Shown here piece after piece: positions 1-64,000 of a stretch of 64,000 nt of DNA. The first letter of the stretch is position 1. Each line of letters starts with the position of its first letter. This stretch comes from Gloeobacter violaceus PCC 7421 (GTDB lineage: Bacteria > Cyanobacteriota > Cyanobacteriia > Gloeobacterales > Gloeobacteraceae): assembly GCF_000011385.1 (NCBI RefSeq), contig NC_005125.1, positions 1,178,001-1,242,000 of the forward strand, written 5' to 3'. The notes beneath the pieces are model-generated. The model did not search any database. It was given only the letters and a program-made list of their open reading frames with translations, and had not been told where the DNA came from. The translations under genes were made by a program, and so were the position numbers.

Positions 1-153
1 GCGATCAAAAACGGCTACCGCGACGTGCATACATTGCAATTTGACCCAATCTTCGAGAACCTGCGCAGGGATAAGCGTTTCGAGCAACTTCTGACCGATC
101 TCAGGGCACAGATAGAGAAGATGCGTTTGCGGGCGCTCGCCCAAGAATTGTAA
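1..153 (+). CDS. C-terminal end of a TPR-type protein (partial)
   Basis: The first 50 codons run in frame 1 from the window edge to a TAA at 151-153. The visible peptide contains FDPIFENLRRDKRFEQLL followed by a basic helix. That pattern of a predicted helix, 'DP.F..LR.D.RF..LL', is the usual end of tetratricopeptide-repeat modules attached to serine/threonine kinases, adenylate cyclases or transcriptional activators. The catalytic or regulatory part lies outside the window, so only the TPR-like tail can be stated. Confidence 0.5.
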   Translation, partial: AIKNGYRDVHTLQFDPIFENLRRDKRFEQLLTDLRAQIEKMRLRALAQEL

Positions 154-588
154 CACCCAGTGCTAATTTATCTTGCAGCAGCGATCGTCTGGTTGAATTG
201 ATGACACACCTTTTCGAGGAGTTGCGCCAGGGCAAAACCTCTAAAAGTAAATTCATCGATAGGTCCATACATCATCTGCGAAGTTAGTGGGAAATATTTT
301 TTATATTTAAGCGGCACGCAAAGCGCATCCCCGAGCAAGAGTGCAAGCAGCGCCCCTCTACAGTCAGGGCAACTGATAACAAAGCGCTCAACCGCGCAAG
401 GCACGGTCTCTCCTCCCCCTGTGCCCGGTACTATTCGAACACTTATGATTCCTTCCGGCTCACATTTCGGGGGCTGGAGCCCAGTTCTGAAACTTCTTGA
501 TTCGTCCTTGCGGCCTCTAATCGACATAGGAATTTTTCTTCTGGTATAAGGCCAACGGGGCATGCCGCCGTATTCATTTGGTGCAACC
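154..588. other. Intergenic region, no assignable gene
   Basis: This 435-base stretch between the TPR-type tail and the first acyltransferase-like gene holds no recognisable family. An open frame on the minus strand (ending at 168 and running past 588) contains a CPDC motif, but it overlaps the 5' end of the well-supported plus-strand gene and resembles nothing I know. The stretch just before 589 presumably carries that gene's promoter. Confidence 0.3.
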
Positions 589-1764
589 ATGGTCGCCCAA
601 TACAAGTCGCTTTCGCATGTCAAAATTGCCTCTACCGATGAAGAACGCGAAGCCATCTTCCGTTTTCGTTACCGCGTCTACATAGAAGAGATGAACCAGC
701 GGCCTGCCCACGCCGATCACCGCCGTCAGCAGTTGTGTGATCCGCACGACCGGAGCGCCGTATTGTTCTACATCCGCGAGGGAGACGAAGTAGTGGCCTC
801 GGTGCGCCGCAACTTTATCGACCTCGCCGATTGCCCCCCCGGGTGGTGCGAGGCATTCGCCCTCGATCGCTTCGCCGGCTTCGCTGCAGGCGCGCTCACG
901 GTCAGCAGCCGTTTCGTGATCGCCCACCGCCTTCGCCACAGTACGATAGCGGCTCGACTGGTTGCCGGCGCCTATCGCCATTCTCGCGAAGCGGGTGTCC
1001 GCTTCGACTTTTTGCTCTGCCGCTGGTACCTCATTGATCTGTACGAACACCTGGGTTACCGACGCTACCTGCACAACTACCGCGATCCCAATGAGCCAGT
1101 CGGTTTAATGACACCGATGGTCTGCGTCCCCGAGGATGCGGAGTACCTACGATCAGTGGGGTCTCCCTTCGCCCGCGTGGCAGATGGTTTTCCCAACGAC
1201 ATCACAGGTGGGGTCTGGCTGTTCGAGCAATTCCCACAGCTTCCTGAATTCTCGTCTGTGCGGTCGACACCGCTTGAAGGGCGGTGGTCCAAACTTAGAC
1301 AAATCTTAGGCGGTCCGCCCGAACAAATCATCCGAATGCTGCGGGGTCTAAGCGAGGTGGACGCTAAAGCGCTCCTCAAACACGCTATCCTTCACCGAGT
1401 GCGTGTGGGTAGGGTGATTTTGCAGCCAGGGGATCAGCTCGGGGCACTGTTTATCGTCGTCTCCGGCACGGTCGCACTGGACTACCCTGGCAACTCCGAC
1501 CGGCCCCCGAATATTCTCTCGGTCGGCGAATGTTTCGCAGCCGAAGGGCTCCTGGCTTCCTGCGGCGCTACGGGACAGGCGGTCGCCCTCAGCGAGGTTC
1601 AATTACTGATCTTGCCCGAGCAGACCGTCGTCCAGACCGAACGCAAACACCCTCAGACCGTCTGCCGACTCCGCACAAACCTTTTGCAGGAGCCGTGCGG
1701 CAAATTTTTGTCCCCGGTTGTTCTTCACCCCGGCAAGCAGCAGACCAACGACAGACTGCACTAG
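589..1764 (+). CDS. GNAT/N-acyl amino acid synthase-like domain fused to cyclic-nucleotide-binding-like domain, copy 1
   Basis: The protein has 391 residues if it starts at ATG 589. That ATG lies in a CCATGG context shared with the paralog at 2867 and the remnant at 11333, so I prefer it to ATG 562. Residues about 10-200 look like the autoinducer-synthase/FeeM branch of the GNAT fold: EREAIFRFRYRVYIEEMN near the N-terminus, then the core SSRFVIAHRLRHST and the motif YEHLGYRRYLHNYRDP. Residues about 260-370 look like a cNMP-binding beta-roll (HRVRVGRVILQPGDQLGALF, then VGECFAAEGLLAS). The arginine of the canonical phosphate-binding cassette is absent (ATGQAVAL where PRAA-type sequence is expected), so cAMP binding is doubtful. 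Function is inferred: transfer of an acyl group to an amino acid or amine, possibly under allosteric control. It lies in a cluster with hydroxylase, methyltransferase and Cupin_8 genes. Confidence 0.7.
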   Translation: MVAQYKSLSHVKIASTDEEREAIFRFRYRVYIEEMNQRPAHADHRRQQLCDPHDRSAVLFYIREGDEVVASVRRNFIDLADCPPGWCEAFALDRFAGFAAGALTVSSRFVIAHRLRHSTIAARLVAGAYRHSREAGVRFDFLLCRWYLIDLYEHLGYRRYLHNYRDPNEPVGLMTPMVCVPEDAEYLRSVGSPFARVADGFPNDITGGVWLFEQFPQLPEFSSVRSTPLEGRWSKLRQILGGPPEQIIRMLRGLSEVDAKALLKHAILHRVRVGRVILQPGDQLGALFIVVSGTVALDYPGNSDRPPNILSVGECFAAEGLLASCGATGQAVALSEVQLLILPEQTVVQTERKHPQTVCRLRTNLLQEPCGKFLSPVVLHPGKQQTNDRLH

Positions 1765-1819
1765 CCGCCCTCAGCCGTTAAACCGCTCGGTATTCCGAGG
1801 TCCTTGAAAATCCCTGCGG

Positions 1820-1960
1820 CTCCCTGGCGCAAAGTGCGAGTCATAGTCAACATTGTCAACGGAAAACGACTTTCGCAACCGTACCCACGACGCGGCCCAA
1901 CTGCACGAAGCACAACCGACGAGCCTCCACGCTGCCTCCGAGGACGGGTTGCCATCAACA
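1820..1960 (+). pseudogene. Internally deleted copy of the HTH protein found at 5139-5453
   Basis: Bases 1826-1960 align with the gene at 5139-5453 in two blocks. The first block matches its start (GGCGCAAAGT-type sequence, peptide WRKVRVIV versus RRKVKVVL). The second matches the later stretch FRNRT.DAAQLHEAQ. The middle part, which encodes the HTH core (DLARKYKLPPSEIKAW), is missing, and the blocks are in different frames. I read this as a decayed paralog. It lies directly downstream of acyltransferase-like copy 1, while the intact version lies downstream of the first beta-hydroxylase-like gene. Confidence 0.6.
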
Positions 1961-2110
1961 TAACCTGCACACCCCCACCGACGTCCATGGTTGGTTTGCC
2001 CCCAAATGATCGGACCGGTTTTAAGGGGGCAGACCACCGTTTTTATGGCAATGGAACCCGATGGACTACCTTAGTAGCAGCCACGCACACTGCGCTTTTG
2101 GGGCTGAACG

Positions 2111-2677
2111 ATGCTCACCACTGCTGACAATCCTTTTTACTCTCCCGAGGAATATCTCCAGATCGAGGAGCACAGCCCCATCAAGCACAAGTATCTAGAC
2201 GGGAGACTCTATGCGATGGTTGGTTCCACCCAGGACCACAATCTGGTCGTGCTCAATCTCGCGTTTGCGTTGCGCAGGCATCTGCGCGGAACCGGCTGCC
2301 GGGTGTTGACATCGGATGTGAAAGTGCGAGTCGAACAGCGCAACCGCTTTTTCTATCCGGATATTGCCGTCTCCTGTGACGAGCGCGACTGGGCGACACC
2401 GCTGTATCTGCGCTTTCCCAGGCTCATCGTTGAGGTTCTGTCGGACTCTACAGAAGCTTTTGATCGAGGAGCGAGGTTTCAAGACTATCAAACGATCGAC
2501 ACGTTAAGTGAGTATGTTCTGGTCAGCTCGAAACAGCCGCAAGTCGAATGCTTTCGGCGCGACGCTGAAGCACTCTGGGTGCTACAGTCCTACGGACTAG
2601 AAGTGTACGAAATCGGCGCTCTCAATTTTTCTGGCACCTTCGAAGAACTCTACGAAGACGTGGCCTTCCTGCCCTGA
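2111..2677 (+). CDS. Uma2 family protein (DUF820, restriction-endonuclease-like fold)
   Basis: The 188-residue protein has the family layout: an N-terminal SPEEYLQIEE stretch, then HKYLDGRLYAMVGSTQDHN, the acidic core FYPDIAVSCDERD, and PRLIVEVLSDSTEAFDRGARFQDYQTIDTLSEYVLV. The conserved D, E and K/Q positions of a PD-(D/E)XK-like site are in place (PDIAV, VEVLS). Uma2 proteins are very abundant in cyanobacteria and their biological role is unknown. It sits alone between the two acyltransferase-like genes on the same strand. Start ATG 2111 gives a full-length family member. Two further full copies lie at 16684 and 29222, and a tail fragment lies at 63070. Confidence 0.85.
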   Translation: MLTTADNPFYSPEEYLQIEEHSPIKHKYLDGRLYAMVGSTQDHNLVVLNLAFALRRHLRGTGCRVLTSDVKVRVEQRNRFFYPDIAVSCDERDWATPLYLRFPRLIVEVLSDSTEAFDRGARFQDYQTIDTLSEYVLVSSKQPQVECFRRDAEALWVLQSYGLEVYEIGALNFSGTFEELYEDVAFLP

Positions 2678-2866
2678 CCCTCGGCGTTCCTCCGTCGCTT
2701 CGACCGTGGGTGACCGGTCAGAATCTCCAGGCCAACGGCGGCGGACAGCCCGTCGGCTCTCCACCCCCTGACACCTGAAACCCGCCCTGAAAAAAACTGT
2801 TCCGTCCCAGGCGATCAATTTACCGGCGATTGTCGCGTTGTTGGGCAAGTGGAGTTCTACACAGCC

Positions 2867-4033
2867 ATGGTTGCCCAAATACAACTGCCCTTAGAAGTCA
2901 AAATCGCCACCACCGCCGCAGAACGCGAAGCGATCTTCCGCTTCCGCTACCACGTCTACGTAGAGGAGATGAACAAGCGGCTTCCCCACGCCGACCACCG
3001 CCGCCAGTGGTTGCGTGATCAGCACGATGAGAGCGCCGTGTTGTTCTACATCGGCGAGCAAGGCGAAGTGGCCGCCACGCTGCGCCGCAACATCGTCGAT
3101 ACCGACAATTGCCCCCCCGCGTGGCGCGAGGCATTTGCCCTGGATCGTTTCGCAAAGATCGCCAGGGACTCGCTCTCGGTGAGCAGCCGTTTTGTGATCG
3201 CCCACCGCTTCCGCAACAGTTCGATGGCCGTACGGCTGGCCGTCGCCGCCTACCGCCACGGCCGCGAGGAGGGCCTGCGCTTCGACTTTTTACTGAGCCG
3301 CTTTCACCTGATTGAGATGTACGAGCACCTCGGTTACCGGCGCTATTTGAATAACTATCGCGACGTGAATGAGGCGGTCGGTCTGATGGCACCGATGGTC
3401 TGTGTGGGCGAGGATGTAGAGTACCTGCGCTCGGTGGGCTCTCCCTTTGCCCGCGAGGCAAACCGTTGGGTCACCAATGCCGCAGATGGGCTCTGGTTTT
3501 CTGAGCAATTCCTACCGCCGGCGGAATTTGCCCCCGTGCGGTCGTTACCACCCGAACGGCGGTCGTTACCACCCGAACGGCGGTGGTCCAATCTTTGCCA
3601 GACCCTCGGTGGTCCGCCCGAACGAACCATCCGGATGCTGCAGGGACTGACCGAAGCGGACGCCAGAGCGCTCCTCAAGCACGCCATCCTCCACCGGGTG
3701 CGGGCAGGCAAAATTATCGTGCAGCAAGGAGATTTGCTCGGGGCACTGTTTATCGTCCTCTCCGGCGCAGTCGCCCTGTATTATCCGGGCAGCTCAGACC
3801 GGCCACCGAACATTCTTTCAAGCGGCGAATGCTTTGGCGCTGAGGGATTTCTGGCGTCCTGCTGTGCTGTGGGACAAGCGGTCGCCCTCAGCGAAGTGCA
3901 ACTGCTTGTCTTACCGGAGCAGGTCGTTGCCCAGTGCCAGACCAGGCACTCCCAGACTCTCTGCCAGCTGCGCGCGAACCTGTTGCAGGAGCCGTGCAGT
4001 CGATTCCTGCCCACAGCCACCCTCCACTGTTGA
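2867..4033 (+). CDS. GNAT/N-acyl amino acid synthase-like domain fused to cyclic-nucleotide-binding-like domain, copy 2
   Basis: This 388-residue paralog of the gene at 589 is highly similar over its whole length. ATG 2867 is chosen because the CCATGGTTGCCC context recurs in all three copies; GTG 2849 would add six residues. The acyltransferase-like part covers about residues 10-200 (EREAIFRFRYHVYVEEMNKR, SSRFVIAHRFRNSS, YEHLGYRRYLNNYRD). The cNMP-like beta-roll covers about 260-365 and has the same arginine-less cassette (SSGECFGAEGFLAS, then AVGQAVAL). The linker carries an exact tandem duplication of 21 bp (3538-3579), giving RSLPPER twice. Expression with the hydroxylase starting at 4158 is plausible, since the genes are 124 bases apart on the same strand. 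Acyl donor and acceptor are unknown. Confidence 0.7.
   Translation: MVAQIQLPLEVKIATTAAEREAIFRFRYHVYVEEMNKRLPHADHRRQWLRDQHDESAVLFYIGEQGEVAATLRRNIVDTDNCPPAWREAFALDRFAKIARDSLSVSSRFVIAHRFRNSSMAVRLAVAAYRHGREEGLRFDFLLSRFHLIEMYEHLGYRRYLNNYRDVNEAVGLMAPMVCVGEDVEYLRSVGSPFAREANRWVTNAADGLWFSEQFLPPAEFAPVRSLPPERRSLPPERRWSNLCQTLGGPPERTIRMLQGLTEADARALLKHAILHRVRAGKIIVQQGDLLGALFIVLSGAVALYYPGSSDRPPNILSSGECFGAEGFLASCCAVGQAVALSEVQLLVLPEQVVAQCQTRHSQTLCQLRANLLQEPCSRFLPTATLHC
3538..3579 (+). repeat. Exact 21-bp tandem duplication inside the coding sequence
   Basis: The unit at 3538-3558 is repeated without change at 3559-3579. The unit length is a multiple of three, so the reading frame is kept and the linker gains a second RSLPPER heptapeptide. 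Copy 1 of the gene has a single equivalent, which points to a recent slippage event in copy 2. Confidence 0.9.
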
Positions 4034-4157
4034 ATTTCTTCGGGCAGATCCACAGCAAAGCTCGGCAGGGAGCACAACAGCCTCCGAGATCGATCCGCCG
4101 CACCTTGAGGCGCCAATGGCACCTCACAACCATAACCAGAAAAGTCGAGTGTGACCT

Positions 4158-4871
4158 ATGGACAAACGCGCTTTGCGACTTGATAAATCACTGGGTCGGC
4201 TTCAAGGCAACTTGATCAATCGCTTCAGTTGCGATGCAGATACCCGTTTTTTTGAACCGAACCAGTTTCCTTGGGTAGCAGATCTCGAATCGAATTGGAA
4301 AATAATTCGGCGCGACCTGGACGAAGCGCTCCTGGAGCAGGAGCAAATACCATATTTTTCAGATTTATCACAGCGGCAGTCCCGGTTTTCCGGCACAGCA
4401 TGGAAATCTGTAATGTTCTACGTTTACGGTCGCAGGGTTGACGAAAACTGCAGACGCTTTGTGCAGACAGCGGCTCTGCTGCAACGGGTTCCGGGCCTGA
4501 ACCTTGCAATGTTCTCTATCCTGGGCGGACACGCACACATTCCTCCTCACCTCGGGCCATGCAAGGGTGTGCTGCGCTATCACCTGGGTCTCATCATTCC
4601 GGTAGAAGATGAGCGGTGCGCCATTCGCGTCGACAACGAAGTCCGTTCGTGGAAAGAGGGCAAAAGCCTGCTCTTTGACGACACGTTTGAGCACGAAGTC
4701 TGGAACCGTGACCCGCGCTGCCGTGCGGTACTGATGCTCGACTTTCTCAGGCCGCTTCCTCCATGGCTTTCGGCAATCAACCGCGGCATTATCGCTGCTG
4801 CTGGGCAATTTAAAGCAGTCAAAGACTTCCAGGGCAATGCCAATCGCTACGCGCGGGGTAAAGTACAATGA
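4158..4871 (+). CDS. Aspartyl/asparaginyl beta-hydroxylase-like protein (Asp_Arg_Hydrox family)
   Basis: The 237-residue protein has the iron(II)/2-oxoglutarate hydroxylase core of the AspH/LpxO/OlsC family. The segment HIPPHLGPCKGVLRYHLGL contains the first iron-ligand histidine, and LLFDDTFEHEVWNRD contains the second, followed by the 2-oxoglutarate-binding R of RAVLMLDFLRP. As in AspH there is no carboxylate ligand. Members hydroxylate Asp/Asn residues, or the acyl chains of lipid A and ornithine lipids. Start ATG 4158 is the only reasonable one. A second copy at 6912, now split by an insertion element, is closely related. Its place beside acyltransferase-like genes suggests modification of an acylated small molecule; that is inference. 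Confidence 0.8.
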   Translation: MDKRALRLDKSLGRLQGNLINRFSCDADTRFFEPNQFPWVADLESNWKIIRRDLDEALLEQEQIPYFSDLSQRQSRFSGTAWKSVMFYVYGRRVDENCRRFVQTAALLQRVPGLNLAMFSILGGHAHIPPHLGPCKGVLRYHLGLIIPVEDERCAIRVDNEVRSWKEGKSLLFDDTFEHEVWNRDPRCRAVLMLDFLRPLPPWLSAINRGIIAAAGQFKAVKDFQGNANRYARGKVQ

Positions 4872-5138
4872 AAAGCTTAATGAGAGTCTGCTCCAGCTTG
4901 CGCAAACAAGCGCTCTGGTTTTGGATCCCGTGTTTTTTTGCCACGGGCTGCTTGATCGATTCCCTCGGCGATGACAACGTCTCTATCTGCTTTGTCCTGG
5001 CTGTTTCGATGGTCAAACATTTGCAACAACTCCCACAGTTCGGGTGCCATCTGCCTACCTTGCTGTGGCAACTGTTCAAGCTCCGCTGGGCCGAGCGCGA
5101 CTTGACGTGCCAACCTATCAGTTTGTGAGTGACAGACG

Positions 5139-5453
5139 ATGTTCACCCCATTAAACAACACTGGACCCAATGAGCGCGCTTTCGATTACTGGACACCCCG
5201 GCGCAAAGTCAAGGTTGTCCTCGATCTATTGAAAGGGAATGCGACGGTCTTCGACCTTGCCCGCAAGTACAAATTACCCCCCTCCGAGATCAAAGCCTGG
5301 CTTTTCCAGGCCGAAATGCATATGGAAAGCGGTTTTCGAAACCGCACCCGCGACGCAGCCCAACTGCACGAGGCGCAACTGACCGAAGCCCACGCCGCCC
5401 TAGGTAAAGCCCTGCTTCGCGCCAGATTTCAGCGCACGCCCACTCGCCGCTAG
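5139..5453 (+). CDS. Transposase-orfA-like helix-turn-helix protein
   Basis: The 104-residue protein begins its conserved part with FDYWTPRRKVKVVLDLLKGNATVFDLARKYKLPPSEIKAW, a homeodomain-like HTH of the kind seen in the first ORF of IS3- and IS66-type elements and in DUF1153-like proteins. A predicted helix (AAQLHEAQLTEAHAALGKALLRA) follows. No orfB or inverted repeats are visible nearby, so it may be a solitary remnant or a domesticated regulator. The 267 bases between it and the upstream hydroxylase hold no gene I can assign. A degenerate copy is present at 1820-1960. Confidence 0.5.
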   Translation: MFTPLNNTGPNERAFDYWTPRRKVKVVLDLLKGNATVFDLARKYKLPPSEIKAWLFQAEMHMESGFRNRTRDAAQLHEAQLTEAHAALGKALLRARFQRTPTRR

Positions 5454-5663
5454 GACCACCTGGAGCAGAGATTCATGCATTCAGCCGCCCTTTCTGACTG
5501 CACCGCTCACTTGGCGCTATGCCGCAGTCGACACGCATCGTGCACGCACTGGAAGAATAAGCCCATCCCACCCGCCAAGCCTCGTTCCCAACCGTGCCGA
5601 CGCTGCCGGTAAATGCATCCGCCTCAAGCATTATCGAGCACCGCCAGCTACAAGGACACAGCC

Positions 5664-6599
5664 GTGAACGATGAAGTAAATTGCACCCAGAGCAAAGCCG
5701 GTACCCAAGCCCTTCGCGAATTCGTCGATCGCCAGAGTCGTTCGACGACCATCCTTGCTGCCCTCGCTGCAGTGCTCGATGCGCAGGTGACGGGCAATTC
5801 CCTTGATCCCGTACTCCAGGCCCGGATCGACGAAGTTCTAAGCGCACTCGGGGTGTACGACCTGATAGAGAAGTACAATCCGGCTCAACTCAAGCACCTG
5901 CTGGCAGAAATTCGCTTCAATATGCTCCTGGAAACAAAGCTTCTGTTCGACACAAAACGGACAACAATGTGGGCACATACCGAGACCGAGATCCTGAAGG
6001 AGGCGGGAGAGGTCTCCGATGGCTTTGCCGATACGTTGACGCGCACGATCGTACCGCGCCTCGAAGGGCTTGCGCAGCGCCTGGACTTCCCCGACGGCTC
6101 GTTTCTCGATGTCGGTGTGGGCGTCGCCGGCCTGGCGATCGCGATGGCACGCCTGTGGCCGTCGCTGAGCGTGGTCGGCATCGATCCCTGGGCGCCGTCT
6201 TTGGCCCTCGCGCGCGCGAATGTGCACAGCGCCGGACTCACAGGCCGCATCCAGTTACGGCAGCAGGCAGCAGAGGACCTCTGTGACACCAGCACCTTTG
6301 ATCTCGCCTGGCTTCCCAGCGCCTTCATGCCTGAGAAGGTGATGCCAACAGCCTGCGAACACGTACACCGCGCCTTACGTCCTGGTGGATGGCTACTGTT
6401 TGCGATGGCCAATCCCGGCAGCGATCCGCTGAGCGCCTCCCTTGTTCGACTACGGACAGTGATTCGGGGCGGTTGTGTGATCGTTCCTGGCCAGGCTGAG
6501 ACACTCTTGAACCAGATAGGGTTCGTCGATATGCAGACGCTGCCAAGCCCACCCGGTGCCGTCGTAGCGCTGATCGCTGCCCGTCGAATGCCGGACTGA
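5664..6599 (+). CDS. Class I SAM-dependent methyltransferase
   Basis: The 311-residue protein has a Rossmann-type SAM site: FLDVGVGVAGLAIAMARLWP (motif I), then VVGIDPWAPSLALARAN with the acidic motif-II residue, then DLAWLPSAFMPEKV and ALRPGGWLLFAMANPG. The N-terminal 130 residues are helical, as in small-molecule O- or C-methyltransferases that carry a dimerisation domain. I chose GTG 5664 because AAGGAC sits 7 bases upstream; ATG 5613 is in frame but has no ribosome-binding site. It lies between the two hydroxylase-like genes, which suggests that it tailors the same product. Confidence 0.75.
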   Translation: MNDEVNCTQSKAGTQALREFVDRQSRSTTILAALAAVLDAQVTGNSLDPVLQARIDEVLSALGVYDLIEKYNPAQLKHLLAEIRFNMLLETKLLFDTKRTTMWAHTETEILKEAGEVSDGFADTLTRTIVPRLEGLAQRLDFPDGSFLDVGVGVAGLAIAMARLWPSLSVVGIDPWAPSLALARANVHSAGLTGRIQLRQQAAEDLCDTSTFDLAWLPSAFMPEKVMPTACEHVHRALRPGGWLLFAMANPGSDPLSASLVRLRTVIRGGCVIVPGQAETLLNQIGFVDMQTLPSPPGAVVALIAARRMPD

Positions 6600-6911
6600 T
6601 GAGCACTCTCGCATAGCGGTCCCAGAGAAAGCGCTTATCTGCTGCCAATGGAATTATCAACTGAGCTTCCCCGGCTTTACTGAACAGTTAGTCAAGTTCA
6701 TTTGCGGGTTTTATAAGCATTTCTTTGAGCAGAAGCACAAGCGAGGGCTCTATAAAATGTGATTGCCTGCAACGGTAGAAGAGTTTATTACCAATGCTCA
6801 ACCTGCTGAAGGCAAATTCATTTGCCGCCCCCGGCTCCTTTTACCGTTTGATCTTAAGAGGTTGGATCATTTTGCTGAAGCAATTCATCGATTTATACGG
6901 ATAAAAACACC
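6600..6911. other. AT-richer leader region before the second hydroxylase gene
   Basis: This 312-base stretch is distinctly AT-richer than the coding sequences around it. It has no open frame that I recognise. It probably contains the promoter for the gene starting at 6912. Confidence 0.3.
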
Positions 6912-7250
6912 ATGAACAAACAAGTCCTGCGGCATGGCAACCCTCTACTTGAGTTGCAAAACAATTTGATTCAGCGCTATAGCCCCGATGCAGATGCCCG
7001 TTTTTTTGATCCGGAGCAATTTCCGTGGGTCGCTGAACTAGAGGCCCATTGGAAAGTGATGCGTCGCGATCTCGACGAAGCCCTCATGGTGCAGGAAAAA
7101 ATACCGCACTTTGCAGACTTGTCACCGCGATTTAGCGGTATGGCCGAGTCGAGGTGGAAATCCCTGGTGTTCTACTTCTACGGCCGCCGGGTCGCCGCCA
7201 ACTGCGATCGTTTTCCGGCAACTGACGCCTTGCTGCAGCGCATTCCGGAT

Positions 7251-8410
7251 CAGAAATGTTGAATCAATGGACATATGTACACGCTCTGGGCAGCCGCGCT
7301 CTACGCCTCTGGCTACCGAGTAATTTTCCTAGCCAATGCACATAACTGATTTCTTGGCACATACAACATTGCAAGTAGCGCAACTTATCCAACCGTTGGC
7401 TCCCCCAAATCTTCGGCACGCTCACCAGTTCCAGCAACAGGTGGGCAATCAGGGTGATGTAGAGCTGCATCCGGATGCCATTCTCACTTTTTGTCATCAG
7501 CCGCTTCAGCTTCAAATGCATTTTCAGAAACTTCCATAACAGCTCTATTTGCCAGCGTTGACGGTACAGTTCCATCACCTCCTCGTCCCTGACTAACCAT
7601 TCGCCCTCGCCAGGCAAATTGGTGACCAATCGATACTCAGCCCGGTTCTCGATATCGCAGAAGTTGACCACTCGATACATCCCGGACTCTTTGCCCGTTC
7701 CCACCCGCATCCGTCCAGCATTGCCCTCGAAGGCGAGCTTGTAGTTGCTCGGGATGCGCATTAAAAAATATTTGCTTGATGCCTGGGCATTTTTTAGATA
7801 TTCCAGTCCTGCAAAGCCCCGGTCGAATATACCTACGCCATTTTCAGGAATCGCTTGAAGCATTTCATTAACAAAATTAGAATCGTGGTCGTAGCCAAAG
7901 TTGATCAGGCTACCCTCGGTGGTGCCGCTGCCGTGTTCAAGGCAGGTGAGCAGTTTGACCTGGTGATAGTCTTGTGCCCATAGCAATTTGCTTGTCAAGC
8001 CGACTACCGTTGAGTCAATTGGGCAAGGATGTAGTTTTTTAGCGGGCAGTTCTCGCCTGACCCGGACCAGCAAGGCCTGATACAACTGCTCGAAGATTTG
8101 GAGAGAGCGGGACTTGCAGGCTTTGGAAAAAGTGGAGATATCGACGGGGATGCCAGTGTGGTTGACGCGTTTGAAGAGGTCCCGCATGCTGACGGTACTT
8201 TTGTCCATCACCAGGGCAAGCCAGCAACTGAAAAAGAGCCTGGAATCGAGAACAGGAAAATCATCATTGGGCAAGGAAGACAGAGCGGTTTTGACAAGTT
8301 GCGGAAAATCGAGTAGCATTGTCTCAACATAATGAAATTGAACACAGCTCGAAGTTTACACGACTTCGAGCTGTTTTTGTAGGATCAATTCCTGACATTC
8401 AACACTTCTG
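7251..8410 (-). mobile_element. IS4-family insertion sequence (1160 bp) with 9-bp target duplications
   Basis: The left end is CAGAAATGTTGAAT (7251-7264). The reverse complement of the right end is CAGAAGTGTTGAAT (8397-8410), so the terminal inverted repeats match at 13 of 14 positions. The 9-bp sequence ATTCCGGAT flanks the element directly on both sides (7242-7250 and 8411-8419). One transposase gene fills nearly all of the element on the minus strand. An intact transposase, near-perfect ends and an exact target duplication all suggest that the copy is recent and potentially active. Confidence 0.93.
7264..8319 (-). CDS. IS4-family DDE transposase
   Basis: The 351-residue transposase has the DDE triad at about D102 (PIDSTVVGL), D166 (GIFDRGFAGLEYL) and E259. 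The last lies in the IS4 signature Y-(2)-R-(3)-E-(6)-K (Y252, R255, E259, K266, in YRQRWQIELLWKFLK). Length and motif spacing are normal for the family. There is no frameshift or stop. The gene runs opposite to the host hydroxylase gene and ends close to the left inverted repeat. Confidence 0.92.
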   Translation of the reverse strand: MLLDFPQLVKTALSSLPNDDFPVLDSRLFFSCWLALVMDKSTVSMRDLFKRVNHTGIPVDISTFSKACKSRSLQIFEQLYQALLVRVRRELPAKKLHPCPIDSTVVGLTSKLLWAQDYHQVKLLTCLEHGSGTTEGSLINFGYDHDSNFVNEMLQAIPENGVGIFDRGFAGLEYLKNAQASSKYFLMRIPSNYKLAFEGNAGRMRVGTGKESGMYRVVNFCDIENRAEYRLVTNLPGEGEWLVRDEEVMELYRQRWQIELLWKFLKMHLKLKRLMTKSENGIRMQLYITLIAHLLLELVSVPKIWGSQRLDKLRYLQCCMCQEISYVHWLGKLLGSQRRRARLPRACTYVH

Positions 8411-8850
8411 ATTCCGGATATGAACCTTGCGATGTTCTCCATCCTGGATGCCAATGCACACATTCCTCCACACCACGGGCCTTACAAAGGAGTGCTGCGC
8501 TACCATTTGGGGCTTATTGTGCCGGTAGAAGATGAGCGGTGCGCTGTGCGTGTGGACAACGAAGTCCGCTCGTGGAAAGAGGGCAAAAGTCTGATTTTCG
8601 ATGACTCGTTTGAGCACGAAGTCTGGAACCGCGACCCGCGCCGCCGCGTGGTGTTGTTCGTCGATTTTCCCAGGCCGCTCCCTCCTGTGCTGTCTGTAAT
8701 TAATCAGGGCATCCTGGCGATGGCGAGGCATCACAAAGACGCCAAACGGATTGAACAGTCGGCCAGCCGGTACGCGCAGAGTTAGAGAATTTTGGGTGCA
8801 CAGACAGAAACGTTGACTAAAAATGTTGATTCATCAAAGAGGTATGTGTC

Positions 8851-9674
8851 GTGAAAACCAAGGGCCAGGATGCCGTTGCGCAAATGTAGCGGCCCACCCC
8901 CGAGCAGTTCGAAGCGGCGGTCCGACAAAATCGGCTTGTCGTGCTGCGCGGCCTGGGCGAAATTCTGTCCAAGCACAACGCCTACTCGCTCGATGCGCTC
9001 GAAAAGGTGGTCGGGGACCGGTGGGTCGAAGTCATTCGCGTCGCGTCGCGGTATTACCAGTGGAATCCCACAACCCGGCTGTCCTTCGCGCGCGTGTCGT
9101 TCGGTGAATTTCGCGACCGGATCGCCTCGGAGCACTTCGATGGGCCAAGGGTGTACCTGCAGGACGACGTCAACAACTTTCCCGCTCTAAAAGCGTACTA
9201 CCGCGAACCGCAATACCTGGCAAGGCACAACCTGAAGCGCACAAAGCTCTGGGTGAGCGGCGCCGGGCTGGTTACTCCCCTGCACTTCGATGCGGTCGAG
9301 GTGTTGCACTGGATGATGGAAGGCCGCAAGCGCTTTGTCTGCTTTCACCCTGGGCTCAGGAACTTCTATCCCCACGGCATCCTGAGCACGGGTCCTTTCA
9401 ACAGCCAAGTCAACGCCGACGCCCCCGATTTGCGGGCGTTCCCCCGCTTTCGGCGCACCCAACCCATTGAGTTTGTACTCCAGGCCGGCGAGGTGCTCTA
9501 CATCCCCGCGTATTACTGGCACCAGGTCGAATCGCTCGATGCTTACAATGCCTCGATGAGCTTTATCTGGCTTGCTTCGATGGCCAAGAACCTGCGCTAC
9601 TTCCGGCAGTTCGGGCGCTGTTCTGGCAGTACCAAAAAGTCCAGCGGGCCAAGCGCGCCAACGCTCCGGGCTGA
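8851..9674 (+). pseudogene. Cupin_8/JmjC-like 2-oxoglutarate oxygenase with in-frame stop and possible frameshift
   Basis: Homology-like sequence starts before the longest open frame. From GTG 8851 the frame reads 12 codons, meets TAG at 8887-8889, and continues with RPTPEQFEAAVRQNRLVVLRGL, which is a typical N-terminus of JmjC-like Cupin_8 proteins. The stop-free part (GTG 8941 onward) holds the iron site: HFD in TPLHFDAVEVLHWMMEGRKRF, and the distal H in IPAYYWHQVESLD. Near 9616 a frame change would give RALFWQYQKVQRAKRANAPG and a stop at 9672-9674. The unshifted frame instead ends in a low-complexity tail running into a hairpin and stops at 9726. A protein from GTG 8941 could still be made. 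The gene is either damaged or starts internally. Confidence 0.65.
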
Positions 9675-9693
9675 GCGAGCCGGTACTCGCAAC

Positions 9694-9755
9694 AAAACCA
9701 CCAAACGGGCACGGGCCGCTCAATAGCTTCCAGCCCGTGCCCGTTTGGTGGTTTT
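9694..9755. terminator. Perfect 23-bp inverted repeat, probable bidirectional terminator
   Basis: The arm at 9694-9716 is the exact reverse complement of 9733-9755, with a 16-base loop. The outer bases are A-rich on the left and T-rich on the right, so both strands give a GC-rich stem followed by a short T run. It lies between convergent units: the Cupin_8-like gene on plus and the SMP-30-like remnant on minus. That fits a shared terminator. Confidence 0.75.
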
Positions 9756-9758
9756 AGT

Positions 9759-10178
9759 TTACTCCTCGGGACTAAAGCCCAGGCTCGCCGGAAAATCGAG
9801 GCCATCCGCCGCCGAGGCCAGGACCTGCTCGGTACCGTCGGGGGCAACTTTAATGAGTGGTCTGTTGCCCGTACCCAGGGTCGCGAGAGTCGACTGCTCG
9901 CCGGTGGTCCTCAGCTTGCGGATCTAGCCCGTGCTGACGACGCCTACATAGACATTTGCGCAGTTATCGACGGTGACCCCCTCCGGCAACTCTCCGGCAG
10001 TGGGGTCGAAGGTGATAAGCGTCTCGACCAGTGCATCCGCTTGGGCGCGGGCGATTCCAGAAAACAGCAGGCCGCCCGCTGCCAAAACTGTTCCCAGAAG
10101 CGAACATTGCAATTGGAGCAAAAGGTTCGAGTCCTTCGCGTTTTTCACAGCCTCCCCCTCCTCTGTGTATGGGCGCAT
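9759..10178 (-). pseudogene. Remnant of a secreted SMP-30/NHL-type beta-propeller protein
   Basis: From ATG 10178 the frame encodes a signal-peptide-like segment (LLGTVLAAGGLLFSGIARAQA), then VETLITFDPTAGELPEGVTVDNCANVYVG, typical of SMP-30/gluconolactonase-like proteins. A TAG at 9924-9926 interrupts the frame. Reading on past it gives IRKLRTTGEQSTLATLGTGN and then KVAPDGTEQVLASAADGLDFP before TAA at 9759. The total of about 140 codons is far below the roughly 300-residue norm, so most of the propeller is missing. I infer an inactivated gene with a nonsense mutation and an internal deletion. Confidence 0.6.
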
Positions 10179-10208
10179 TCCCCTTGCCTATGAACGCAAG
10201 GGGAATGC
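10175..10208. terminator. 13-bp perfect hairpin between minus-strand genes
   Basis: GCATTCCCCTTGC at 10175-10187 pairs with GCAAGGGGAATGC at 10196-10208 across an 8-base loop. It lies downstream of the acyltransferase-like gene (10298-11080, minus) and at the start of the SMP-30 remnant. No long U tract follows on the minus strand, so terminator function is only probable. Confidence 0.5.
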
Positions 10209-10297
10209 TTAAAAGCACCCTGCTTGGTATGGATGCGGTAGGAAAGCATCTCTCCGAAGGCTGAGGCGTATTGCGCCGGCCGAGTAAACCCAGTTCC

Positions 10298-11080
10298 TCA
10301 AGCTGCGTGGAGCGGTCCATTCAAGTACCGCAGACCCCGCGCTACGTTGCCGTAGCGCTCCTGCAGACGGCGAATCCGCTCCTCGGGTTGGGCTTTTAAT
10401 TCGAGATACTGAAAGGTGACGCGATCGGCCAGTTCCGGATGGTCGAGCGGGTCGAGGGGCCGGCCCTCGGCATCGACGACATCTGCACAGCCCAATCGCC
10501 GATACAGCGACGCCCCATAAATAGCTCCCGCGCTGCACAAGCCAAGGTCAAGCCCTTGCTGGCGCTCATATTGGAGGCTGAGCATGGTCAGCCTCAGGGC
10601 GATGCTAGATACTTTTTGCAAATCGGTCCGCACCACCAGCATCCCGACTTCGCCCAGGCGCTTTTTTGCCTCGCGCGACCGTTCCACCATCTCGACGACC
10701 GCCCGGTAAGCGGGAATTTTAAGGGCAGCCCAGCGGGCTAATTTTTCTACACCGCTCTGCAATCCTACCTGCTGCAGGCGCTCATGCTCGATAAAACGGA
10801 TTGCACCCACGCAGCTATTGCCACCGTTGACACACAATAGATGAAAAGCATGATCGTCGAGTTCATCGACGCACAGCTCTTTTTGGGTACGGTTATAGAC
10901 ACCGCTGTCCCTCAGCACTTGTGTGCGCAGCTTCAAAGAGGAAACCAACAATCTGCCGTAAAGAGTCTCGCTCAATACTTCTTTGCACTGGGTACTCAAA
11001 CCGTAGTCATCGGGCGGATGGAGAAGATAGTAAGTAAGCGAAACAGGCGCGGAGTTGTCCGCGGCAATGAGCGAATACAT
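10298..11080 (-). CDS. GNAT-fold N-acyltransferase-like protein
   Basis: The 260-residue protein has features of the autoinducer-synthase/N-acyl amino acid synthase branch of GNAT. These are an N-terminal segment with SLKLRTQVLRDSGVYNRTQKELCVDELDDHAFHLLC, then GAIRFIEHERL, then GEVGMLVVRTDLQKVSSIALRLTMLSLQYERQQGLDLGLCSAGAIYGASLYRRLGC. The acyl-CoA/ACP-binding half would lie between about residues 140 and 210. It lacks the cNMP-like domain of the genes at 589 and 2867 and is otherwise only remotely similar to them. A hairpin follows it at 10175-10208. Substrate is unknown, but the context is the same acyltransferase/oxygenase cluster. Confidence 0.55.
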   Translation of the reverse strand: MYSLIAADNSAPVSLTYYLLHPPDDYGLSTQCKEVLSETLYGRLLVSSLKLRTQVLRDSGVYNRTQKELCVDELDDHAFHLLCVNGGNSCVGAIRFIEHERLQQVGLQSGVEKLARWAALKIPAYRAVVEMVERSREAKKRLGEVGMLVVRTDLQKVSSIALRLTMLSLQYERQQGLDLGLCSAGAIYGASLYRRLGCADVVDAEGRPLDPLDHPELADRVTFQYLELKAQPEERIRRLQERYGNVARGLRYLNGPLHAA

Positions 11081-11177
11081 ATAGCCTCCTGGTAGTCTAG
11101 ATTACATTCGTTGTGGCGGCGCAAGCTTGACAGTAAGTCGGTGAGTTATCAAGTTGCAAAGCGCGTTTGGGCACAAA

Positions 11178-11333
11178 TCATGCGTGGGCTATTGCTGGTG
11201 ATGCTCGAGCCACCAGCGTACTGTTGCGAAAACGGTGGGCGGCTACAAAACGGCGGAAACGGAAGATGGCTTCGCGCTCCTCGGCGGTCGTGGCGATTTT
11301 GACTGCTAGGGTCGGAAGTATTCGGGCAACCAT
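11178..11333 (-). pseudogene. Third, internally deleted copy of the GNAT-cNMP-like gene
   Basis: On the minus strand from ATG 11333 the sequence reads MVARILPTLAVKIATTAEER then EAIFRFR, matching the N-terminus of the gene at 2867. It then jumps directly to RFVAAHRFRNST, which corresponds to residues 108-119 of that gene. About 80 codons are deleted, the junction is in frame, and the 51-codon frame ends at TGA 11178-11180. The start context (CCATGGTTGCCC) is also conserved. The cNMP-like part is missing. This is a relic of a third paralog in the opposite orientation. Confidence 0.8.
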
Positions 11334-11435
11334 GGCTGTCTAAACTCTACTTACCCAACAACGCGACAAACGCCGGTAGATTGATCGCCCGACAACGAAC
11401 ATTTTCGCAGCGGGCGTTCGGTCACACCGCTGCTA

Positions 11436-11544
11436 TCTCGCGCTGGAAAGGACGATCCCAGCGTGGGTCTCAAATAGAAAGCGGGCGACCAGGGCGGTCC
11501 ATCCGGTTTGATGGCTGGCGCCCGCCCCCCGGCCGCTCTCGCCG
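11436..11544 (-). pseudogene. Diverged duplicate of the 3' end of the GH63/MGH1-like hydrolase gene
   Basis: These 109 bases align without gaps to 12224-12332, by eye at close to 90 percent. On the minus strand they still read ESGRGAGASHQTGWTALVAR followed by a stretch ending in SSAR, then TAG, where the intact gene ends ETGRGVGASHQTGWTALVAR through SSAK. Upstream sequence does not match, so only the last 36 or so codons are present. The brnTA module (11583-12162) lies between this fragment and the intact gene end. Confidence 0.8.
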
Positions 11545-11582
11545 CGCGACTACGACGCGGGTACTCGACTGGCAGTAGTCAT

Positions 11583-11876
11583 TTATCTGGTCCACCGCTG
11601 ATGTTGCGCGATATATTCGCGCAAAGCGCGGTTAATGCTGGTTTGATATCCTTCGCCCTGGGGGTGATTCCTTTTGAACCAGTCGATCAGATCGGCATCG
11701 AGGCGCAAGGTGATCTGCTGCTTGACAGGACGGTAAAACAGCCCACGTTGCCCCTGACTCCAATCTCCCGTTGCTTCCGGGATCAGATCGGTGCGGATCG
11801 GTGCCTGCGATGCCGCTAAAGCATCAATCTCTGCCTGTACGTCCGGGGGCACCGGATTAGAATGCTCCTTCTTCAT
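11583..11876 (-). CDS. brnA: BrnA-type antitoxin
   Basis: The 97-residue protein has an acidic, unstructured N-terminal half and a C-terminal ribbon-helix-helix (KQQITLRLDADLIDWFKRNHPQGEGYQTSINRALREYI). That is the normal arrangement for BrnA, which neutralises BrnT and represses the operon. Start ATG 11876 (MKKEHSNPV) is chosen because it gives the family length and lies inside the end of the toxin gene, with a 20-base overlap that implies translational coupling. An upstream in-frame start at 11975 would overlap brnT much further. Confidence 0.88.
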   Translation of the reverse strand: MKKEHSNPVPPDVQAEIDALAASQAPIRTDLIPEATGDWSQGQRGLFYRPVKQQITLRLDADLIDWFKRNHPQGEGYQTSINRALREYIAQHQRWTR

Positions 11877-12162
11877 AAGCTGCCCTCTCATAAGCTGTCG
11901 CACGTCGTGCGCTGATGATCCGTCCGCTCTCCTCGCCGCTGACTGGCTCAACCTCCAGCCAGGTATGCACGACAAACACGGTCATCTGGCCAATCAAGCC
12001 AACCGTCTGCCACCGCTCCTCGTGCGGGTAGGGATCGGGGCGGCTGAGCGCTAAAGGATCGGCAAAGACATATTGAGCCGCTTCAAAGCTCAACCCATGA
12101 TCGCGTTTGTTCGTCCGGTTCTTGGCTTCGTCCCATGTCCACGCCAATCTTAGACCACACAC
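11857..12162 (-). CDS. brnT: BrnT-type toxin
   Basis: The 101-residue protein carries the BrnT pattern: WDEAKNRTNKRDHGLSFEAAQYVFADPLAL, then EERWQTVGLIGQMTVFVVHTWLE, then GRIISARRATAYERAAYEEG. BrnT is a RelE-fold ribonuclease whose catalytic set includes the E/R and terminal RAxxxER residues, all visible here. The first in-frame start is GTG 12162. The conserved part begins about eight codons later, so a TTG further in is possible. A double GTAGCTAC site lies immediately upstream and is the likely operator. Confidence 0.9.
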   Translation of the reverse strand: MCGLRLAWTWDEAKNRTNKRDHGLSFEAAQYVFADPLALSRPDPYPHEERWQTVGLIGQMTVFVVHTWLEVEPVSGEESGRIISARRATAYERAAYEEGAF

Positions 12163-12165
12163 CCA

Positions 12166-12190
12166 ATTGTAGCTACATGATTGTAGCTAC
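12166..12190. promoter_or_regulatory. Tandem 11-bp repeats with palindromic cores, candidate BrnA operator
   Basis: ATTGTAGCTAC occurs at 12166-12176 and again at 12180-12190, 14 bases apart. Each contains the palindrome GTAGCTAC. The pair lies directly before the brnT start on the minus strand, where autoregulation by the RHH antitoxin BrnA is expected. Binding is inferred. Confidence 0.55.
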
Positions 12191-12220
12191 CGGCATTGTC
12201 TGTCGATGATTTCCCGAAAA

Positions 12221-14926
12221 TTATTTCGCGCTGGAAAGGACGATACCGGCGTGGGTCCCAAACAGGAAGCGGGCGACCAGGGCGGTCCACCCGGTCTGGT
12301 GGCTGGCGCCCACCCCTCGGCCGGTCTCGCCGTGGAAGTATTCGTGAAAAAGAGTCAGATCTTGCCAGTGGGGATCGGTTGCAAAACATTGCGTTTTGCC
12401 GTGCCAGGGACAGTAGCCCGATGCGTCGGGGGTAAAAATGTGCACCAGCCGGGAACTGAGCTGCCGGGCTACCTCCAGCAGATTCAGCTTCCGGCCCGAG
12501 CCGGTCGGAAACTCCACCTGCAGGCTATCGCCGTAGAAGTGGTGGTAGCGCTCCAGAGCCTCGATAAGTAGATAGTTCACCGGAAACCAGACAGGGCCGC
12601 GCCAGTTGGAATTGCCCCCGAACTGACGGGTATTCGATTCGCCGGGCACGTACTCGACTTTGTACTCCTCGCCGTCCACGCGAAAGGTATAAGGACGATC
12701 TTTGTGGATACGCGAGAGCGAGCGAATGCCGTAGGGGGAGAGAAATTCATTTTCATCGAGTAGATAGCCCAGTATTCGCTCCAGCCGCTCGCGACTTGGA
12801 ATCGCCAGCAACATGCGATTGTGGCCGTCCTCCGGCCGCAGGCAGGTGATCTGGCGGGCAAGTTCGGGGCGATTCTCGATAAACCAGCGCATCCGCCGTG
12901 CAAAACCCGGCAGCCGCTCGATGATGGGTTGATCCAGAATTTCGACGGCCACCAGCGGGATGAGCCCCACCAGCGAGCGCACTTTGAGCGGGACAGGTTT
13001 GCCTTCAGCCTCCGCGCACTCGCAAAGACGAATCTGGTCGTAGTAAAAGCCGTCTTGCTCGTCCCAGAGCCCCGAACCGCCGACCTGGTTCATCGCATCG
13101 GCAATCGCTACGAAGTGCTCGAAGAATTTGGAGGCGATATCTTCGTAGGCCGGGTCCACCGAGGCCAATTCGAGCGCCATCGAGAGCATCGTGCCCGAAT
13201 AGAAGGCCATCCAGGCGGTGGCGTCGGCCTGCTCCAGTTTGCCGCCGGTGGGCAAAGGCTGCGAACGATCGAAAATGCCGATGTTGTCGAGGCCCAAAAA
13301 GCCACCGCCGAAAATATTGCGCCCGTCGGCGTCCTTGCGGTTGACCCACCAGGTAAAGTTCAGCAGCAGTTTGTGGAAGGCACGGGCCAGGAACCGGTGG
13401 TCGCGCTCGCCCTTGGGAGCGGACAGTTTGTAGACGCGCCAGCAGGCCCAGGCGTGCATCGGCGGGTTGACGTCCGACAGGCCAAATTCGTAGGCGGGCA
13501 GCGCGCCGTTCGGGTGCATATACCATTCGCGCATAAACAGCAGCAGCTGCTCCTTGGCAAAATCCGGATCGAGCTTCGCCATCGGGATCATGTGGAAGGC
13601 CAGATCCCAGGTGGCGTACCAGGGATACTCCCACTTATCCGGCATCGAGATAACATCGCGGTTATAGAGGTGCTGTTTCCAATCGCGGTTGCGCGGGTAA
13701 CGGCCGTCGCTGTGAGGGTGGGTCGGGTCGCCGACGAACCAGTCGGCAAGACCCAGGTGATAGAACTGCTTCGACCAGAGCAGCCCGGCGCACGCCTGGC
13801 GCATCACCCGCAGTTCCTCGGGCGGCAGGAGGTCGGCGGCGGTTTTGTTGTAGAAAGAGTCGGCCTCCTGAATGCGCTGAGCGAAGATCCGCTCGAAAGT
13901 TTCGCCAAATGGCTCCGGTGGAGCCTCGTCCTCCAGAAATAGCCGCAGGCGCAGGCTGAGCGTCTCCCCGGCCGGGATCGTCAGAGGGTAACAGGCGGCG
14001 GCTTTGGTACCGACGACCTCAGGGTTGACGGCGTGCGCGTCCGCATCCACGACATAGCGGTGGAAAGCGTCTTTGACGTATGGGGAGTGGTTGGGCTGCC
14101 CGAACAACTGCTCAAAGTTCGTCTCGTTCTCCGTGAACAGAAACTGTGCTTCGCTCTGTCCGGGCAGGGGCTCCGCAGCCAGCCGGAAAATGCCGAGGGT
14201 GGCGTGCTCCGCCACGATCTCCCCCGGCCCGTTTGCCTTGATCTGCGGTTTGGGCCAGTAGCTCTCGCCTTCGCGGCCCCACGACCAGCTGTTTTTGAAC
14301 CAGAGCGTGGGCAGCAGGTGCAGCGGCGCCGCCTCCGGCCCCCGATTGGCTACGGTAATCCGAATCAAAATGTCATTTGGCCCGCCCTTGGCGTACTCGG
14401 CAAAGATATCGAAGTAGCGGTTTTCCTCGAACACGCCGGCGTCCATCAATTCGTACTCCGGCTCCTCCGGCCCGCGCCGCCGGTTTTCCTCGACAAGCTG
14501 CTCGTAAGGAAAGGCCCGCTGCGGATACTTGTACAGAGCCTTCACATACGAATGCGTCGGCGTGCTGTCAAGGTAAAAATAGTACTCCTTGACATCCTCG
14601 CCGTGGTTGCCCTGGGTGTTGGTCAGACCAAAAAGGCGCTCCTTGAGGATCGGATCGCGTCCGTTCCAGAGCGCCAGGGCAAAACACAGCCGCCCCTGGC
14701 GATCGCAAATGCCCAAAAGACCGTCCTCGCCCCAGCGGTAGGCACGGGCGCGGGCATGCTCGTGGGGAAAGGACTCCCAGCTGGAGCCGTCCTGCGAATA
14801 ATCTTCGCGCACCGTTCCCCATTGTCTTTCGGAGAGGTACGGTCCCCAGCGCTTCCAGTTTTGTTCCCGCCGCGCCTCCTCGGCCAGACGGCGGGATTCC
14901 GCGTCGGGTGGGTCGTCTGTGGCCAT
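12221..14926 (-). CDS. GH63/MGH1-like glycoside hydrolase
   Basis: The roughly 900-residue protein belongs to the bacterial MGH1-like/GH63-type glycosidases. It has an N-terminal beta-sandwich part (about 1-380; WKRWGPYLSERQWGTVREDYS near the start) and a C-terminal (alpha/alpha)6-barrel. Barrel motifs include NRDWKQHLYNRDVISMPDKWEYPWYATWDLAFH, GGGFLGLDNIGIFDRS and GNSNWRGPVWFPVNYLLIE. Substrate cannot be told from sequence; glucosidase or mannosylglycerate-hydrolase-type activity are the family options. ATG 14926 (MATDDPPDAESRR) is chosen because the ORF upstream of it runs into the SDR gene's stop. It follows that gene by 52 bases on the same strand, so the two probably form an operon. Confidence 0.85.
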   Translation of the reverse strand: MATDDPPDAESRRLAEEARREQNWKRWGPYLSERQWGTVREDYSQDGSSWESFPHEHARARAYRWGEDGLLGICDRQGRLCFALALWNGRDPILKERLFGLTNTQGNHGEDVKEYYFYLDSTPTHSYVKALYKYPQRAFPYEQLVEENRRRGPEEPEYELMDAGVFEENRYFDIFAEYAKGGPNDILIRITVANRGPEAAPLHLLPTLWFKNSWSWGREGESYWPKPQIKANGPGEIVAEHATLGIFRLAAEPLPGQSEAQFLFTENETNFEQLFGQPNHSPYVKDAFHRYVVDADAHAVNPEVVGTKAAACYPLTIPAGETLSLRLRLFLEDEAPPEPFGETFERIFAQRIQEADSFYNKTAADLLPPEELRVMRQACAGLLWSKQFYHLGLADWFVGDPTHPHSDGRYPRNRDWKQHLYNRDVISMPDKWEYPWYATWDLAFHMIPMAKLDPDFAKEQLLLFMREWYMHPNGALPAYEFGLSDVNPPMHAWACWRVYKLSAPKGERDHRFLARAFHKLLLNFTWWVNRKDADGRNIFGGGFLGLDNIGIFDRSQPLPTGGKLEQADATAWMAFYSGTMLSMALELASVDPAYEDIASKFFEHFVAIADAMNQVGGSGLWDEQDGFYYDQIRLCECAEAEGKPVPLKVRSLVGLIPLVAVEILDQPIIERLPGFARRMRWFIENRPELARQITCLRPEDGHNRMLLAIPSRERLERILGYLLDENEFLSPYGIRSLSRIHKDRPYTFRVDGEEYKVEYVPGESNTRQFGGNSNWRGPVWFPVNYLLIEALERYHHFYGDSLQVEFPTGSGRKLNLLEVARQLSSRLVHIFTPDASGYCPWHGKTQCFATDPHWQDLTLFHEYFHGETGRGVGASHQTGWTALVARFLFGTHAGIVLSSAK

Positions 14927-14978
14927 CGTTTTGCTCGCTGGTTGGGGCGATGGTCTTAAAAGCGGCGGCCGGGTCCGT

Positions 14979-15791
14979 CTATCCCCCGTCCGCAAATTCC
15001 GGATAGAGGGTCATACCGCCGTCGATAAACAGCGTCGTGCCGTTGACGTAGTCCGATTCATCCGAGGCCAGCCAAACCGCCGCCTTGCCGATATCGTCGG
15101 ATTCTCCCACCCGGCCGGCCGGAATGCGCTTGAGCAACTCGGCCTCCGCCTCCGGTTTTTCCCAAGATTCGCGGTTGATGTCGGTTTTGATCGCACCGGG
15201 GGCGATGCTGTTGACGCGGATTTTGCTGGGGGCGAGTTCCTGGGCGATGCTCTTCATCAACTGCTCGATGCCCCCTTTGCTGGCCGCGTAGTTGACCCGC
15301 CCGGCCCAGGGGATCACCTCGTGCACCGAACTGATGAAGATGATTTTACCCGCGGCCCGAGAAACCCCTTCGCGCACACCCTGTTTCAAGAAGAGCCTCG
15401 CCGCCTCCTGGGCGCACAGAAACGGCCCGGTGAGATTCACGTCGATCACCGAGCGCCACTGTTCGGCGGTCATCTCGGTAAAGGGCGCGTCGTTCTGCCG
15501 CCCGGCGTTGTTGACCAGGATGTCGAGGGTACCGAAGGTTTCGAGTGCCTGGGCGAACATTGCTTTGACCGCGTCTTCTTTGCTGACGTCCGCCTGGATG
15601 GCTACCGCTTCGCCTCCCGCCGCCTGGATGGCTTCGACGATTTTCTTGGCGGAGTCGGGATCGGAGCGGTAGTTGACGGCCACCGCCGCCCCGGCGGCGG
15701 CGAGGTGGCGGGCGATGGCTTCGCCGATGCCGGCGCTCGCCCCGGTGACAATCGCCTTCTGGCCTTTGAGCAGGGTGTCCGAATAGCCCAT
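14979..15791 (-). CDS. SDR-family dehydrogenase (glucose 1-dehydrogenase type)
   Basis: The 270-residue classical short-chain dehydrogenase has the coenzyme-binding GASAGIGEAIARHLA, the NNAG motif (LDILVNNAGRQNDAPF), catalytic serine in FISSVHEVIPW, and YAASKGG with catalytic Tyr and Lys. RSDPDSAKKIV after the second beta strand suggests NADP(H) use, as in Bacillus glucose 1-dehydrogenase. A good ribosome-binding site (GAGGGG) precedes ATG 15791. It is upstream of the GH63-like gene on the same strand, which is consistent with a role in sugar metabolism. Precise substrate is not determinable from sequence. Confidence 0.88.
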   Translation of the reverse strand: MGYSDTLLKGQKAIVTGASAGIGEAIARHLAAAGAAVAVNYRSDPDSAKKIVEAIQAAGGEAVAIQADVSKEDAVKAMFAQALETFGTLDILVNNAGRQNDAPFTEMTAEQWRSVIDVNLTGPFLCAQEAARLFLKQGVREGVSRAAGKIIFISSVHEVIPWAGRVNYAASKGGIEQLMKSIAQELAPSKIRVNSIAPGAIKTDINRESWEKPEAEAELLKRIPAGRVGESDDIGKAAVWLASDESDYVNGTTLFIDGGMTLYPEFADGG

Positions 15792-15972
15792 CTGTCCCCT
15801 CGATCTCTGGCATTATCTTTGTTTGCAAATCGTCGCGATGCACCTTCCCTGGGGAAGAATCCTCACCGAAGCATTCCTGCCAGTTACCGCCCAACTGCCG
15901 GGAACCCCTCAGCCGCCTTTGTCGAACCAACCTGCGAGCAGGGGCGTAGTGTCTTCCAAAGAGGTAATTCGC

Positions 15973-16641
15973 ATGAACACACAACCTAACCAGCCATTGA
16001 CGTCGGCGAACGAAACATTCGAGGACGTTCTTCGCTTCTGGTTTCCCGAAGGCGACGGCCCACCGATCACCCGGCAGCGCTTCGAATGGTGGTTTCGCGG
16101 GGGAGCGAATGCCGAGGTGATTTCCCGGTTTGCGCCGCTCTTCGCGCGGGCCGAGCGCGGTGAGCTGAACGATTGGTCCGCCGCTCCACGCTCCCGGCTC
16201 GCCCTCATCATCGTCCTGGATCAGTTTTCACGCACCATCCATCGCGGCACCGCCCGAGCTTTCGCCCTGGATCCGCCGGCCCTCGGCCTAGCGCTCGAAG
16301 GCATCCGCATCGGGCATTACGCTGCCCTTACGACGCCCTGGCAAAAGACATTCTTCTTCTTGCCTCTCGGGCATTGCGAGGAGCTTGCCCACCTGCAGAT
16401 AGTCGCCGAACTCGCAAAGGCGCTTATCGAGGCGGAGCCGCGGGCGGATCACGAGCTACTGGAGTTCTCGGCCGACCAGGCTCGCTCGCATCGCGAGGTG
16501 ATCGCCCGCTTCGGTCGCCATCCGCATCGCAACGCCGCTCTGGGGCGCGAATCGACCCCGGCGGAACTGGAATACCTGGCGAGCGGTCAGCTCGTTCACA
16601 CCCGTTCTCTAGAAGATTGGCAAAAGACCACAGGAATCTAG
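15973..16641 (+). CDS. DUF924 family protein
   Basis: The 222-residue helical protein has the family landmarks: VLRFWFPEGDG at the N-terminus, then RFEWWFRGG, ALIIVLDQFSRTIHRGTARAFALDPPAL, FFFLPLGHCEELAHL, and a terminal repetition of HRNAALGRESTPAELEYL. DUF924 proteins have a TPR-like fold and no known function. ATG 15973 is preceded by AAAGAGGT at the right distance. A Uma2 gene follows after 42 bases on the same strand. Confidence 0.88.
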   Translation: MNTQPNQPLTSANETFEDVLRFWFPEGDGPPITRQRFEWWFRGGANAEVISRFAPLFARAERGELNDWSAAPRSRLALIIVLDQFSRTIHRGTARAFALDPPALGLALEGIRIGHYAALTTPWQKTFFFLPLGHCEELAHLQIVAELAKALIEAEPRADHELLEFSADQARSHREVIARFGRHPHRNAALGRESTPAELEYLASGQLVHTRSLEDWQKTTGI

Positions 16642-16683
16642 CCGGATGACACAATTAACTCAATGCACTGGAGAACGTCAGTT

Positions 16684-17280
16684 ATGACCACTGCCAAGAG
16701 ATTGACGTTCGAGCAATACCTCGAATGGGACGATGGCACCGACAAACGCTATGCACTGGTGGATGGGAGGTTGATCGAGTTGCCGCCAGAGTCAGAACCC
16801 AATGCGTCCCTTGCCAACTTCCTCTTCCTCCAACTTGCCAGTGCTGGAGTGCCGTTTCGCCAAATTCAACCCCATAGCTGTGAACTTCAGGTACCAGTCT
16901 TACAACCCGGCGATCCAGCCAATCGCTATCCAGACCTGGTAATTTTGCGGGAGGAGCACCTGGAACTGACCCGCAGGCGCCTCACTGTCACCTTCGATAT
17001 GCTGCCTCCCTATCTAGTAGTCGAAGTTGTTTCACCAGGAGAACGCAACCGCGAGCGCGACTATGGACGCAAGCGAAGACAGTATGCAGCCCGCGGGATC
17101 CCGGAATACTGGCTGCTCGATCTCCATGAAGATGCCATTACTGTTCTGCAGCTGGACGAGGGCACCTACTGCAATGTCGGCAAATTTGAAGGCAGCGCTC
17201 AAATTCAGTCGCCAAAACTTGCGGAGATGGGCATTGCTGTTGTGCTAACGGCGGGACAAGTTCTGAATGCAGTCAAGTAG
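16684..17280 (+). CDS. Uma2 family protein (DUF820)
   Basis: The 198-residue protein carries the Uma2 layout: LTFEQYLEWDDGTDKRYALVDGRLIELPPES, then NRYPDLVILREEHLEL, then PPYLVVEVVSPGERNRERDYGRKRRQYAARGIPEYWLLDL. The PD and (E)VxS residues of the nuclease-like site are intact. ATG 16684 gives the usual family N-terminus; ATG 16663 would add seven residues. It belongs to a different subgroup from the genes at 2111 and 29222, judging by the EL-EPxxNA segment. Confidence 0.87.
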   Translation: MTTAKRLTFEQYLEWDDGTDKRYALVDGRLIELPPESEPNASLANFLFLQLASAGVPFRQIQPHSCELQVPVLQPGDPANRYPDLVILREEHLELTRRRLTVTFDMLPPYLVVEVVSPGERNRERDYGRKRRQYAARGIPEYWLLDLHEDAITVLQLDEGTYCNVGKFEGSAQIQSPKLAEMGIAVVLTAGQVLNAVK

Positions 17281-17310
17281 GCACCCTCGCAAAAACAGCT
17301 CCTGACTCAC

Positions 17311-18762
17311 TCAGCTGAACCACTCGGTGTGGAAGACTCCTTCTTTGTCGATGCGCTCGTAGGTGTGGGCGCCGAAGTAGTCGCGCTGGGCCTGGGTGAG
17401 GTTGAGGGGCAGTTGGGCTGTGCGGTAGGCGTCGTAGTAGGCAAGGGACGCACCCGTGGCGTAGGCTGGGATGCCCAGTTGGGCGGCCGTCTGTACCGCG
17501 TAGCGCCAGTTGGCCTGGCGCGCCTGAATATCGCCGCTGAATTCGCTGTCGATGAGCAAGTTGGTGAGGGCCGGGTCGCGCAGGAAAGCGTTTTTGATCT
17601 TATCCAGGAAGATGGCCCGGATGATGCAGCCGCCCTTCCAGATGCGCGCCAGTTCAGAAAGGTTGAGGTGGTAGTCGTACTCGTGGGAAGCGGCTTTGAG
17701 CAGGGCCATCCCCTGGGCGTAGGAGCAGATCTTGGCGCAGTAGAGCGCGTCGCGCACCGCATCGATAAATTGTTTCTTCTCGCCCGTAAACGGAGGCCGC
17801 TCCGGACCGCTCAGGATTTTGGAAGCGGCCACCCGTTCGCTTTTGTAGGCCGAGAGGATGCGCGATTCGACTGCGGCGTTGATGGTCGGAATCGGAATAC
17901 CCAGATCGTAGGCGTTCTGGCTGGTCCACTTGCCGGTGCCTTTTTGGCCCGCTTTGTCGAGGATCAAGTCCACCAGCGGCTTGCCGGTCTCGGGGTCGAT
18001 CTTGGTAAAAATGTCGGCGGTGATCTCGATCAAAAACGACTTGAGTTCCCCTGCGTTCCACTCGGCAAAGATGTCGTGCAGTTCGGCGGCCCCCAGACCC
18101 AGGGTCTGGCGCAGCAGGTCGTAGGCTTCGGCGATGAGTTGCATGTCGCCGTACTCGATGCCGTTGTGGACCATCTTCACGTAGTGGCCGGCGCCGCGCG
18201 GGCCGATATAGGTGACGCAGGGGCCGTCGTCGACCTGGGCGGCAATCTGGGTGAGAATCGGGGCCAGATCGTCGTAGGCGGTCTTCGGTCCGCCGGGCAT
18301 CAGGCTGGGACCCTTGAGGGCACCCTCTTCGCCGCCCGAGACCCCCATGCCCACGAAGCGCAATCCGAGCGCTTCGATCTCGCCGGAGCGCTTCTCGGTA
18401 TCGGTAAACAGCGAGTTGCCGCCGTCGATGATCACGTCGTCTTTTTCGAGCAGCGGCTTGAGCTGGTCGATCACCGCATCGACCGGAGCGCCGGCCTTGA
18501 CCAGGATGATGATTTTGCGGGGGCGCTCCATGGAGGCGACGAATTCTTCCATGGTGAAAGTCGGGTAGAGCGCCTTGCCCCGGGCGCGGCCTTCGGCCAG
18601 TTCTTGGGTTTTAGCGGCGGTGCGGTTGTAGACCGAGATTGGAAAACCGTGGTTGGCAATGTTGAGCGCCAGATTCTCGCCCATCACCGCAAGCCCGATC
18701 AGCCCAATGCTGGGTTTTTCGTGGGTCGCCTGCGCGCCGGATTGCAGAGCCGATGTTTCCAT
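17311..18762 (-). CDS. gnd: 6-phosphogluconate dehydrogenase (decarboxylating)
   Basis: The 483-residue enzyme converts 6-phosphogluconate to ribulose 5-phosphate, CO2 and NADPH in the oxidative pentose phosphate pathway, the main night-time sugar-burning route of cyanobacteria. The N-terminal Rossmann motif is [20 protein letters not shown] with VYNRT. Other landmarks are [16 protein letters not shown], the substrate-binding [21 protein letters not shown] and [11 protein letters not shown]. Length is normal. It is transcribed away from thiC, sharing a 216-base intergenic region. Confidence 0.97.
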
Positions 18763-18795
18763 AGAAATCGCTTCCTTTGTTCAGTCCCAGTCTAG

Positions 18796-20358
<1,563 letters not shown>

Positions 20359-20376
20359 GACTTCGGATTTATTTTG

Positions 20377-20403
20377 AAAGGGATGTCATCAAGGCATCCC
20401 TTT
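20377..20403 (+). terminator. Hairpin terminator after thiC
   Basis: AAAGGGATG at 20377-20385 pairs with CATCCCTTT at 20395-20403 over a 9-base loop. It lies 19 bases after the thiC stop codon. It also lies before the converging ATPase operon on the other strand, and could serve both. Confidence 0.7.
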
Positions 20404-20489
20404 CGCTTAAGTAAAACGCACTAACTGAAAAGATCCTCCTCAGACAGCCCTGGGCTTCTGAGCCGTACTGCGCACAACCAAGAACTGCC

Positions 20490-22547
20490 CTAACGTGCAA
20501 TCATTGCCTGCTCTTCTCGAATCCGCCGAAGAACGTCTTGGCCAATCTCATTAATTTCTTGAGCGAACAAAGGTTGTTCATTCAAATGCATTCGCAAGCC
20601 TGCTTCCAAAGGTTGGAGTACTTCACGAACATTAGATTCAACTATCAGTTCCAACACCTCGCGAGTGTAACCTGCAGCAGCAGCGGTTACGACGAATTTG
20701 CTTACTGCTTGTAGAACATCTCTGTCAGAAGCAACCCTGGTTATGAGTGAGCTTAACAAGCCTAGCCCATGGACCCATTTATTTCGCATGCAAAAGATAT
20801 CGGCCATGCCGTACACTACTTCCCACCTGTCTTCCAACTTAGAATGTTCAATCGCATTATCGTATGCGAGTTCTGATTCTTGCATACGAAGCTGCCTTTC
20901 AAGCAAATCACCAAGTTCGAACCAAGCAACTGCACTGTAAGGATTGAGCTCTATTGACGTTCTAAGTGATTTTTCTGCTTGAGCGTAGCGTTTGGATTTA
21001 ACCATTATTCTGCCAAGCACAATCCATGCTATATGATTTGCTGGCTCTAGTTGAATTGCTCTTCTACACAACTGTTCTGCTTCCTCACTATCTCCGCGTA
21101 AAACTAAAAGGAGCGATAGAGCGAGCATCGCAGTAAAGTTTTCAGGCTCGTTTTGAATGATTTGCTTTAGCATAATTTCCATAACTTTGATTTTTTCGTC
21201 ATAGAGTTCTTTGCGTATGTTCTCAGGAAAGACCGAATTACTAGTGAAGTCAGATGGAGTAGATATTATGAGCTTTGCTCTTATCATTGGGTTGCTCGTC
21301 AGCTTTATTATTTCTTGATAAGCCCAGTAATGATACTGGCGATCTTCTGGATCAAGCTTGCAAGCTTCTTCAGCGAGTTTAACCACGGTGGTTACTAAAG
21401 ATTCATCTTTGTAGAATTGGATCATGAAATCAACCACTGCCCGAACACGCCTAGATGGATGACTCTGCTGTCGCATTAAATAATAAATATTGAATAGCCT
21501 TTCTGCAGCTTGGTAAAGCTTTTTATGACCCGATTCACGGTTTACCGTAACTGCACCACGGTTTACAAGGCGTCCGAGTAATGCGCTGACGGTACTTGTG
21601 TTCATTCGAGCGGCTTTTGCAATCTCACTAGCATTGGCAGGATCCCATTGTTCTAGAAGGGCAACGAACACCTTGCGCTCGCTAGGTGCCAGAGAATCGA
21701 GTTGACTTTTGAAATAAGGTGTGTAGTTATCGATTAATTGGGCAAGGTTGCTCATCAGCTCTTTGAAGGAAAGATGTTTTGCGAAGCCTGCTAAAATGCT
21801 CAAGAGACGAGGGCTTCCACCGGTCAAAATCTGAAGTGGTCTGATGTGCTCAATCGAGATATTTTCACCTGTTATTACTATCCAAAGCATCTGACATTCT
21901 TGAGTGTTTAAGGGCTCCAGTTTGTAGATTACGAAAAACTCAAACCAGGCTCTTCCAATATTCTTTATTGCTTCGAACTGTTGTGTTGCTGTGCCAAGTA
22001 ACATTAGGCGGTTTTCAGTCTGCATCGTATGACGCAGATCCCAATCATCGCCTGCCTTTAGTTGCTCACCCAGGAGCATATTGAGGTTTTCAACTATAAG
22101 TACAAGGCGCTTTCTCTGTTCATCGGCAAAGTCCATAAGCTGGGTAAGTGCGCGATCTCGAAGCCGCTTGTTGTCCATTTCACTTTTTAAGTCCTCGTAA
22201 GCCTGTTGCCAACGCTGCTCCTGAGTTTGCTCGCCCACGTAGAATAAAGCTTCAAGCCAAAATTCACCGGGACTCGTTACTCTGTAAGACTCCTCAGCAA
22301 AGACAATTGGATACCAGTGAGAACTGAGATCTGGATTGCTTCTGATCTCGGAGGCAACTCTACGCACCAGCATTGTTTTTCCAGAACCACGCGGACCAAC
22401 AATAAGAATATTTTGATTCGATGAATTTATATTGTCATGAAGTGTCTCTTTTATAAGGGTGAGAATGTGAGTGCGGATGACAAAATAACGATTGAGCTCC
22501 TCGTCATCAACGAATCCTGGATTGTATCTTAAAGGTTGTTTAACCAT
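20490..22547 (-). CDS. P-loop ATPase with winged helix and TPR repeats (second gene of a two-ATPase operon)
   Basis: The 685-residue protein has three parts. Residues 1-300 form an AAA/STAND-like ATPase with Walker A VGPRGSGKTMLVRR (about 51-64) and a Walker-B-like hydrophobic strand RLVLIVENLNMLL. Residues about 300-365 look like a MarR-like winged helix (NASEIAKAARMNTSTVSALLGRLVNRGAVT). The remainder is helical, with TPR units such as AMLALSLLLVLRGDSEEAEQLCRRAIQLEPANHIAW and LRTSIELNPYSAVAWFELGDLLERQ. It starts 3 bases after the stop of the partner ATPase, so the two are translationally linked. Composition is much more AT-rich than adjacent gnd/thiC, implying transfer. Biological role is unknown; a sensor or defence role is a guess. 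Confidence 0.7.
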   Translation of the reverse strand: MVKQPLRYNPGFVDDEELNRYFVIRTHILTLIKETLHDNINSSNQNILIVGPRGSGKTMLVRRVASEIRSNPDLSSHWYPIVFAEESYRVTSPGEFWLEALFYVGEQTQEQRWQQAYEDLKSEMDNKRLRDRALTQLMDFADEQRKRLVLIVENLNMLLGEQLKAGDDWDLRHTMQTENRLMLLGTATQQFEAIKNIGRAWFEFFVIYKLEPLNTQECQMLWIVITGENISIEHIRPLQILTGGSPRLLSILAGFAKHLSFKELMSNLAQLIDNYTPYFKSQLDSLAPSERKVFVALLEQWDPANASEIAKAARMNTSTVSALLGRLVNRGAVTVNRESGHKKLYQAAERLFNIYYLMRQQSHPSRRVRAVVDFMIQFYKDESLVTTVVKLAEEACKLDPEDRQYHYWAYQEIIKLTSNPMIRAKLIISTPSDFTSNSVFPENIRKELYDEKIKVMEIMLKQIIQNEPENFTAMLALSLLLVLRGDSEEAEQLCRRAIQLEPANHIAWIVLGRIMVKSKRYAQAEKSLRTSIELNPYSAVAWFELGDLLERQLRMQESELAYDNAIEHSKLEDRWEVVYGMADIFCMRNKWVHGLGLLSSLITRVASDRDVLQAVSKFVVTAAAAGYTREVLELIVESNVREVLQPLEAGLRMHLNEQPLFAQEINEIGQDVLRRIREEQAMIAR

Positions 22548-22550
22548 AAT

Positions 22551-23774
22551 CTATTTTCCTCGCGCAGAAGCAGGAACAAACAGTAAACTGTATTGTGCTC
22601 GCCACCATTCCTGCACCAGTTTGGACACAAACCTGTAAGTATTTGATTGTTGGTACATGTAGCCGTCATGCTCCAGGATCAGTAAGATTTCTCGAGCAAT
22701 GACGACCGGTTGCTTGTATTCTAAACAAAACACCTGGATGGCGGCCGCAGATAATTTCCCAGTGACTGCGGCTTCTGTTAAAAATTCCAAAGCAATTGGG
22801 TGCAATTCTGGCCCCAATACCAACTTCAGACGTTCTTCCAGATGGCTGAGTTCTGCATGGCCGCGTCTTGCGAGCATCTCTCTTTCGTAAACTTCCGCAA
22901 CGAGCGTCTTAGGTATATGCGTTAAGCCCTCTCGAACGCAAACGGTACGAACCTGCTGAAAGAAAAGCTGCACATGGTAAGGTACGCACCTACCTAAGCA
23001 GTCGACAAAATACTCTAATGCATCACCATCGAAGGTGAGTGAGTATTCTTCTGCTAACGCTTCAACACAACTTTTGACAACGGTTGGTTCCCACAGTCCT
23101 ATAGAAAAAGGCGTTAGATGATTGATGGTCGCACTGAGACCTACCTGGCGCAAAATTGGTTCAAGTCCAATTGATCCTGTAACCACAAGTCTAATTTTTT
23201 CTCTGTGCTTAAGACTGTTGGCTCTCAACCATGATAGAAAAGCATCTGTTTGCCCACGACGCTCTGGTGTCATCTGATAATCGCTGCCTTTTAGCAGACG
23301 GCTTACCAAAATTGGAACTTCGTCAAGGAAAATAACCACTGGCTTGTCGGATTCTGCTAATTTATCGAAAAGTTGGTCTCCTTTGGCTTGCCAGCTGCCC
23401 TCGGTCATGCCAGTGCGCAATGTCACTTTCAATTCACTGAGTTGGAGTGAATCAATTTGACGAGCTGCATTATTCAGCACATTTGAGAATATCCCTGTTA
23501 TCTTTTCCCATAGCGAACTGTTCCGGGTCGCTGCTGCTAGTTCAGCAATTGCGTCAACGACGGAATGGGCACTCTGTAGATCTATTTGCAAGCACAAATA
23601 TCGGTCTTTTATGGTCTCGGCAGCTTGCTCCATCAAGCTGGTTTTTCCGATTCGCCTTTGCGCAATAATTAGTACATGAGCTTTTTCATCCAACAGCTGA
23701 ATTAAGCCATTCAGCTCTTTCTCACGGTTCCAAAAACGCTCACCTTTAACAGGGTTGCCTACCGTCAGCTTCAC
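22551..23774 (-). CDS. AAA-family (archaeal-ATPase-like) P-loop protein (first gene of a two-ATPase operon)
   Basis: The 407-residue protein begins with FWNREKELNGLIQLLDEKAHVLIIAQRRIGKTSLMEQA, giving a Walker A of the form QRRIGKTS at about 38-45. KPVVIFLDEVPIL is the Walker B with a DE pair, and RLVVTGSIGL is a sensor-1-like strand. This is the layout of archaeal-type MoxR/Orc-like STAND ATPases. The C-terminal third (about 260-400) is helical, with a winged-helix-like segment (KLSAAAIQVFCLEYKQPVVIAREILLILEHDGYM). It is followed by the ATPase-TPR gene after 3 bases. A 35-bp dyad lies just upstream. The gene is AT-rich compared with its surroundings. Confidence 0.75.
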   Translation of the reverse strand: MKLTVGNPVKGERFWNREKELNGLIQLLDEKAHVLIIAQRRIGKTSLMEQAAETIKDRYLCLQIDLQSAHSVVDAIAELAAATRNSSLWEKITGIFSNVLNNAARQIDSLQLSELKVTLRTGMTEGSWQAKGDQLFDKLAESDKPVVIFLDEVPILVSRLLKGSDYQMTPERRGQTDAFLSWLRANSLKHREKIRLVVTGSIGLEPILRQVGLSATINHLTPFSIGLWEPTVVKSCVEALAEEYSLTFDGDALEYFVDCLGRCVPYHVQLFFQQVRTVCVREGLTHIPKTLVAEVYEREMLARRGHAELSHLEERLKLVLGPELHPIALEFLTEAAVTGKLSAAAIQVFCLEYKQPVVIAREILLILEHDGYMYQQSNTYRFVSKLVQEWWRAQYSLLFVPASARGK

Positions 23775-23806
23775 ATCATACCTCGCTCAAATCCCGATCC
23801 GGGTTC

Positions 23807-23841
23807 TCACAACAAATTTGATGCCATCAGATCTGTTGTGA
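23807..23841. promoter_or_regulatory. 35-bp imperfect palindrome upstream of the two-ATPase operon
   Basis: The outer arms TCACAACA (23807-23814) and TGTTGTGA (23834-23841) are exact complements. The inner part is also symmetric, with only two mismatched pairs and the central base unpaired. It ends 33 bases before the ATPase start codon (23774, minus strand). It could be an operator for a dimeric regulator, or a stem in the 5' leader. Confidence 0.55.
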
Positions 23842-23978
23842 AGATAGCCTCGATCGCCTCCCACTGTCAAGGGCGAGAAGAAGCACTACTTTCCGCTTCT
23901 TGCCTTGAATTTGGAACTAGAGGATGATAAAAGCCGCTCTAGAAGGACGGGGCCTGTAGCCCATTGCCAAGGGTCAAT

Positions 23979-24068
23979 ATGAAGAACAACGATGTGCGGC
24001 GCGGTCTGGCTATCGTGGCTGCCCATCAGGAACTGCTGATTGCAAAGTGGAGGGAGATCCATGGCTGA
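23979..24068 (+). pseudogene. Fragment resembling the C-terminus of a DUF4160 protein
   Basis: A 29-codon frame (ATG 23979, TGA 24066-24068) reads RRGLAIVAAHQELLIAKWREIHG. This resembles the C-terminal helix of DUF4160 proteins (pattern LA.V..H..EL...W). DUF4160 genes normally precede DUF2442 genes, and here the frame overlaps the DUF2442 start by 8 bases (ATGGCTGA). The upstream two thirds of a DUF4160 gene are not visible. It is probably a truncated partner; a tiny leader peptide is the alternative. Confidence 0.4.
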
Positions 24069-24516
24069 ATACGACGCTTCAGCGCTTGAGCGCGCTATTG
24101 AGAGTGCGCGCGAAGCAGGACAGGCTCGCCAACTTGCGGGACCGCTCGCTGAGCGAGTCCGGTACGATGGCCGCAGCCGAACCCTCGTGATCTACCTGAA
24201 CACTGGTTATGGGGTGATGATCCCGGTGCGCTCACTCCAGGGTCTGGCTGGCGCCACCTCGCAGCAATTGCGGGAGGTGACCTTTAGCCCCTCGCGCACC
24301 GGTATACGCTTCCCGGCGCTCGATGCCGTCTTCAGCCTCGACGGACTGCTCAAGGGCATCTTCGGCACCGAGCGATGGATGCAGGATCTGCGCACCGCAG
24401 CCGCCAAGGGTGGTTCCGCCCGCAGCGCGGCCAAAATCAACGCCGCCCGCGCAAACGGCAAAAAGGGTGGCAGACCCCGCAAGCAGCAGCCACACCTGGT
24501 CGTTGCGCCTGAATAA
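24061..24516 (+). CDS. DUF2442 domain protein
   Basis: The 151-residue protein has the DUF2442 core in the middle: VRYDGRSRTLVIYLNTGYGVMIPVRSLQGLAGATSQQLREVTFSPSRTGIRFPALDAVFSLDGLLKGIFG. A basic, low-complexity tail follows (SARSAAKINAARANGKKGGRPRKQ), resembling an AT-hook-like GRPRK. DUF2442 proteins pair with DUF4160 in proposed toxin-antitoxin-like cassettes; here only a fragment of the partner is present (23979-24068). ATG 24061 is preceded by a good GGAGGGAG site. A second copy of the tail-coding DNA lies at 26256-26322. Confidence 0.8.
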   Translation: MAEYDASALERAIESAREAGQARQLAGPLAERVRYDGRSRTLVIYLNTGYGVMIPVRSLQGLAGATSQQLREVTFSPSRTGIRFPALDAVFSLDGLLKGIFGTERWMQDLRTAAAKGGSARSAAKINAARANGKKGGRPRKQQPHLVVAPE

Positions 24517-24677
24517 CTGCAGTCTGCCACCAGGGCAAGGTCAAGTTGTAAACCCATAGAGCCGAAGGGCTTAAGCCGTACTTACAGATAAATATTCTCT
24601 CGCACGTAGCTAGACTGGCGATCGTCCGCTATGCTCTCTGTAGTCGGTCTATATCTATCTTGCACCGGTCAATTTCT

Positions 24678-26192
24678 GTGAATCTTCCCCTGGTCCATCG
24701 TGCCTACGAACATGGCCCCAGAACTGCGATCGTTACCGCTGACGGGCAATTTTCCTATCAGGATCTGCTTAGCCTTTCCAGTCAGGTCGCAACCCGGCTT
24801 CTCGATGGTGCCGACGATTTGCGGGAGCAGCGGGTTGCCTCTCTGGTGCCGGCAGGTTTTGAGTATGTCGCGACCCAGTGGGGTATCTGGCGGGCAGGCG
24901 GCATTGCAGTGCCCTTGTGTGTTTCCCATCCACGGCCCGAACTGGAGTATGTGATTACCAACTCCGGCGCGTCCATTGTGATCGCCCATCCTAGTTTTGA
25001 ATCACTCCTACGTCCGATCGCCGAGGCACATCAACTGCGTTTTATCCTCACCTCCGAATCCCTGCCCCCTGACACAGCGCAACTACCGGAAGTTGAGCCC
25101 ACCAGACGCGCCTTGATTCTCTACACCAGCGGCACCACCGGAAAACCCAAGGGAGTCGTGACAACCCACGGCAATATCCAGGCACAGGTCACTAGCCTGA
25201 TTTCAGCCTGGGAATGGACATCCGGCGATCGCATCTTGCATGTCCTGCCGTTGCATCACATTCACGGCATTGTCAATGTGTTGACTTGCGCGTTGTGGGC
25301 CGGTGCCGAGTGCCACATGCTCAGCAAATTTGATGCCGAGACCGTTTGGGAGCATATTTGCGAGGGAAACTTCACTCTGTTTATGGCGGTTCCCACCATC
25401 TACACAAAACTTATTGCGACTTGGGAAAAAGCCGCTGGCGACCGGCAAATGGATATGTCCAGAGGCTGCGCCGGGATGCGATTGATGGTAAGCGGCTCGG
25501 CGGCCCTACCTGTCCAAGTTCTAGAGCGATGGACGCACATCAGTGGCCACTTTCTGCTGGAGCGCTACGGCATGACCGAAATTGGAATGGCACTCTCGAA
25601 TCCGCTCCACGGTCAACGACGGGCAGGCTATGTCGGAATGGCTTTGCCTCAAGTGGACGTGAGATTGGTGGATGAAAGCGGAGTTTCTGTTCCGGCAGGA
25701 ACGCCCGGAGAAATCCAGGTGAAGGGCCCGGGTGTATTTTTGGAATATTGGCAGAAACCGGAAGCAACCGCCAAAGCCTTTCAAGATGGCTGGTTCTGCA
25801 CAGGCGATCTCGCTGTCGTTGAGCAAGATTGCTATCGCATTCTGGGGCGGATCAGCGTCGATATTATCAAAACCGGAGGCTACAAAGTTTCAGCTTTGGA
25901 AATTGAGGAAGTCCTGCGCACCCATCCCGACATTCAGGAGTGCGCCGTGGTTGGGGTGGCCGATCCGGAATGGGGAGAGCGGGTCTGTGGGGCATTGGTC
26001 CTGCAATCAGGCTGCAATTTGGCGTTAGAACCTTTCCGCAGCTGGGCAAAAGAACGTCTGGCAGCTTACAAAGTGCCGACTCGAATCCTGAGTGTCGAAG
26101 AGTTACCCCGCAATGCGATGGGGAAAGTCACCAAGCCGGCCGTGGCACAACTCTTTCGCGCCCAACAAATTGCTGAATCGCAACCAGCATAG
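24678..26192 (+). CDS. AMP-forming acyl-CoA synthetase, malonyl-CoA-synthetase-like
   Basis: The roughly 504-residue protein is an ANL-superfamily ligase. It has the AMP-binding P-loop LILYTSGTTGKPKGVVTTHGN, RYGMTEIGMA, the hinge region WFCTGDLAVVEQDCYRILGRISVDIIKTGGYKVSALEIEEVL, and the catalytic lysine near the C-terminus in PRNAMGKVTKPAV. The string LPLHHIHGIVNVL is characteristic of the MatB/ACSF3 malonyl-CoA synthetase group. I prefer GTG 24678 (VNLPLVHRAYEHGPR) because homologs begin there; TTG 24660 is also in frame. It is flanked on both sides by related DUF2442 3'-end sequences. Confidence 0.85.
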   Translation: MNLPLVHRAYEHGPRTAIVTADGQFSYQDLLSLSSQVATRLLDGADDLREQRVASLVPAGFEYVATQWGIWRAGGIAVPLCVSHPRPELEYVITNSGASIVIAHPSFESLLRPIAEAHQLRFILTSESLPPDTAQLPEVEPTRRALILYTSGTTGKPKGVVTTHGNIQAQVTSLISAWEWTSGDRILHVLPLHHIHGIVNVLTCALWAGAECHMLSKFDAETVWEHICEGNFTLFMAVPTIYTKLIATWEKAAGDRQMDMSRGCAGMRLMVSGSAALPVQVLERWTHISGHFLLERYGMTEIGMALSNPLHGQRRAGYVGMALPQVDVRLVDESGVSVPAGTPGEIQVKGPGVFLEYWQKPEATAKAFQDGWFCTGDLAVVEQDCYRILGRISVDIIKTGGYKVSALEIEEVLRTHPDIQECAVVGVADPEWGERVCGALVLQSGCNLALEPFRSWAKERLAAYKVPTRILSVEELPRNAMGKVTKPAVAQLFRAQQIAESQPA

Positions 26193-26255
26193 GCTGTCTA
26201 CTCAGTGGTTCAGTTGCATGTGTGGAAATTCCCGGTTGCAAACGATCCCGCTGCC

Positions 26256-26322
26256 GCCAGGGGTGGTTCTGCCCGCAGCACGACCAAAATCAACGCCGCG
26301 GGCGCGGATGGCAACAGGGGTG
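26256..26322 (+). pseudogene. Second copy of the DUF2442 3' end
   Basis: Bases 26256-26322 repeat the tail of the DUF2442 gene (about 24409-24475), by eye at roughly 85 percent: GGTGGTTC.GCCCGCAGC, then CCAAAATCAACGCCGC, then AGGGTGGC. Only the basic C-terminal tail is represented and no start or DUF2442 core is present. It lies between the ligase and the amine oxidase gene, in direct orientation with the intact copy. Confidence 0.7.
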
Positions 26323-26324
26323 GC

Positions 26325-27953
26325 TTAAGCCGCACTCGTCGGTTTCCCGCTGGCAAGCTGACCCTCCTGTATCTGGCGAAGGACAACCTGGGCTGCGAGC
26401 CGACCGGTCTGGGCCGCACCGTTCATAAAGCCGTAGAACTCGTCGCTCAGGTGCTCTCCGGCAAAAATCAGGTTGCCGAAATTGACATCCTGGCGAAAAG
26501 CGGGGATCACCGATTCGATGTAGAGAAAACCGCCGAACTCCGTGAGTTGTCCCGGTTTGAAGGTGGTGTAGCCGCCGCCGATCCAGGGATCTTGATTCCA
26601 CCGGGTGCGCGAGAACCGGCCGGTTGCTGCTGCCTGGGCACCGTCCACGACCGCCTCGAAGCGCTGCAAAAAGGCTTCACCTAAAGTTTGCGCTCCAAGC
26701 GACTGGGTTGCGAAGACTTCCTGGGCACCCATGAAGAAGGTCAACGCCGCATCGCTGCTGGCCGGCTGCCGCTGGGTATCCTCCCAAACTTGCGAGAAGC
26801 CCAGATCCGTCCATCCTTCGGAGACAAATCCCTCTTCCTGACGCCAGACGCGCTCGGAGAACCCGGCGAAGAGCTTTTCATTGAAACCCAGGCTCACCTC
26901 CTTGATGAAGCGCCTGAAAGCGGGCGGTAGCGGCACCTGGAAATCAATCTTTTTCAGCCCATTGACCGGAACGGCGACAATTACAAAATCCACCTCGCGC
27001 GTCTGAGCACCTGCAAAGGTCAAACGGTACTTTTGCCCCATCTTTTCGAGTCGGGTGAGGGCCATCCGGGTATGAATCCGGCCGGGCAGGACGGCGGCGA
27101 GGCTGGCGATCAACCGTTCGCTCCCGCCTTCGACGACAAATATCTCGTCGCTGGAGCCGAGGACTTCCACCGCTTCGCCGTCTACCACAGGCAAATTGAA
27201 CAGCAGCTGCAGAGCGGAGGAGTCCACAGGTTCGACCCCATATTCCGTGCGGATCGAATTTTCGATCAGAGTGCGGATGAAGGGTTCAGGAATTTTATCG
27301 GCGTGGATGTTCAGGTACTCGGCCACAGACAATCGATCGAATTGGGGTGCGAATTTGTCGAAATTTTCATCGAGCAAAGCCGCATCCTTTGCAATTTGGT
27401 CGGCGAGGGGGCGCAACTTTTCGGCCACCTCGGATTCGAGACGATTTTGACCGTCAAAGTAGTAGCCGGTCTCCGGAAACGGGAACTGCTGCGCATCCTT
27501 GGCCCGATTAAATAACGGCAGATTAAATTCTTGTGCCAGGGTTAATATATCCCGGTGATTGGAGTTGATAAAAGTGCCCCCCAGTTCGACAACAAGTCCT
27601 GGGCCAACAACATTTTTGCGCGATTGGATGCGCCCACCGACAAAAGACTTGGCTTCGTAAACATCGGCATATAGTCCCAATTTTTTGAGCTGGTAGGCCG
27701 CCTGAAGCCCGGCGAGCCCACCGCCGATTATCGCAATGCTTGGCATGCGGCCCTGTGCCGGGGCTGCGTCCAGCCCTGCTGTCGAGACTAAAGAGAGAGC
27801 CCCCGCCGCCGCGGCGGATACCATCAAGCGACGGCGGGACATCTGAAAATTTTCCTGAGTAAGCGGCAGCGGGCGACCGGCGGCTTTGCAGTTTGCCCGG
27901 CGCGCTTGTTGCAGCAGGCGAATCAACTGTTGAAACAGCACTGTGTGGGTCAT
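26325..27953 (-). CDS. Tat-exported flavin monoamine oxidase family protein
   Basis: The 542-residue FAD enzyme has a twin-arginine-type signal after a 38-residue leader (SRRRLMVSAAAAGALSLVS). The FAD-binding fold follows: IAIIGGGLAGLQAAYQLKKLGLYADVYEAKSFVGGRI with the second motif GLVVELGGTFINSNHRDIL. The C-terminus has EFGGFLYIESVIPAF and LIFAGEHLSDEFYGFMNGAAQTGRLAA, the flavin-binding end of amine oxidases. It likely oxidises amines or L-amino acids in the periplasm, releasing H2O2. The frame could start at the internal ATG just before SRRRLM; the longer start is kept because similar leaders occur in cyanobacterial homologs. Signal cleavage is inferred. Confidence 0.88.
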   Translation of the reverse strand: MTHTVLFQQLIRLLQQARRANCKAAGRPLPLTQENFQMSRRRLMVSAAAAGALSLVSTAGLDAAPAQGRMPSIAIIGGGLAGLQAAYQLKKLGLYADVYEAKSFVGGRIQSRKNVVGPGLVVELGGTFINSNHRDILTLAQEFNLPLFNRAKDAQQFPFPETGYYFDGQNRLESEVAEKLRPLADQIAKDAALLDENFDKFAPQFDRLSVAEYLNIHADKIPEPFIRTLIENSIRTEYGVEPVDSSALQLLFNLPVVDGEAVEVLGSSDEIFVVEGGSERLIASLAAVLPGRIHTRMALTRLEKMGQKYRLTFAGAQTREVDFVIVAVPVNGLKKIDFQVPLPPAFRRFIKEVSLGFNEKLFAGFSERVWRQEEGFVSEGWTDLGFSQVWEDTQRQPASSDAALTFFMGAQEVFATQSLGAQTLGEAFLQRFEAVVDGAQAAATGRFSRTRWNQDPWIGGGYTTFKPGQLTEFGGFLYIESVIPAFRQDVNFGNLIFAGEHLSDEFYGFMNGAAQTGRLAAQVVLRQIQEGQLASGKPTSAA

Positions 27954-28479
27954 GATAAGAGATCCTTGCGCAAAAATCTCGGCGGTTCGATCCTAAAAAG
28001 CGCCGCCGTTCGTGTCCAGGGAAGATTGGGACGTTAAGGAAGGAGCATGGGGTTCGGAGTTGATAGGTGAACGTGGAATGGTCAAATAGTCAGGTCAATG
28101 TGGGCAACGAGCCGGACGGTCGCGCGAAGCCTGTGTCGCCGATGCGCAGCAACATTGGGTACTCGACGACGACATGGCCGATGTCACCGTCTACTTGCAT
28201 GGCGGTTGCCATCCTGCATCTCAAAACTTCGCCACACTGAATACAGCGAGATTGAGCTCGTCAAGAGGTCAAAAGCCGGACTGACAGGCAGCCTCAAAGT
28301 GTGAGCAAGGCTGACTCGTGTATGCCTGGGCTGCGCCGAAGCTTCCAACGTCGTCCGCATCAGTAGCTCAAACAAGGCCAGTTCGCCCAAGACGACCGCC
28401 AACTGCAGGCCCTCACCTGGAAAACCGGTCAACTCATAAGTTTTGCAGCAGACCCGCCGGGAGAAAATGGCCGATCCTC
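27954..28479. other. Intergenic region with no assignable gene
   Basis: This 526-base stretch between the amine oxidase and the PIN toxin contains short open frames on both strands but none with recognisable domains, proper start sites or conservation cues. The composition is uneven, GC-rich in the first two thirds and AT-richer toward the PIN gene. It may be decayed coding DNA. Confidence 0.3.
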
Positions 28480-28480
28480 A

Positions 28481-28500
28481 TGATAGCATATATGCTATCA
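28481..28500. promoter_or_regulatory. Perfect 20-bp palindrome before the PIN toxin gene, candidate operator
   Basis: TGATAGCATATATGCTATCA is fully self-complementary. It lies 13 bases before the GTG chosen for the PIN protein and covers the alternative ATG at 28480. Autoregulation by an RHH antitoxin such as the downstream gene product would use a site like this. Confidence 0.65.
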
Positions 28501-28512
28501 TGGGACGACGTG

Positions 28513-28932
28513 GTGACCAGAATTGTCGTTGATACCAGCGTTTTTATCAGCGCCCTCATCGGCCCGGCTGGGCCCAGTCGGGAGCTCGTTCGGCGTTGTC
28601 TTCAGGGGCAATATCAGCCTTTGATGGGAAATGCATTGTTTTGTGAGTATGAATCTATTGTTGGGCGACCGCATATTCTTGCCCAATGCCCTTTGAGCCA
28701 GAATGAAATACTGACTTTAATGCATGCATTGATGAGTGTAAGTAAATGGATTTCTATTTACTATCTATGGCGACCCAATCTAAAAGACGAGGCTGACAAT
28801 CATTTAATCGAACTTGCGGTAGCCGGCAATGCCCAAGTGATTGCCACAAATAATGTCAGAGATTTTCAAAATGCTGAATTACTATTTCCAGATTTGTCTA
28901 TCTTAAAGCCAGAAGAGATTATTAGGAGGTAA
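28513..28932 (+). CDS. PIN-domain toxin (COG1569-like)
   Basis: The 139-residue protein is a PIN ribonuclease: RIVVDTSVFISALIG supplies the first acidic residue, the mid-region acidic residue lies in ALFCEYESIVG, LKDEADNHLIELAVAGNAQVIATNNVRDF supplies the remaining acidic residues, and the ending is FPDLSILKPEEIIRR. This is the 'putative toxin component, PIN family' group. GTG 28513 is chosen because the upstream ATG at 28480 overlaps the palindromic operator and homologs start with the RIVVDT strand. The antitoxin gene starts 6 bases after the stop, and its AGGAGG lies inside this gene. Composition is AT-rich relative to the surroundings. Confidence 0.85.
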   Translation: MTRIVVDTSVFISALIGPAGPSRELVRRCLQGQYQPLMGNALFCEYESIVGRPHILAQCPLSQNEILTLMHALMSVSKWISIYYLWRPNLKDEADNHLIELAVAGNAQVIATNNVRDFQNAELLFPDLSILKPEEIIRR

Positions 28933-28938
28933 ACAGAA

Positions 28939-29157
28939 ATGGCAACGCTCACGATTCGGTTACCGGACGACAAACATGAGCGATTGAAGGAACTGGCTCA
29001 AACCAGGGGGATTAGCGTCAATAAGCTGATTGAAGAGCTTTCTACGATCGCTCTGGCAGAATTTGATGCTTACACCCGATTTAAGGCAATGGCAGCGATT
29101 GGAAACCCAGAATCAGGCTTAAAATTACTCGATAAACTGGACGCACTAACTGGGTAA
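28939..29157 (+). CDS. Ribbon-helix-helix antitoxin
   Basis: The 72-residue protein starts with a short beta strand, ATLTIRLPDDKHERLKELAQTRGISVNKLIEELSTIALAEFDAY, the RHH/CopG-like DNA-binding fold. A helical tail (FKAMAAIGNPESGLKLLDKLDAL) presumably wraps the toxin. It follows the PIN gene at once with a strong ribosome-binding site (AGGAGGT). The toxin-first order is common in this COG1569-linked type. It probably represses the pair at the 20-bp palindrome at 28481. Confidence 0.88.
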   Translation: MATLTIRLPDDKHERLKELAQTRGISVNKLIEELSTIALAEFDAYTRFKAMAAIGNPESGLKLLDKLDALTG

Positions 29158-29221
29158 AAGTGGTTCCGTTTCGAAAAATGCTCGCACCCATCCAGGCTTT
29201 ATGCCGACGCGCCGTTGGCCT

Positions 29222-29857
29222 TTATTCAAGGTCGAGCACGTACCGGATTGCCGCCGCGTCCCCTTCACTTTGCCCAAGCCGCAGCGCTTCGCAAAGCGTC
29301 GCCGCCGTCAATCCCGGCAACACCCGCGACGCCACAATCGGCTCCAGACTGTCGACGCCAGGAATCGGGCCGAATAGAAGCACCTGGGTATTTTCGGCAT
29401 CCACCACCCAGTACTCCCCGACTCCCAACTGGGCGTACAGTTCACGCTTCTTCCCCGTATCGTCTCCCAGCGTCGTGGCGGATATTTCGATGGCCAGGGC
29501 CGGTGCTGCAATCTGTTCTAGATCGACGGGGCTGTTGGTTCGCGCGGGGCGCGGCGACTGGTTTTCCAGATAGTACGCCAGGTCCGGCTGCGCCTCCTGT
29601 AGCTCCGTCTTGCGCAAAGTCAGGTTGATATAGCCTTTAAGGCGTATCCCCCGCGAAAAGGCAAAGATGCCTACCACCTGGGCGATAAGGTTGTTGTCTT
29701 CGGCGTGAGCCGGTCCAACGGGAGACATTTCGATGCGCATCCAGCCGAGGTGATAGTACATCTTGGCGTGGACAAGCGCCGGATTGTCCGTCAGAGCCAG
29801 GAAGCTCTCCCAACTGGCCCGCATCCAGGCATCCTGCACAAAAGTCGGTGTCTGCAT
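29222..29857 (-). CDS. Uma2 family protein (DUF820)
   Basis: The 211-residue protein has the Uma2 pattern: MYYHLGWMRIEMSPVGPAHAEDNNLIAQVVGIFAF, QEAQPDLAYYLENQ, APALAIEISATTLGDDTGKKRELYAQLGVGEYWVVDAENTQV. The PDLAYYL and AIEIS core and the K of GKKRELY are in place. ATG 29857 (MQTPTFVQDAW) is preferred over a start at 29878. It is on the opposite strand to the PIN/RHH pair and downstream of thrB. Confidence 0.87.
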   Translation of the reverse strand: MQTPTFVQDAWMRASWESFLALTDNPALVHAKMYYHLGWMRIEMSPVGPAHAEDNNLIAQVVGIFAFSRGIRLKGYINLTLRKTELQEAQPDLAYYLENQSPRPARTNSPVDLEQIAAPALAIEISATTLGDDTGKKRELYAQLGVGEYWVVDAENTQVLLFGPIPGVDSLEPIVASRVLPGLTAATLCEALRLGQSEGDAAAIRYVLDLE

Positions 29858-29910
29858 CGCACGGGTGCCTTTTCGCACGCTCGTCGGTTGGACCGATCAT
29901 AACTGGCAGC

Positions 29911-30819
29911 TCAGCCTGCTTCGACTTCGACCCGACAGCCGTTCGGGTCCAGCCCGGGGCAGTAGAGGCAGGCGTTTGGCCACGTAGAGGCCATGGCCTG
30001 CCGGACGGCCTCAGCGCAATCGAGATGGGTGAGAGCAAGAACGCTGGGTCCGGCCCCGCTGATGACCACGCCCCAGGCGCCCGCTTCCAGAGCGGCGGCG
30101 CGCACGTCCTGCCAGCCGGGAATCAGCCCGGTGCGGTAGGGCTGGTGCAGCCGGTCTTGAAGCGCTTCGGCAAGCCAACGGGCGTCGCCCGTGGCTAGGG
30201 CGCGCACCAGCAGAGCCAGGTGGACGGCGTTGAAGACGGCGTCGGTGTGGGGAACGGTTTTGGGTAGGGCGGCGCGGGCTTTGCTGGTGGCCAGGGCAAA
30301 ATCCGGCACCGCGAGCACCAGGGCGATCTGCGGGTGCCAATCGAGGGCGCAGGTGAGCAGCGTTTCGCCCAAAATTGACAACTGACAGCCACCCAAAGCG
30401 GCGGGTACGACGTTGTCGGGATGCCCTTCCAGGCGGCTCGCCAGCAGCAGCCATTCGGGGGTGGAAAGGGGCGAACCCAGCCAGCGGTTGGCGGCGGCGA
30501 TGCCGCCCACGATCGCCGTGGCCGAGCTGCCGAGACCGCGCCCGAGAGGTACGTGCATCATCACGGTGAGCGCCACCGTGGGCGGGGTTTTGCCCAGGTG
30601 CTCGAACAGATGGGTAAATGCCCGCCAGGCAAGGTTGCGCTCGTCGGTGGCCACCTGCCGGGCGTCTTCGGGCGAGACGGTGCTGTGGACGACGCACCTA
30701 AAGCGATCAGCTTCGCAAAATTCAAATTCGTTGGCCAGATCTAGGGCCACCCCCAGGCAGTCGAAGCCCGGCCCAAGGTTGGCGGAGGTGGCCGGCACCC
30801 GCACGCACACGCGCTTCAA
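29911..30819 (-). CDS. thrB: Homoserine kinase
   Basis: The 302-residue GHMP kinase phosphorylates homoserine for threonine biosynthesis. Motifs are VRVPATSANLGPGFDCLGVALDL at the N-terminus, the ATP-loop VPLGRGLGSSATAIVGGIAAANRW, SRLEGHPDNVVPAALGG, and the C-terminal GAWGVVISGAGPSVLALT. The track of the frame reaches TTG 30819, directly behind the stop of the upstream gene (TAATTG); a GTG four codons in is an alternative start. The genes on both sides are on the same strand, so co-transcription with the PEGA-like gene is probable. Confidence 0.95.
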   Translation of the reverse strand: MKRVCVRVPATSANLGPGFDCLGVALDLANEFEFCEADRFRCVVHSTVSPEDARQVATDERNLAWRAFTHLFEHLGKTPPTVALTVMMHVPLGRGLGSSATAIVGGIAAANRWLGSPLSTPEWLLLASRLEGHPDNVVPAALGGCQLSILGETLLTCALDWHPQIALVLAVPDFALATSKARAALPKTVPHTDAVFNAVHLALLVRALATGDARWLAEALQDRLHQPYRTGLIPGWQDVRAAALEAGAWGVVISGAGPSVLALTHLDCAEAVRQAMASTWPNACLYCPGLDPNGCRVEVEAG

Positions 30820-31410
30820 TTAGCCGCCCGCCTTCTCAAGCGCCGTGTTGGTGTTGTAGCCGACCCGGGCGGGTTTGCCCGCCTGCACCGTGACCGGCAG
30901 GCGGCGGTTCTTGTAGCCGGGGGTAGCAATATCGAGCACATAGTTGCCCGCCGGTACAGCGCGGGAAGGCAAGTCCTTGAACCAGACAAAGCCGTCTTTT
31001 TCGTCGCCGCTCTGGCCGTCCTGCAGGCTCACCAGCTTTTTGGCCCCCACCGCCCCCGGCGGGTAAAGGGTGGCGGTGTAGCCCCGGGGCGAAGCGAGCA
31101 CCACCAGGCCGCGATCGGGCTTGGTCCCGGCCGGCACCTCCGGGTTGGGCTCCGGCCGGGTCAAAAAAGCCACCCCTACGATCGCCACGGTCAAGAATCC
31201 CGTCGCCACCAACGAAAGGCGCACCAGACTGCCGGTATTTTGTGTGTCGCGCCGCAAATAGCGCGGCACCTCGGCGTCTGCAAGCGGGTCGTCTTTGAGG
31301 GGCTTGCGGGTCTTTTTTTCTTCTTCGTCGAGGGTCTCGGCGGCTTCCTCGAAGCGACGCATCGGCATGGGGCGCTTGCGCTCGGGGCGGTGTTTGGGCG
31401 GCTGTTTCAT
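30820..31410 (-). CDS. Single-pass membrane protein with PEGA-like C-terminal domain
   Basis: The 196-residue protein starts with a charged cytoplasmic-like segment of about 65 residues (RFEEAAETLDEEEKKTRKPLKDDPLADAEVPRYLRRD). One transmembrane helix follows (LVRLSLVATGFLTVAIVGVAFL), then a beta-rich part with the PEGA-like pattern AVPAGNYVLDIATPGYKNRRLPVTVQAGKPARV. PEGA modules are surface-exposed beta domains of unknown binding function. The stop overlaps the thrB start. A terminator for the upstream yqeG operon lies just before its start (31428-31464). Confidence 0.65.
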   Translation of the reverse strand: MKQPPKHRPERKRPMPMRRFEEAAETLDEEEKKTRKPLKDDPLADAEVPRYLRRDTQNTGSLVRLSLVATGFLTVAIVGVAFLTRPEPNPEVPAGTKPDRGLVVLASPRGYTATLYPPGAVGAKKLVSLQDGQSGDEKDGFVWFKDLPSRAVPAGNYVLDIATPGYKNRRLPVTVQAGKPARVGYNTNTALEKAGG

Positions 31411-31427
31411 GAGTCCACAATAGCCAT

Positions 31428-31464
31428 TAAAAAACCAGGTTGCCTCGCTCAGAGATAACCTGGT
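31428..31464 (-). terminator. Rho-independent terminator after yqeG
   Basis: On the minus strand ACCAGGTT (31457-31464 complement) and AACCTGGT (31434-31441 complement) form an 8-bp stem followed directly by TTTTTT. It lies about 110 bases downstream of the yqeG stop and ends the ruvX-to-yqeG transcription unit. Confidence 0.85.
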
Positions 31465-31572
31465 CCCAAAAATTTAGCAGGGATTTATCGTTTAGGGCGA
31501 TATAGTGAAGCCCCATCTCTATAGCATCTCGATGTTACGAGCGAACGTCCGGTAGAGTTGCTGTTCTTAGTT

Positions 31573-32112
31573 TTATTTAAGATCTGCTTCAGGGGGGATT
31601 CCTCCCGGGCGGACAACCACCACGTCGGGGAAGAAAAACCGCTCCGCCGCCCGTAGCCAACTGCCGCGTAACGCCCGGCTCGGCCCCGGCGGCTCGACCA
31701 GGACCGTCACCAATCCCAGGCGGTTGCCGGCCAGCACGTCGGTGAGCAAGCGGTCGCCCACGATCGCCACGCGCTCGGGCGGTAACTGCAGCTCCTGCAG
31801 CACGCGGCGCAGGGCGCGGCGGGAGGGCTTCGCCGCCCGGTTGATAAAAGGCAATGAGAGTGACAGGGCAATTGACTCGATGAAGGACCGGTTGGGATTG
31901 TTGCTGACGATGTAAAGACGAAATTCGAGGCGAGCGCGCGCCACCCACTCCACGACCCGGGTGTTGACCATCTGCTCGCCCAGGGCCAGCAGGGTGTCGT
32001 CAAGATCGAGAATCAGCCCGGCGATGTCGCGCTGCTTGAGCCAGGCGAAGCTCAAATCCGATACCGGACCGGCCACGATCAAATCGGGTTTGAACAGGTT
32101 CTTTCCAAGCAT
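31573..32112 (-). CDS. yqeG: YqeG family HAD-type phosphatase
   Basis: The 179-residue HAD IIIA phosphatase has motif I in GLILDLDDTLLALGEQ, motif II in LYIVSNNPN, the motif III lysine in NRAAKPSRRALRRVLQEL, and motif IV in VAIVGDRLLTDVLAGNRLG. YqeG proteins are usually encoded near mltG/aroE-type genes. In cyanobacteria and plastids the homolog is a phosphatidylglycerophosphate phosphatase candidate (GEP4/PGPP1 relation). ATG 32112 gives the conserved N-terminus. It follows mltG after 31 bases. Confidence 0.88.
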   Translation of the reverse strand: MLGKNLFKPDLIVAGPVSDLSFAWLKQRDIAGLILDLDDTLLALGEQMVNTRVVEWVARARLEFRLYIVSNNPNRSFIESIALSLSLPFINRAAKPSRRALRRVLQELQLPPERVAIVGDRLLTDVLAGNRLGLVTVLVEPPGPSRALRGSWLRAAERFFFPDVVVVRPGGIPPEADLK

Positions 32113-32143
32113 GGTGCGCTTTAGACTTCTCCGAGTTTACCAG

Positions 32144-33181
32144 CTAGCGGGCCTGGGGGGCGGCTCCGGCCCCCGCCCGCCGCTCGGCGCGGATTTGGCG
32201 CTTGGCCTGCTCGTGCTCGGCCTCGGTGCGGCTGAAGACGTGGGTGCCGTCGTAGCGGGCGACGAAATACAGATACGGCGTGAGCGCCGGTGCCAGGGCG
32301 GCTTCGAGGCTCGCGAGCCCCGGCGAGGCGATGGGCGTCGGGGGCAGACCGGGGTTGATATAGGTGTTGTAGGGCGAGGGCTTAAGCACCTGGGCGTAGG
32401 TGAGGGGGGTATCGGCGGTCTGACGGATGCCGAAGGCGTACTCGACGGTTGGGTCGGAGGCGAGGGGCATGCCGAGGCGTAGGCGGTTGGCGAAGACCCC
32501 GGCGATCGTGGCGCGCTCCTCACCGACGGCCGCTTCTTTTTCGATCAAGCTCGCAAGCGCCACCCAGTCCTTGAGCGACCGGGCCGGTTTGACCCGGGCG
32601 CGCCACAGCGGCAGGGCGGTCTTCTCGAAGGTCGAAAGCATCTGGTTCACGGCGGCGCGCGCCCCGAGGGTCTCGGCGGGAAGCTCGTAGGTACTCGGAA
32701 ACAAGAAACCTTCGAGGCGGTCGAGACCCTCGGGCAGCCAGGCGGGGCGGATCATGCCAGGCCCGCTGGTGAGTGCGAGAAACTCCCGGGTGCGAAAGTA
32801 ACCCAACTGCTCGAAGTAGCTGGCCATCTGAGCCAGGTTCCAGCCTTCGATGATCCGATAGCGAAAGCGCAGCGTCTCGCCGCGGCGCACCTGATCGGCC
32901 ACCGCGATAAGCGAGCGGCCCGGGGGAATTTCGTAGGTGCCGGCTTTGAGGTCGTTTTGCCAGCCGCGCACCCAGACCAGTGCCAGCCAGGCCCAGGCGG
33001 AGCGGATCGCCCCGGCATCGGCCAGATTCTGGCCGATGCGCAGACTGCCGCTGCCGGTGGGCAGCACGACGCGCACGGCTTTGGCGGTGGGCGGCGGCGA
33101 ATTTACCCACAACCCACCGGCCCCGAGCGCCAAGACCACCAGCACCGGCAGTACCCGCCACCAGGTGCCCCGGCCTCTCAT
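32144..33181 (-). CDS. mltG: Endolytic peptidoglycan transglycosylase MltG
   Basis: The 345-residue protein has an N-terminal membrane anchor (WWRVLPVLVVLALGAGGLWV), a LysM-like segment, and the YceG domain. Catalytic Glu lies in ASLIEKEAAVGEERATIAGVFANRLRLGMPLASDPTVEYA, followed by SPYNTYINPGLPPTPIASPG, which is diagnostic. MltG cleaves nascent glycan strands and thereby sets strand length. The start codon directly follows the stop of the DUF3727 gene (TAGATG), so the genes are translationally coupled. Confidence 0.95.
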   Translation of the reverse strand: MRGRGTWWRVLPVLVVLALGAGGLWVNSPPPTAKAVRVVLPTGSGSLRIGQNLADAGAIRSAWAWLALVWVRGWQNDLKAGTYEIPPGRSLIAVADQVRRGETLRFRYRIIEGWNLAQMASYFEQLGYFRTREFLALTSGPGMIRPAWLPEGLDRLEGFLFPSTYELPAETLGARAAVNQMLSTFEKTALPLWRARVKPARSLKDWVALASLIEKEAAVGEERATIAGVFANRLRLGMPLASDPTVEYAFGIRQTADTPLTYAQVLKPSPYNTYINPGLPPTPIASPGLASLEAALAPALTPYLYFVARYDGTHVFSRTEAEHEQAKRQIRAERRAGAGAAPQAR

Positions 33182-33733
33182 CTACTCGGCCAGATCGAGC
33201 AGGGCCTCCTCGAAGTTGGGCATCAAGCGCGCGGTCTCCTCGGGCTCCAGCACCCGCGGCTCGCCGCCCTCGGGCAATTCGACAAAGAGCATCACCGGGT
33301 CGAGGGGTGTAAAGATGCCGTAGCGGCGATCCTCGAAGAAAAATTCTTCGAGCAGCTGGTACTCTTCTTCTTCCATCTCCTCGCCGTCCTCGTCGTCGGC
33401 GATCGAATAGACCTCGGCCTCCTCGGCGTTGGGGATGTCCCCTTCGACGATCAGCAGGTAGGCCGAATCGACGAGCTTGAGATCTTGCTCGGCCAGCACC
33501 GCCCGGGCCGTCGGGAACACCCGTTCGATCTCCTCGTCGTCGAGATCGGCCAGCAGCGCGTCCTCCTCTTCGGTGTCGTCGTCGCCCTCGGCGGCCTCCC
33601 AGGCCATCAGCCGCACCGGCGTCGCCTGGGGCACGACCAGCCCGTACTGGGAACCGTCGATCTCCAGTTCGGTCACCAGCTCGCAGGCTAGCGTGCGGCC
33701 GGCTTCATCTTTCAGTGTCAATGTGTCGCTCAT
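33182..33733 (-). CDS. DUF3727 family protein
   Basis: The 183-residue acidic protein has two parts: a DUF1292-like N-terminus (LTLKDEAGRTLACELVTELEIDGSQYGLVVP) and a C-terminal DUF3727 section (VDSAYLLIVEGDIPNAEEAEVYSIADDEDGEEMEEEEYQLLEEFFFEDRRYGIFTPLDPVM). DUF3727 is typical of cyanobacteria and plastids and lies next to ruvX/yqgF in many genomes. The function is unknown. It overlaps the end of ruvX by 29 bases and its stop touches the mltG start. Confidence 0.9.
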   Translation of the reverse strand: MSDTLTLKDEAGRTLACELVTELEIDGSQYGLVVPQATPVRLMAWEAAEGDDDTEEEDALLADLDDEEIERVFPTARAVLAEQDLKLVDSAYLLIVEGDIPNAEEAEVYSIADDEDGEEMEEEEYQLLEEFFFEDRRYGIFTPLDPVMLFVELPEGGEPRVLEPEETARLMPNFEEALLDLAE

Positions 33734-34175
33734 CTAAGGATTCCTGCGTAGGACGGTGTTGGCAGCGGCGGATGTCGAGCCACTGCTGAAGGATGATCGC
33801 GGCGGCCTGCTGATCGATGAGGGCTTTGCGCCGGGTGGCGGAAACCGACTGGAGCGCCCGTCCGGCCTGCACGGTGGACAGACGCTCGTCTACATAATCG
33901 ATCGGCACATCGATCACCCGGGCCAGTTGCTGGCCGAAGTGCTGGATGCGGTGAGCCTGGGGGCCAAGGGAACCGTTCATATTGCGCGGCAGGCCGATGA
34001 CCACGGCTTGGGCGCGGCGGCGCTCGATCCAATGGCGAATCGCGTCGAGGTCCGCGCCCAGGTTGCAGCGCACGATGGTTTCAAGTCCGCTGGCGATCAG
34101 GCCGGTGGGATCGCAGCCGGCTACACCGATGCGCTTGCTGCCCACGTCCAGCCCCAATACCGAAACCACCCGCAT
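33705..34175 (-). CDS. ruvX: Putative pre-16S rRNA nuclease / Holliday junction resolvase homolog
   Basis: The 156-residue YqgF-family protein has the RNase-H-like core: VLGLDVGSKRIGVAGCDPTGLIASGLETI with the first catalytic Asp, AQAVVIGLPRNMNGSLGPQA with the acidic strand replaced in the usual manner, and IDYVDERLSTVQA with the DE pair. E. coli YqgF processes the 5' end of 16S rRNA. It is the first gene of the operon with DUF3727, mltG and yqeG. Confidence 0.92.
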   Translation of the reverse strand: MRVVSVLGLDVGSKRIGVAGCDPTGLIASGLETIVRCNLGADLDAIRHWIERRRAQAVVIGLPRNMNGSLGPQAHRIQHFGQQLARVIDVPIDYVDERLSTVQAGRALQSVSATRRKALIDQQAAAIILQQWLDIRRCQHRPTQESLDERHIDTER

Positions 34176-34235
34176 CCCCGCGATTTTGCCCTTCCAACTT
34201 TAGCAGAAAGGGCACCCCCCGCAGGGCAACGGCCT

Positions 34236-35519
34236 TTACGGGTAGAGGCCGCGGTGGTTGAACGCCTCCACCACCCGCCCGACGGCGAGGGTGTAGGCGG
34301 CGGGCCTGAGGGGCAATCGGAACTGGGTGGCCTGTTGCAGCACGCGCGCGTAGGCGCCCACCATCAACTTCTCCAGTTCGAGGTTGACCTTCTCCTCGTC
34401 CCAAAAAAGATACGACAACCCCTGCACCCATTCGAGATAGCTCACCACCACGCCCCCGGCGTTGGCGAGGATATCCGGCAGTACCGTCACGCCGCGCTCC
34501 TCCAGGATGCGGTCGGCCTCCATCGTCGTGGGGGCGTTGGCGGCTTCGACCACGAGACGGGCGCGCACCCGGGCGGCGTTTGCCTCGGTGATCTGGTGTT
34601 CAAGGGCGGCGGGGACCAGCACGTCGCACGGCAGCGTCAACAGTTCGGGGTTGGCGATCGGCTTGACCCCTGGAAACGGATACTGGGCCAGTCGGCTGCC
34701 GTCGCGCACAAAATCGGCGGCCTGCTCGATGTCGAGACCGTCGGGGTTGTAGATGCCCCCGGAGCCGTCGGAGAGCGCGATCACCCGCGCTCCATGCTGC
34801 TGGAAGATAAGCGCCGCCGCCTTGCCCACTTTGCCGAATCCTTGAATGGCAATGGTGGCGCCGCGCAGCGCCAGCCCGGCGGTGTCGAGCGCCTCGCGCG
34901 TGGCGATGACCACGCCCCTGCCGGTGGCCGCGTCGCGGCCCTTGGAGCCGCCGATGCTGAGGGGCTTGCCGGTCACCACCCCCGGCGAGGCGTGCCCGAT
35001 ACTCATTGAGTAGGTGTCCATCATCCAGGCCATCTCCCGCGGTCCGGTGCCCACATCCGGAGCCGGGATGTCAATTTGCGGGCCGATGTCGCGCACCAGT
35101 TCGCTGGTAAAGCGGCGGGTGAGCCGCTCCAGTTCGCCCACCGAAAGGGTCGTCGGGTTGACGGCAATGCCGCCTTTGGCCCCGCCGTAGGGAATACCCA
35201 TCAGTGCGCACTTCCAGGTCATCAGCATCGCCAGGGTCGACACTTCCCGAAGCGTCACGTCCGGGTGATAGCGCATGCCGCCTTTGTAGGGACCCAGCAC
35301 GTTGCAGTGCTGCACCCGGTGGCCTGCGAAGACCCGGATCCGGCCGTTGTCCATGCGCACCGGTACCGACACGGTGAGCACCCGGTGCGGCGTACCCAAC
35401 ACCTCGACCACTCCCGGATCGAGGCGCAAAATCTGGGCGGCGCGGTCGAGATTCGAGCAGGCCATGTCGTTCGGACAAATATAAGCCGGACTGGGCGAGT
35501 CGTTGAGGCTGGTAACCAT
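34236..35519 (-). CDS. Glu/Leu/Phe/Val-type dehydrogenase (glutamate dehydrogenase family)
   Basis: The 427-residue enzyme interconverts an amino acid and its 2-oxo acid with NAD(P). Motifs are GPYKGGMRYHPDVTLREVSTLAMLMTWKCAL, the catalytic loop PYGGAKGGIAVNP, IPAPDVGTGPREMAWMMDTYS, and the coenzyme site IAIQGFGKVGKAAALIFQQHGARVIALSD. ATG 35519 is preferred over a start at 35612 because AGGGGAGAAG lies just upstream and the extra N-terminus looks non-homologous. Substrate preference (glutamate or other) cannot be decided, though glutamate dehydrogenase is the usual annotation. Confidence 0.92.
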   Translation of the reverse strand: MVTSLNDSPSPAYICPNDMACSNLDRAAQILRLDPGVVEVLGTPHRVLTVSVPVRMDNGRIRVFAGHRVQHCNVLGPYKGGMRYHPDVTLREVSTLAMLMTWKCALMGIPYGGAKGGIAVNPTTLSVGELERLTRRFTSELVRDIGPQIDIPAPDVGTGPREMAWMMDTYSMSIGHASPGVVTGKPLSIGGSKGRDAATGRGVVIATREALDTAGLALRGATIAIQGFGKVGKAAALIFQQHGARVIALSDGSGGIYNPDGLDIEQAADFVRDGSRLAQYPFPGVKPIANPELLTLPCDVLVPAALEHQITEANAARVRARLVVEAANAPTTMEADRILEERGVTVLPDILANAGGVVVSYLEWVQGLSYLFWDEEKVNLELEKLMVGAYARVLQQATQFRLPLRPAAYTLAVGRVVEAFNHRGLYP

Positions 35520-35660
35520 GCTTCTCCCCTTGACGAATGGATTCAAACAGCTGTATTCAATGTTACAAAAACATTGATCCCCGCCCCAAGCGAGCGTCAG
35601 AGAACGTAACATTGGTAGCTTTTGCTACAGTTTTGCAGCCTTACAGGGGAGGGTCGGCCT

Positions 35661-35996
35661 TCAGTCGGTGAGGCTCTCGGCCTTGATAGGCACCAAGTTG
35701 CCCTGGGCGGTGAGGCCGAGCAATATCGGCTCGTTGGAGCGGATCGGATTGCCGCTCAGGGCGCAGCGCTGCTCCTGGCGAGCGGTGGCCGCGAAAGTCG
35801 AGCGGATCTCGCCGCGGCTGACCAGGACTTTGTACTCGCCGGATTTTTCGCGCACGTAGTTCCAGAGGATCTCCCGCACCAACGCCTGATAACCTTGATC
35901 GCCTGAGAATTGTTTGAGCTTTTCTTTGAGTTCGCGCTCCAGGCGGATGCTGGTCACTTCCATTTCGGTGGTCGAAGTGCGTGGGAGTGTATGCAT
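35661..35996 (-). CDS. Small RHH-like conserved protein
   Basis: The 111-residue protein has an N-terminal segment EVTSIRLERELKEKLKQFSGDQGYQALVREILWNYVREKSG, which fits a ribbon-helix-helix DNA-binding fold. A C-terminal stretch follows with RCALSGNPIRSNEPILLGLTAQGNLVPI, similar to a small zinc-less beta domain. ATG 35996 is preferred to the longer start at 36062 because AAGGAG lies 7 bases upstream. It may act as a DNA-binding regulator; the evidence is only the RHH-like pattern. Confidence 0.6.
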   Translation of the reverse strand: MHTLPRTSTTEMEVTSIRLERELKEKLKQFSGDQGYQALVREILWNYVREKSGEYKVLVSRGEIRSTFAATARQEQRCALSGNPIRSNEPILLGLTAQGNLVPIKAESLTD

Positions 35997-36064
35997 CGGT
36001 ATGCTCCTTGGCTCGGCCGAGTCCTGTAGTATAGCCGTAGTATAGCGCCTAAAGGGGCACAACG

Positions 36065-37528
36065 TCAGGTTTTCAGCCGCTCGGGCACCAGGCGTCCGCC
36101 GCCATCGAGTTCGCCTTCGCGGATTTCTTCTTGATACTGGGCGTCGGCGTTGACGGCCCAGAGGTTGTACTGGCCTCCCGCCGCGATGTTGCGTGCGGCG
36201 AGCAACCCCGTCATCATCGCGTGGTCCTGGTTGTTGTAGCGGTGCATGCCGTTGCGGCCGATCAGCTGCAAATTCGGCGCTTCGCGTTCCAAAAAGGCGC
36301 GGATCGCTTCGACGTTCTCGCGGTAGTGATCGTCGTAGACCGGGTAGGCTTTGGCCTGGCGCACGACGGTGCCGTCCACCACTTTTGCCGGGTCCACCAG
36401 GCCCAGTTTGGCCAGTTCCGCGCAGCCCAGGGCGACCAGTTCGCTGTCCGGGGCGCTCCAGAGGCCGTCGCCTTCGAAGCAGAAGTACTCGAGCCCCAGG
36501 CAGGTGTAACGCGCATCGGGCACCATCTCGGGGCTCCAGTTCTTAAAGTTCTGGATGCGGCCCATCTTGACGGTGGGGTCGTGGATGTAGATCCAGTTGT
36601 CCGGAAAGACCTGGGTCTGATCCACGATGAGCGCCACGGTCAAAAAATCGCGGTAGCCCAGGGCGCGGGCAGCGGTTTGCACCGCACTCGGGGCGGGCGG
36701 GTCGAGGGCGTTCACCAGTTCGCGCAGCGGCATGGTGGAAAGAAAATCGCTGCCTGCGTAAGAGCGTCCGTCCGCCGTCCAGACGCGCAGCAGTCCCGCA
36801 CTTGCCCGCTCGATGCGCTCGACTGCGGCCTCGAAGACCAGCCGATGGCCGCGCCCGGTTACTATCCGGGCGACCGTTTCCCACATCTCCCCCGGACCGC
36901 GGCCGGGATAGCGAAAGCGGTCGATGAGGGTCTTGATCACCGCTCCGCGCCCTTTTGGTTTGGGCAAGAACATCGAGCGCATCAGCGAGGCCATCGAAAG
37001 CCCCTTGATGCGCTGGGCCGCCCAGTCGGCAGAAATCTCCGAGCAGGGCATCCCCCAGACTTTTTCGGTATAGGTCTTAAAAAAAATCTCGTACAGGGTC
37101 CGCCCGAAGGAGCGCACCGTCCAGTCTTCGAAGGAGCGCACCTCCCGCGGCGGCAGAACCCGCGCCTTGAGATAGCTTGCCACGCACAGAGCGGCGGTCG
37201 CCGGACCGAGGTTGGCGAGGGCGTTGAGCGGCCGAATCGGGTAGTCAAAAAAGCGGTTGCGGTAGAAGATGCGCGAAAGCCGGCCGCGCTCGAGCAAACG
37301 CGCCCCGAGCACCTCGCTCCAGAGATCTTCGATTTCTTGAGATTTGGAGAAAAAACGATGGCCGCCGATGTCGAAACGAAAGCCTTTGTAGCTCGCGGTG
37401 CGGCTGATCCCTCCCACGTGGGCGCTGCGCTCGAGGATGGTCGCTGCGACTCCGAGGCGGCTCAGTTCGTAGGCGGCGGTCAATCCGGCCGGACCCGCGC
37501 CGATGACGATGACCTGCTTTTCTGCCAT
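36065..37528 (-). CDS. FAD-dependent oxidoreductase (protoporphyrinogen-oxidase/UDP-galactopyranose-mutase-like)
   Basis: The 487-residue protein opens with VIVIGAGPAGLTAAYELSRLGVAATILERSAHVGGISRT, a standard FAD-binding fold, then FDIGGHRFFSKSQEIEDLW. Further features are FRYPGRGPGEMWETVA, LSTMPLRELVNAL, and a C-terminus with NLQLIGRNGMHRYNNQDHAMMTGLLAARN, where the flavin end would bind. This subgroup is often found with glycan-biosynthesis genes and is not a proven protoporphyrinogen oxidase. It starts one base into the ilvN stop (TGATG), implying coupling to ilvN. Exact substrate unknown. Confidence 0.8.
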   Translation of the reverse strand: MAEKQVIVIGAGPAGLTAAYELSRLGVAATILERSAHVGGISRTASYKGFRFDIGGHRFFSKSQEIEDLWSEVLGARLLERGRLSRIFYRNRFFDYPIRPLNALANLGPATAALCVASYLKARVLPPREVRSFEDWTVRSFGRTLYEIFFKTYTEKVWGMPCSEISADWAAQRIKGLSMASLMRSMFLPKPKGRGAVIKTLIDRFRYPGRGPGEMWETVARIVTGRGHRLVFEAAVERIERASAGLLRVWTADGRSYAGSDFLSTMPLRELVNALDPPAPSAVQTAARALGYRDFLTVALIVDQTQVFPDNWIYIHDPTVKMGRIQNFKNWSPEMVPDARYTCLGLEYFCFEGDGLWSAPDSELVALGCAELAKLGLVDPAKVVDGTVVRQAKAYPVYDDHYRENVEAIRAFLEREAPNLQLIGRNGMHRYNNQDHAMMTGLLAARNIAAGGQYNLWAVNADAQYQEEIREGELDGGGRLVPERLKT

Positions 37529-38055
37529 CAGACCCGCGTCGCCGCAGGCGGCTGGGTGCGCAGAAATTCGGTGTTCACCCCCGACTCGCGGGTGAGGGAA
37601 ATTTTGCCGGTGCGGGCAATTTCTTTGATGCCGAAGCGGGTGAGCATCTGGATAATCGCGACCATCTTGCCCGGATCGCCGGTCACCTCGACGGTGACCG
37701 ATTCTTCCGCCACATCGACGATGCGCGCCCGAAAGACCGTGGCCAGTTCGATGATTTCGCTGCGGGTGGCGGTGGTGGCGTTCACTTTGATGAGCATCAG
37801 TTCGCGCTCGACGCAGGGAATGGTTGTGATGTCCTGCACACGCAGCACGTTGATGAGCTTGTGCAGCTGCTTGGTAATCTGCTCGACCGCCTGTTCGTCC
37901 CCCGCCACCACCATCGTGATGCGGGTGGTGCCCGATTGCTCGGCTGAACCCACCGCCAAGCTCTCGATATTGAAGCCGCGCCGGGCGAACATGCCGGCGA
38001 TGCGCGTCAGGGCGCCGGCCTCATCTTCCACTAATACCGACAAGGTATGCTTCAC
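37528..38055 (-). CDS. ilvN: Acetolactate synthase regulatory (small) subunit
   Basis: The 175-residue subunit carries an N-terminal ACT domain ([33 protein letters not shown]) and the C-terminal ALS_ss_C part ([77 protein letters not shown]). It binds the catalytic subunit and gives valine feedback control in branched-chain amino acid synthesis. The catalytic subunit gene is not in this window. Often called ilvH when of this length class. Confidence 0.95.
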
Positions 38056-38094
38056 GCTGCGCTCTCAAATCGCCCATCAGTATACCCCAACGGA

Positions 38095-38781
38095 TCAGGC
38101 ACCCTTAGCGGCCAAAAACGCCTTGAGCTGATCGAGGCCCTGCCTTTCGATGGTGCGGCCGGTGAAGGGCTTGCGGCAGTCCTGGGCGGCGGCGGAGCCG
38201 GGGGCGGCTCGCTCGCACTCGCCCGCCGCCGCCAAAATGTCCGATTTGAGGCGCACTTTGATCCCGACTCGCTCCTTCGCCTGCCGGATCTGGGCGAGGC
38301 CCTCCTCCAGCAGCGCAAAGGCAATGCGCGTTACTTTTTGCTCGCCGCGCGCCACCGTCTGAATGACGCTGTCTACGGCTACGCCGTCGCGCAGGGTGCG
38401 GCCATCGACTTCGAGAAACACCGCCGGGCGATCGTCGCTGACGTTGTGCTGGGCGTCGGTGTGGGGCAACTCGACTATCAGGCTGTGGCGCGTCGCACCG
38501 CCACGGGTGACCGAGAGCGCGCTCAAATCGAGCCTGGACGTGTACGGTTCGACGGAAATCTCGCCTTTGTAGCCGTTCTTGGCGTCGCGAAAGGGGGTGC
38601 CGTCCGCCTTGAGCACAAAAACGTCCCGCGCCGAACGTATCGGCAGCACCAGGCGCTTGCGGCCGTCGGGTACAGTGGCGGCGGGGGGTGCCTCGGAGGA
38701 TTTGGGCGCTTCGGAGCCCGCATCGGTCTGGGAGACGCAACCAGCGAGCACTAGAGCCAAAGCCCAAAGCAAGCGCTTCAC
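38095..38781 (-). CDS. Predicted lipoprotein of unknown function
   Basis: The 228-residue protein has a lipoprotein signal (MKRLLWALALVLAGCVS) with lipobox LAGC, so the mature form should start at Cys15. The rest (RLVLPIRSARDVFVLKADGTPFRDAKNGYKGE, then SRLDLSALSVTRGGATRHSLIVEL) is beta-rich. The C-terminal third is helical, with two cysteines (ECERAAPGSAAAQDCRKPFTGRTIERQGLDQLKAFLA). No family was recognised. It lies in line with the ExbBD gene set upstream and ilvN downstream on the same strand. Confidence 0.7.
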   Translation of the reverse strand: MKRLLWALALVLAGCVSQTDAGSEAPKSSEAPPAATVPDGRKRLVLPIRSARDVFVLKADGTPFRDAKNGYKGEISVEPYTSRLDLSALSVTRGGATRHSLIVELPHTDAQHNVSDDRPAVFLEVDGRTLRDGVAVDSVIQTVARGEQKVTRIAFALLEEGLAQIRQAKERVGIKVRLKSDILAAAGECERAAPGSAAAQDCRKPFTGRTIERQGLDQLKAFLAAKGA

Positions 38782-38811
38782 TTTACAATCCTTAATGCCG
38801 TTACCTTTCTA

Positions 38812-39114
38812 TTAGAGCATGACCGTCAAAATCAGCGGGTTGCTGTCGCCGGTGGGCGATTGCACCCAGAGGCGCCGGTCGCCGGGGTAGGCGTCGAAGT
38901 CGATCTGCACCGTCACTGTCAGCCGATCCGGACCGGCGTGCACCGGGCTGTCGCGACGAGTGAGCGGGTCGCCGAGCATCGCCCGCACACCGCGCGCCGG
39001 TTTGACCTGAACGCTCTCGACGGCGTCGAGATTGCGGCCGCGCACATCGACCACCAGTACATCGCCGATGAAGGCTGCGTCTGGAAAGCTGAGCGGATCA
39101 ATGGCGGGAAGCAT
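38812..39114 (-). CDS. Small beta-rich protein coupled to the gene upstream
   Basis: The 100-residue protein (MLPAIDPLSFPDAAFIGDVL at the N-terminus, ending LWVQSPTGDSNPLILTVML) is predicted to be beta-rich, with alternating hydrophobic residues such as DVLVVDVRGRNLDAVESVQVKPA and RLTVTVQIDFDAYPGDRRL. It resembles an IPT/TIG-like immunoglobulin-type fold, though this is only a pattern judgement. ATG 39114 overlaps the preceding stop by one base (TAATG), which is strong evidence for translation and for choosing this start. Confidence 0.6.
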   Translation of the reverse strand: MLPAIDPLSFPDAAFIGDVLVVDVRGRNLDAVESVQVKPARGVRAMLGDPLTRRDSPVHAGPDRLTVTVQIDFDAYPGDRRLWVQSPTGDSNPLILTVML

Positions 39115-39335
39115 TACAAATTGCGCTCGGGCGGGCCGCTGGAGGGGCTGTTGTTGAACTGGCGCTCGAGCATGGCGATGAGCTCTTCGCGGCTTTTGGG
39201 TGGCTCGGGGCGTGCAATCGGCGTGTAGCGCAGGGCCTTGCGGGCGCTGGAGCGCGATTGGCCGTAGTAGTAGGTGATCCCGGCCAGGATGGCAGCTGCC
39301 ACGACCGTCGCGCACAGTAGCACAAGGCAAGACAT
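39114..39335 (-). CDS. Small single-pass membrane protein
   Basis: The 73-residue protein begins MSCLVLLCATVVAAAILAGI, one hydrophobic helix, followed by a basic, polar stretch (SRSSARKALRYTPIARPEPPKSREELIAMLERQFNN) with a short C-terminal helix. ATG 39335 gives exactly one transmembrane segment at the N-terminus, and the stop overlaps the next start (TAATG). It sits downstream of exbD on the same strand. Function unknown; a partner of the ExbBD complex is possible from position only. Confidence 0.65.
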   Translation of the reverse strand: MSCLVLLCATVVAAAILAGITYYYGQSRSSARKALRYTPIARPEPPKSREELIAMLERQFNNSPSSGPPERNL

Positions 39336-39451
39336 TGTTCGGTACCCTGGATGAAGACGCAGGTGATCGCCTTCAGTGTAGCGACTCGATCCGGGCGGGC
39401 AAGTACTCAGCAAAAATTCACAACATTGTCCACAAGCCGGAGCGCCGGGCT

Positions 39452-39883
39452 TCAGCCGCCGCTCGGTTGGGTGGCGACGACGAGCTTCTCCAGGCCCGCC
39501 TGACGGGCGGCGTCCATCACCTTGACGACGTTTTTTTGGCGGGCGTCGGCGTCGGCCTGCACGACCAATACTTTCTGACCGGAGGACTCCGCTTCGCGGC
39601 GCAGGGCGGCGAGCAGATTGGCTTCGGGGACGACCGCCCCGTTGACGGAATACTTGCCGTCTTTGTCGACACCCACCACCAGGCTTTTTTTCTGTTCGGG
39701 CTTGTCGCCGGTGGCGGAGGTGGGCAGGTCCACCTTGAGGCCGTTGTTTTGAATGAGCGGCGCGGTAATAAGCAGGATAATTACCAGCACCAGAAAAACG
39801 TCGGTTAGGGGAGTGATGTTGATTTCGGTGAAACCGCTGCGGTTGCGCCGCCCCCGTCCGCTCCCACCCGCTTGTATCGCCAT
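39452..39883 (-). CDS. exbD: ExbD/TolR family biopolymer transport protein
   Basis: The 143-residue protein has a single N-terminal membrane helix with the conserved Asp (ITPLTDVFLVLVIILLIT), preceded by a short basic tail, and a periplasmic domain (LVVGVDKDGKYSVNGAVVPEANLLAALRREAESSGQKVLVVQADADARQKNVVKVMDAARQAGLEKLVV). It uses the proton gradient with ExbB to energise outer-membrane transport through TonB. It follows exbB after 12 bases in the same operon. Confidence 0.92.
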   Translation of the reverse strand: MAIQAGGSGRGRRNRSGFTEINITPLTDVFLVLVIILLITAPLIQNNGLKVDLPTSATGDKPEQKKSLVVGVDKDGKYSVNGAVVPEANLLAALRREAESSGQKVLVVQADADARQKNVVKVMDAARQAGLEKLVVATQPSGG

Positions 39884-39895
39884 CGTCTAATTCTC

Positions 39896-40558
39896 CTACT
39901 GCTGGGGAATGGTGGATTCTTCGACCACCTCGCCTTCAAATTCGGCGGTGTCGGCAAAGTTGAGAAACAGCAGCTTGAGCAGCTGAAAGTCGTCTTCGAA
40001 CTGGGCGACGATGTTTTGAAAGATGTTGTAGGCCACGACCGAGGCGATGGCGACGATGAGGCCCGCCGCCGTGGCAATCAGCGCAAAGCCGATTTCGGCC
40101 GCCAGTTTGTTGCTGGTCGCCCCTTCGCCTGCAAACGTCTGGAAGGAGCGCAAGATGCCGACCACCGTGCCGAGCAGGCCGATAAAGGGGGCGACCGCCC
40201 CGATCGTGCCCAGCACGTTGAGGTGCTTTTCGAATTTGCGCATGCCCAGGTTGATGGTGATGTCGAAGGCCTGCTCAAACTTGACGCGCGGCACAGAAAG
40301 CAGCCGCACCCCATCCTCGGCCACTTCGCCAATCACGCCGCCTACCTGTTCGCAGAGATTGCGCGCTCCAGAAAGGTTGGCGCGCTCGAGTTCGCGCTGC
40401 AGCCGGACAATAAAGCGATCGACGTCGGTCTTGTTGCGGTTGATGTAGAGCCAGCGCTCGGTGACCACGGCGATGGTCAAAACCGAACACAGCAGCAGCG
40501 GCACAGCAATCCACCAATCGTTGACAACAAAGCGGTAAAGATCAGCAAGGAGATTCAT
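39896..40558 (-). CDS. exbB: MotA/TolQ/ExbB family proton channel protein
   Basis: The 220-residue protein has three membrane segments: WWIAVPLLLCSVLTIAVVTERWLY, then APFIGLLGTVVGILRSFQTF, then AEIGFALIATAAGLIVAIASVVAYNIFQ. The conserved Gly/Thr pattern of the ExbB/TolQ core is present in the second and third. With ExbD it forms the proton-driven stator for TonB-dependent uptake. TonB and a receptor are not in this window. It heads a minus-strand unit that includes exbD and two small genes. Confidence 0.92.
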   Translation of the reverse strand: MNLLADLYRFVVNDWWIAVPLLLCSVLTIAVVTERWLYINRNKTDVDRFIVRLQRELERANLSGARNLCEQVGGVIGEVAEDGVRLLSVPRVKFEQAFDITINLGMRKFEKHLNVLGTIGAVAPFIGLLGTVVGILRSFQTFAGEGATSNKLAAEIGFALIATAAGLIVAIASVVAYNIFQNIVAQFEDDFQLLKLLFLNFADTAEFEGEVVEESTIPQQ

Positions 40559-40678
40559 AGAAGAGGCGACCAGCGTTCCCTGAAACTGGGATTATCTTAA
40601 GCGGGGACGACCGGGCGGAATGGATAGTTCCTGATCATTCAGGAGACGCTTCCATCGCCAAGCTTGCCCCAAGATAGC

Positions 40679-41728
40679 TCATTTCAAAAAAGGCAGCGGG
40701 TTGACCGCCCGGCCGCCCACGTGCAACTCCAGGTGCAGATGCGGACCGGTGCAGCGGCCGGTGCAGCCGGTGGCTCCGAGAATCTGACCGGCTTCGAGGA
40801 TCTGGTCCGGGCGGACGAGGATGCGCGACAGATGGGCGTAGCGGCTGACCATGCCGTCCTCGTGGCGGACATCGACGGCGTTGCCGAAGCCGCCGGACAT
40901 CCACCCGGCAAACAGCACCGTCCCCCGGCGGACGGTGGCCACGGGCGAACCGCTCGGCCCGGCAATATCGATTCCCATGTGCCTACGGCCCCCGCGCGGG
41001 CCGTAGGGCGAAATCACGAAGCCCCGGACGGGCCACACGTAGCCGCGCGGCGAGCGGGGAGCTTTGGAGACGCCGCGACCCGTGACGGCAAGCGATGCGA
41101 GGGCGTTGGCCGGCTCGGCGGCGGCCCGGCTGAAGGCCGCAAGCGCCTCGGCGTCGCCGGGAATGACCAGCAACTGGCCGGGGGAAATAAAGTCCTGAAA
41201 ACCCGGTCCGGTGGCTTTGGCGATGGCGGTGATCGGGACGCGGTGGCGCTCGGAGACGGCGACTAGAGTATCGCGGCGTTGGACCCGGTAGACCAGACCG
41301 TCCACCGGCGGAATGAGCAGTTTCTGGCTCGGGGTGAGCGGACTTTGCGGGTCCAAGCCGTTGGAAAAAGCGATCGAGCGGGCATCCAGCTTGTAGGCCG
41401 CCGCCAGCGACGCGAGCGTGTCGCCCGCCGATACCGGATGACTCACCACCGAGCGGCGGCCGTCGAGCATTGCGAGGGTGCCGCTTTCGACGGCCGCCAG
41501 GGCGGCGATCACTTTGGATTGACTGTGTTGCTGCAGCAGCAGGACGAGGTTGGCATCGGCGGTCTGCTCGACAGGGGCGGCGTTGCGCAAAGCGATGGCA
41601 CCGCCTGCGGCAACCGCCACCGCGAGCGCCCCCGCAGCCCACCCGCCCCATGACCGTCGGCGCTGGGCGACCCGGGCGGGCGACCACCTCTGTGCCGTCA
41701 CCGTCTGCGCCTTTGGCTGGGGGATCAT
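40679..41728 (-). CDS. LysM-containing M23 metallopeptidase
   Basis: The 349-residue protein has a membrane anchor (WGGWAAGALAVAVAAGGAIAL), two LysM-like repeats (HPVSAGDTLASLAAAYKLDARSIAFSNGL and YRVQRRDTLVAVSERHRVPITAIAKATG), and a C-terminal M23 domain with the zinc motif HMGID and the HLHLE pair (GPHLHLELHVGGRAVNPLPF). It likely cleaves peptidoglycan cross-bridges or supports amidase activation in the periplasm. I prefer ATG 41728 (MIPQPKAQTV) over 41809 because the extra residues are poor and the anchor position fits. The next gene upstream is divergent tolC. Confidence 0.9.
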   Translation of the reverse strand: MIPQPKAQTVTAQRWSPARVAQRRRSWGGWAAGALAVAVAAGGAIALRNAAPVEQTADANLVLLLQQHSQSKVIAALAAVESGTLAMLDGRRSVVSHPVSAGDTLASLAAAYKLDARSIAFSNGLDPQSPLTPSQKLLIPPVDGLVYRVQRRDTLVAVSERHRVPITAIAKATGPGFQDFISPGQLLVIPGDAEALAAFSRAAAEPANALASLAVTGRGVSKAPRSPRGYVWPVRGFVISPYGPRGGRRHMGIDIAGPSGSPVATVRRGTVLFAGWMSGGFGNAVDVRHEDGMVSRYAHLSRILVRPDQILEAGQILGATGCTGRCTGPHLHLELHVGGRAVNPLPFLK

Positions 41729-42288
41729 AGGTCCGTGCACTCCGAAACAACTGGCCCAACCGCCCGGCCGATCCGAATCGAGCCCGGGGCGTTCGGCGGT
41801 TGAGCACAAGATACCCCGAAAGCGTAGCGGATCAATTCAGAAAAACCGTTCACCACCGACAAATAGGCGGCCGACGACCGGCAGGCTTTTCGCTTGGCTT
41901 GACTCCCATCGCACCCGCACCCTAAACTTCACCTTGAATGCCACTTTGCAATGGAAGCGCATTGGTGATTGTCCTGTTGCTGGGCAGTTTTTGCAAGCGG
42001 AGCGGCCGTCGGCAACCGGTTGGGAGGGTCTTTGCACGGCGCGACGGTGAGGACGTTCCGGCGCCCGGACGCACCGCCACGCCCTGCCTATCCGGGCGTC
42101 GGGTGCGGAGGGTTGCCTGTTTTCTACCTGGAATCCCGGTGGAAAGCCTGCCCCCATGGGCCGCAGGCGCGAGCCGTTTCTCCTGGGAAAAGGGCACACA
42201 AACGCCGACGCCGCATCGGCGATCGTGCTTCGATAGCGACTGCCCCGGTTTCAGACTGCCATCGCCATTTTTTGAGGGGAATTTTGCA
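41729..42288. other. Intergenic region between divergent M23 peptidase and tolC genes
   Basis: This 560-base stretch carries the promoters of two divergent genes. The tolC frame is open back to 41938, giving about 117 additional codons, but the sequence has no homology-like features and the ribosome-binding site supports ATG 42289. No riboswitch or recognised RNA was found; short GC-rich inverted segments occur, including CGCCGACG-type repeats near 42215-42240. Confidence 0.4.
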
Positions 42289-43842
42289 ATGAGAATCCGT
42301 AGCGCCGTGATGCTGTTCGCCTTGGGTCTGGGGCTATCCCCGGCCCACGCCCAGACCGTCGGCCAGTTGAGCGGCCCGGACGGTCCGAGCACAACCGCCG
42401 CGAGCCTGGACGGACCGCCGGTGCGCGCGACGATGCCGCCGCTGCCGAGCAACGCCGTGCAGCTGCGCATCCAGAGCAACCGCGCCCTGACGCTGCAGGA
42501 TGCCGTCAACACCTCCCTGGGCAACAGTCCGACGCTGCTGATTGCCCGCATTGCCGTCGAGCGCGCCGAGGCGGTCAAGCGGCAGGCCGAAGCGGGGCTG
42601 TTCCCGACGGTGAGCCTCTCGGGCGGCTACTCTTATAACCAATCGCCCCAGGCGGCCATCTCCCGAGCCCTCGTTACCGGTTCGAGCACCACCACCACCG
42701 ACACCACCGCCATCACCCAGAGCCTGATCGGACCGGGACTTTTCAATTCGACCCAGGCAGCCGCCCTCACCGGCCTGCTCTTCGGCGATTCTTCCTCCGG
42801 CGGTGTCAGCAGCGCCTTTTTGTCCGAAAGCGCCATTCTCCAGGGCCAGGTGCGCATCGACTGGAATATCTTTACCAGCGGCCTGGTGGGCAGCCGCATC
42901 CTCGCCGCCCAGGAGAACCTGCAGGCCGCCCGCCTCGACTACGAGCGCACCCGCCAGGATCTGATCAACAACGTCATCGGTGCTTACTACGATCTGCAGG
43001 CCGCCGACGGCAACGTGCAAATCGGCGATGCCGCCGTCAAAAGTGCCGAGGCGAGCCTCAACGACGCGCGCGCCCAGGAGCGGGCCGGGGTGGGCACCCG
43101 CTTCGCGGTGCTGCAGGCGGAGACCCAGCTGGCCAACTCCGTCCAGCAGCGGCTGACCGCGGTCAACCAGCGCGAGATCAACCAGCGCAACCTGGCGCGC
43201 GCCCTCAACTTCCAGGTGCCCACCACCGTCGAGGCGGCCGACCCGGTCGAGGAGACCGGCACCTGGCAGTTGGGCCTCGACGAGACGATTTACCGGGCGC
43301 TTAACAACCGCGTCGAACTGGCCCAACAGGACGCCCTGCGCCGGGCGGCCAAGGCCAACGAAGCGGTCGCCTACGCCTCGGTGGCGCCGCAGATTAGCAT
43401 CTTCGCCACCGGCGACGCCTTCGATAACCTGCTCGATCGCATCGTCGGCATCTACACCGGCTACAGCGCCGGTGCTCAGATCCGCTGGAACGCCTTCGAC
43501 GGCGGTCTGGCCGCCGCCCAGGCCGCCCAGGCGGTCGCCGACGCCAAGACCGCCGAGGCGCGCTTTGTGGACACCTACAACACCATCCGCTTCAGCGTCG
43601 AAAGCTCGATCTCCAGCCTGGAGACGGCCCGCCAGCGCGTCGATTCGGCCACCGCCGCCGTGGCCAGCGCCACCGAGGCCCTGCGCCTGGCCCGGCTGCG
43701 CTTCCAGGCGGGGGTGGGCACCCAGACCGACGTGATCACCTCCGACCGCGATCTGACCCAGGCACGGGTCAACCGGCTGATCGCGGTCATCGACTACAAC
43801 CGGGCGCTCGCCGCCATCCGCCGGTCCGTGGGCATTCTGTAG
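42289..43842 (+). CDS. TolC-type outer membrane efflux protein
   Basis: The 517-residue protein has a signal peptide (MRIRSAVMLFALGLGLSPAHAQ) and two OEP repeats of about 200 residues. They contain RALTLQDAVNTSLGNSPTLLIARIAVERAEAVKRQAEAGLFPTVSLSGGYSYN and the second half with TIYRALNNRVELAQQDALRRAAKANEAVAYASVAPQISIFA, with long coiled helices between. It would form the trimeric outer-membrane channel of a type I or RND export system. GAGGGG sits upstream of ATG 42289. A GNAT gene follows on the same strand. Confidence 0.92.
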   Translation: MRIRSAVMLFALGLGLSPAHAQTVGQLSGPDGPSTTAASLDGPPVRATMPPLPSNAVQLRIQSNRALTLQDAVNTSLGNSPTLLIARIAVERAEAVKRQAEAGLFPTVSLSGGYSYNQSPQAAISRALVTGSSTTTTDTTAITQSLIGPGLFNSTQAAALTGLLFGDSSSGGVSSAFLSESAILQGQVRIDWNIFTSGLVGSRILAAQENLQAARLDYERTRQDLINNVIGAYYDLQAADGNVQIGDAAVKSAEASLNDARAQERAGVGTRFAVLQAETQLANSVQQRLTAVNQREINQRNLARALNFQVPTTVEAADPVEETGTWQLGLDETIYRALNNRVELAQQDALRRAAKANEAVAYASVAPQISIFATGDAFDNLLDRIVGIYTGYSAGAQIRWNAFDGGLAAAQAAQAVADAKTAEARFVDTYNTIRFSVESSISSLETARQRVDSATAAVASATEALRLARLRFQAGVGTQTDVITSDRDLTQARVNRLIAVIDYNRALAAIRRSVGIL

Positions 43843-43924
43843 GGCGCCATCGGTCTTTGCGCAGCGCAAAAAGCGCTGTACCCTTAGAGGCATACCACTG
43901 GCGTTGGTACCGGGAGGCAGTCCG

Positions 43925-44515
43925 ATGCCACAGGCTTCTTTGCTGCAGGAGGTGCCGGAGGAACCCTGGCGGTTGCGCAGCGGTGTCGAGGCTTTGCTGA
44001 GACCTTTGCGCCCCTCGGACCTGGAGTTGCACTGGGGGCTTTTTCATAACTGCTCGACCCAATCGCTTTACCAACGCTTCTTCCAGGCTCCCGAGCGCTC
44101 GAAGGTGACCGACTCGGAGGTGGCGCGCTTTACCGACTTTGACCGCAGCCGCGAGCTGGCGGTGACGGCGGTGCAGACCACCGGCGGCGGACCGGAGTTG
44201 GGGGTGGTGCGGCTGGTCCGCCTGGGCAGCGATATTTTTGAATTTGCGGTGCTGATTGCCGACCCCTGGCACCGCCAGGGTCTGGGCCGCAAGCTGGTGC
44301 AAAAGGCGATCGCCGTCGCCGCCGCCGGTCAGGTGCGGCGACTGGAGGGCTATGTGCTCGCTTCGAATCGGCCGATGCTCACCCTGTGCCGCCAGTTGGG
44401 TTTTGTCCTCGAACGGCTTGGCGGCGAAGGCCTTTACCAGGTGCATCTCGAAGTGGAAGGTGACGGCTGTCCAACTGTCACCGGCAGCAGTCCGATCGCC
44501 CGTGCCGACCGGTAG
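43925..44515 (+). CDS. GNAT-family N-acetyltransferase
   Basis: The 196-residue protein has the GNAT core: EALLRPLRPSDLELHWGLFHNCSTQSLYQRFFQ at the N-terminus, GVVRLVRLGSDIFEFAVLIADPWHRQGLGRKLVQKAIAVAAAGQVRRLEGYVLASNRPMLTLCRQLGF with the Q/R-x-x-G-x-G/A acetyl-CoA site (RQGLGRKL). This resembles the C-terminal acetyltransferase part of PatZ/Pka-type protein acetylases, which are otherwise fused to an acyl-CoA synthetase; here it is free. ATG 43925 is chosen because the upstream codons are not conserved-looking. An acyltransferase gene follows at 44550. Confidence 0.82.
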   Translation: MPQASLLQEVPEEPWRLRSGVEALLRPLRPSDLELHWGLFHNCSTQSLYQRFFQAPERSKVTDSEVARFTDFDRSRELAVTAVQTTGGGPELGVVRLVRLGSDIFEFAVLIADPWHRQGLGRKLVQKAIAVAAAGQVRRLEGYVLASNRPMLTLCRQLGFVLERLGGEGLYQVHLEVEGDGCPTVTGSSPIARADR

Positions 44516-44549
44516 TCTGGACGCATTGAGCGCGACGCATTGACTTGTT

Positions 44550-45935
44550 ATGACTTTCCGACTTGCCGTCCAGGCCCGACCGCCGCTGGCCTTTGTTCCC
44601 CCCACCCTCAATCCGCTGCTGCTGAAGGCTCTGCCGGCGGCACTCCCCTGGTGGTTGCGCCTGGCGACGCCCCTGGCCGACTGTCGCACCGAACACGTCG
44701 AGCGGCTGGTGGCGCTGTACCGGGATTTTCAGGCGGGCAAGGCGCGGTTTTTACTCGCCTTTCGCCATCCGACCACCTACGACCCGTTTGCAATGGGCTA
44801 TCTGCTCTCCCAGGCGGTGCCCCGAAAAGCCCGCGAGCAGGGCGTGCAGTTGAACGGCCCGGTGCACGCCCACTTTCTGTACGACCGGGGCATTCCCCTG
44901 TGGGCGGGACGGGCGGTGGGCTGGTTGTTGCCGCGGGTCGGGGGCATTTCGATCCAGCGCGGCCGCTTCGACCGGCTGGGCCTGCGCACCGCCCGCGAGC
45001 TGTTCGCCTTCGGCAGCCTGCCCATCGCGGCCGCTCCCGAAGGCGGCACCAACGCCCACAGCGAGATCGTCGGTCCCCTGGAGCCGGGGGTCGCCCAGTT
45101 GGGCTTCTGGTGCGCGGAGGATCTGGCGGCGGCCGGTCGCCCCGAGGCGGTCTATATCGTGCCGGTGGGCATCCGTTACAGCTATATCGACGCGCCCTGG
45201 GCTGCCCTCGAGCGGTTGCTCGACACCCTCGAAGCGGACGTGGGCTGCAAACCCGCCCCCAAAGGCGACCGCTACGAGCGGCTGCTGGCGGTGGGCGAGC
45301 AGTTGCTTGCCCAGATGGAAAGCTTTTATTCGCGCTTCTACCGCCGCCACCTGCCTTCCCCGGCCCCCGGCGAACCGGCAGCCGGGTTCGATGAGCGCCT
45401 GACCCGTTTGCTCGAAGCGGCCTTGCAGGTGGCGGAAGAATTTTTCGACCTGAGCGCCAAGGGCAACCTGATCGACCGCTGCCGCCGTATCGAGCAGGCG
45501 GGCTTCGAGCGGATCTTTCGCGAAGACCTCAAAGACGGCGGCCCCGGGCTCAGCCCCACCGAGCGCGGCCTGGCCGATCGCCTGGCCGAGGAGACCGATT
45601 TGCGCATGTGGCACATGCGGCTGGTCGAAAACTTTGTCGCCGTCAACGGCAACTACGTGCGCAGCAAACCGACCGCCGAGCGTTTCGCCGAGACCGCCCT
45701 CATCGCCCTGCGCACCGTGCAGAGCCTCAAAGGGGACAATCCCTTCGAAGCATTCAACCTGGGCAAGCAGCGGGTCCACCTCACCGTGGCCGCGCCCCTC
45801 TCGGTGCGCGAACGGCTCGCCGCCTACCAGTCCAGCCGCCAGGGAGCCCGCCGGGAGGTCGCCCGGCTGACCGGCGATTTGCAGGCGGCTCTCGAAGCGA
45901 TGATCGATCAGGTGCCGGGGCAGACTCCGCTCTGA
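44550..45935 (+). CDS. PlsC-type glycerol/phospholipid acyltransferase, long form
   Basis: The 461-residue protein has the acyltransferase block I HPTTYDPFAMGY (HX4D), block II around RVGGISIQRGRFDR, and block III FGSLPIAAAPEGGTN (EGG[TR]). These mark the 1-acyl-glycerol-3-phosphate acyltransferase superfamily. The C-terminal 220 residues (PAAGFDERLTRLLEAALQVAEEFFDL onward) are helical and extra compared with typical PlsC, which is about 250 residues. ATG 44550 is the only convincing start. It lies between a GNAT gene and an acyl-CoA synthetase, all on plus, suggesting a fatty-acid- or lipid-processing unit. Confidence 0.82.
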   Translation: MTFRLAVQARPPLAFVPPTLNPLLLKALPAALPWWLRLATPLADCRTEHVERLVALYRDFQAGKARFLLAFRHPTTYDPFAMGYLLSQAVPRKAREQGVQLNGPVHAHFLYDRGIPLWAGRAVGWLLPRVGGISIQRGRFDRLGLRTARELFAFGSLPIAAAPEGGTNAHSEIVGPLEPGVAQLGFWCAEDLAAAGRPEAVYIVPVGIRYSYIDAPWAALERLLDTLEADVGCKPAPKGDRYERLLAVGEQLLAQMESFYSRFYRRHLPSPAPGEPAAGFDERLTRLLEAALQVAEEFFDLSAKGNLIDRCRRIEQAGFERIFREDLKDGGPGLSPTERGLADRLAEETDLRMWHMRLVENFVAVNGNYVRSKPTAERFAETALIALRTVQSLKGDNPFEAFNLGKQRVHLTVAAPLSVRERLAAYQSSRQGARREVARLTGDLQAALEAMIDQVPGQTPL

Positions 45936-46028
45936 CGCCTGAAAAACTGTCCCAACCCCCGGCGCCACAATCGCAGCCACGCCCTACAGTAAAGCCAATC
46001 CCACCGCAACCAGCAGGAGCCCTCCCCT

Positions 46029-47540
46029 ATGAACCTCGCCCATTTGCTCGACGACCAACTGCGCCACCGCCCCGAAAAAGTGGCTTTCGAGGGCGACGGG
46101 CGCTCGCTTTCCTATGCGCAACTGGCGCACCTGAGCGAGAATTTTGCCGCCTCGCTTACCACTGCCGGGTACGGCCCCGGCGATCGCATCGCGGTAGTGC
46201 TGCCCAACGTGCCGGAGTACGCCCTGGCCATGTTCGCGCTGTGGCGGCGGGGGGCGGTGCCGGTGCTGATCAATCCGCAGTTGACCGGCCGCGAACTGGA
46301 CTATATTCTCCGTGATTCGCAGGCGCGGGCGGTGATCTTGCCCGAGGCGCTCCTCGGGGTCCTCGCACCGCTGCGCTCCGAGTTGCCCAACCTGCGGGCG
46401 ATCGTGCTCGGTGTGCCCGCAGATGAAGATCTGAACTTCGCCGGGCTCGCTGCCACCCCCGGCCAGTGTCCTGTAGCCGAGCGCCACGGCGACGACATCG
46501 CCCAGATGATGTACACCAGCGGCACCACCGGTACCCCGAAAGGTGCGCTCATCAGCCACGGCAACCTGCTCGCCAACGCCCGCTCGGGCATCGAGCGGCT
46601 CTCCGTCACCGGCGACGATCACCTGTTCTGCATCCTGCCCGTTTTTCACGCCTTCGCCTTTACCGCGGCACTGGTGATCATGCCCTTGGTCGGCGGGTCG
46701 GTCAGCTTTGAGTACCGCCTGAGCCCCAAAAAGCTGATGGAGCATCTGAGCGATCCACGGGTCAGCGTGATGGTAGCGGTGCCCAGTCTGCTCTCGACAA
46801 TCTTGCGCTTCCCGACCGAACTGAAGCTCTCCGCTGCGCTGCGCTGCATCCTCTGCGGCGGCGGTCCGTTGCCGCCCCAACTGGAGGCGGCCTTCGCCCA
46901 GCGCTTCGGCGATCTGGTCCGCCAGGGCTACGGCATGACCGAATGCTCGCCCTACGCCGCCTTTAGCCCCCCGGACCGGCCCAGCAAACCCGGCTCGATC
47001 GGATTGCCCATGCCCCAGGGGCACAAACTGGCGGTCCGCGACCCGATCTCGGGCGATTTTGCGGCACCGGGCACAGTGGGCGAACTGGTCGTCTCCGGTC
47101 CCCATGTCTTCAAAGGCTACTGGAACCAACCCGAGGCCACCTCCGAAGCTTTCGTCGAGGGCTGGCTACGCTCCGGCGATCTGGGCTATATCGACGAGGA
47201 GGGCTACTTCTTCCTGGTCGATCGCCTCAAGGACATGATTATCGTGGGCGGCGAGAAGGTCTATTCCCGCGAAGTCGAGGACGTGCTCCTCGCTTTTGCG
47301 CCGCTGCGGGAAGTGGCGGTGGTTGGGCAGCCGGATCCCGACAAGGGCGAAATCGTGCGTGCGTTCGTCAGTCTGCAGGAGGGAGCCGCCATCGGTGAGG
47401 AAGAAATTATCCGCTTCGCCCGCGAAAGGCTCGCCCCCGTCAAAGTGCCCAGATCGATCACCGTTTTGGCAGAACTGCCCAAATCGGCGACCGGCAAAAT
47501 TCTGAAGCGCGAACTGCGCAAACAGTTCGCACCGAAGTGA
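46029..47540 (+). CDS. Fatty acyl-CoA synthetase-like AMP-dependent ligase
   Basis: The 503-residue ligase has the ANL motifs MMYTSGTTGTPKGALISHGN, GYGMTECSPYAAFS, the hinge WLRSGDLGYIDEEGYFFLVDRLKDMIIVGGEKVYSREVEDVLL, and PKSATGKILKREL with the catalytic lysine. This arrangement is that of long-chain acyl-CoA synthetases. It would activate fatty acids with ATP and CoA. A GAGCCCTCCC-type upstream region precedes ATG 46029. It is related to, but clearly distinct from, the malonyl-CoA-synthetase-like gene at 24678. Confidence 0.88.
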   Translation: MNLAHLLDDQLRHRPEKVAFEGDGRSLSYAQLAHLSENFAASLTTAGYGPGDRIAVVLPNVPEYALAMFALWRRGAVPVLINPQLTGRELDYILRDSQARAVILPEALLGVLAPLRSELPNLRAIVLGVPADEDLNFAGLAATPGQCPVAERHGDDIAQMMYTSGTTGTPKGALISHGNLLANARSGIERLSVTGDDHLFCILPVFHAFAFTAALVIMPLVGGSVSFEYRLSPKKLMEHLSDPRVSVMVAVPSLLSTILRFPTELKLSAALRCILCGGGPLPPQLEAAFAQRFGDLVRQGYGMTECSPYAAFSPPDRPSKPGSIGLPMPQGHKLAVRDPISGDFAAPGTVGELVVSGPHVFKGYWNQPEATSEAFVEGWLRSGDLGYIDEEGYFFLVDRLKDMIIVGGEKVYSREVEDVLLAFAPLREVAVVGQPDPDKGEIVRAFVSLQEGAAIGEEEIIRFARERLAPVKVPRSITVLAELPKSATGKILKRELRKQFAPK

Positions 47541-47574
47541 GTCGGACGAGGTAGGTATACCCCTGGTCGCGGCC

Positions 47575-48015
47575 CTATTTGCGCTGGCCCTGGCCGGGGG
47601 TCACAGCCGTCTCCCCCAGCTTCAAGGTGGCGGTGGTGACGTTGGTACCGCGCTTGAGGTCGGCGCGCACATTGGTAAACCGCTCGATCTGATCGCCTTC
47701 ACGCCTGACCACGTAACTGCGCTCGTAGACGCCGGGTTTGACTTCTTCCATGGGCAGTGGATCCGTCGAACCGGGGACAGTCAGGAAGGCCTTGGAATTG
47801 GCGGTACCTTCTACCTTGAACATCAGCTTCGTCCCCGGATCGTACTTGTCGCTGGGGGTGACTACGAAGCTGTTGATCTGCACCACTTCCGGACGGCGCT
47901 CGGCAGGCACCTGGGCTACCTCGAAGACTGGCCCGGCCTGGACCGCTACCGACAGCAGCGTGCCTTGGGCAATTGCTGCCGCCGCTAGAAAACGGACGAA
48001 ATGACAATTCGACAT
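47575..48015 (-). CDS. Secreted protein of unknown function
   Basis: The 146-residue protein has a signal peptide (FLAAAAIAQGTLLSVAVQA), and the mature part of about 118 residues is beta-rich: VVQINSFVVTPSDKYDPGTKLMFKVEGTANSKAFLTVPGSTDPLPMEEVKPGVYERSYVVRREGDQIERFTNVRADLKRG. This resembles a small Ig-like or cystine-free beta-sandwich. AAGGAG lies 8 bases before ATG 48015. The gene is monocistronic and convergent with the acyl-CoA synthetase. No family was recognised. Confidence 0.7.
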   Translation of the reverse strand: MSNCHFVRFLAAAAIAQGTLLSVAVQAGPVFEVAQVPAERRPEVVQINSFVVTPSDKYDPGTKLMFKVEGTANSKAFLTVPGSTDPLPMEEVKPGVYERSYVVRREGDQIERFTNVRADLKRGTNVTTATLKLGETAVTPGQGQRK

Positions 48016-48483
48016 AATGACTCCTTGCGTGCACTACGGCAAGCATCGACGTCGGGATCGATTGCGCCGCCGTTATCGATATCAATTACACGCGATTGTG
48101 GCGATAGGTCCGTCTATCTTTCGGTGGAAAGCAGCGAAGTCTTTGGGAGGAGTATACCGCAGTTTATTGCCGGTCTTCAATTGTTATGAATCCCCTCTGC
48201 AAGGTATGTCTTCTCTTCATGATTCTTGACACCTTTTTGATAGACAAATTACCCAAAGGCCTTGTGCTGCTTCTGTCTGCGCGGAATGGCGGGTGTAGAT
48301 TGCAACTGCTGATCGGCGATACTTTCCCGAGGATTAGTTGCGGCGGTGCGAACTTATTCGAGGTTAATTGCCCTCTCGATAGGGGCTGTCAAGCCCCCAA
48401 AAACCTTTGCTCAAGCAGATTTAATTGTTCGCCGGCTCAGACCTGTGGTATGGTTTCCCAGACGAAACAGTGAGAAGTCCGCA
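48016..48483. other. Intergenic region upstream of rlpA with a small hairpin
   Basis: The 468-base divergent intergenic region carries a stem (GGGGCT at 48382-48387 with AGCCCC at 48392-48397) about 90 bases before the rlpA-like start. It has low coding potential and AT-rich stretches (48190-48260), suitable for promoters of the two divergent genes. I saw no homologue of a known RNA. Confidence 0.4.
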
Positions 48484-49401
48484 ATGGTCAACTCCATCCG
48501 AGACCTCATTGTTGCGCTATCTTGCGTGGCAATGCTCAACGTCGCTGCGGCAAGCGCCCAGGTCCGCACGGTCCAGGATCTTCCGGTGGCGGGTGGATGG
48601 CTCAAATCGATGCAACAGAGCCTCCAGCAACCGGCCGGCACCCCAACTCCCGATCAACTCCCGCTGAAGATGGGCGGGGCGGTTCCCCCTGCCACCCGTG
48701 CCGCCGCCCGCATTCAGGACATGCCCGAGTACCAGACCACCGTCGTCTACCTGGGCGATCTGCCCTTGCTCTCCGTGGCGACGGCCGAGGAACCGGCGAT
48801 CTTGCGGGCCAGCTTGATCAGCTCTCGAGTCAACCAGTTGCAATGGGATCAAATTCCCGGCGAGTCGATTCGCATCACCCACGACGGCAAGTCCTACTCG
48901 CTGGTCGCCGGTAAGGACCAGACACTGATCACCATCGACCGGAGCATTCGTCTGAGCCGCACCGAGGCGATTTCCGACAAAGCGGCGGCTCTGCAAATCG
49001 CCAACCGCCTGCGCCGCTACTTCGGCAACGCGCCGGAACTGACCGACGCCCCGCCCGAGCCACCCTCGTTGATCGCCGCGATCAGCGTCTCGATCAGCGA
49101 CACGGTCGTGCATGTCTTCCAGGGGGTCGCCTCCTGGTATGGCCACACATTTTTGAACCGGCGCACCTCCAGCGGTACGGTACTGCGCGAGGACAGCCTG
49201 ATTGCCGCCCACCCCGCCTTGCCCTTCGGCACCCAGCTGCGGGTCACCAACCTCGGCAACGGCCGGCAGGTGACCGTCAAGGTCCAAGATCGCGGGCCAT
49301 TTATCCGGGGGCGGGTGATCGACCTGTCGCCGCGGGCCGCCCAGCTGCTCGGCATGGTCAGCTCCGGCCTCGCCCGGGTCAAAGTCGAAGTGATCCGCTA
49401 G
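48484..49401 (+). CDS. rlpA: RlpA-like septal ring lytic transglycosylase family protein
   Basis: The 305-residue protein has a signal peptide (LIVALSCVAMLNVAAASAQ), a roughly 190-residue variable part with an uncharacterised beta-rich segment, and the C-terminal RlpA double-psi beta-barrel: VFQGVASWYGHTFLNRRTSSGTVLREDSLIAAHPALPFGTQLRVTNLGNGRQVTVKVQDRGPFIRGRVIDLSPRAAQLLGM. The catalytic Asp and the GPF.RGR.IDLS motif are present. RlpA cleaves denuded glycan strands at septa. ATG 48484 is preferred because the preceding 46 codons do not encode a signal peptide or homologous sequence. Confidence 0.88.
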   Translation: MVNSIRDLIVALSCVAMLNVAAASAQVRTVQDLPVAGGWLKSMQQSLQQPAGTPTPDQLPLKMGGAVPPATRAAARIQDMPEYQTTVVYLGDLPLLSVATAEEPAILRASLISSRVNQLQWDQIPGESIRITHDGKSYSLVAGKDQTLITIDRSIRLSRTEAISDKAAALQIANRLRRYFGNAPELTDAPPEPPSLIAAISVSISDTVVHVFQGVASWYGHTFLNRRTSSGTVLREDSLIAAHPALPFGTQLRVTNLGNGRQVTVKVQDRGPFIRGRVIDLSPRAAQLLGMVSSGLARVKVEVIR

Positions 49402-49453
49402 CGCCCGCCGGCGTTCCATTGCCCACCGGGCGGCAGGCCGATGGCTGCAGGCT

Positions 49454-51409
49454 ATGCTTGTGCTCATGAGCGCGACAGGCCCAAAAAACCGCTGGACGGG
49501 AGCCCTGGTGGGGCTGGGTTGGGGAGCCGTCTGGGGTTTGTTGGTGCCGCTGACGCCCCTCGCTTCGCTCGATCGCCAGAGCCGCGACTGGCTCTCGCGC
49601 TGGCAGCTTCAGGCGTCGCTCCCCGAGGCAGTGACGATCGTCGGCATCGACGGCGAGCTGGAAGACCGCCGCACCAGCGACAGGCGACTGCCGGATTTTT
49701 ATCTGGAACCCGACACTTACGCGGTGCTGCTGGAGCGCCTGCTCGGCGATGCGAAGGCAAAGGCGGTGCTGCTGGCGCTGCCGCGCAGCTTCAGCAAAGT
49801 CAGCGGCATCGGCGAGCAGGACCGCCGTCTGCGCGCGGTGATCGACCGCTACAACGGGCGGGTGGTGCTGGAGGCGGTACCTTTTAACGGCGAGGTGGAC
49901 ATCTTCAACAACCTGTTGCCCTACGGCGACGACCTGCGCCTCACTGTACCGCTCGAGCAGATGGTCGGGGTGCGCCAGTTTCTGGAGGACCCGGACGGGA
50001 TCGTGCGGCGCACCCGCACCGAGGTCAATCTCGATCGCGCCGACGGCGGCGGCATCCAGACGTTTTTCTCGGCGGACTTTCTGGCGGTGCGCAAGTTTTT
50101 GGGCCGCTCACCGCGCGGCTTCGGGCCGGATGAGCGCATCCATTACTACGGTCCGGCAGGCACGTTTGTGCGCTATCCGGTGGAGCAGATCTGTCCTCCC
50201 AGCCCGCTGGAGGGTTGCATGCCGCTAAAAGACCCGGCCATTCTCAAGCATTTCACCGGCAAGCTAGTGATCGTCGGCCACGTCGACGGCCATCCCGAGG
50301 CAAGCATCGTACAGACCCCCTTTGGGCCGATGGACGCGCTCAACGTGCACGCCAATCTGGTGGCGGATCTGCTGCAGGGACACACCGACCGGGTGCTGCC
50401 GCCCCTTTGGGATCTGGTCTTGATTTTGAGTTTCGGGGTGCTGAGCGGCTGGTGCCTCGACCAGCGCTACGCCCGCTGGCTTGCCCCGGCGCTTTTGGTC
50501 GGTTTCGCCGCGGTCGTGTTTGCCGCCCTGCGCGCGGAGCCGACGCTGCTGTTGCCGGTGCTGCCGCCGCTTGCGGCCTTTGTCTTTACGGGCAACACGC
50601 TCTTTTATCTGCGGGCTCGTGCGGCTACCCGCGCCCGCCTCGCCGCCCAGCAGGAGGAGATCAACCGCCTGCGGCGGGCCGAGCGCGAGGCCATCCTCAA
50701 GCAGGCCAAGAAGCTGTTGTTCCGGGTGGCCACCGACATCCACGACCGGCCGCTGCAGGAGTTGAAGCTGGTGATGGACAATCTCGAAACCTTGCTGCTC
50801 ACGCTGCCCGGCCACTCTTCGGAGGCGCATGCCGTCGATGAGGCCCTGGCGGCTCTGCAGCAGGTCGGCCGGGCGATCCGCGTCGAATTGAACGATCTGA
50901 GGCAGGTGGCGGCCAAACTCGAAATCACCCCTTCGCTCAAGGACGGCCTGCACGCCGGTTTGCACGCGGAACTCGACCGGCTCCTGGACGCGGGCGAGTT
51001 GACGCTGACTGTCGAGCGCGACATCATGCCCCTGGAGGAACCGAGTGCGGACAGCACCTGGCTGGATGCCCGCGAGGACTTGTTTCGCTTTTTTAAAGAA
51101 GCGCTTGCCAACGTCATTCGCCACGCCCAGCCGCACGGAGCCCGCCGGGTGCGCGTCGAGCTGGAGCAACAGGGCACCGAGGCCCATCTGGTGGTCGAAA
51201 ACGACGGACCACCCCTCGCGGCTTCGGCCGGCGGCGGCGGTTACGGCACCAAGGTCATGAACACCATCGCCGGGGAACTGCCTTCGGGAAGCTGGCAGCG
51301 CACCGACCGGGCGCAGGGAGGGGTTGCGGTCACCCTGTCGTGGCAAATGCCGACGACGATGGCGGCAGAGGCTTCGACAGCCCAGCAGCCGAGCCTGGTC
51401 GATCGTTAA
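49454..51409 (+). CDS. CHASE2-domain sensor histidine kinase
   Basis: The 651-residue protein has an N-terminal membrane segment (GALVGLGWGAVWGLLVPL), an extracytoplasmic CHASE2 domain (about 45-310; VTIVGIDGELEDRR, EDPDGIVRRTRTEV), three or more membrane helices (about 320-385; PLWDLVLILSFGVLSGWCLD), a coiled segment and a kinase core. The phospho-accepting site resembles HisKA_3-type (ATDIHDRPLQELKLVMDNLE). HATPase motifs are FFKEALANVIRHAQ (N box) and GGGGYGTKVMNTIAGEL (G box). No response regulator is adjacent. The ligand is unknown. Start ATG 49454 or 49478-region alternatives are possible. Confidence 0.88.
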   Translation: MLVLMSATGPKNRWTGALVGLGWGAVWGLLVPLTPLASLDRQSRDWLSRWQLQASLPEAVTIVGIDGELEDRRTSDRRLPDFYLEPDTYAVLLERLLGDAKAKAVLLALPRSFSKVSGIGEQDRRLRAVIDRYNGRVVLEAVPFNGEVDIFNNLLPYGDDLRLTVPLEQMVGVRQFLEDPDGIVRRTRTEVNLDRADGGGIQTFFSADFLAVRKFLGRSPRGFGPDERIHYYGPAGTFVRYPVEQICPPSPLEGCMPLKDPAILKHFTGKLVIVGHVDGHPEASIVQTPFGPMDALNVHANLVADLLQGHTDRVLPPLWDLVLILSFGVLSGWCLDQRYARWLAPALLVGFAAVVFAALRAEPTLLLPVLPPLAAFVFTGNTLFYLRARAATRARLAAQQEEINRLRRAEREAILKQAKKLLFRVATDIHDRPLQELKLVMDNLETLLLTLPGHSSEAHAVDEALAALQQVGRAIRVELNDLRQVAAKLEITPSLKDGLHAGLHAELDRLLDAGELTLTVERDIMPLEEPSADSTWLDAREDLFRFFKEALANVIRHAQPHGARRVRVELEQQGTEAHLVVENDGPPLAASAGGGGYGTKVMNTIAGELPSGSWQRTDRAQGGVAVTLSWQMPTTMAAEASTAQQPSLVDR

Positions 51410-51417
51410 AAAGGCTT

Positions 51418-51642
51418 TTAGGGGTCGCTAGGGTCGGAGCGCAGATAAAATTCTTCCACCTGGGCCAGAAAATCCGCGGCGTACCCCGGGCAGTCGCGGC
51501 GGTACTGGGAGGCGAAGCACTCGCGGCAACCGGTTTTTTCAAGCAGGTGATCCGCGGTAAAGACCGGCCAGAAACCCTTGGTCGATTGGCCGCATACCGG
51601 ACAGGGGTGCAGAGGCAGTGCCTTGCGGGGCAGTTCCTTCAT
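51418..51642 (-). CDS. Small CxxC protein, zinc-ribbon-like
   Basis: The 74-residue protein has two cysteine pairs, CPVCG at the N-terminal part and CRECF about 25 residues later (LHPCPVCGQSTKGFWPVFTADHLLEKTGCRECFASQYRRDC). They could bind one zinc. ATG 51642 is preferred over a start at 51786 because it fits the small zinc-ribbon architecture. It is convergent with the histidine kinase gene and spans only 225 bases. No function is assigned. Confidence 0.5.
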   Translation of the reverse strand: MKELPRKALPLHPCPVCGQSTKGFWPVFTADHLLEKTGCRECFASQYRRDCPGYAADFLAQVEEFYLRSDPSDP

Positions 51643-51825
51643 GCCGATCCAGGTTAGCAGCGTCAGGAGAAAATCACCCCTCAAAATGTTGCCTGCCGAG
51701 AATAGTCCCGGAGCATTGCCACAAAACGCTGAGTGCGCTTGATAGATTGGGGCTGGCAAATATACCTGCCCGACGCCAGTCCTCATTCCTAAAGCTACGC
51801 CAATCGTGAGTTGGGGAAAGCAAAA

Positions 51826-53001
51826 ATGAAATTCATCGAGTCTTTGCGTCTTGACGGTTTGCTTTCTTTCGCCCCAGATTCACCTGCGGTAGAACTAACC
51901 GATCTCAACATCATCATTGGCCCCAATGGTTCAGGAAAATCAAACTTCATTGAAGCAATCGAGTTACTGCGAGCAACTCCCACAGGTTTTGCATCGGCGA
52001 TTCGTGACGGTGGCGGTGTCAGTGAGTGGCTCTGGAAAGGTAACAGCAAAAAGCCTGCCACAATCGATGCACGACTTCATCGAACCAACCGCTCCTCTTT
52101 GCGTTATATGCTCAGCTTTACGGCTGTATCGCAGCGTACTGAAATTGTCGATGAACTCATCGAAGAAGCCGAAAAAAAAGATCCTGACGCAAATGACGTT
52201 TATTTTTATTATCGCTTTCAAAAGGGCCGCCCTGTGTTGAACGTGGGGTCTGCGGGAGGAAGAACCAAACAGCGTCGGTTGGAGCGTGACAGCCTCGCAA
52301 TCGATGAATCCGTCCTTTCTCAGCGCAAGGATCCCGAATTCTATCCTGAATTATCATGGTGTGCGAAACAGTTTGGAAGTCTCCAGATGTTTCGGGAGTG
52401 GAGTTTTGGTCGCTACACCCCGTTGCGTCAGCCCCAACCCGCAGATCTACCAACCAAGGTGCTTTTGGAAGATTCCCGCAATCTCGGTCTGATTCTCAAC
52501 CAGCTCGAACATTCCGATGTGGGTGCCGAATTTAATCAATTGCTTCAGCGATTTCTTCCCCGCTATCAACGTCTGAGCACATTAGTTCAAGGGGCCACAG
52601 TACAGTTTTTTCTCCACGAAGAAAATCTCAATATTCCGATACCCGCGACTCGTTTGTCGGATGGAACTATCCGTTTTTTGGCCATGCTCGCTCTTTTGCT
52701 GATGCCTGATCCACCGCCGCTCATCTGTATTGAAGAACCAGAGCTTGGGCTGCACCCGGACGCAATGACCATTCTTGCCGAGCTGTTCGTATCAGCTCGT
52801 GAGAGAACTCAATTGATCATTACCACTCACTCAGATGCGCTAGTTTCTGCGCTCACTGAGGAAGCTGAATCTGTACTGGTTTGTGAATACCGAGGAGGAA
52901 CGATTCTCTCTCGCCTTGAGTCGGATAAATTACAGTACTGGCTCAATAAATACCGCCTTGGCGAACTCTGGCGGATGGGTGAACTCGGGGGCAATCTGTG
53001 A
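51826..53001 (+). CDS. AAA (SMC/RecF-like) ATPase, first gene of an ATPase-DUF4276 pair
   Basis: The 391-residue protein has an SMC-like ATPase layout. Walker A is NIIIGPNGSGKSNFIEAIELLR near residue 30-45, the signature/D-loop region is LSDGTIRFLAMLALLLMPDPPPLICIEEPELGLHPD with Walker B (ICIEEPE), and the H-switch is TQLIITTHSDALVSAL. This is the AAA_21 or RecF-like type found in OLD-nuclease systems. ATG 51826 gives the conserved beta strand start (KFIESLRLDGLLSF). It overlaps the DUF4276 gene by 4 bases (ATGA-like junction), so they are co-translated. The gene is AT-richer than the neighbours, suggesting transfer. Confidence 0.88.
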   Translation: MKFIESLRLDGLLSFAPDSPAVELTDLNIIIGPNGSGKSNFIEAIELLRATPTGFASAIRDGGGVSEWLWKGNSKKPATIDARLHRTNRSSLRYMLSFTAVSQRTEIVDELIEEAEKKDPDANDVYFYYRFQKGRPVLNVGSAGGRTKQRRLERDSLAIDESVLSQRKDPEFYPELSWCAKQFGSLQMFREWSFGRYTPLRQPQPADLPTKVLLEDSRNLGLILNQLEHSDVGAEFNQLLQRFLPRYQRLSTLVQGATVQFFLHEENLNIPIPATRLSDGTIRFLAMLALLLMPDPPPLICIEEPELGLHPDAMTILAELFVSARERTQLIITTHSDALVSALTEEAESVLVCEYRGGTILSRLESDKLQYWLNKYRLGELWRMGELGGNL

Positions 53002-53636
53002 GGCTCAGCATCGCAATTTATGTCGAGGGCGGTGGCGATAGTTCCGAAAGCAAAGCTCAGCTCAGGCAGGGTTTTGAGGCCCTATTTGGTCCGCAGAAGC
53101 AAGCGGCACGAAGCCGCCGGCTAGGTTGGAAGCTTGTGATGTGCGGAAGTCGCCAGAAAACTTATCGTGCACATATCAATGCGATGGAACAGAGTGCCGA
53201 CAGCATTGTTGTTCTGCTTGTGGATGCAGAGGGCTCTGTCCCGAGCGAGAGCGATATGGCACACGCCACCCACCTTAGAGAGCGCGACAACTGGGATCTT
53301 TCATCCACTCCTGCTGAACGTATCCACCTGATGGTACAGACGATGGAATCGTGGCTTATCGCAGATGCCGATGCACTCATGCACTACTACGGTCAAGGAT
53401 TTAACAGCAGTGCACTACCCCAGCGTCAAAATCTTGAGGAAGAACCCAAACAAGCAATCGACGCTGCCCTTACTCGTGCCACCCAACAGACTCAAAAAGG
53501 CGAGTACGAGAAGATTAAGCACGCATCCCAGCTGCTGAGAAAGATCCGTCCGGAACGTGTGGCAGCGCGGTGCCCGCGATTCGCCCGGCTCACCCAATGG
53601 CTCGACAAGACCATCGTGGAGGCTGGCAGCCTTTAG
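52998..53636 (+). CDS. DUF4276 family protein (TOPRIM-like), second gene of the pair
   Basis: The 212-residue protein carries the TOPRIM-like arrangement of DUF4276: AIYVEGGGDS with the first acidic residue, VVLLVDAEGSVPSES with the DxE-like pair, and IHLMVQTMESWLIADADALMHYYG. DUF4276 proteins are encoded beside AAA ATPases in a manner resembling the AriA/AriB (PARIS) and OLD pairs, where ATPase and nuclease-like modules are separate. Overlap with the ATPase gene (52998 to 53001) implies coupling. The stop overlaps the convergent stop of the molybdoenzyme gene (53633-53636). Defence function is inferred. Confidence 0.82.
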   Translation: MRLSIAIYVEGGGDSSESKAQLRQGFEALFGPQKQAARSRRLGWKLVMCGSRQKTYRAHINAMEQSADSIVVLLVDAEGSVPSESDMAHATHLRERDNWDLSSTPAERIHLMVQTMESWLIADADALMHYYGQGFNSSALPQRQNLEEEPKQAIDAALTRATQQTQKGEYEKIKHASQLLRKIRPERVAARCPRFARLTQWLDKTIVEAGSL

Positions 53637-54379
53637 ATCCCGCCGTACCACTCATACCCGAAATCCACCCAGTAACCCAGCTGCTCCGGCAGTGCCGCCA
53701 GCAGCATGATCTCGGTTACCCATTTGATCTGCTTGTAACCGAGCTTGATGGGCGAGGCGAGGCGCACGGGAGCCCCATTGATCACCGGCAGCGGCTTGAA
53801 ATTTTTTTCGTAGGCCATCACCGTCTGGGGATGGACGCAACTTGCCAGATCCCAGGTCTCGTAGAAACCGTACAGTTCGCCGTTGTTGTTGCGAAAACCT
53901 TCCGCCGATCGAAAAAACACATAGCGCGCCTCGGGCTTGGGCTGCACGAATTTGAGCAACTCCACCAGCGGCAGGCCGCCCCACTGGACGATGGCCGCCC
54001 ACCCCTCGACGCAGACGTGGCGGATGATTTCGGAGCGGTAGGGCAACTTGCGGATCTCCTTCAGAGTCAAGCTCACAGGTTTTTCCACCAGGCCGCCCAC
54101 GGTGAGGCGGTAGGAGCCCGGGTCGATCTGGGGCGGGAAATCCTCGGCGGTGTTGATCAGCAGCGCCTCGGGCTCGATCTCCTCGCGCCGGAACTCCGGC
54201 GCGAGGCGCTGGGAGCTGAACAGCAGTTGCTCGAAGCTGCGGTTGAGTGGGTCCGAAAGCTCGAAGAGTTTTTGTTCGATCTGGGTTTGCACCGAACCGC
54301 GCCCACAGGCAGCCAGCAGCAAACTCATGCCGCCCAGGCCGATGAGCCTGCGCCGTCCGATTCGAAGAAAATCGCTCAT
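53633..54379 (-). CDS. Sulfite-oxidase-family molybdopterin oxidoreductase
   Basis: The 248-residue protein has a Tat-like N-terminus (GRRRLIGLGGMSLLLAAC) that also fits a lipobox. The Mo-binding Cys lies in IRHVCVEGWAAIVQWGG. Other family landmarks are GLVEKPVSLTLKEIRKLP, GFYETWDLASCVHPQTVMAYEKN, NGAPVRLASPIKLGYKQIKWVTEI. This is the YedY/MsrP-like branch without a fused heme domain. Its partner is the cytochrome b gene that lies directly upstream on the minus strand (54390-54989). It may reduce or oxidise sulfoxides or sulfite in the periplasm. ATG 54379 begins 10 bases after the partner's stop. Confidence 0.85.
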   Translation of the reverse strand: MSDFLRIGRRRLIGLGGMSLLLAACGRGSVQTQIEQKLFELSDPLNRSFEQLLFSSQRLAPEFRREEIEPEALLINTAEDFPPQIDPGSYRLTVGGLVEKPVSLTLKEIRKLPYRSEIIRHVCVEGWAAIVQWGGLPLVELLKFVQPKPEARYVFFRSAEGFRNNNGELYGFYETWDLASCVHPQTVMAYEKNFKPLPVINGAPVRLASPIKLGYKQIKWVTEIMLLAALPEQLGYWVDFGYEWYGGI

Positions 54380-54389
54380 CGTATGTGCC

Positions 54390-54989
54390 TCAAGTAAACA
54401 TCGAGCGCACCAGTTTCCATTGCCCAACGTTGAGAGCGAGTAGCGAGTGGACCGCCATCAGCCCCAGCACCGTCGGAATGGTCAGAAAGTGGACCGTGCG
54501 CAATGCCTGCCAGCCGCCGAACAGCGCCGCGATCCAGCCGAACTGCACCGGTTTCCACATCCCAAGCCCGGTGAGAATCGCCAACAGCAACACCGGGATA
54601 AAGGCGGTATAGACCAGCCGGTGCGCGGCGTAGTTGCGCCGCTTGGGGTTGGTGGATTTCTGGAGCGCCTCCAGGTCGTTTTTACCCACGTAGCGATTTT
54701 TCCAGCGCCGTGTGGAAAAGACGTAGAGCCCGTACCACAGCAGGTTCAGGCCGAAGACCCACATGAAGAAAAAGTGCCAGTGCCGCCCCCCGGCAAGCCA
54801 ACCGCCCAGGAGCAAAAAATCGGGAAAATGATAGCCCGCCCGGCCGCCGAAGACCGGATTGGCGTTGTAGATCTGCAGGCCGCTGCCCATCATGGCGAAC
54901 AAAGTGACCAGATTGACCCAGTGAAAGGCCTTGGCAGCCAGAGCCTGCTTGGGAATCGCCGGTTTGCGCGGTGTCGCTTGCGCGGTCAT
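54390..54989 (-). CDS. Cytochrome b/b6-type membrane subunit
   Basis: The 199-residue protein has four to five membrane helices and histidines suited to heme ligation: KAFHWVNLVTLFAMMGSGLQI, RHWHFFFMWVFGLNLLWYGLYV, AHRLVYTAFIPVLLLAILTGLGMW, ALRTVHFLTIPTVLGLMAVHSLLAL. It belongs to the di-heme cytochrome b561/thiosulfate-reductase-like group. It probably carries electrons between the quinone pool and the adjacent molybdoenzyme, as YedZ does for YedY. It is upstream of that gene on the same strand with a 10-base gap. Confidence 0.82.
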   Translation of the reverse strand: MTAQATPRKPAIPKQALAAKAFHWVNLVTLFAMMGSGLQIYNANPVFGGRAGYHFPDFLLLGGWLAGGRHWHFFFMWVFGLNLLWYGLYVFSTRRWKNRYVGKNDLEALQKSTNPKRRNYAAHRLVYTAFIPVLLLAILTGLGMWKPVQFGWIAALFGGWQALRTVHFLTIPTVLGLMAVHSLLALNVGQWKLVRSMFT

Positions 54990-55073
54990 CGAAACCTCTG
55001 GTGCGTGAGGTGGAAAGGGGCGTGCCCTCCGCAGGTTCGAAGGGCACGGGGCAAGAAGAATACGACAGCCGGG

Positions 55074-55364
55074 TTAGGGCTTCTTCATCGCGTCGCCTTT
55101 CATGGCGTCGCCTTTCATGGCATCGCCCTTCATGGCATCGCCCTTCATGGCATCGCCCTTCATGGCATCGCCCTTCATGGCGTCGCTCTTCTTCACAGCA
55201 TCGCTTTTTTTCATGGCGTCGCCCTTCATGGCGTCGCCTTTCATGGCATCACCCTTCATCGCGTCGCCCGCCTGCGCAAGCAGGATCGGTTGCGCGGCAA
55301 AAGCCGCCGGGACGGACAGGGCCAGTGCGGCGGCCATCAGTAGATTCACAGACACTTTGAGCAT
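55074..55364 (-). CDS. Secreted low-complexity protein made of MKGDA pentapeptide repeats
   Basis: The 96-residue protein has a signal peptide (LLMAAALALSVPAAFA) and a mature part that is almost only MKGDA units, with a few MKKSD and VKKSD variants. This matches the 'pentapeptide MXKDX repeat' type of small secreted protein; function unknown. ATG 55364 is preceded by AAGGAG. Repeat number is easily changed by slippage, so the length may vary between strains. It lies beside the molybdoenzyme pair and another small secreted protein. Confidence 0.85.
   Translation of the reverse strand: MLKVSVNLLMAAALALSVPAAFAAQPILLAQAGDAMKGDAMKGDAMKGDAMKKSDAVKKSDAMKGDAMKGDAMKGDAMKGDAMKGDAMKGDAMKKP
55084..55260. 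repeat. Tandem 15-bp repeats encoding MKGDA units
   Basis: The coding strand repeats a 15-base unit (ATGAAGGGCGATGCC and close variants) in register about a dozen times, with two KKSD-type breaks. It is a coding minisatellite, not a CRISPR array, as there are no spacers. Confidence 0.9.
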
Positions 55365-55533
55365 GACGACTCCTTGAACATCCGTGGGGTTGGTGTGGGC
55401 ACCGCCCATTGTCTGGAGCGGCGTAGAAGACTGTCCATGACGCGGGTCATGGACACACCCGTCGGGGTTCTGCCGGACGGGACACTTGGCATACGCAGCG
55501 CCCCGCTTATCGGATTGCCCAAAGTGCAATCGT

Positions 55534-55809
55534 CTACTTTTTCATGTTGCTGGGCATCTGAGAGCGCATCATGCCCATCTCCGCGCGCATTGCACTCATC
55601 TCGGAGCGCAAGGCGGCCATTTCGCTGCGCAAAGCGGCGATTTCTTTTTCGAAGAAAGACCGCAACTCATCCGAGGTGTCGCCGCCGCTGCGGGGGTTGG
55701 GCGACGACTCCCGCTGGGCCACGACCAGCGGCATGTTCGCGGCGAAGACCGGCGAAAAGGGTGCTGCCAGGGCGACAGCCAGAAGCAGAGGCAAACCAAT
55801 AAGACGCAT
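55534..55809 (-). CDS. Small secreted coiled-coil protein
   Basis: The 91-residue protein has a signal peptide (RLIGLPLLLAVALAAPFSPVFA). After a serine/proline-rich link it has a repetitive heptad-like helix (ELRSFFEKEIAALRSEMAALRSEMSAMRAEMGMMRSQM), predicted to form a coiled coil. ATG 55809 has AAGGAG upstream (the same leader style as the genes at 55364 and 48015). It lies between the MKGDA protein and the Crp/Fnr gene, all minus. Function unknown; oligomerisation is likely. Confidence 0.75.
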   Translation of the reverse strand: MRLIGLPLLLAVALAAPFSPVFAANMPLVVAQRESSPNPRSGGDTSDELRSFFEKEIAALRSEMAALRSEMSAMRAEMGMMRSQMPSNMKK

Positions 55810-55910
55810 AATGGACTCCTTGAACGACGGTTCTGAGGATACGGACAAGCGGGCCGATTGTACAGAGCGGTTTTGACCGGATTCTATGATCCAGATCAGC
55901 TTTTGGACGA

Positions 55911-56519
55911 CTAGGCGGTGCGCCGCAGGGTGATCGAACGCTTTTGGCGGCTAATCACCCCCTCGCGCTCCAATTCGGCCAGCGTCCGGTAGAGCGTCTC
56001 CTGCGTCAGGTTCAGCTCGTCGGCGATCTCCCGGAAGGAACGGTCGAAGGCGACGGTCGTCTGGCCGGGGGGAACCGCCACGAACAGGTACTCCAGCACG
56101 CGGTCGCGCGCCGGGGCGATGTTTTGGAGGTTCACGCGCTCCTTGAGGCTGTCGATGCGCCGGGAGAGCACCTGCAAGAAGCGCTCCGCCAGTTCGGGCT
56201 TGAAGCGCAGAGCAGCAACCAGCGCCGCCGTGGGGAAGCTCACTACCTGCGAAGGTACATCGGCGATTGCTTCACAACTATACTGCTCTGCGAACAGCGA
56301 GGTTTCGGCGAAGCATTCGCCCGCGACCGCACGGTACAACAGCACCGTGCGGCCGGTGCGGGTGTGGCTGACCACGCGGATACGCCCCCGCTCGACTGCG
56401 TAGAAGGCCAGGGCCTCATCACCCTGGCGGAAGACCGATTCGCCGCTTTGCAGTTTCCGGCGGACGGCCGCGGCCTGCAGGGCGGGTGGGAATTGAGCGA
56501 AGGTGGGAAACTCAAGCAT
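55911..56519 (-). CDS. Crp/Fnr family transcriptional regulator
   Basis: The 202-residue regulator has an N-terminal cNMP-fold (VRRKLQSGESVFRQGDEALAFYAVERGRIRVVSHTRTGRTVLLYRAVAGECFAETSLFAEQYSCEAIADVPSQVV) and a C-terminal winged helix (SFREIADELNLTQETLYRTLAELEREGVISRQKRSITLRR). The cAMP-cassette arginine is not evident, so a different signal is probable. No FNR cysteine cluster is visible. ATG 56519 gives the standard start MLEFPTFAQF. It is divergent from the sigma-factor gene across 296 bases and may regulate that unit or the secreted genes nearby. Confidence 0.85.
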   Translation of the reverse strand: MLEFPTFAQFPPALQAAAVRRKLQSGESVFRQGDEALAFYAVERGRIRVVSHTRTGRTVLLYRAVAGECFAETSLFAEQYSCEAIADVPSQVVSFPTAALVAALRFKPELAERFLQVLSRRIDSLKERVNLQNIAPARDRVLEYLFVAVPPGQTTVAFDRSFREIADELNLTQETLYRTLAELEREGVISRQKRSITLRRTA

Positions 56520-56815
56520 CGCCAGGACTCCATGAACGTAAACGGGACCGACCAGCCGGGACCGGGGGCTTTTGGGTGTTATAGGGCATACGGAACAATG
56601 CCCGGATCGGATGAGGGTAGAACGCGCCAATCCGCGATCCATGGCTGTCCGTATACCGCCTAGAGCAGCCCAAGGAGGCAAGTAAGCGATCTATGGACAC
56701 CCTGGCGTCGGCGAACGATTTTTTCGGTCTGTGGCCGCAAGCCATTTATTCTGTGGAGGAGATCCGGCACACGCCCAACCCGCCGTCATCCGCCGCAGAA
56801 CATCAGAGGAATGCA

Positions 56816-57373
56816 ATGGACCCGCCCAGCGACGCCGAGGTATACGTCGATCTCAAGCGCGGCAATCCGGCGGTCCTCGGGGTGCTCTACGATCGGCACG
56901 GCAAGATGGTTTTTCGGCTGGCGATGCGCATCCTCGCCAACAGCCAGGAGGCCGAAGATCTGACCCAGGAAGTGTTTCTCACGCTCTGGCAAAAAAAAGC
57001 CTACGATCCGGCTCGCGGCAGCCTCAGCAACTATTTACTGACCCTCACCCGTTCGCGGGCCATCGATCGGGTGCGCTCGCGAGGGTCCAACCTGCGTTTT
57101 TTGCAAAAGTGGACCCAGGAACTGGGCACCGGCACCGCCCCAGGCCCCAGCCCTTTTGAGCGCGTGGCGAACGCCGAAGTGGCCCACCAGGTCAAAACTG
57201 CCCTGGAGCAACTCCCCGAAGCCCAGCGTCAGGCGTTAGAACTGGCATATTACGAGGGTTTGAGCCAGTCGGAGATCGCAAGCCGGCTCGACACCCCCCT
57301 CGGCACCGTCAAGACCCGCAGCCGCCAAGGTCTGCTCAAGCTCCGCAATCTGCTGCGGGGTCTCGTGGGATAG
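56816..57373 (+). CDS. ECF-type RNA polymerase sigma factor
   Basis: The 185-residue sigma factor has region 2 (LYDRHGKMVFRLAMRILANSQEAEDLTQEVFLTLW) and region 4 (EQLPEAQRQALELAYYEGLSQSEIASRLDTPLGTVKTRSRQGLLKLRNLL). It is of the SigK-like ECF type whose activity is held by a membrane-bound RskA-like anti-sigma factor, and that factor is encoded directly downstream (57379). ATG 56816 follows AGAGGA at proper spacing. The signal that releases it is unknown; an oxidative or sulfur cue is possible from the neighbouring molybdoenzyme genes only by context. Confidence 0.9.
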   Translation: MDPPSDAEVYVDLKRGNPAVLGVLYDRHGKMVFRLAMRILANSQEAEDLTQEVFLTLWQKKAYDPARGSLSNYLLTLTRSRAIDRVRSRGSNLRFLQKWTQELGTGTAPGPSPFERVANAEVAHQVKTALEQLPEAQRQALELAYYEGLSQSEIASRLDTPLGTVKTRSRQGLLKLRNLLRGLVG

Positions 57374-57378
57374 CGCTT

Positions 57379-58104
57379 ATGAACAGGCAACCGGACGACT
57401 GGGAAGAAATGATGGCGGGCTACGTGCTGGGCGATCTGAGTGACGAGGAGCGTCGGACCTTCGAGACGTGGCTCGCCAAAAACCCCGAGGCGCGCGCCGA
57501 ACTGGCCCGTTTGCAAGAAACGTTCTCTTTGTTGCCCTACGCCCTGCCGGAGGACAACAATCCCGCCGCCGCCCTGCGCAACCGCATTCTCGAAGCAAGC
57601 AACGAACGGCCTGCCGCCGGCCGGCGCGCTCGTCCCGGGTGGCTGAGCTGGGCGGCCGCCGCCGTCGCCGCCGCGCTGGTGGTGACCCTCGGATTCGACA
57701 GCTGGCAGTTGCGCGCCCAACTGGACCAAAGCCGTCAGGAAGTCGGCCGCTACCGCGATCTGGTGAGCATGCTCCGCCAGGACACCACCCGCCTGGTGTC
57801 GCTGCGCGGGATGGACACCGCCCGGAGCGCCTCCGGGAATATTCTGATCACCCCCGACACCCCCGAGGTGGTCGTCACCCTCAGCAATCTACCCATGCCC
57901 GCCCGGGGAGAAGTCTACCGGCTGTGGGCGGTGGTGGACGGCCGCAAGGTGGCCTGCGGCGAATTCATGCCGGGGGAGGCAGGTAGTGTCTACGTAAAAC
58001 TGCCCCTCAACGGCAATTTGCTCACCGCGCCGCTGGTGGTGACCCGCGAGCCCGGGAACGCTTCCCAGTCGGTAGGGCCGATGGTGATGACCAGCAGTAT
58101 TTAA
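57379..58104 (+). CDS. RskA-like anti-sigma factor
   Basis: The 241-residue protein has an N-terminal anti-sigma domain (MMAGYVLGDLSDEERRTFETWLAKNPEARAELARLQETFSLLP), one transmembrane helix (LSWAAAAVAAALVVTLGF), and the C-terminal RskA domain (TPEVVVTLSNLPMPARGEVYRLWAVVDGRKVACGEFMPGEAGSVYVKLP). It would sequester the sigma factor coded 6 bases upstream until a signal in the periplasm leads to its release. Operon arrangement supports this. Confidence 0.9.
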   Translation: MNRQPDDWEEMMAGYVLGDLSDEERRTFETWLAKNPEARAELARLQETFSLLPYALPEDNNPAAALRNRILEASNERPAAGRRARPGWLSWAAAAVAAALVVTLGFDSWQLRAQLDQSRQEVGRYRDLVSMLRQDTTRLVSLRGMDTARSASGNILITPDTPEVVVTLSNLPMPARGEVYRLWAVVDGRKVACGEFMPGEAGSVYVKLPLNGNLLTAPLVVTREPGNASQSVGPMVMTSSI

Positions 58105-58260
58105 AGCAGGTGTCAGGTGTCAGGATTGCAATCGACGTCCATTGGGGTTTTCGGTCGGTCGGCTGTCGTTTGCGCAACGGCAAACCGCTCTAAGCTTCAC
58201 CGGCAAAAAGCGTCCCTAGGGGGCGCCGTCCGCAGACAGTACATTTTGGGGGACGCGACC

Positions 58261-58470
58261 GTGCGACTTCGAGACATCCTCTACGACCTGGCCCAGCAGG
58301 GTCAGACGGCCCACGGCACCTACTGGAAGGACGACATCGACGAGTTGCAGGAGGACATGGCCCACCTGGGCGACATCGCCACCGAGGTGGCCCGCGAACT
58401 GGGCCTGTTTCCGGAGGAAGTGCCCAGGCGCATCCGCGACAACGGTCTGGAAATCGAGATCAGTCACTAG
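58261..58470 (+). CDS. Small acidic conserved-looking protein, unknown function
   Basis: The 69-residue product from GTG 58261 (VRLRDILYDLAQQGQTAHGTYWKDDIDELQEDMAHLGDIATEVARELGLFPEEVPRRIRDNGLEIEIS) is acidic and helical, and resembles no family that I know. The longer in-frame start at 58117 seems non-coding in character. I chose GTG 58261 because homology-like, charge-balanced sequence begins there. Monocistronic; preceded by about 150 bases after the anti-sigma gene. Confidence 0.45.
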   Translation: MRLRDILYDLAQQGQTAHGTYWKDDIDELQEDMAHLGDIATEVARELGLFPEEVPRRIRDNGLEIEISH

Positions 58471-58590
58471 ACCGCTTGCGTGAATCCTCCCCGGAGGCGT
58501 CGGTCAAATCGGCAAAAACCCGGCCGTCTGCCAGAGCGCCGTCCGCACCGATCCGGACTGTAAAGATCCCCACTTATTCGGAGGCAGCCC

Positions 58591-59616
<1,026 letters not shown>

Positions 59617-59708
59617 AAAGTCGTCGCTAACTCGTTTAAGTGCGCCGCTTCGCCCGCCGGGCAACCGCGATACTGGCCGCAGAGAAACGCTTCTTAAGGA
59701 GTTCTCCT

Positions 59709-60548
59709 GTGCGGACGCGCAGAACCCCGGCCAGTGGCGGCGCCACCGCGGACCGCTTGCGCCGCCACTGGCCCGAATATCTGATCGAAGCCTGGGGCTT
59801 GGGCACGTTCATGGTCTCGGCCGTCCTGTTCACGGCCCTCCTCGAATACCCCGGCTGGGGGCTGCCGCAGTGGTTGCCCGAGCCCGACCGACGGCGGTTG
59901 CTCATCGCCCTCGCCATGGGCCTCACGGCTCTCTGCATCATCTACTCGCCCTGGGGCAAGCGCTCGGGCGCCCACATCAACCCGGCGGTCACCTTCACCT
60001 TCTGGCGGCTGGGCAAGATCCGCACTGCCGACGCCCTTTTCTACGCGGCGGCCCAGTTCGCGGGCGGCACGGCGGGGGTACTGCTGAGCGCTCTTTTGCT
60101 CGGGCCGGTGATCGCCGCCCCGAGCGTCAACTACGCGGTCACCGTGCCGGGGCCCGCGGGGGTGGGCGTCGCCTTCGCGTGCGAATTTGTAATCGCTTTT
60201 TTGATGATGACGACGGTACTCCACACCTCCAACCGTCCCCGCTTTGCTCCCTTCACCGGGTTGTTCGCGGGGGGGCTCATCGTGCTCTATGTGGGTTTCG
60301 AGTCTCCTTTTTCGGGTTTCGGCATGAACCCGGCGCGCACCTTCGCCTCCGCCCTGCCCGCCGGGGTCTGGACGGCCGCCTGGATCTACTTCGTCGTCCC
60401 CGTGGCGGCGATGCTCTCGGCCGCGGAAATCTACGTGCGCACTCACGGGATTTCCCGCGTCCGCTGCGCCAAGCTGCAGCACGGCGATGCCGAGCAGTGC
60501 ATCTTCCGGTGCGGATACCGACAACCTCCTACACAGAACCTGCCATGA
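59709..60548 (+). CDS. MIP-family channel (aquaporin/glycerol facilitator type)
   Basis: The 279-residue protein has six membrane helices and both asparagine boxes, HINPAVTF and GMNPARTF, typical of aquaporins. Other landmarks are FAGGTAGVLLSALLLG and VAFACEFVIAFLMMTTVLHTSN. GTG 59709 is chosen because AAGGAGTTCTCC lies just upstream; an in-frame start at 59640 has no such site. It overlaps the GMC oxidoreductase start by the ATGA quartet (60545-60548), so the channel and the oxidase are made together. Substrate preference (water or small alcohol/polyol) cannot be read from sequence. Confidence 0.88.
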   Translation: MRTRRTPASGGATADRLRRHWPEYLIEAWGLGTFMVSAVLFTALLEYPGWGLPQWLPEPDRRRLLIALAMGLTALCIIYSPWGKRSGAHINPAVTFTFWRLGKIRTADALFYAAAQFAGGTAGVLLSALLLGPVIAAPSVNYAVTVPGPAGVGVAFACEFVIAFLMMTTVLHTSNRPRFAPFTGLFAGGLIVLYVGFESPFSGFGMNPARTFASALPAGVWTAAWIYFVVPVAAMLSAAEIYVRTHGISRVRCAKLQHGDAEQCIFRCGYRQPPTQNLP

Positions 60549-62110
60549 GTGACCCGGACCTGCATTACGACCTCATCGTCATCGGCACCGGTGCCGGCGG
60601 CAGCACCCTCACCCACCGCCTCGCCCCCACCGGCAAACGGATATTGATCCTCGAACGGGGCGACTTCCTGCCGCGCGAGCAGGCCAACTGGGACGCCCGT
60701 GAAGTTTACGGGCGCGAACGCTACCACACCGACGAGAGCTGGCGCGACCACCGGGGCAAACCCTTCCGGCCGGGGGTCGGCTACTGGGTCGGGGGCAACA
60801 CCAAAATCTACGGCGCGGCCCTGTTCAGGCTGCGCGAGCGCGACTTCGAGCGCGTCGTTCACAAAGGCGGCCTCTCTCCCGAGTGGCCGCTCAAGTACGC
60901 CGATTTCGCCCCCTACTACGACCGGGCCGAGGCGCTCTACGCCGTCCACGGCCAACGTCCGGAAGATCCGACCGAACCCGCCGCCCCGGATTTTCCGGCC
61001 CCGGCGGTGAGCCACGAGCCGCGCATGCAGCAGATCGTGGATGGGCTGAAGTCGAAGGGCCTTCACCCTTTCCACCTGCCCCTGGGTATCAAGCTCAACG
61101 AGGTGGACCGGGTGATGAGCGAGTGCATCCGCTGCAGCACCTGCGACGGCTTCCCCTGCCTGGTGCGGGCCAAGGCGGACGGTGAAGTATGCGGGGTACT
61201 GCCCGCCCTCGCCCACCCCAACGTCACCTTACTCACCGAGGCGCGGGTCGAACGGCTGCTCACAAGCCCCAGCGGGCGCGAGGTTACAGGTGTCGAGGTC
61301 GAGGTCGAGGGGGTGACCCTGACCTTCCGCGCCGACATCATCGTGGTCGCCTGCGGTGCCATCAACTCGGCCCGGCTGCTGTTGGCCTCGGCCAACGAAA
61401 AGCACCCGGGCGGCCTCGCCAACGGGTCGGACCAGGTGGGCCGCAACCTGATGAAGCACCTGACGACAGCGATAGCCGCCCTCAGCATCCGGCGCAACCC
61501 GGCGGTCTACCAGAAGACGATCGCCGTCGCCGACTGGTACTGGGGCGACACCGATTTTCCCTGGCCGATGGGGCTGGTGCAGAACACCGGCAACGTGCTC
61601 CCCGAACTCATCCCCGCCGAGGCTCCGCGCCTCCTGGCGCCGCTGGTGCGCCTCACGCCGGGATTTGTCCTCCAGGACGTCTCCGACCACGCGACCGGCT
61701 GGTGGCTGCAGACCGAGGATCTCCCCGACCCCGACAACCGGGTAACGCTCGAAGACGGCGAGGTGTGCCTGACTTATGCCACGAACAACACCGAGGCCCA
61801 CAACGCCCTGGTGCGCCGCTGGACCGCGGCGCTCAAGGCCGTGGACGAAGCCGAGACGATGCTGCCGTTCGGGCTCTACCCGCGCACCCAGTCTCCCCTG
61901 GCGGCGGTCGGCCACCAATGCGGCACCTGCCGCTTCGGCCCCAACCCGGCCACCTCGGTGCTCGACCTCGACTGCCGCGCCCACGCAGTGGACAACCTCT
62001 ACGTGGTGGACGGCAGCTTCTTCCCGTCCTCGGCCGCCGTCAACCCGACCCTCACGATCGTCGCCAACGCCCTGCGGGTGGGCGACCACCTCGCCAAAAG
62101 GCTCAGATGA
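60545..62110 (+). CDS. GMC family oxidoreductase (glucose-methanol-choline type)
   Basis: The 521-residue flavoprotein has the FAD Rossmann motif LIVIGTGAGGSTLTHRLAPTGKRILILERGDFLP, the GMC signature region YWVGGNTKIYGAALFRLRERDF, a cysteine cluster CIRCSTCDGFPC of the type found in this subgroup, and the C-terminal HQCGTCRFGPNPATSVLDLDCRAHAVDNLYVVDGSFFPSSAAVNPTLTIVANALRVGDHL. It would oxidise an alcohol or sugar. ATG 60545 overlaps the MIP-channel stop (ATGA). The link to a channel fits import of a polyol followed by its oxidation; the substrate is inferred. Confidence 0.9.
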   Translation: MSDPDLHYDLIVIGTGAGGSTLTHRLAPTGKRILILERGDFLPREQANWDAREVYGRERYHTDESWRDHRGKPFRPGVGYWVGGNTKIYGAALFRLRERDFERVVHKGGLSPEWPLKYADFAPYYDRAEALYAVHGQRPEDPTEPAAPDFPAPAVSHEPRMQQIVDGLKSKGLHPFHLPLGIKLNEVDRVMSECIRCSTCDGFPCLVRAKADGEVCGVLPALAHPNVTLLTEARVERLLTSPSGREVTGVEVEVEGVTLTFRADIIVVACGAINSARLLLASANEKHPGGLANGSDQVGRNLMKHLTTAIAALSIRRNPAVYQKTIAVADWYWGDTDFPWPMGLVQNTGNVLPELIPAEAPRLLAPLVRLTPGFVLQDVSDHATGWWLQTEDLPDPDNRVTLEDGEVCLTYATNNTEAHNALVRRWTAALKAVDEAETMLPFGLYPRTQSPLAAVGHQCGTCRFGPNPATSVLDLDCRAHAVDNLYVVDGSFFPSSAAVNPTLTIVANALRVGDHLAKRLR

Positions 62111-62374
62111 GGCGATGGTAATCGCGTTTGGACCCGAGCTCTGGTCGGACCTGGAGGCGGGCGCAGGGTAGCCTTCCCTGTGAGGCTCCCCTGGTTATAC
62201 ACGCCCGGCCAGCCGACAATGGCACCACAGGGCACTACGCAGCTGCAGGTCGGGGAGGCTCATCGGCTTCTATCGCCTGGACGACGGTGTGCGGACCAGC
62301 TTTGCAACAGGTAGAGATATGTGGCCGGAAATCGAGGAAGTGTTGCGGCGCAAACGGGGGAGGCAGGCGTAGGG
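62111..62374. other. Region with an orphan C-terminal coding fragment
   Basis: Within this 264-base region one frame (62235-62372) ends LIGFYRLDDGVRTSFATGRD then MWPEIEEVLRRKRGRQA before TAG at 62370-62372, two bases ahead of the MntA-like start. It looks like a genuine protein tail of unknown family, without a visible start. It may be the end of a gene removed when the toxin-antitoxin pair arrived. Confidence 0.35.
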
Positions 62375-62716
62375 ATGAACGGTGAATTGCGATCGATCAG
62401 TACAGAGGACACATCCTTGATACCCCGACGTCAGGGGGTACTCGAATGCCTGCGTTGCCATTGGCCTGAAATTCAGAGCTACGGTGTCAAGACTATAGCT
62501 GTGTTTGGCTCCACTGCCAGGGATGAAGCTCGTCCTGACTCAGACGTAGATCTGCTTGTCGAATTCGAGGCTGATGCGCGTGTCACCTTCTATCAATTTT
62601 GTGATTTGCAAGATTACCTGGAGTCTATCTTGAGAATTCGTGTCGATCTGGGAACTTTCGACTCTCTACGTCCAAGAACAGCAGCAAAGATTTTGAAAGA
62701 AGCTGTGTATGTCTGA
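62375..62716 (+). CDS. MntA-like nucleotidyltransferase antitoxin
   Basis: The 113-residue protein has a minimal nucleotidyltransferase site: VFGSTARDEARPDSDVDLLVEFEADA with the GSX10DXD pattern, followed by YQFCDLQDYLESILRIRVDLGTFDSL with the third acidic residue. In MntA-HepT pairs this protein adds AMP units to a HepT tyrosine and neutralises the toxin. ATG 62375 follows AGGCGTAGG; the next gene overlaps by 8 bases. The island is AT-richer than its surroundings. Confidence 0.88.
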   Translation: MNGELRSISTEDTSLIPRRQGVLECLRCHWPEIQSYGVKTIAVFGSTARDEARPDSDVDLLVEFEADARVTFYQFCDLQDYLESILRIRVDLGTFDSLRPRTAAKILKEAVYV

Positions 62717-63101
62717 ACGCCTTTTCGATCTACGTCTACTCGATATTCTGGATGCCACTGAGCGTATCCAGCAGTACATAGAGGGCGTAGCCGAGGCGGA
62801 GTTTCTTGAGAATCGGCTGCTCATCGATGCAGTCGTCTACAACTTGATTCAGATAGGCGAAGCGGTAGCAAACCTGCCTCAAGATTTCAAGGACGCACAC
62901 GATGAGATTCCGTGGTCAAAGATAAAACGTATGCGCGACTTTGCAGCGCATCAGTATTTTCGGCTGAGTCCCTCTATCGTGTGGGAAACAATCGGCTCCG
63001 CCCTGCCAGAGCTGGTGTCATTGATTTGTGAGACAGTTGCAACACGGTCGCAGTCCGACACGGACGATAGTGAGCGATCAGATTCAGGCTCAAGCGCGTA
63101 G
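62709..63101 (+). CDS. HepT-like RNase toxin (DUF86)
   Basis: The 130-residue protein has the HEPN-type RX4HXY motif: KRMRDFAAHQYFRLSPSIVWETI (R, then four residues, H, then Q, Y). The N-terminal helices (LLDILDATERIQQYIEGV and LLIDAVVYNLIQIGEAVANLPQDF) complete the HEPN four-helix fold. In these systems HepT is a ribonuclease and the tyrosine of the motif is AMPylated by MntA. The last 20 residues are polar and may be read-through into older Uma2 sequence. The gene overlaps mntA by 8 bases. Confidence 0.88.
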   Translation: MSERLFDLRLLDILDATERIQQYIEGVAEAEFLENRLLIDAVVYNLIQIGEAVANLPQDFKDAHDEIPWSKIKRMRDFAAHQYFRLSPSIVWETIGSALPELVSLICETVATRSQSDTDDSERSDSGSSA

Positions 63102-63239
63102 GGCAGAACTCGCTGCAGAACTTCAGCAGGATCGTCTCGCCAGAGAACAGACCGAACGCCGAGCGGAATAGTTGGCTGAATATCTGCGCACCCTCGGATT
63201 CGACCCGGACAATCTCCCTCCAGGCTCTGGAAGCTCTCG
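63070..63239 (+). pseudogene. C-terminal tail of a Uma2-type gene with a nonsense codon
   Basis: The frame beginning at GTG 63070 reads AQARRAELAAELQQDRLAREQTERRAE, stops at TAG 63169-63171, and resumes as LAEYLRTLGFDPDNLPPG. Long coiled tails ending in 'LA.YLR.LG.DPD.LP' are typical of one group of Uma2 proteins. No upstream Uma2 core remains. It overlaps the end of the HepT-like gene in another frame. Confidence 0.65.
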
Positions 63240-63368
63240 CGGTGGGCGGATCTTGGCACCATAAGCGAAATCTTCGACGGCGAAGCGCCCTTTGCCCCCC
63301 GCGGCTGCATCGCCCAGGCCTGGTCGGTGGCCGAGGTGTTGAGGGCCTGGCTCGCCTACTGGGGCTGA
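63240..63368 (+). pseudogene. C-terminal tail of a glycogen-debranching-enzyme-type gene
   Basis: The 42-codon frame reads RWADLGTISEIFDGEAPFAP and RGCIAQAWSVAEVLRAWLAYWG with a TGA at 63366-63368. Such a segment is the conserved end of amylo-alpha-1,6-glucosidase/glycogen debranching enzymes (pattern G.I.EIFDG..P..P.GC.AQAWSVAE.LRAW). Nothing else of the enzyme is present upstream: the sequence before it is the Uma2 tail, so a large deletion or insertion boundary lies at about 63239. Confidence 0.75.
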
Positions 63369-63380
63369 GCCCCGTGGGAA

Positions 63381-63941
63381 TCAAATCCTTGCGTCGATGT
63401 GCTCAAGCCGGATGTCCACCTCGCGTTCGACGAAGTCCCATTCCCGCGTCACCCGGAGCCGGTCGAGGAGATCTTCGAAGGCGTGGGTGTGCTCCGGGGC
63501 GTACTCGAACCAGGTGAGAAAATCGAACGGCTCGCCGATGTCGCGGCAGTGGTGAAGGCGGCGGGCGACCGCCGGAAGGAACTCCATGCCGATCGCCGTG
63601 TGGTGCGACGTCTCCTCGAAGATGGCCCGCCGCTCGTCCTGGGCCAGTTCCCACCACCGGGCCGATTTTTTGATCGGGATCAGCGCGGCGCAGCGCGCCT
63701 CCGGGCGGGCCAGCGCCGGTTGGCGCTCCCGCAGGGCATCCACCTCGGGCCGCGTGGCATAACGCACGTTGCTCGTCAGGCCGCGAAGAACCCACGCCGC
63801 CTCTGAAGCCGATTCCGCCCATTCCCCCTGTACGATCTGCAGTCTTTCGACTGCCTCCAGACCGGCCCCCCGAAGGCCGTCCAACCGGGCGACCCGCCAC
63901 GGACCCCGCTTCCCGCCCAAAAACGAATACCTGTTGTCCAT
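63381..63941 (-). CDS. Chlorite dismutase family heme protein (short form)
   Basis: The 186-residue protein matches the short, dimeric Cld group known from cyanobacteria and nitrite oxidisers (about 180 residues). Its C-terminal core is SARWWELAQDERRAIFEETSHHTAIGMEFLPAVARRLHHCRDIGEPFDFLTWFEYAPEHTHAFEDLLDRLR, followed by WDFVEREVDIRL. SHHTAIG carries the proximal heme-ligand histidine, and the Arg of HHCRDIGEPFDF is the distal catalytic one in active Cld. True chlorite dismutase activity needs chlorite; other heme-related roles are possible. It is convergent with the debranching-enzyme tail. Confidence 0.78.
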   Translation of the reverse strand: MDNRYSFLGGKRGPWRVARLDGLRGAGLEAVERLQIVQGEWAESASEAAWVLRGLTSNVRYATRPEVDALRERQPALARPEARCAALIPIKKSARWWELAQDERRAIFEETSHHTAIGMEFLPAVARRLHHCRDIGEPFDFLTWFEYAPEHTHAFEDLLDRLRVTREWDFVEREVDIRLEHIDARI

Positions 63942-64000
63942 GCGACCTCCGAAAAGGCCCCGCGGCCCTCTGGTACTTACGGCAAGTTTACAATCGGGCC

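What the first reader, a model, noticed from the sequence alone, without database searches (positions are those of the whole stretch)
20490..23841. AT-rich two-gene operon of P-loop ATPases (one with winged helix and TPRs) behind a 35-bp dyad
The first gene is a 407-aa archaeal-type ATPase and the second a 685-aa ATPase-wHTH-TPR protein, separated by 3 bases. STAND-like ATPases with TPR sensors are typical of signalling and antiphage systems. The operon is clearly foreign by composition, lies at the end of thiC, and has its own near-perfect dyad. I do not recognise it as a named system.
Basis: partly seen in the sequence, partly recalled or inferred. Interest (0 to 1): 0.65.

Follow-up and report, generated by a model that had tools for sequence, protein, structure and literature searches.

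The report
Mobile self-regulating two-ATPase switch module
Next to a vitamin gene in the cyanobacterium Gloeobacter sits a small imported two-gene unit, found as a fixed pair across many bacterial phyla, in which a sensor ATPase probably switches the unit on and off through the mirror-image DNA site in front of it; its closest cousins sit beside known anti-phage gene clusters, so it is probably an unnamed defence or stress switch.

Summary
Confirmed and extended. The operon (A, 407 aa; B, 685 aa; minus strand) and the 35-bp dyad are exactly where stated. A and B form a conserved unit: 68 of 80 B loci from many phyla have A directly upstream (median overlap 14 bp), and A and B distances correlate at r=0.92. 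In G. violaceus the unit is a 3.6-kb insertion carrying only A, B and the dyad; a congener has the site without it. B is a STAND ATPase with a TPR sensor (best structural match 6MFV). A is an SSO1545-like ATPase with intact Walker motifs. The dyad is two 14-bp palindromes of type nnnCA-N4-TGnnn. This operator is conserved in A-B promoters, usually as 16-bp tandem repeats (site in 60% vs 7% of neighbour promoters), and also lies between A-less B genes and divergent CBASS or Pycsar operons. Half-site class covaries with B's winged helix, not A's. In the window it abuts the -10 box and is unique in the genome. Best reading: a mobile, autoregulated STAND defence/stress module, with B as sensor and operator-binding switch and A as partner, probably the output. 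Defence function and A's activity are inferred. No named system matches.

The parts
22551..23774 (-). Gene A: 407-aa SSO1545/PF01637-type ATPase (Walker A QRRIGKTS, Walker B FLDE) with a C-terminal winged-helix-like end; first gene of the operon
20490..22547 (-). Gene B: 685-aa STAND-type protein: nucleotide-binding domain, winged helix (aa ~288-348), helical arm, TPR sensor, conserved C-terminal cap (P646, G/A650, E664)
23807..23841 (.). 35-bp dyad = operator; two 14-bp palindromic units 23810-23823 (CAACAAATTTGATG) and 23825-23838 (CATCAGATCTGTTG), 15 bp apart
23841..23870 (-). Sigma-70-like promoter TTGACA-18-TATCTT (10/12); its -10 box abuts the operator
   Evidence: consensus match only; about as many such matches as in shuffles of the region
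20409..23972 (.). Insertion relative to congeners: holds only B, A and the operator; right end truncates a DUF4160-type gene
20376..20404 (+). thiC terminator-like hairpin, conserved in congener G001 (left border of the insertion)

Best explanation
The operon is a mobile, self-contained two-gene STAND module that controls its own expression. B is the receptor and switch. At rest (inferred: ADP-bound, autoinhibited by its arm and TPR sensor, as shown for PH0952 and MalT) its winged helix occupies the tandem palindromic operator at the operon's promoter and keeps A-B expression low. When the TPR domain senses a cue (unknown; infection or stress inferred) B exchanges nucleotide and multimerises, which relieves repression and engages A. 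A, an active-site-intact SSO1545-like ATPase always made with B, is most likely the output or co-effector, giving an antiphage or stress response. Shown here: the unit, its mobility, the operator and its link to B. Inferred: repression, the trigger, multimerisation, A as output, defence.
For: Unit: A lies directly upstream of B in 68/80 loci; A/B distance correlation r=0.917, 0/999 permutations. Mobility: clean insertion of just this unit versus an empty site in congeners; the closest pair is acidobacterial, 47-48% identity, 100/100 support in the A tree; only 5 of 292 sampled cyanobacteria carry a strong A. B is a STAND-TPR by fold, 6MFV first. Operator: site in 48/80 A/B promoters vs 32/468 neighbour promoters; lag-16 repeat (>=13/16) 22/80 vs 1/468; also present upstream of A-less B; class covaries with B's winged helix (best block starts at aa 293) and not with A's C-terminal winged helix. 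Repressor geometry: the first operator unit starts 2 bp after the -10 box. Self-contained: exact operator units occur only here in the genome. Defence link: B sits in a 13-member clade (SH-aLRT 98) with 11 A-less B, several of them divergent from type III CBASS or Pycsar operons; Moraxella pairs near Qat/methylase genes.
Against: No experiment. No catalytic effector domain was found in A or B. Neighbours of A-B pairs are mostly ordinary genes and PADLOC enrichment is modest. The covariation is confounded by relatedness: only 3 independent contrasts, none in the wrong direction but not significant. In solved STANDs the winged helix is part of the switch, not a DNA reader. No such pair was found in phage or viral collections.
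Confidence: 0.52

Rival explanations
1. A-B is purely a two-protein controller of other genes (like CapH+CapP or CapK+CapS): A and B together regulate transcription of an adjacent or distant operon and have no output of their own.
For: A-less B genes lie divergent from CBASS/Pycsar operons with operators in between. One cyanobacterial A homologue carries an N-terminal HTH and has no B nearby. Other immune controllers are two-gene units (PMC13373217).
Against: In the window exact operator units occur only at this promoter. Genes around A-B pairs are not conserved, and orientation is mixed: upstream divergent 22 / same 41, downstream same 28 / convergent 30. The insertion carries no payload operon.
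Confidence: 0.25
2. It is a metabolic or envelope-stress STAND regulator of the MalT/IniR type, acquired horizontally.
For: Same architecture class: SSO1545-like ATPase plus helical-repeat sensor and transcription control (IniR, PMC5760070; PH0952, PMC6468293). Many family members sit among ordinary genes.
Against: No conserved metabolic neighbour; the operon's only detected operator is its own; nearest relatives accompany immune operons; B lacks the C-terminal LuxR-type HTH of MalT and IniR.
Confidence: 0.1
3. It is a replication, maintenance or transposition accessory: two Orc/Cdc6-like ATPases binding iteron-like 15-16-bp repeats to maintain or move an element.
For: Both folds resemble Orc1/Cdc6; the operator is an iteron-like tandem array; the unit is mobile.
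Against: Sites lie 15-100 bp before the start codon, typically at the promoter; in A-less loci they lie in divergent promoter regions. No replication, partition or recombinase gene accompanies the unit in the window; the insertion has only A and B.
Confidence: 0.07

Closest known systems
PH0952 (PDB 6MFV), STAND with TPR sensor, and MalT
   Same: Nucleotide-binding domain, winged helix, helical arm and TPR/helical-repeat sensor; predicted or known transcription control; top fold match of B (PMC6468293)
   Different: [quoted passage not shown] B has neither and is usually paired with A
IniR (mycobacterial iniBAC regulator)
   Same: SSO1545-like ATPase with a helical sensor, acts as a transcription regulator (PMC5760070)
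   Different: Single gene, LuxR-like C-terminal DNA-binding domain, regulates iniBAC; no partner ATPase and no tandem nnnCA-N4-TGnnn operator in the passages read
SSO1545 (2FNA) / PABY2304 (2QEN), PF01637 archaeal ATPases
   Same: Fold and core sequence of A
   Different: A is below the Pfam cut-off (28.5 vs 33.2 bits) and forms a conserved bacterial operon with B
CapW/BrxR, CapH+CapP, CapK+CapS immune-operon controllers
   Same: DNA-binding regulators beside CBASS, Pycsar and other immune operons, as A-less B genes are (PMC13373217, PMC9122588)
   Different: Different folds (WYL, protease/HTH, kinase/STAS); in the window no immune operon is adjacent
Avs / bNACHT / other STAND antiphage proteins
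   Same: STAND switch with repeat sensor (B resembles Apaf-1, CED-4 and NLR NODs)
   Different: Those carry an effector domain on the same chain (general knowledge); here none is found and a second ATPase is the partner

Membership tests
STAND NTPase superfamily (gene B) | P-loop NTPase core followed by a winged-helix domain | tested here: met
   AAA_16 and TrmB/MarR-type winged helix in order; model and fold matches to 6MFV, Apaf-1, CED-4
STAND NTPase superfamily (gene B) | C-terminal repeat sensor | tested here: met
   TPRs in aa ~440-605 plus helical cap
STAND NTPase superfamily (gene B) | Effector domain on the same chain (usual, not universal) | tested here: not met
   No extra domain at either end; it is a STAND-type protein without its own detectable effector
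STAND NTPase superfamily (gene B) | Canonical acidic pair in Walker B | tested here: not met
   Second acidic residue is Asn in 81 of 90 family members; hhhh(D/E)N
PF01637 ATPase_2 (gene A) | Pfam gathering score | tested here: not met
   28.5 bits against a 33.2 cut-off
PF01637 ATPase_2 (gene A) | Fold of SSO1545 / PABY2304 | tested here: met
   2QEN and 2FNA are the top matches by profile (4.5e-10 for 2FNA) and by structure (TMq 0.64 / 0.59)
MalT / LAL / IniR regulators | C-terminal LuxR-type HTH | tested here: not met
   No such domain; the C-terminus is a helical cap with a conserved P-A-E motif
Named antiphage systems (PADLOC, NCBIfam models) | Significant full-length match to a defence model | tested here: not met
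   Only weak partial matches: mad8 8e-6, PDC-S27 9e-6
Immune-operon controllers (Cap type) | Regulator adjacent to an immune operon with an operator between them | tested here: not met
   Not met in the window (no immune operon adjacent); met for A-less relatives such as L033, L034, L035
Immune-operon controllers (Cap type) | Induction by DNA damage or ssDNA | not testable with these tools
   needs experiment

The most novel reading that the evidence does not exclude
B represents a new type of immune switch: an NLR-like STAND receptor whose own winged helix reads tandem 15-16-bp palindromes, so that the activated oligomer assembles on, or is released from, DNA. With A it forms a stand-alone inducible immune system; without A the same receptor was recruited as the transcription switch of CBASS and Pycsar operons.
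Probability: 0.25. Interest if true: 0.85.

Novelty: new variant of a known kind. Interest (0 to 1): 0.63.

Why it matters
[quoted passage not shown] It also makes a testable prediction from sequence alone: which operator half-site each B reads, with position 318 of the recognition helix as the first residue to test.

Tried and rejected
A genome-contig scan with the A protein alone found nothing because its peptide patterns were too divergent; the B alignment succeeded. Viral contigs with B and phages with A gave no relatives; A2 was too divergent for a pattern scan. The dyad as an RNA hairpin or attenuator: the folded 5' leader is no more stable than shuffles, z -0.72. The dyad as a terminator of A-B: it lies before A, at the promoter. 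Long N-terminal extensions of A in L081 and L100 look like over-extended ORFs, not effector domains. Defence-island enrichment: only modest against 112 control proteins, 32 PADLOC families matched vs 107 and 67; generic helicases and kinases inflate all three counts. The phylogeny-corrected test of operator versus residue 318 had too few contrasts. Papers searched for a named two-ATPase STAND-TPR pair: none found in the open library.

Full report
What is there. The operon is real and exactly placed. A (22551-23774, minus strand, GTG start) is a 407-aa P-loop ATPase and B (20490-22547, minus strand) a 685-aa ATPase-winged helix-TPR protein, with three bases between them. GC drops to 0.42-0.46 against about 0.6 around it. 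The genome is one contig of 4,659,019 bases, which from memory is the size of Gloeobacter violaceus PCC 7421; the gene content of relatives fits Gloeobacterales. The dyad 23807-23841 has 17-nt arms, 15 of 17 paired. It is not matched in 60 shuffles of the region and is unique in the genome.

An inserted unit. A same-genus genome (G003) has thiC followed by a DUF4160-type gene and the DUF2442 gene. In the window the stretch 20409-23972 replaces the space between thiC and a DUF4160 remnant, and G001 matches up to 20408 (DUF2442, DUF4160 by my reading of the translated sequence). The insertion holds B, A and the dyad and nothing else. The congener G002 also has an A-B pair, but elsewhere, only 22-26% identical and with a different operator class, so the two were probably not inherited together. 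The nearest pair is in a Bryobacterales MAG (L041; A 47%, B 48%), joined to the window's A with 100/100 support in a tree that mixes phyla. Only 5 of 292 sampled genomes of the phylum have a strong A.

A and B are a unit. A scan of 84,980 species genomes with a B alignment gave 331 relatives, of which the best 80 were kept. In 68 of the 80 an A homologue lies upstream on the same strand; 61 of these overlap B or end within 28 bp of it (median -14 bp), and most of the rest look like broken ORFs. A and B distance matrices correlate at r=0.917 over 69 pairs, against a maximum of 0.134 in 999 permutations. The pair also occurs on Moraxella and Segatella plasmids, near QatD, N6-methylase or WYL/DUF262 genes. 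Genes around A-B are otherwise not conserved and lie in mixed orientations, so the unit is self-contained.

What the proteins are. The A model (pLDDT 92) matches 2QEN and 2FNA first, then Orc1/Cdc6; a profile search also finds 2FNA at 4.5e-10. Its Walker A Lys and Walker B Asp-Glu are invariant in the family. The B model (pLDDT 87) matches 6MFV first, then SAMD9, Orc/Cdc6, Apaf-1, CED-4 and NLRs. The whole-chain TM-scores of B are low because domain orientation differs, so the match is to the architecture, not to one rigid structure. B keeps Walker A, but its Walker B ends in Asp/Glu-Asn (Asn in 81 of 90), which suggests weak or altered hydrolysis (inference). The C-terminal cap has conserved P646, A/G650 and E664. 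Neither protein carries a recognisable nuclease, TIR, protease or membrane effector.

The dyad belongs to a family-wide operator. Upstream of A, many loci carry dyads at a similar distance. In 69 upstream regions lag 16 stands out alone: mean 10.9 of 16 matches against about 8-9 at all other lags from 8 to 40. The unit is nnnCA-N4-TGnnn, with half-sites CAA (including CAG/CAT), ATT, ATA and CGT in different lineages. It occurs in 48 of 80 promoters against 7.6 expected in shuffles and 32 of 468 neighbouring promoters in the same loci (Fisher p = 2e-26); lag-16 repeats of at least 13/16 occur in 22/80 against 1/468. The motif was derived from these same promoters, so the site counts are somewhat optimistic; the lag test does not depend on the motif. 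In the window the two units CAACAAATTTGATG and CATCAGATCTGTTG are 15 bp apart, L041 has the same 15-bp spacing, and exact units occur nowhere else in the 4.66-Mb genome. The best promoter-like match in the operon region, TTGACA-18-TATCTT, ends where the operator begins, which is the geometry of a repressor site; the promoter itself is a consensus match only.

The operator goes with B. Eleven B genes without A form, with the window's B and L041's, one clade of 13 (SH-aLRT 98) inside the A-B family (a quick tree without bootstrap, with L041 as a fragment). Most of them carry the same CAACA-type palindromes, often two or three times, in the intergenic region shared with a divergent operon. In L033 that operon is a type III CBASS (TRIP13, two HORMA, CD-NTase, SAVED-endonuclease) and L036 looks alike at its first gene. 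In L034 (and by length and sequence L032, L037 and the Sphingobium plasmid L021) it is a Pycsar cyclase with E1-E2, JAB and PycTIR, with a PycC-PycTM pair on the other side. L035 has a cyclase and a cNMP-TIR effector. Across 55 loci, operator class carries most information about B columns in the winged helix: the best 30-column block starts at residue 293, while in A the C-terminal winged helix is not favoured. Position 318 in the recognition helix is Thr for ATT operators (12/14), Asn or Ser for CAA (24 of 30), Ser for ATA (3/5) and Gln for CGT (4/5). Class was assigned partly by eye, and relatedness confounds this; only three independent contrasts exist, all neutral or in the expected direction. 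I treat B as operator reader as likely (about 0.8), not proven.

How it most likely works. Shown: a mobile, co-evolving, self-contained pair with an operator that travels with B. Inferred from STAND biology (PMC6468293) and from the geometry: resting B occupies the operator and limits expression; a cue at the TPR sensor opens the switch; expression rises and B engages A. A is the only other component of the unit, so it is the best candidate for the output, but its activity is unknown. Defence is favoured because the closest B relatives accompany CBASS and Pycsar operons and because the unit is patchy, horizontally spread and found on plasmids. General neighbour enrichment for defence genes is modest, so I do not put defence itself above about 0.55-0.6.

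Known or new. No PADLOC or NCBIfam model matches beyond weak P-loop similarity. The immune-operon regulators described in the papers read here (CapW/BrxR, CapH+CapP, CapK+CapS; PMC13373217, PMC9122588) are of other folds. IniR (PMC5760070) and PH0952 (PMC6468293) are the nearest functional precedents, and each has a separate DNA-binding domain that B lacks. The paper library is open-access only, so an existing name in a subscription journal or preprint cannot be excluded.

Noticed in passing
L034 3098-7917 (-) and 11154-12492 (-); similar in L032, L037, L021: A Pycsar cyclase operon that also carries CBASS-type E1-E2 and JAB genes plus a PycTIR effector, with a second PycC-PycTM pair on the other side of the B gene. 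A Pycsar with ubiquitin-like conjugation genes looks unusual.
   Followed up: partly
L019 7292-11805 (-) (Agrobacterium plasmid; same in L020): cNMP-binding/cyclase fusion, second cyclase and an E2-E1 (ThiF) gene in one operon divergent from an A-less B gene with operator copies between them.
   Followed up: partly
L031 4938-7781 (-): Three-gene operon (metallo-beta-lactamase-fold protein plus two proteins without Pfam matches) divergent from an A-less B gene with the same operator: a candidate unnamed defence operon.
   Followed up: partly
L144 3749-5167 (-) (same gene as L115): Cyanobacterial A homologue with an N-terminal Cro/C1-type HTH and no B next to it: A may have acquired its own DNA-binding domain.
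   Followed up: partly
window 23973-24060 (+): Remnant of a DUF4160-type gene truncated by the insertion; the DUF2442 partner gene (24061-24516) is intact. A congener (G003) keeps the intact DUF4160-DUF2442 pair.
   Followed up: yes
window 18873-18979 (+): TPP riboswitch aptamer in front of thiC; the mechanical thiC ORF start (18859) is therefore too early.
   Followed up: no
L145 8355-9833 (+): A homologue in a distant relative of the same phylum with a ~110-aa N-terminal extension of no known family, followed by a B-like gene.
   Followed up: partly
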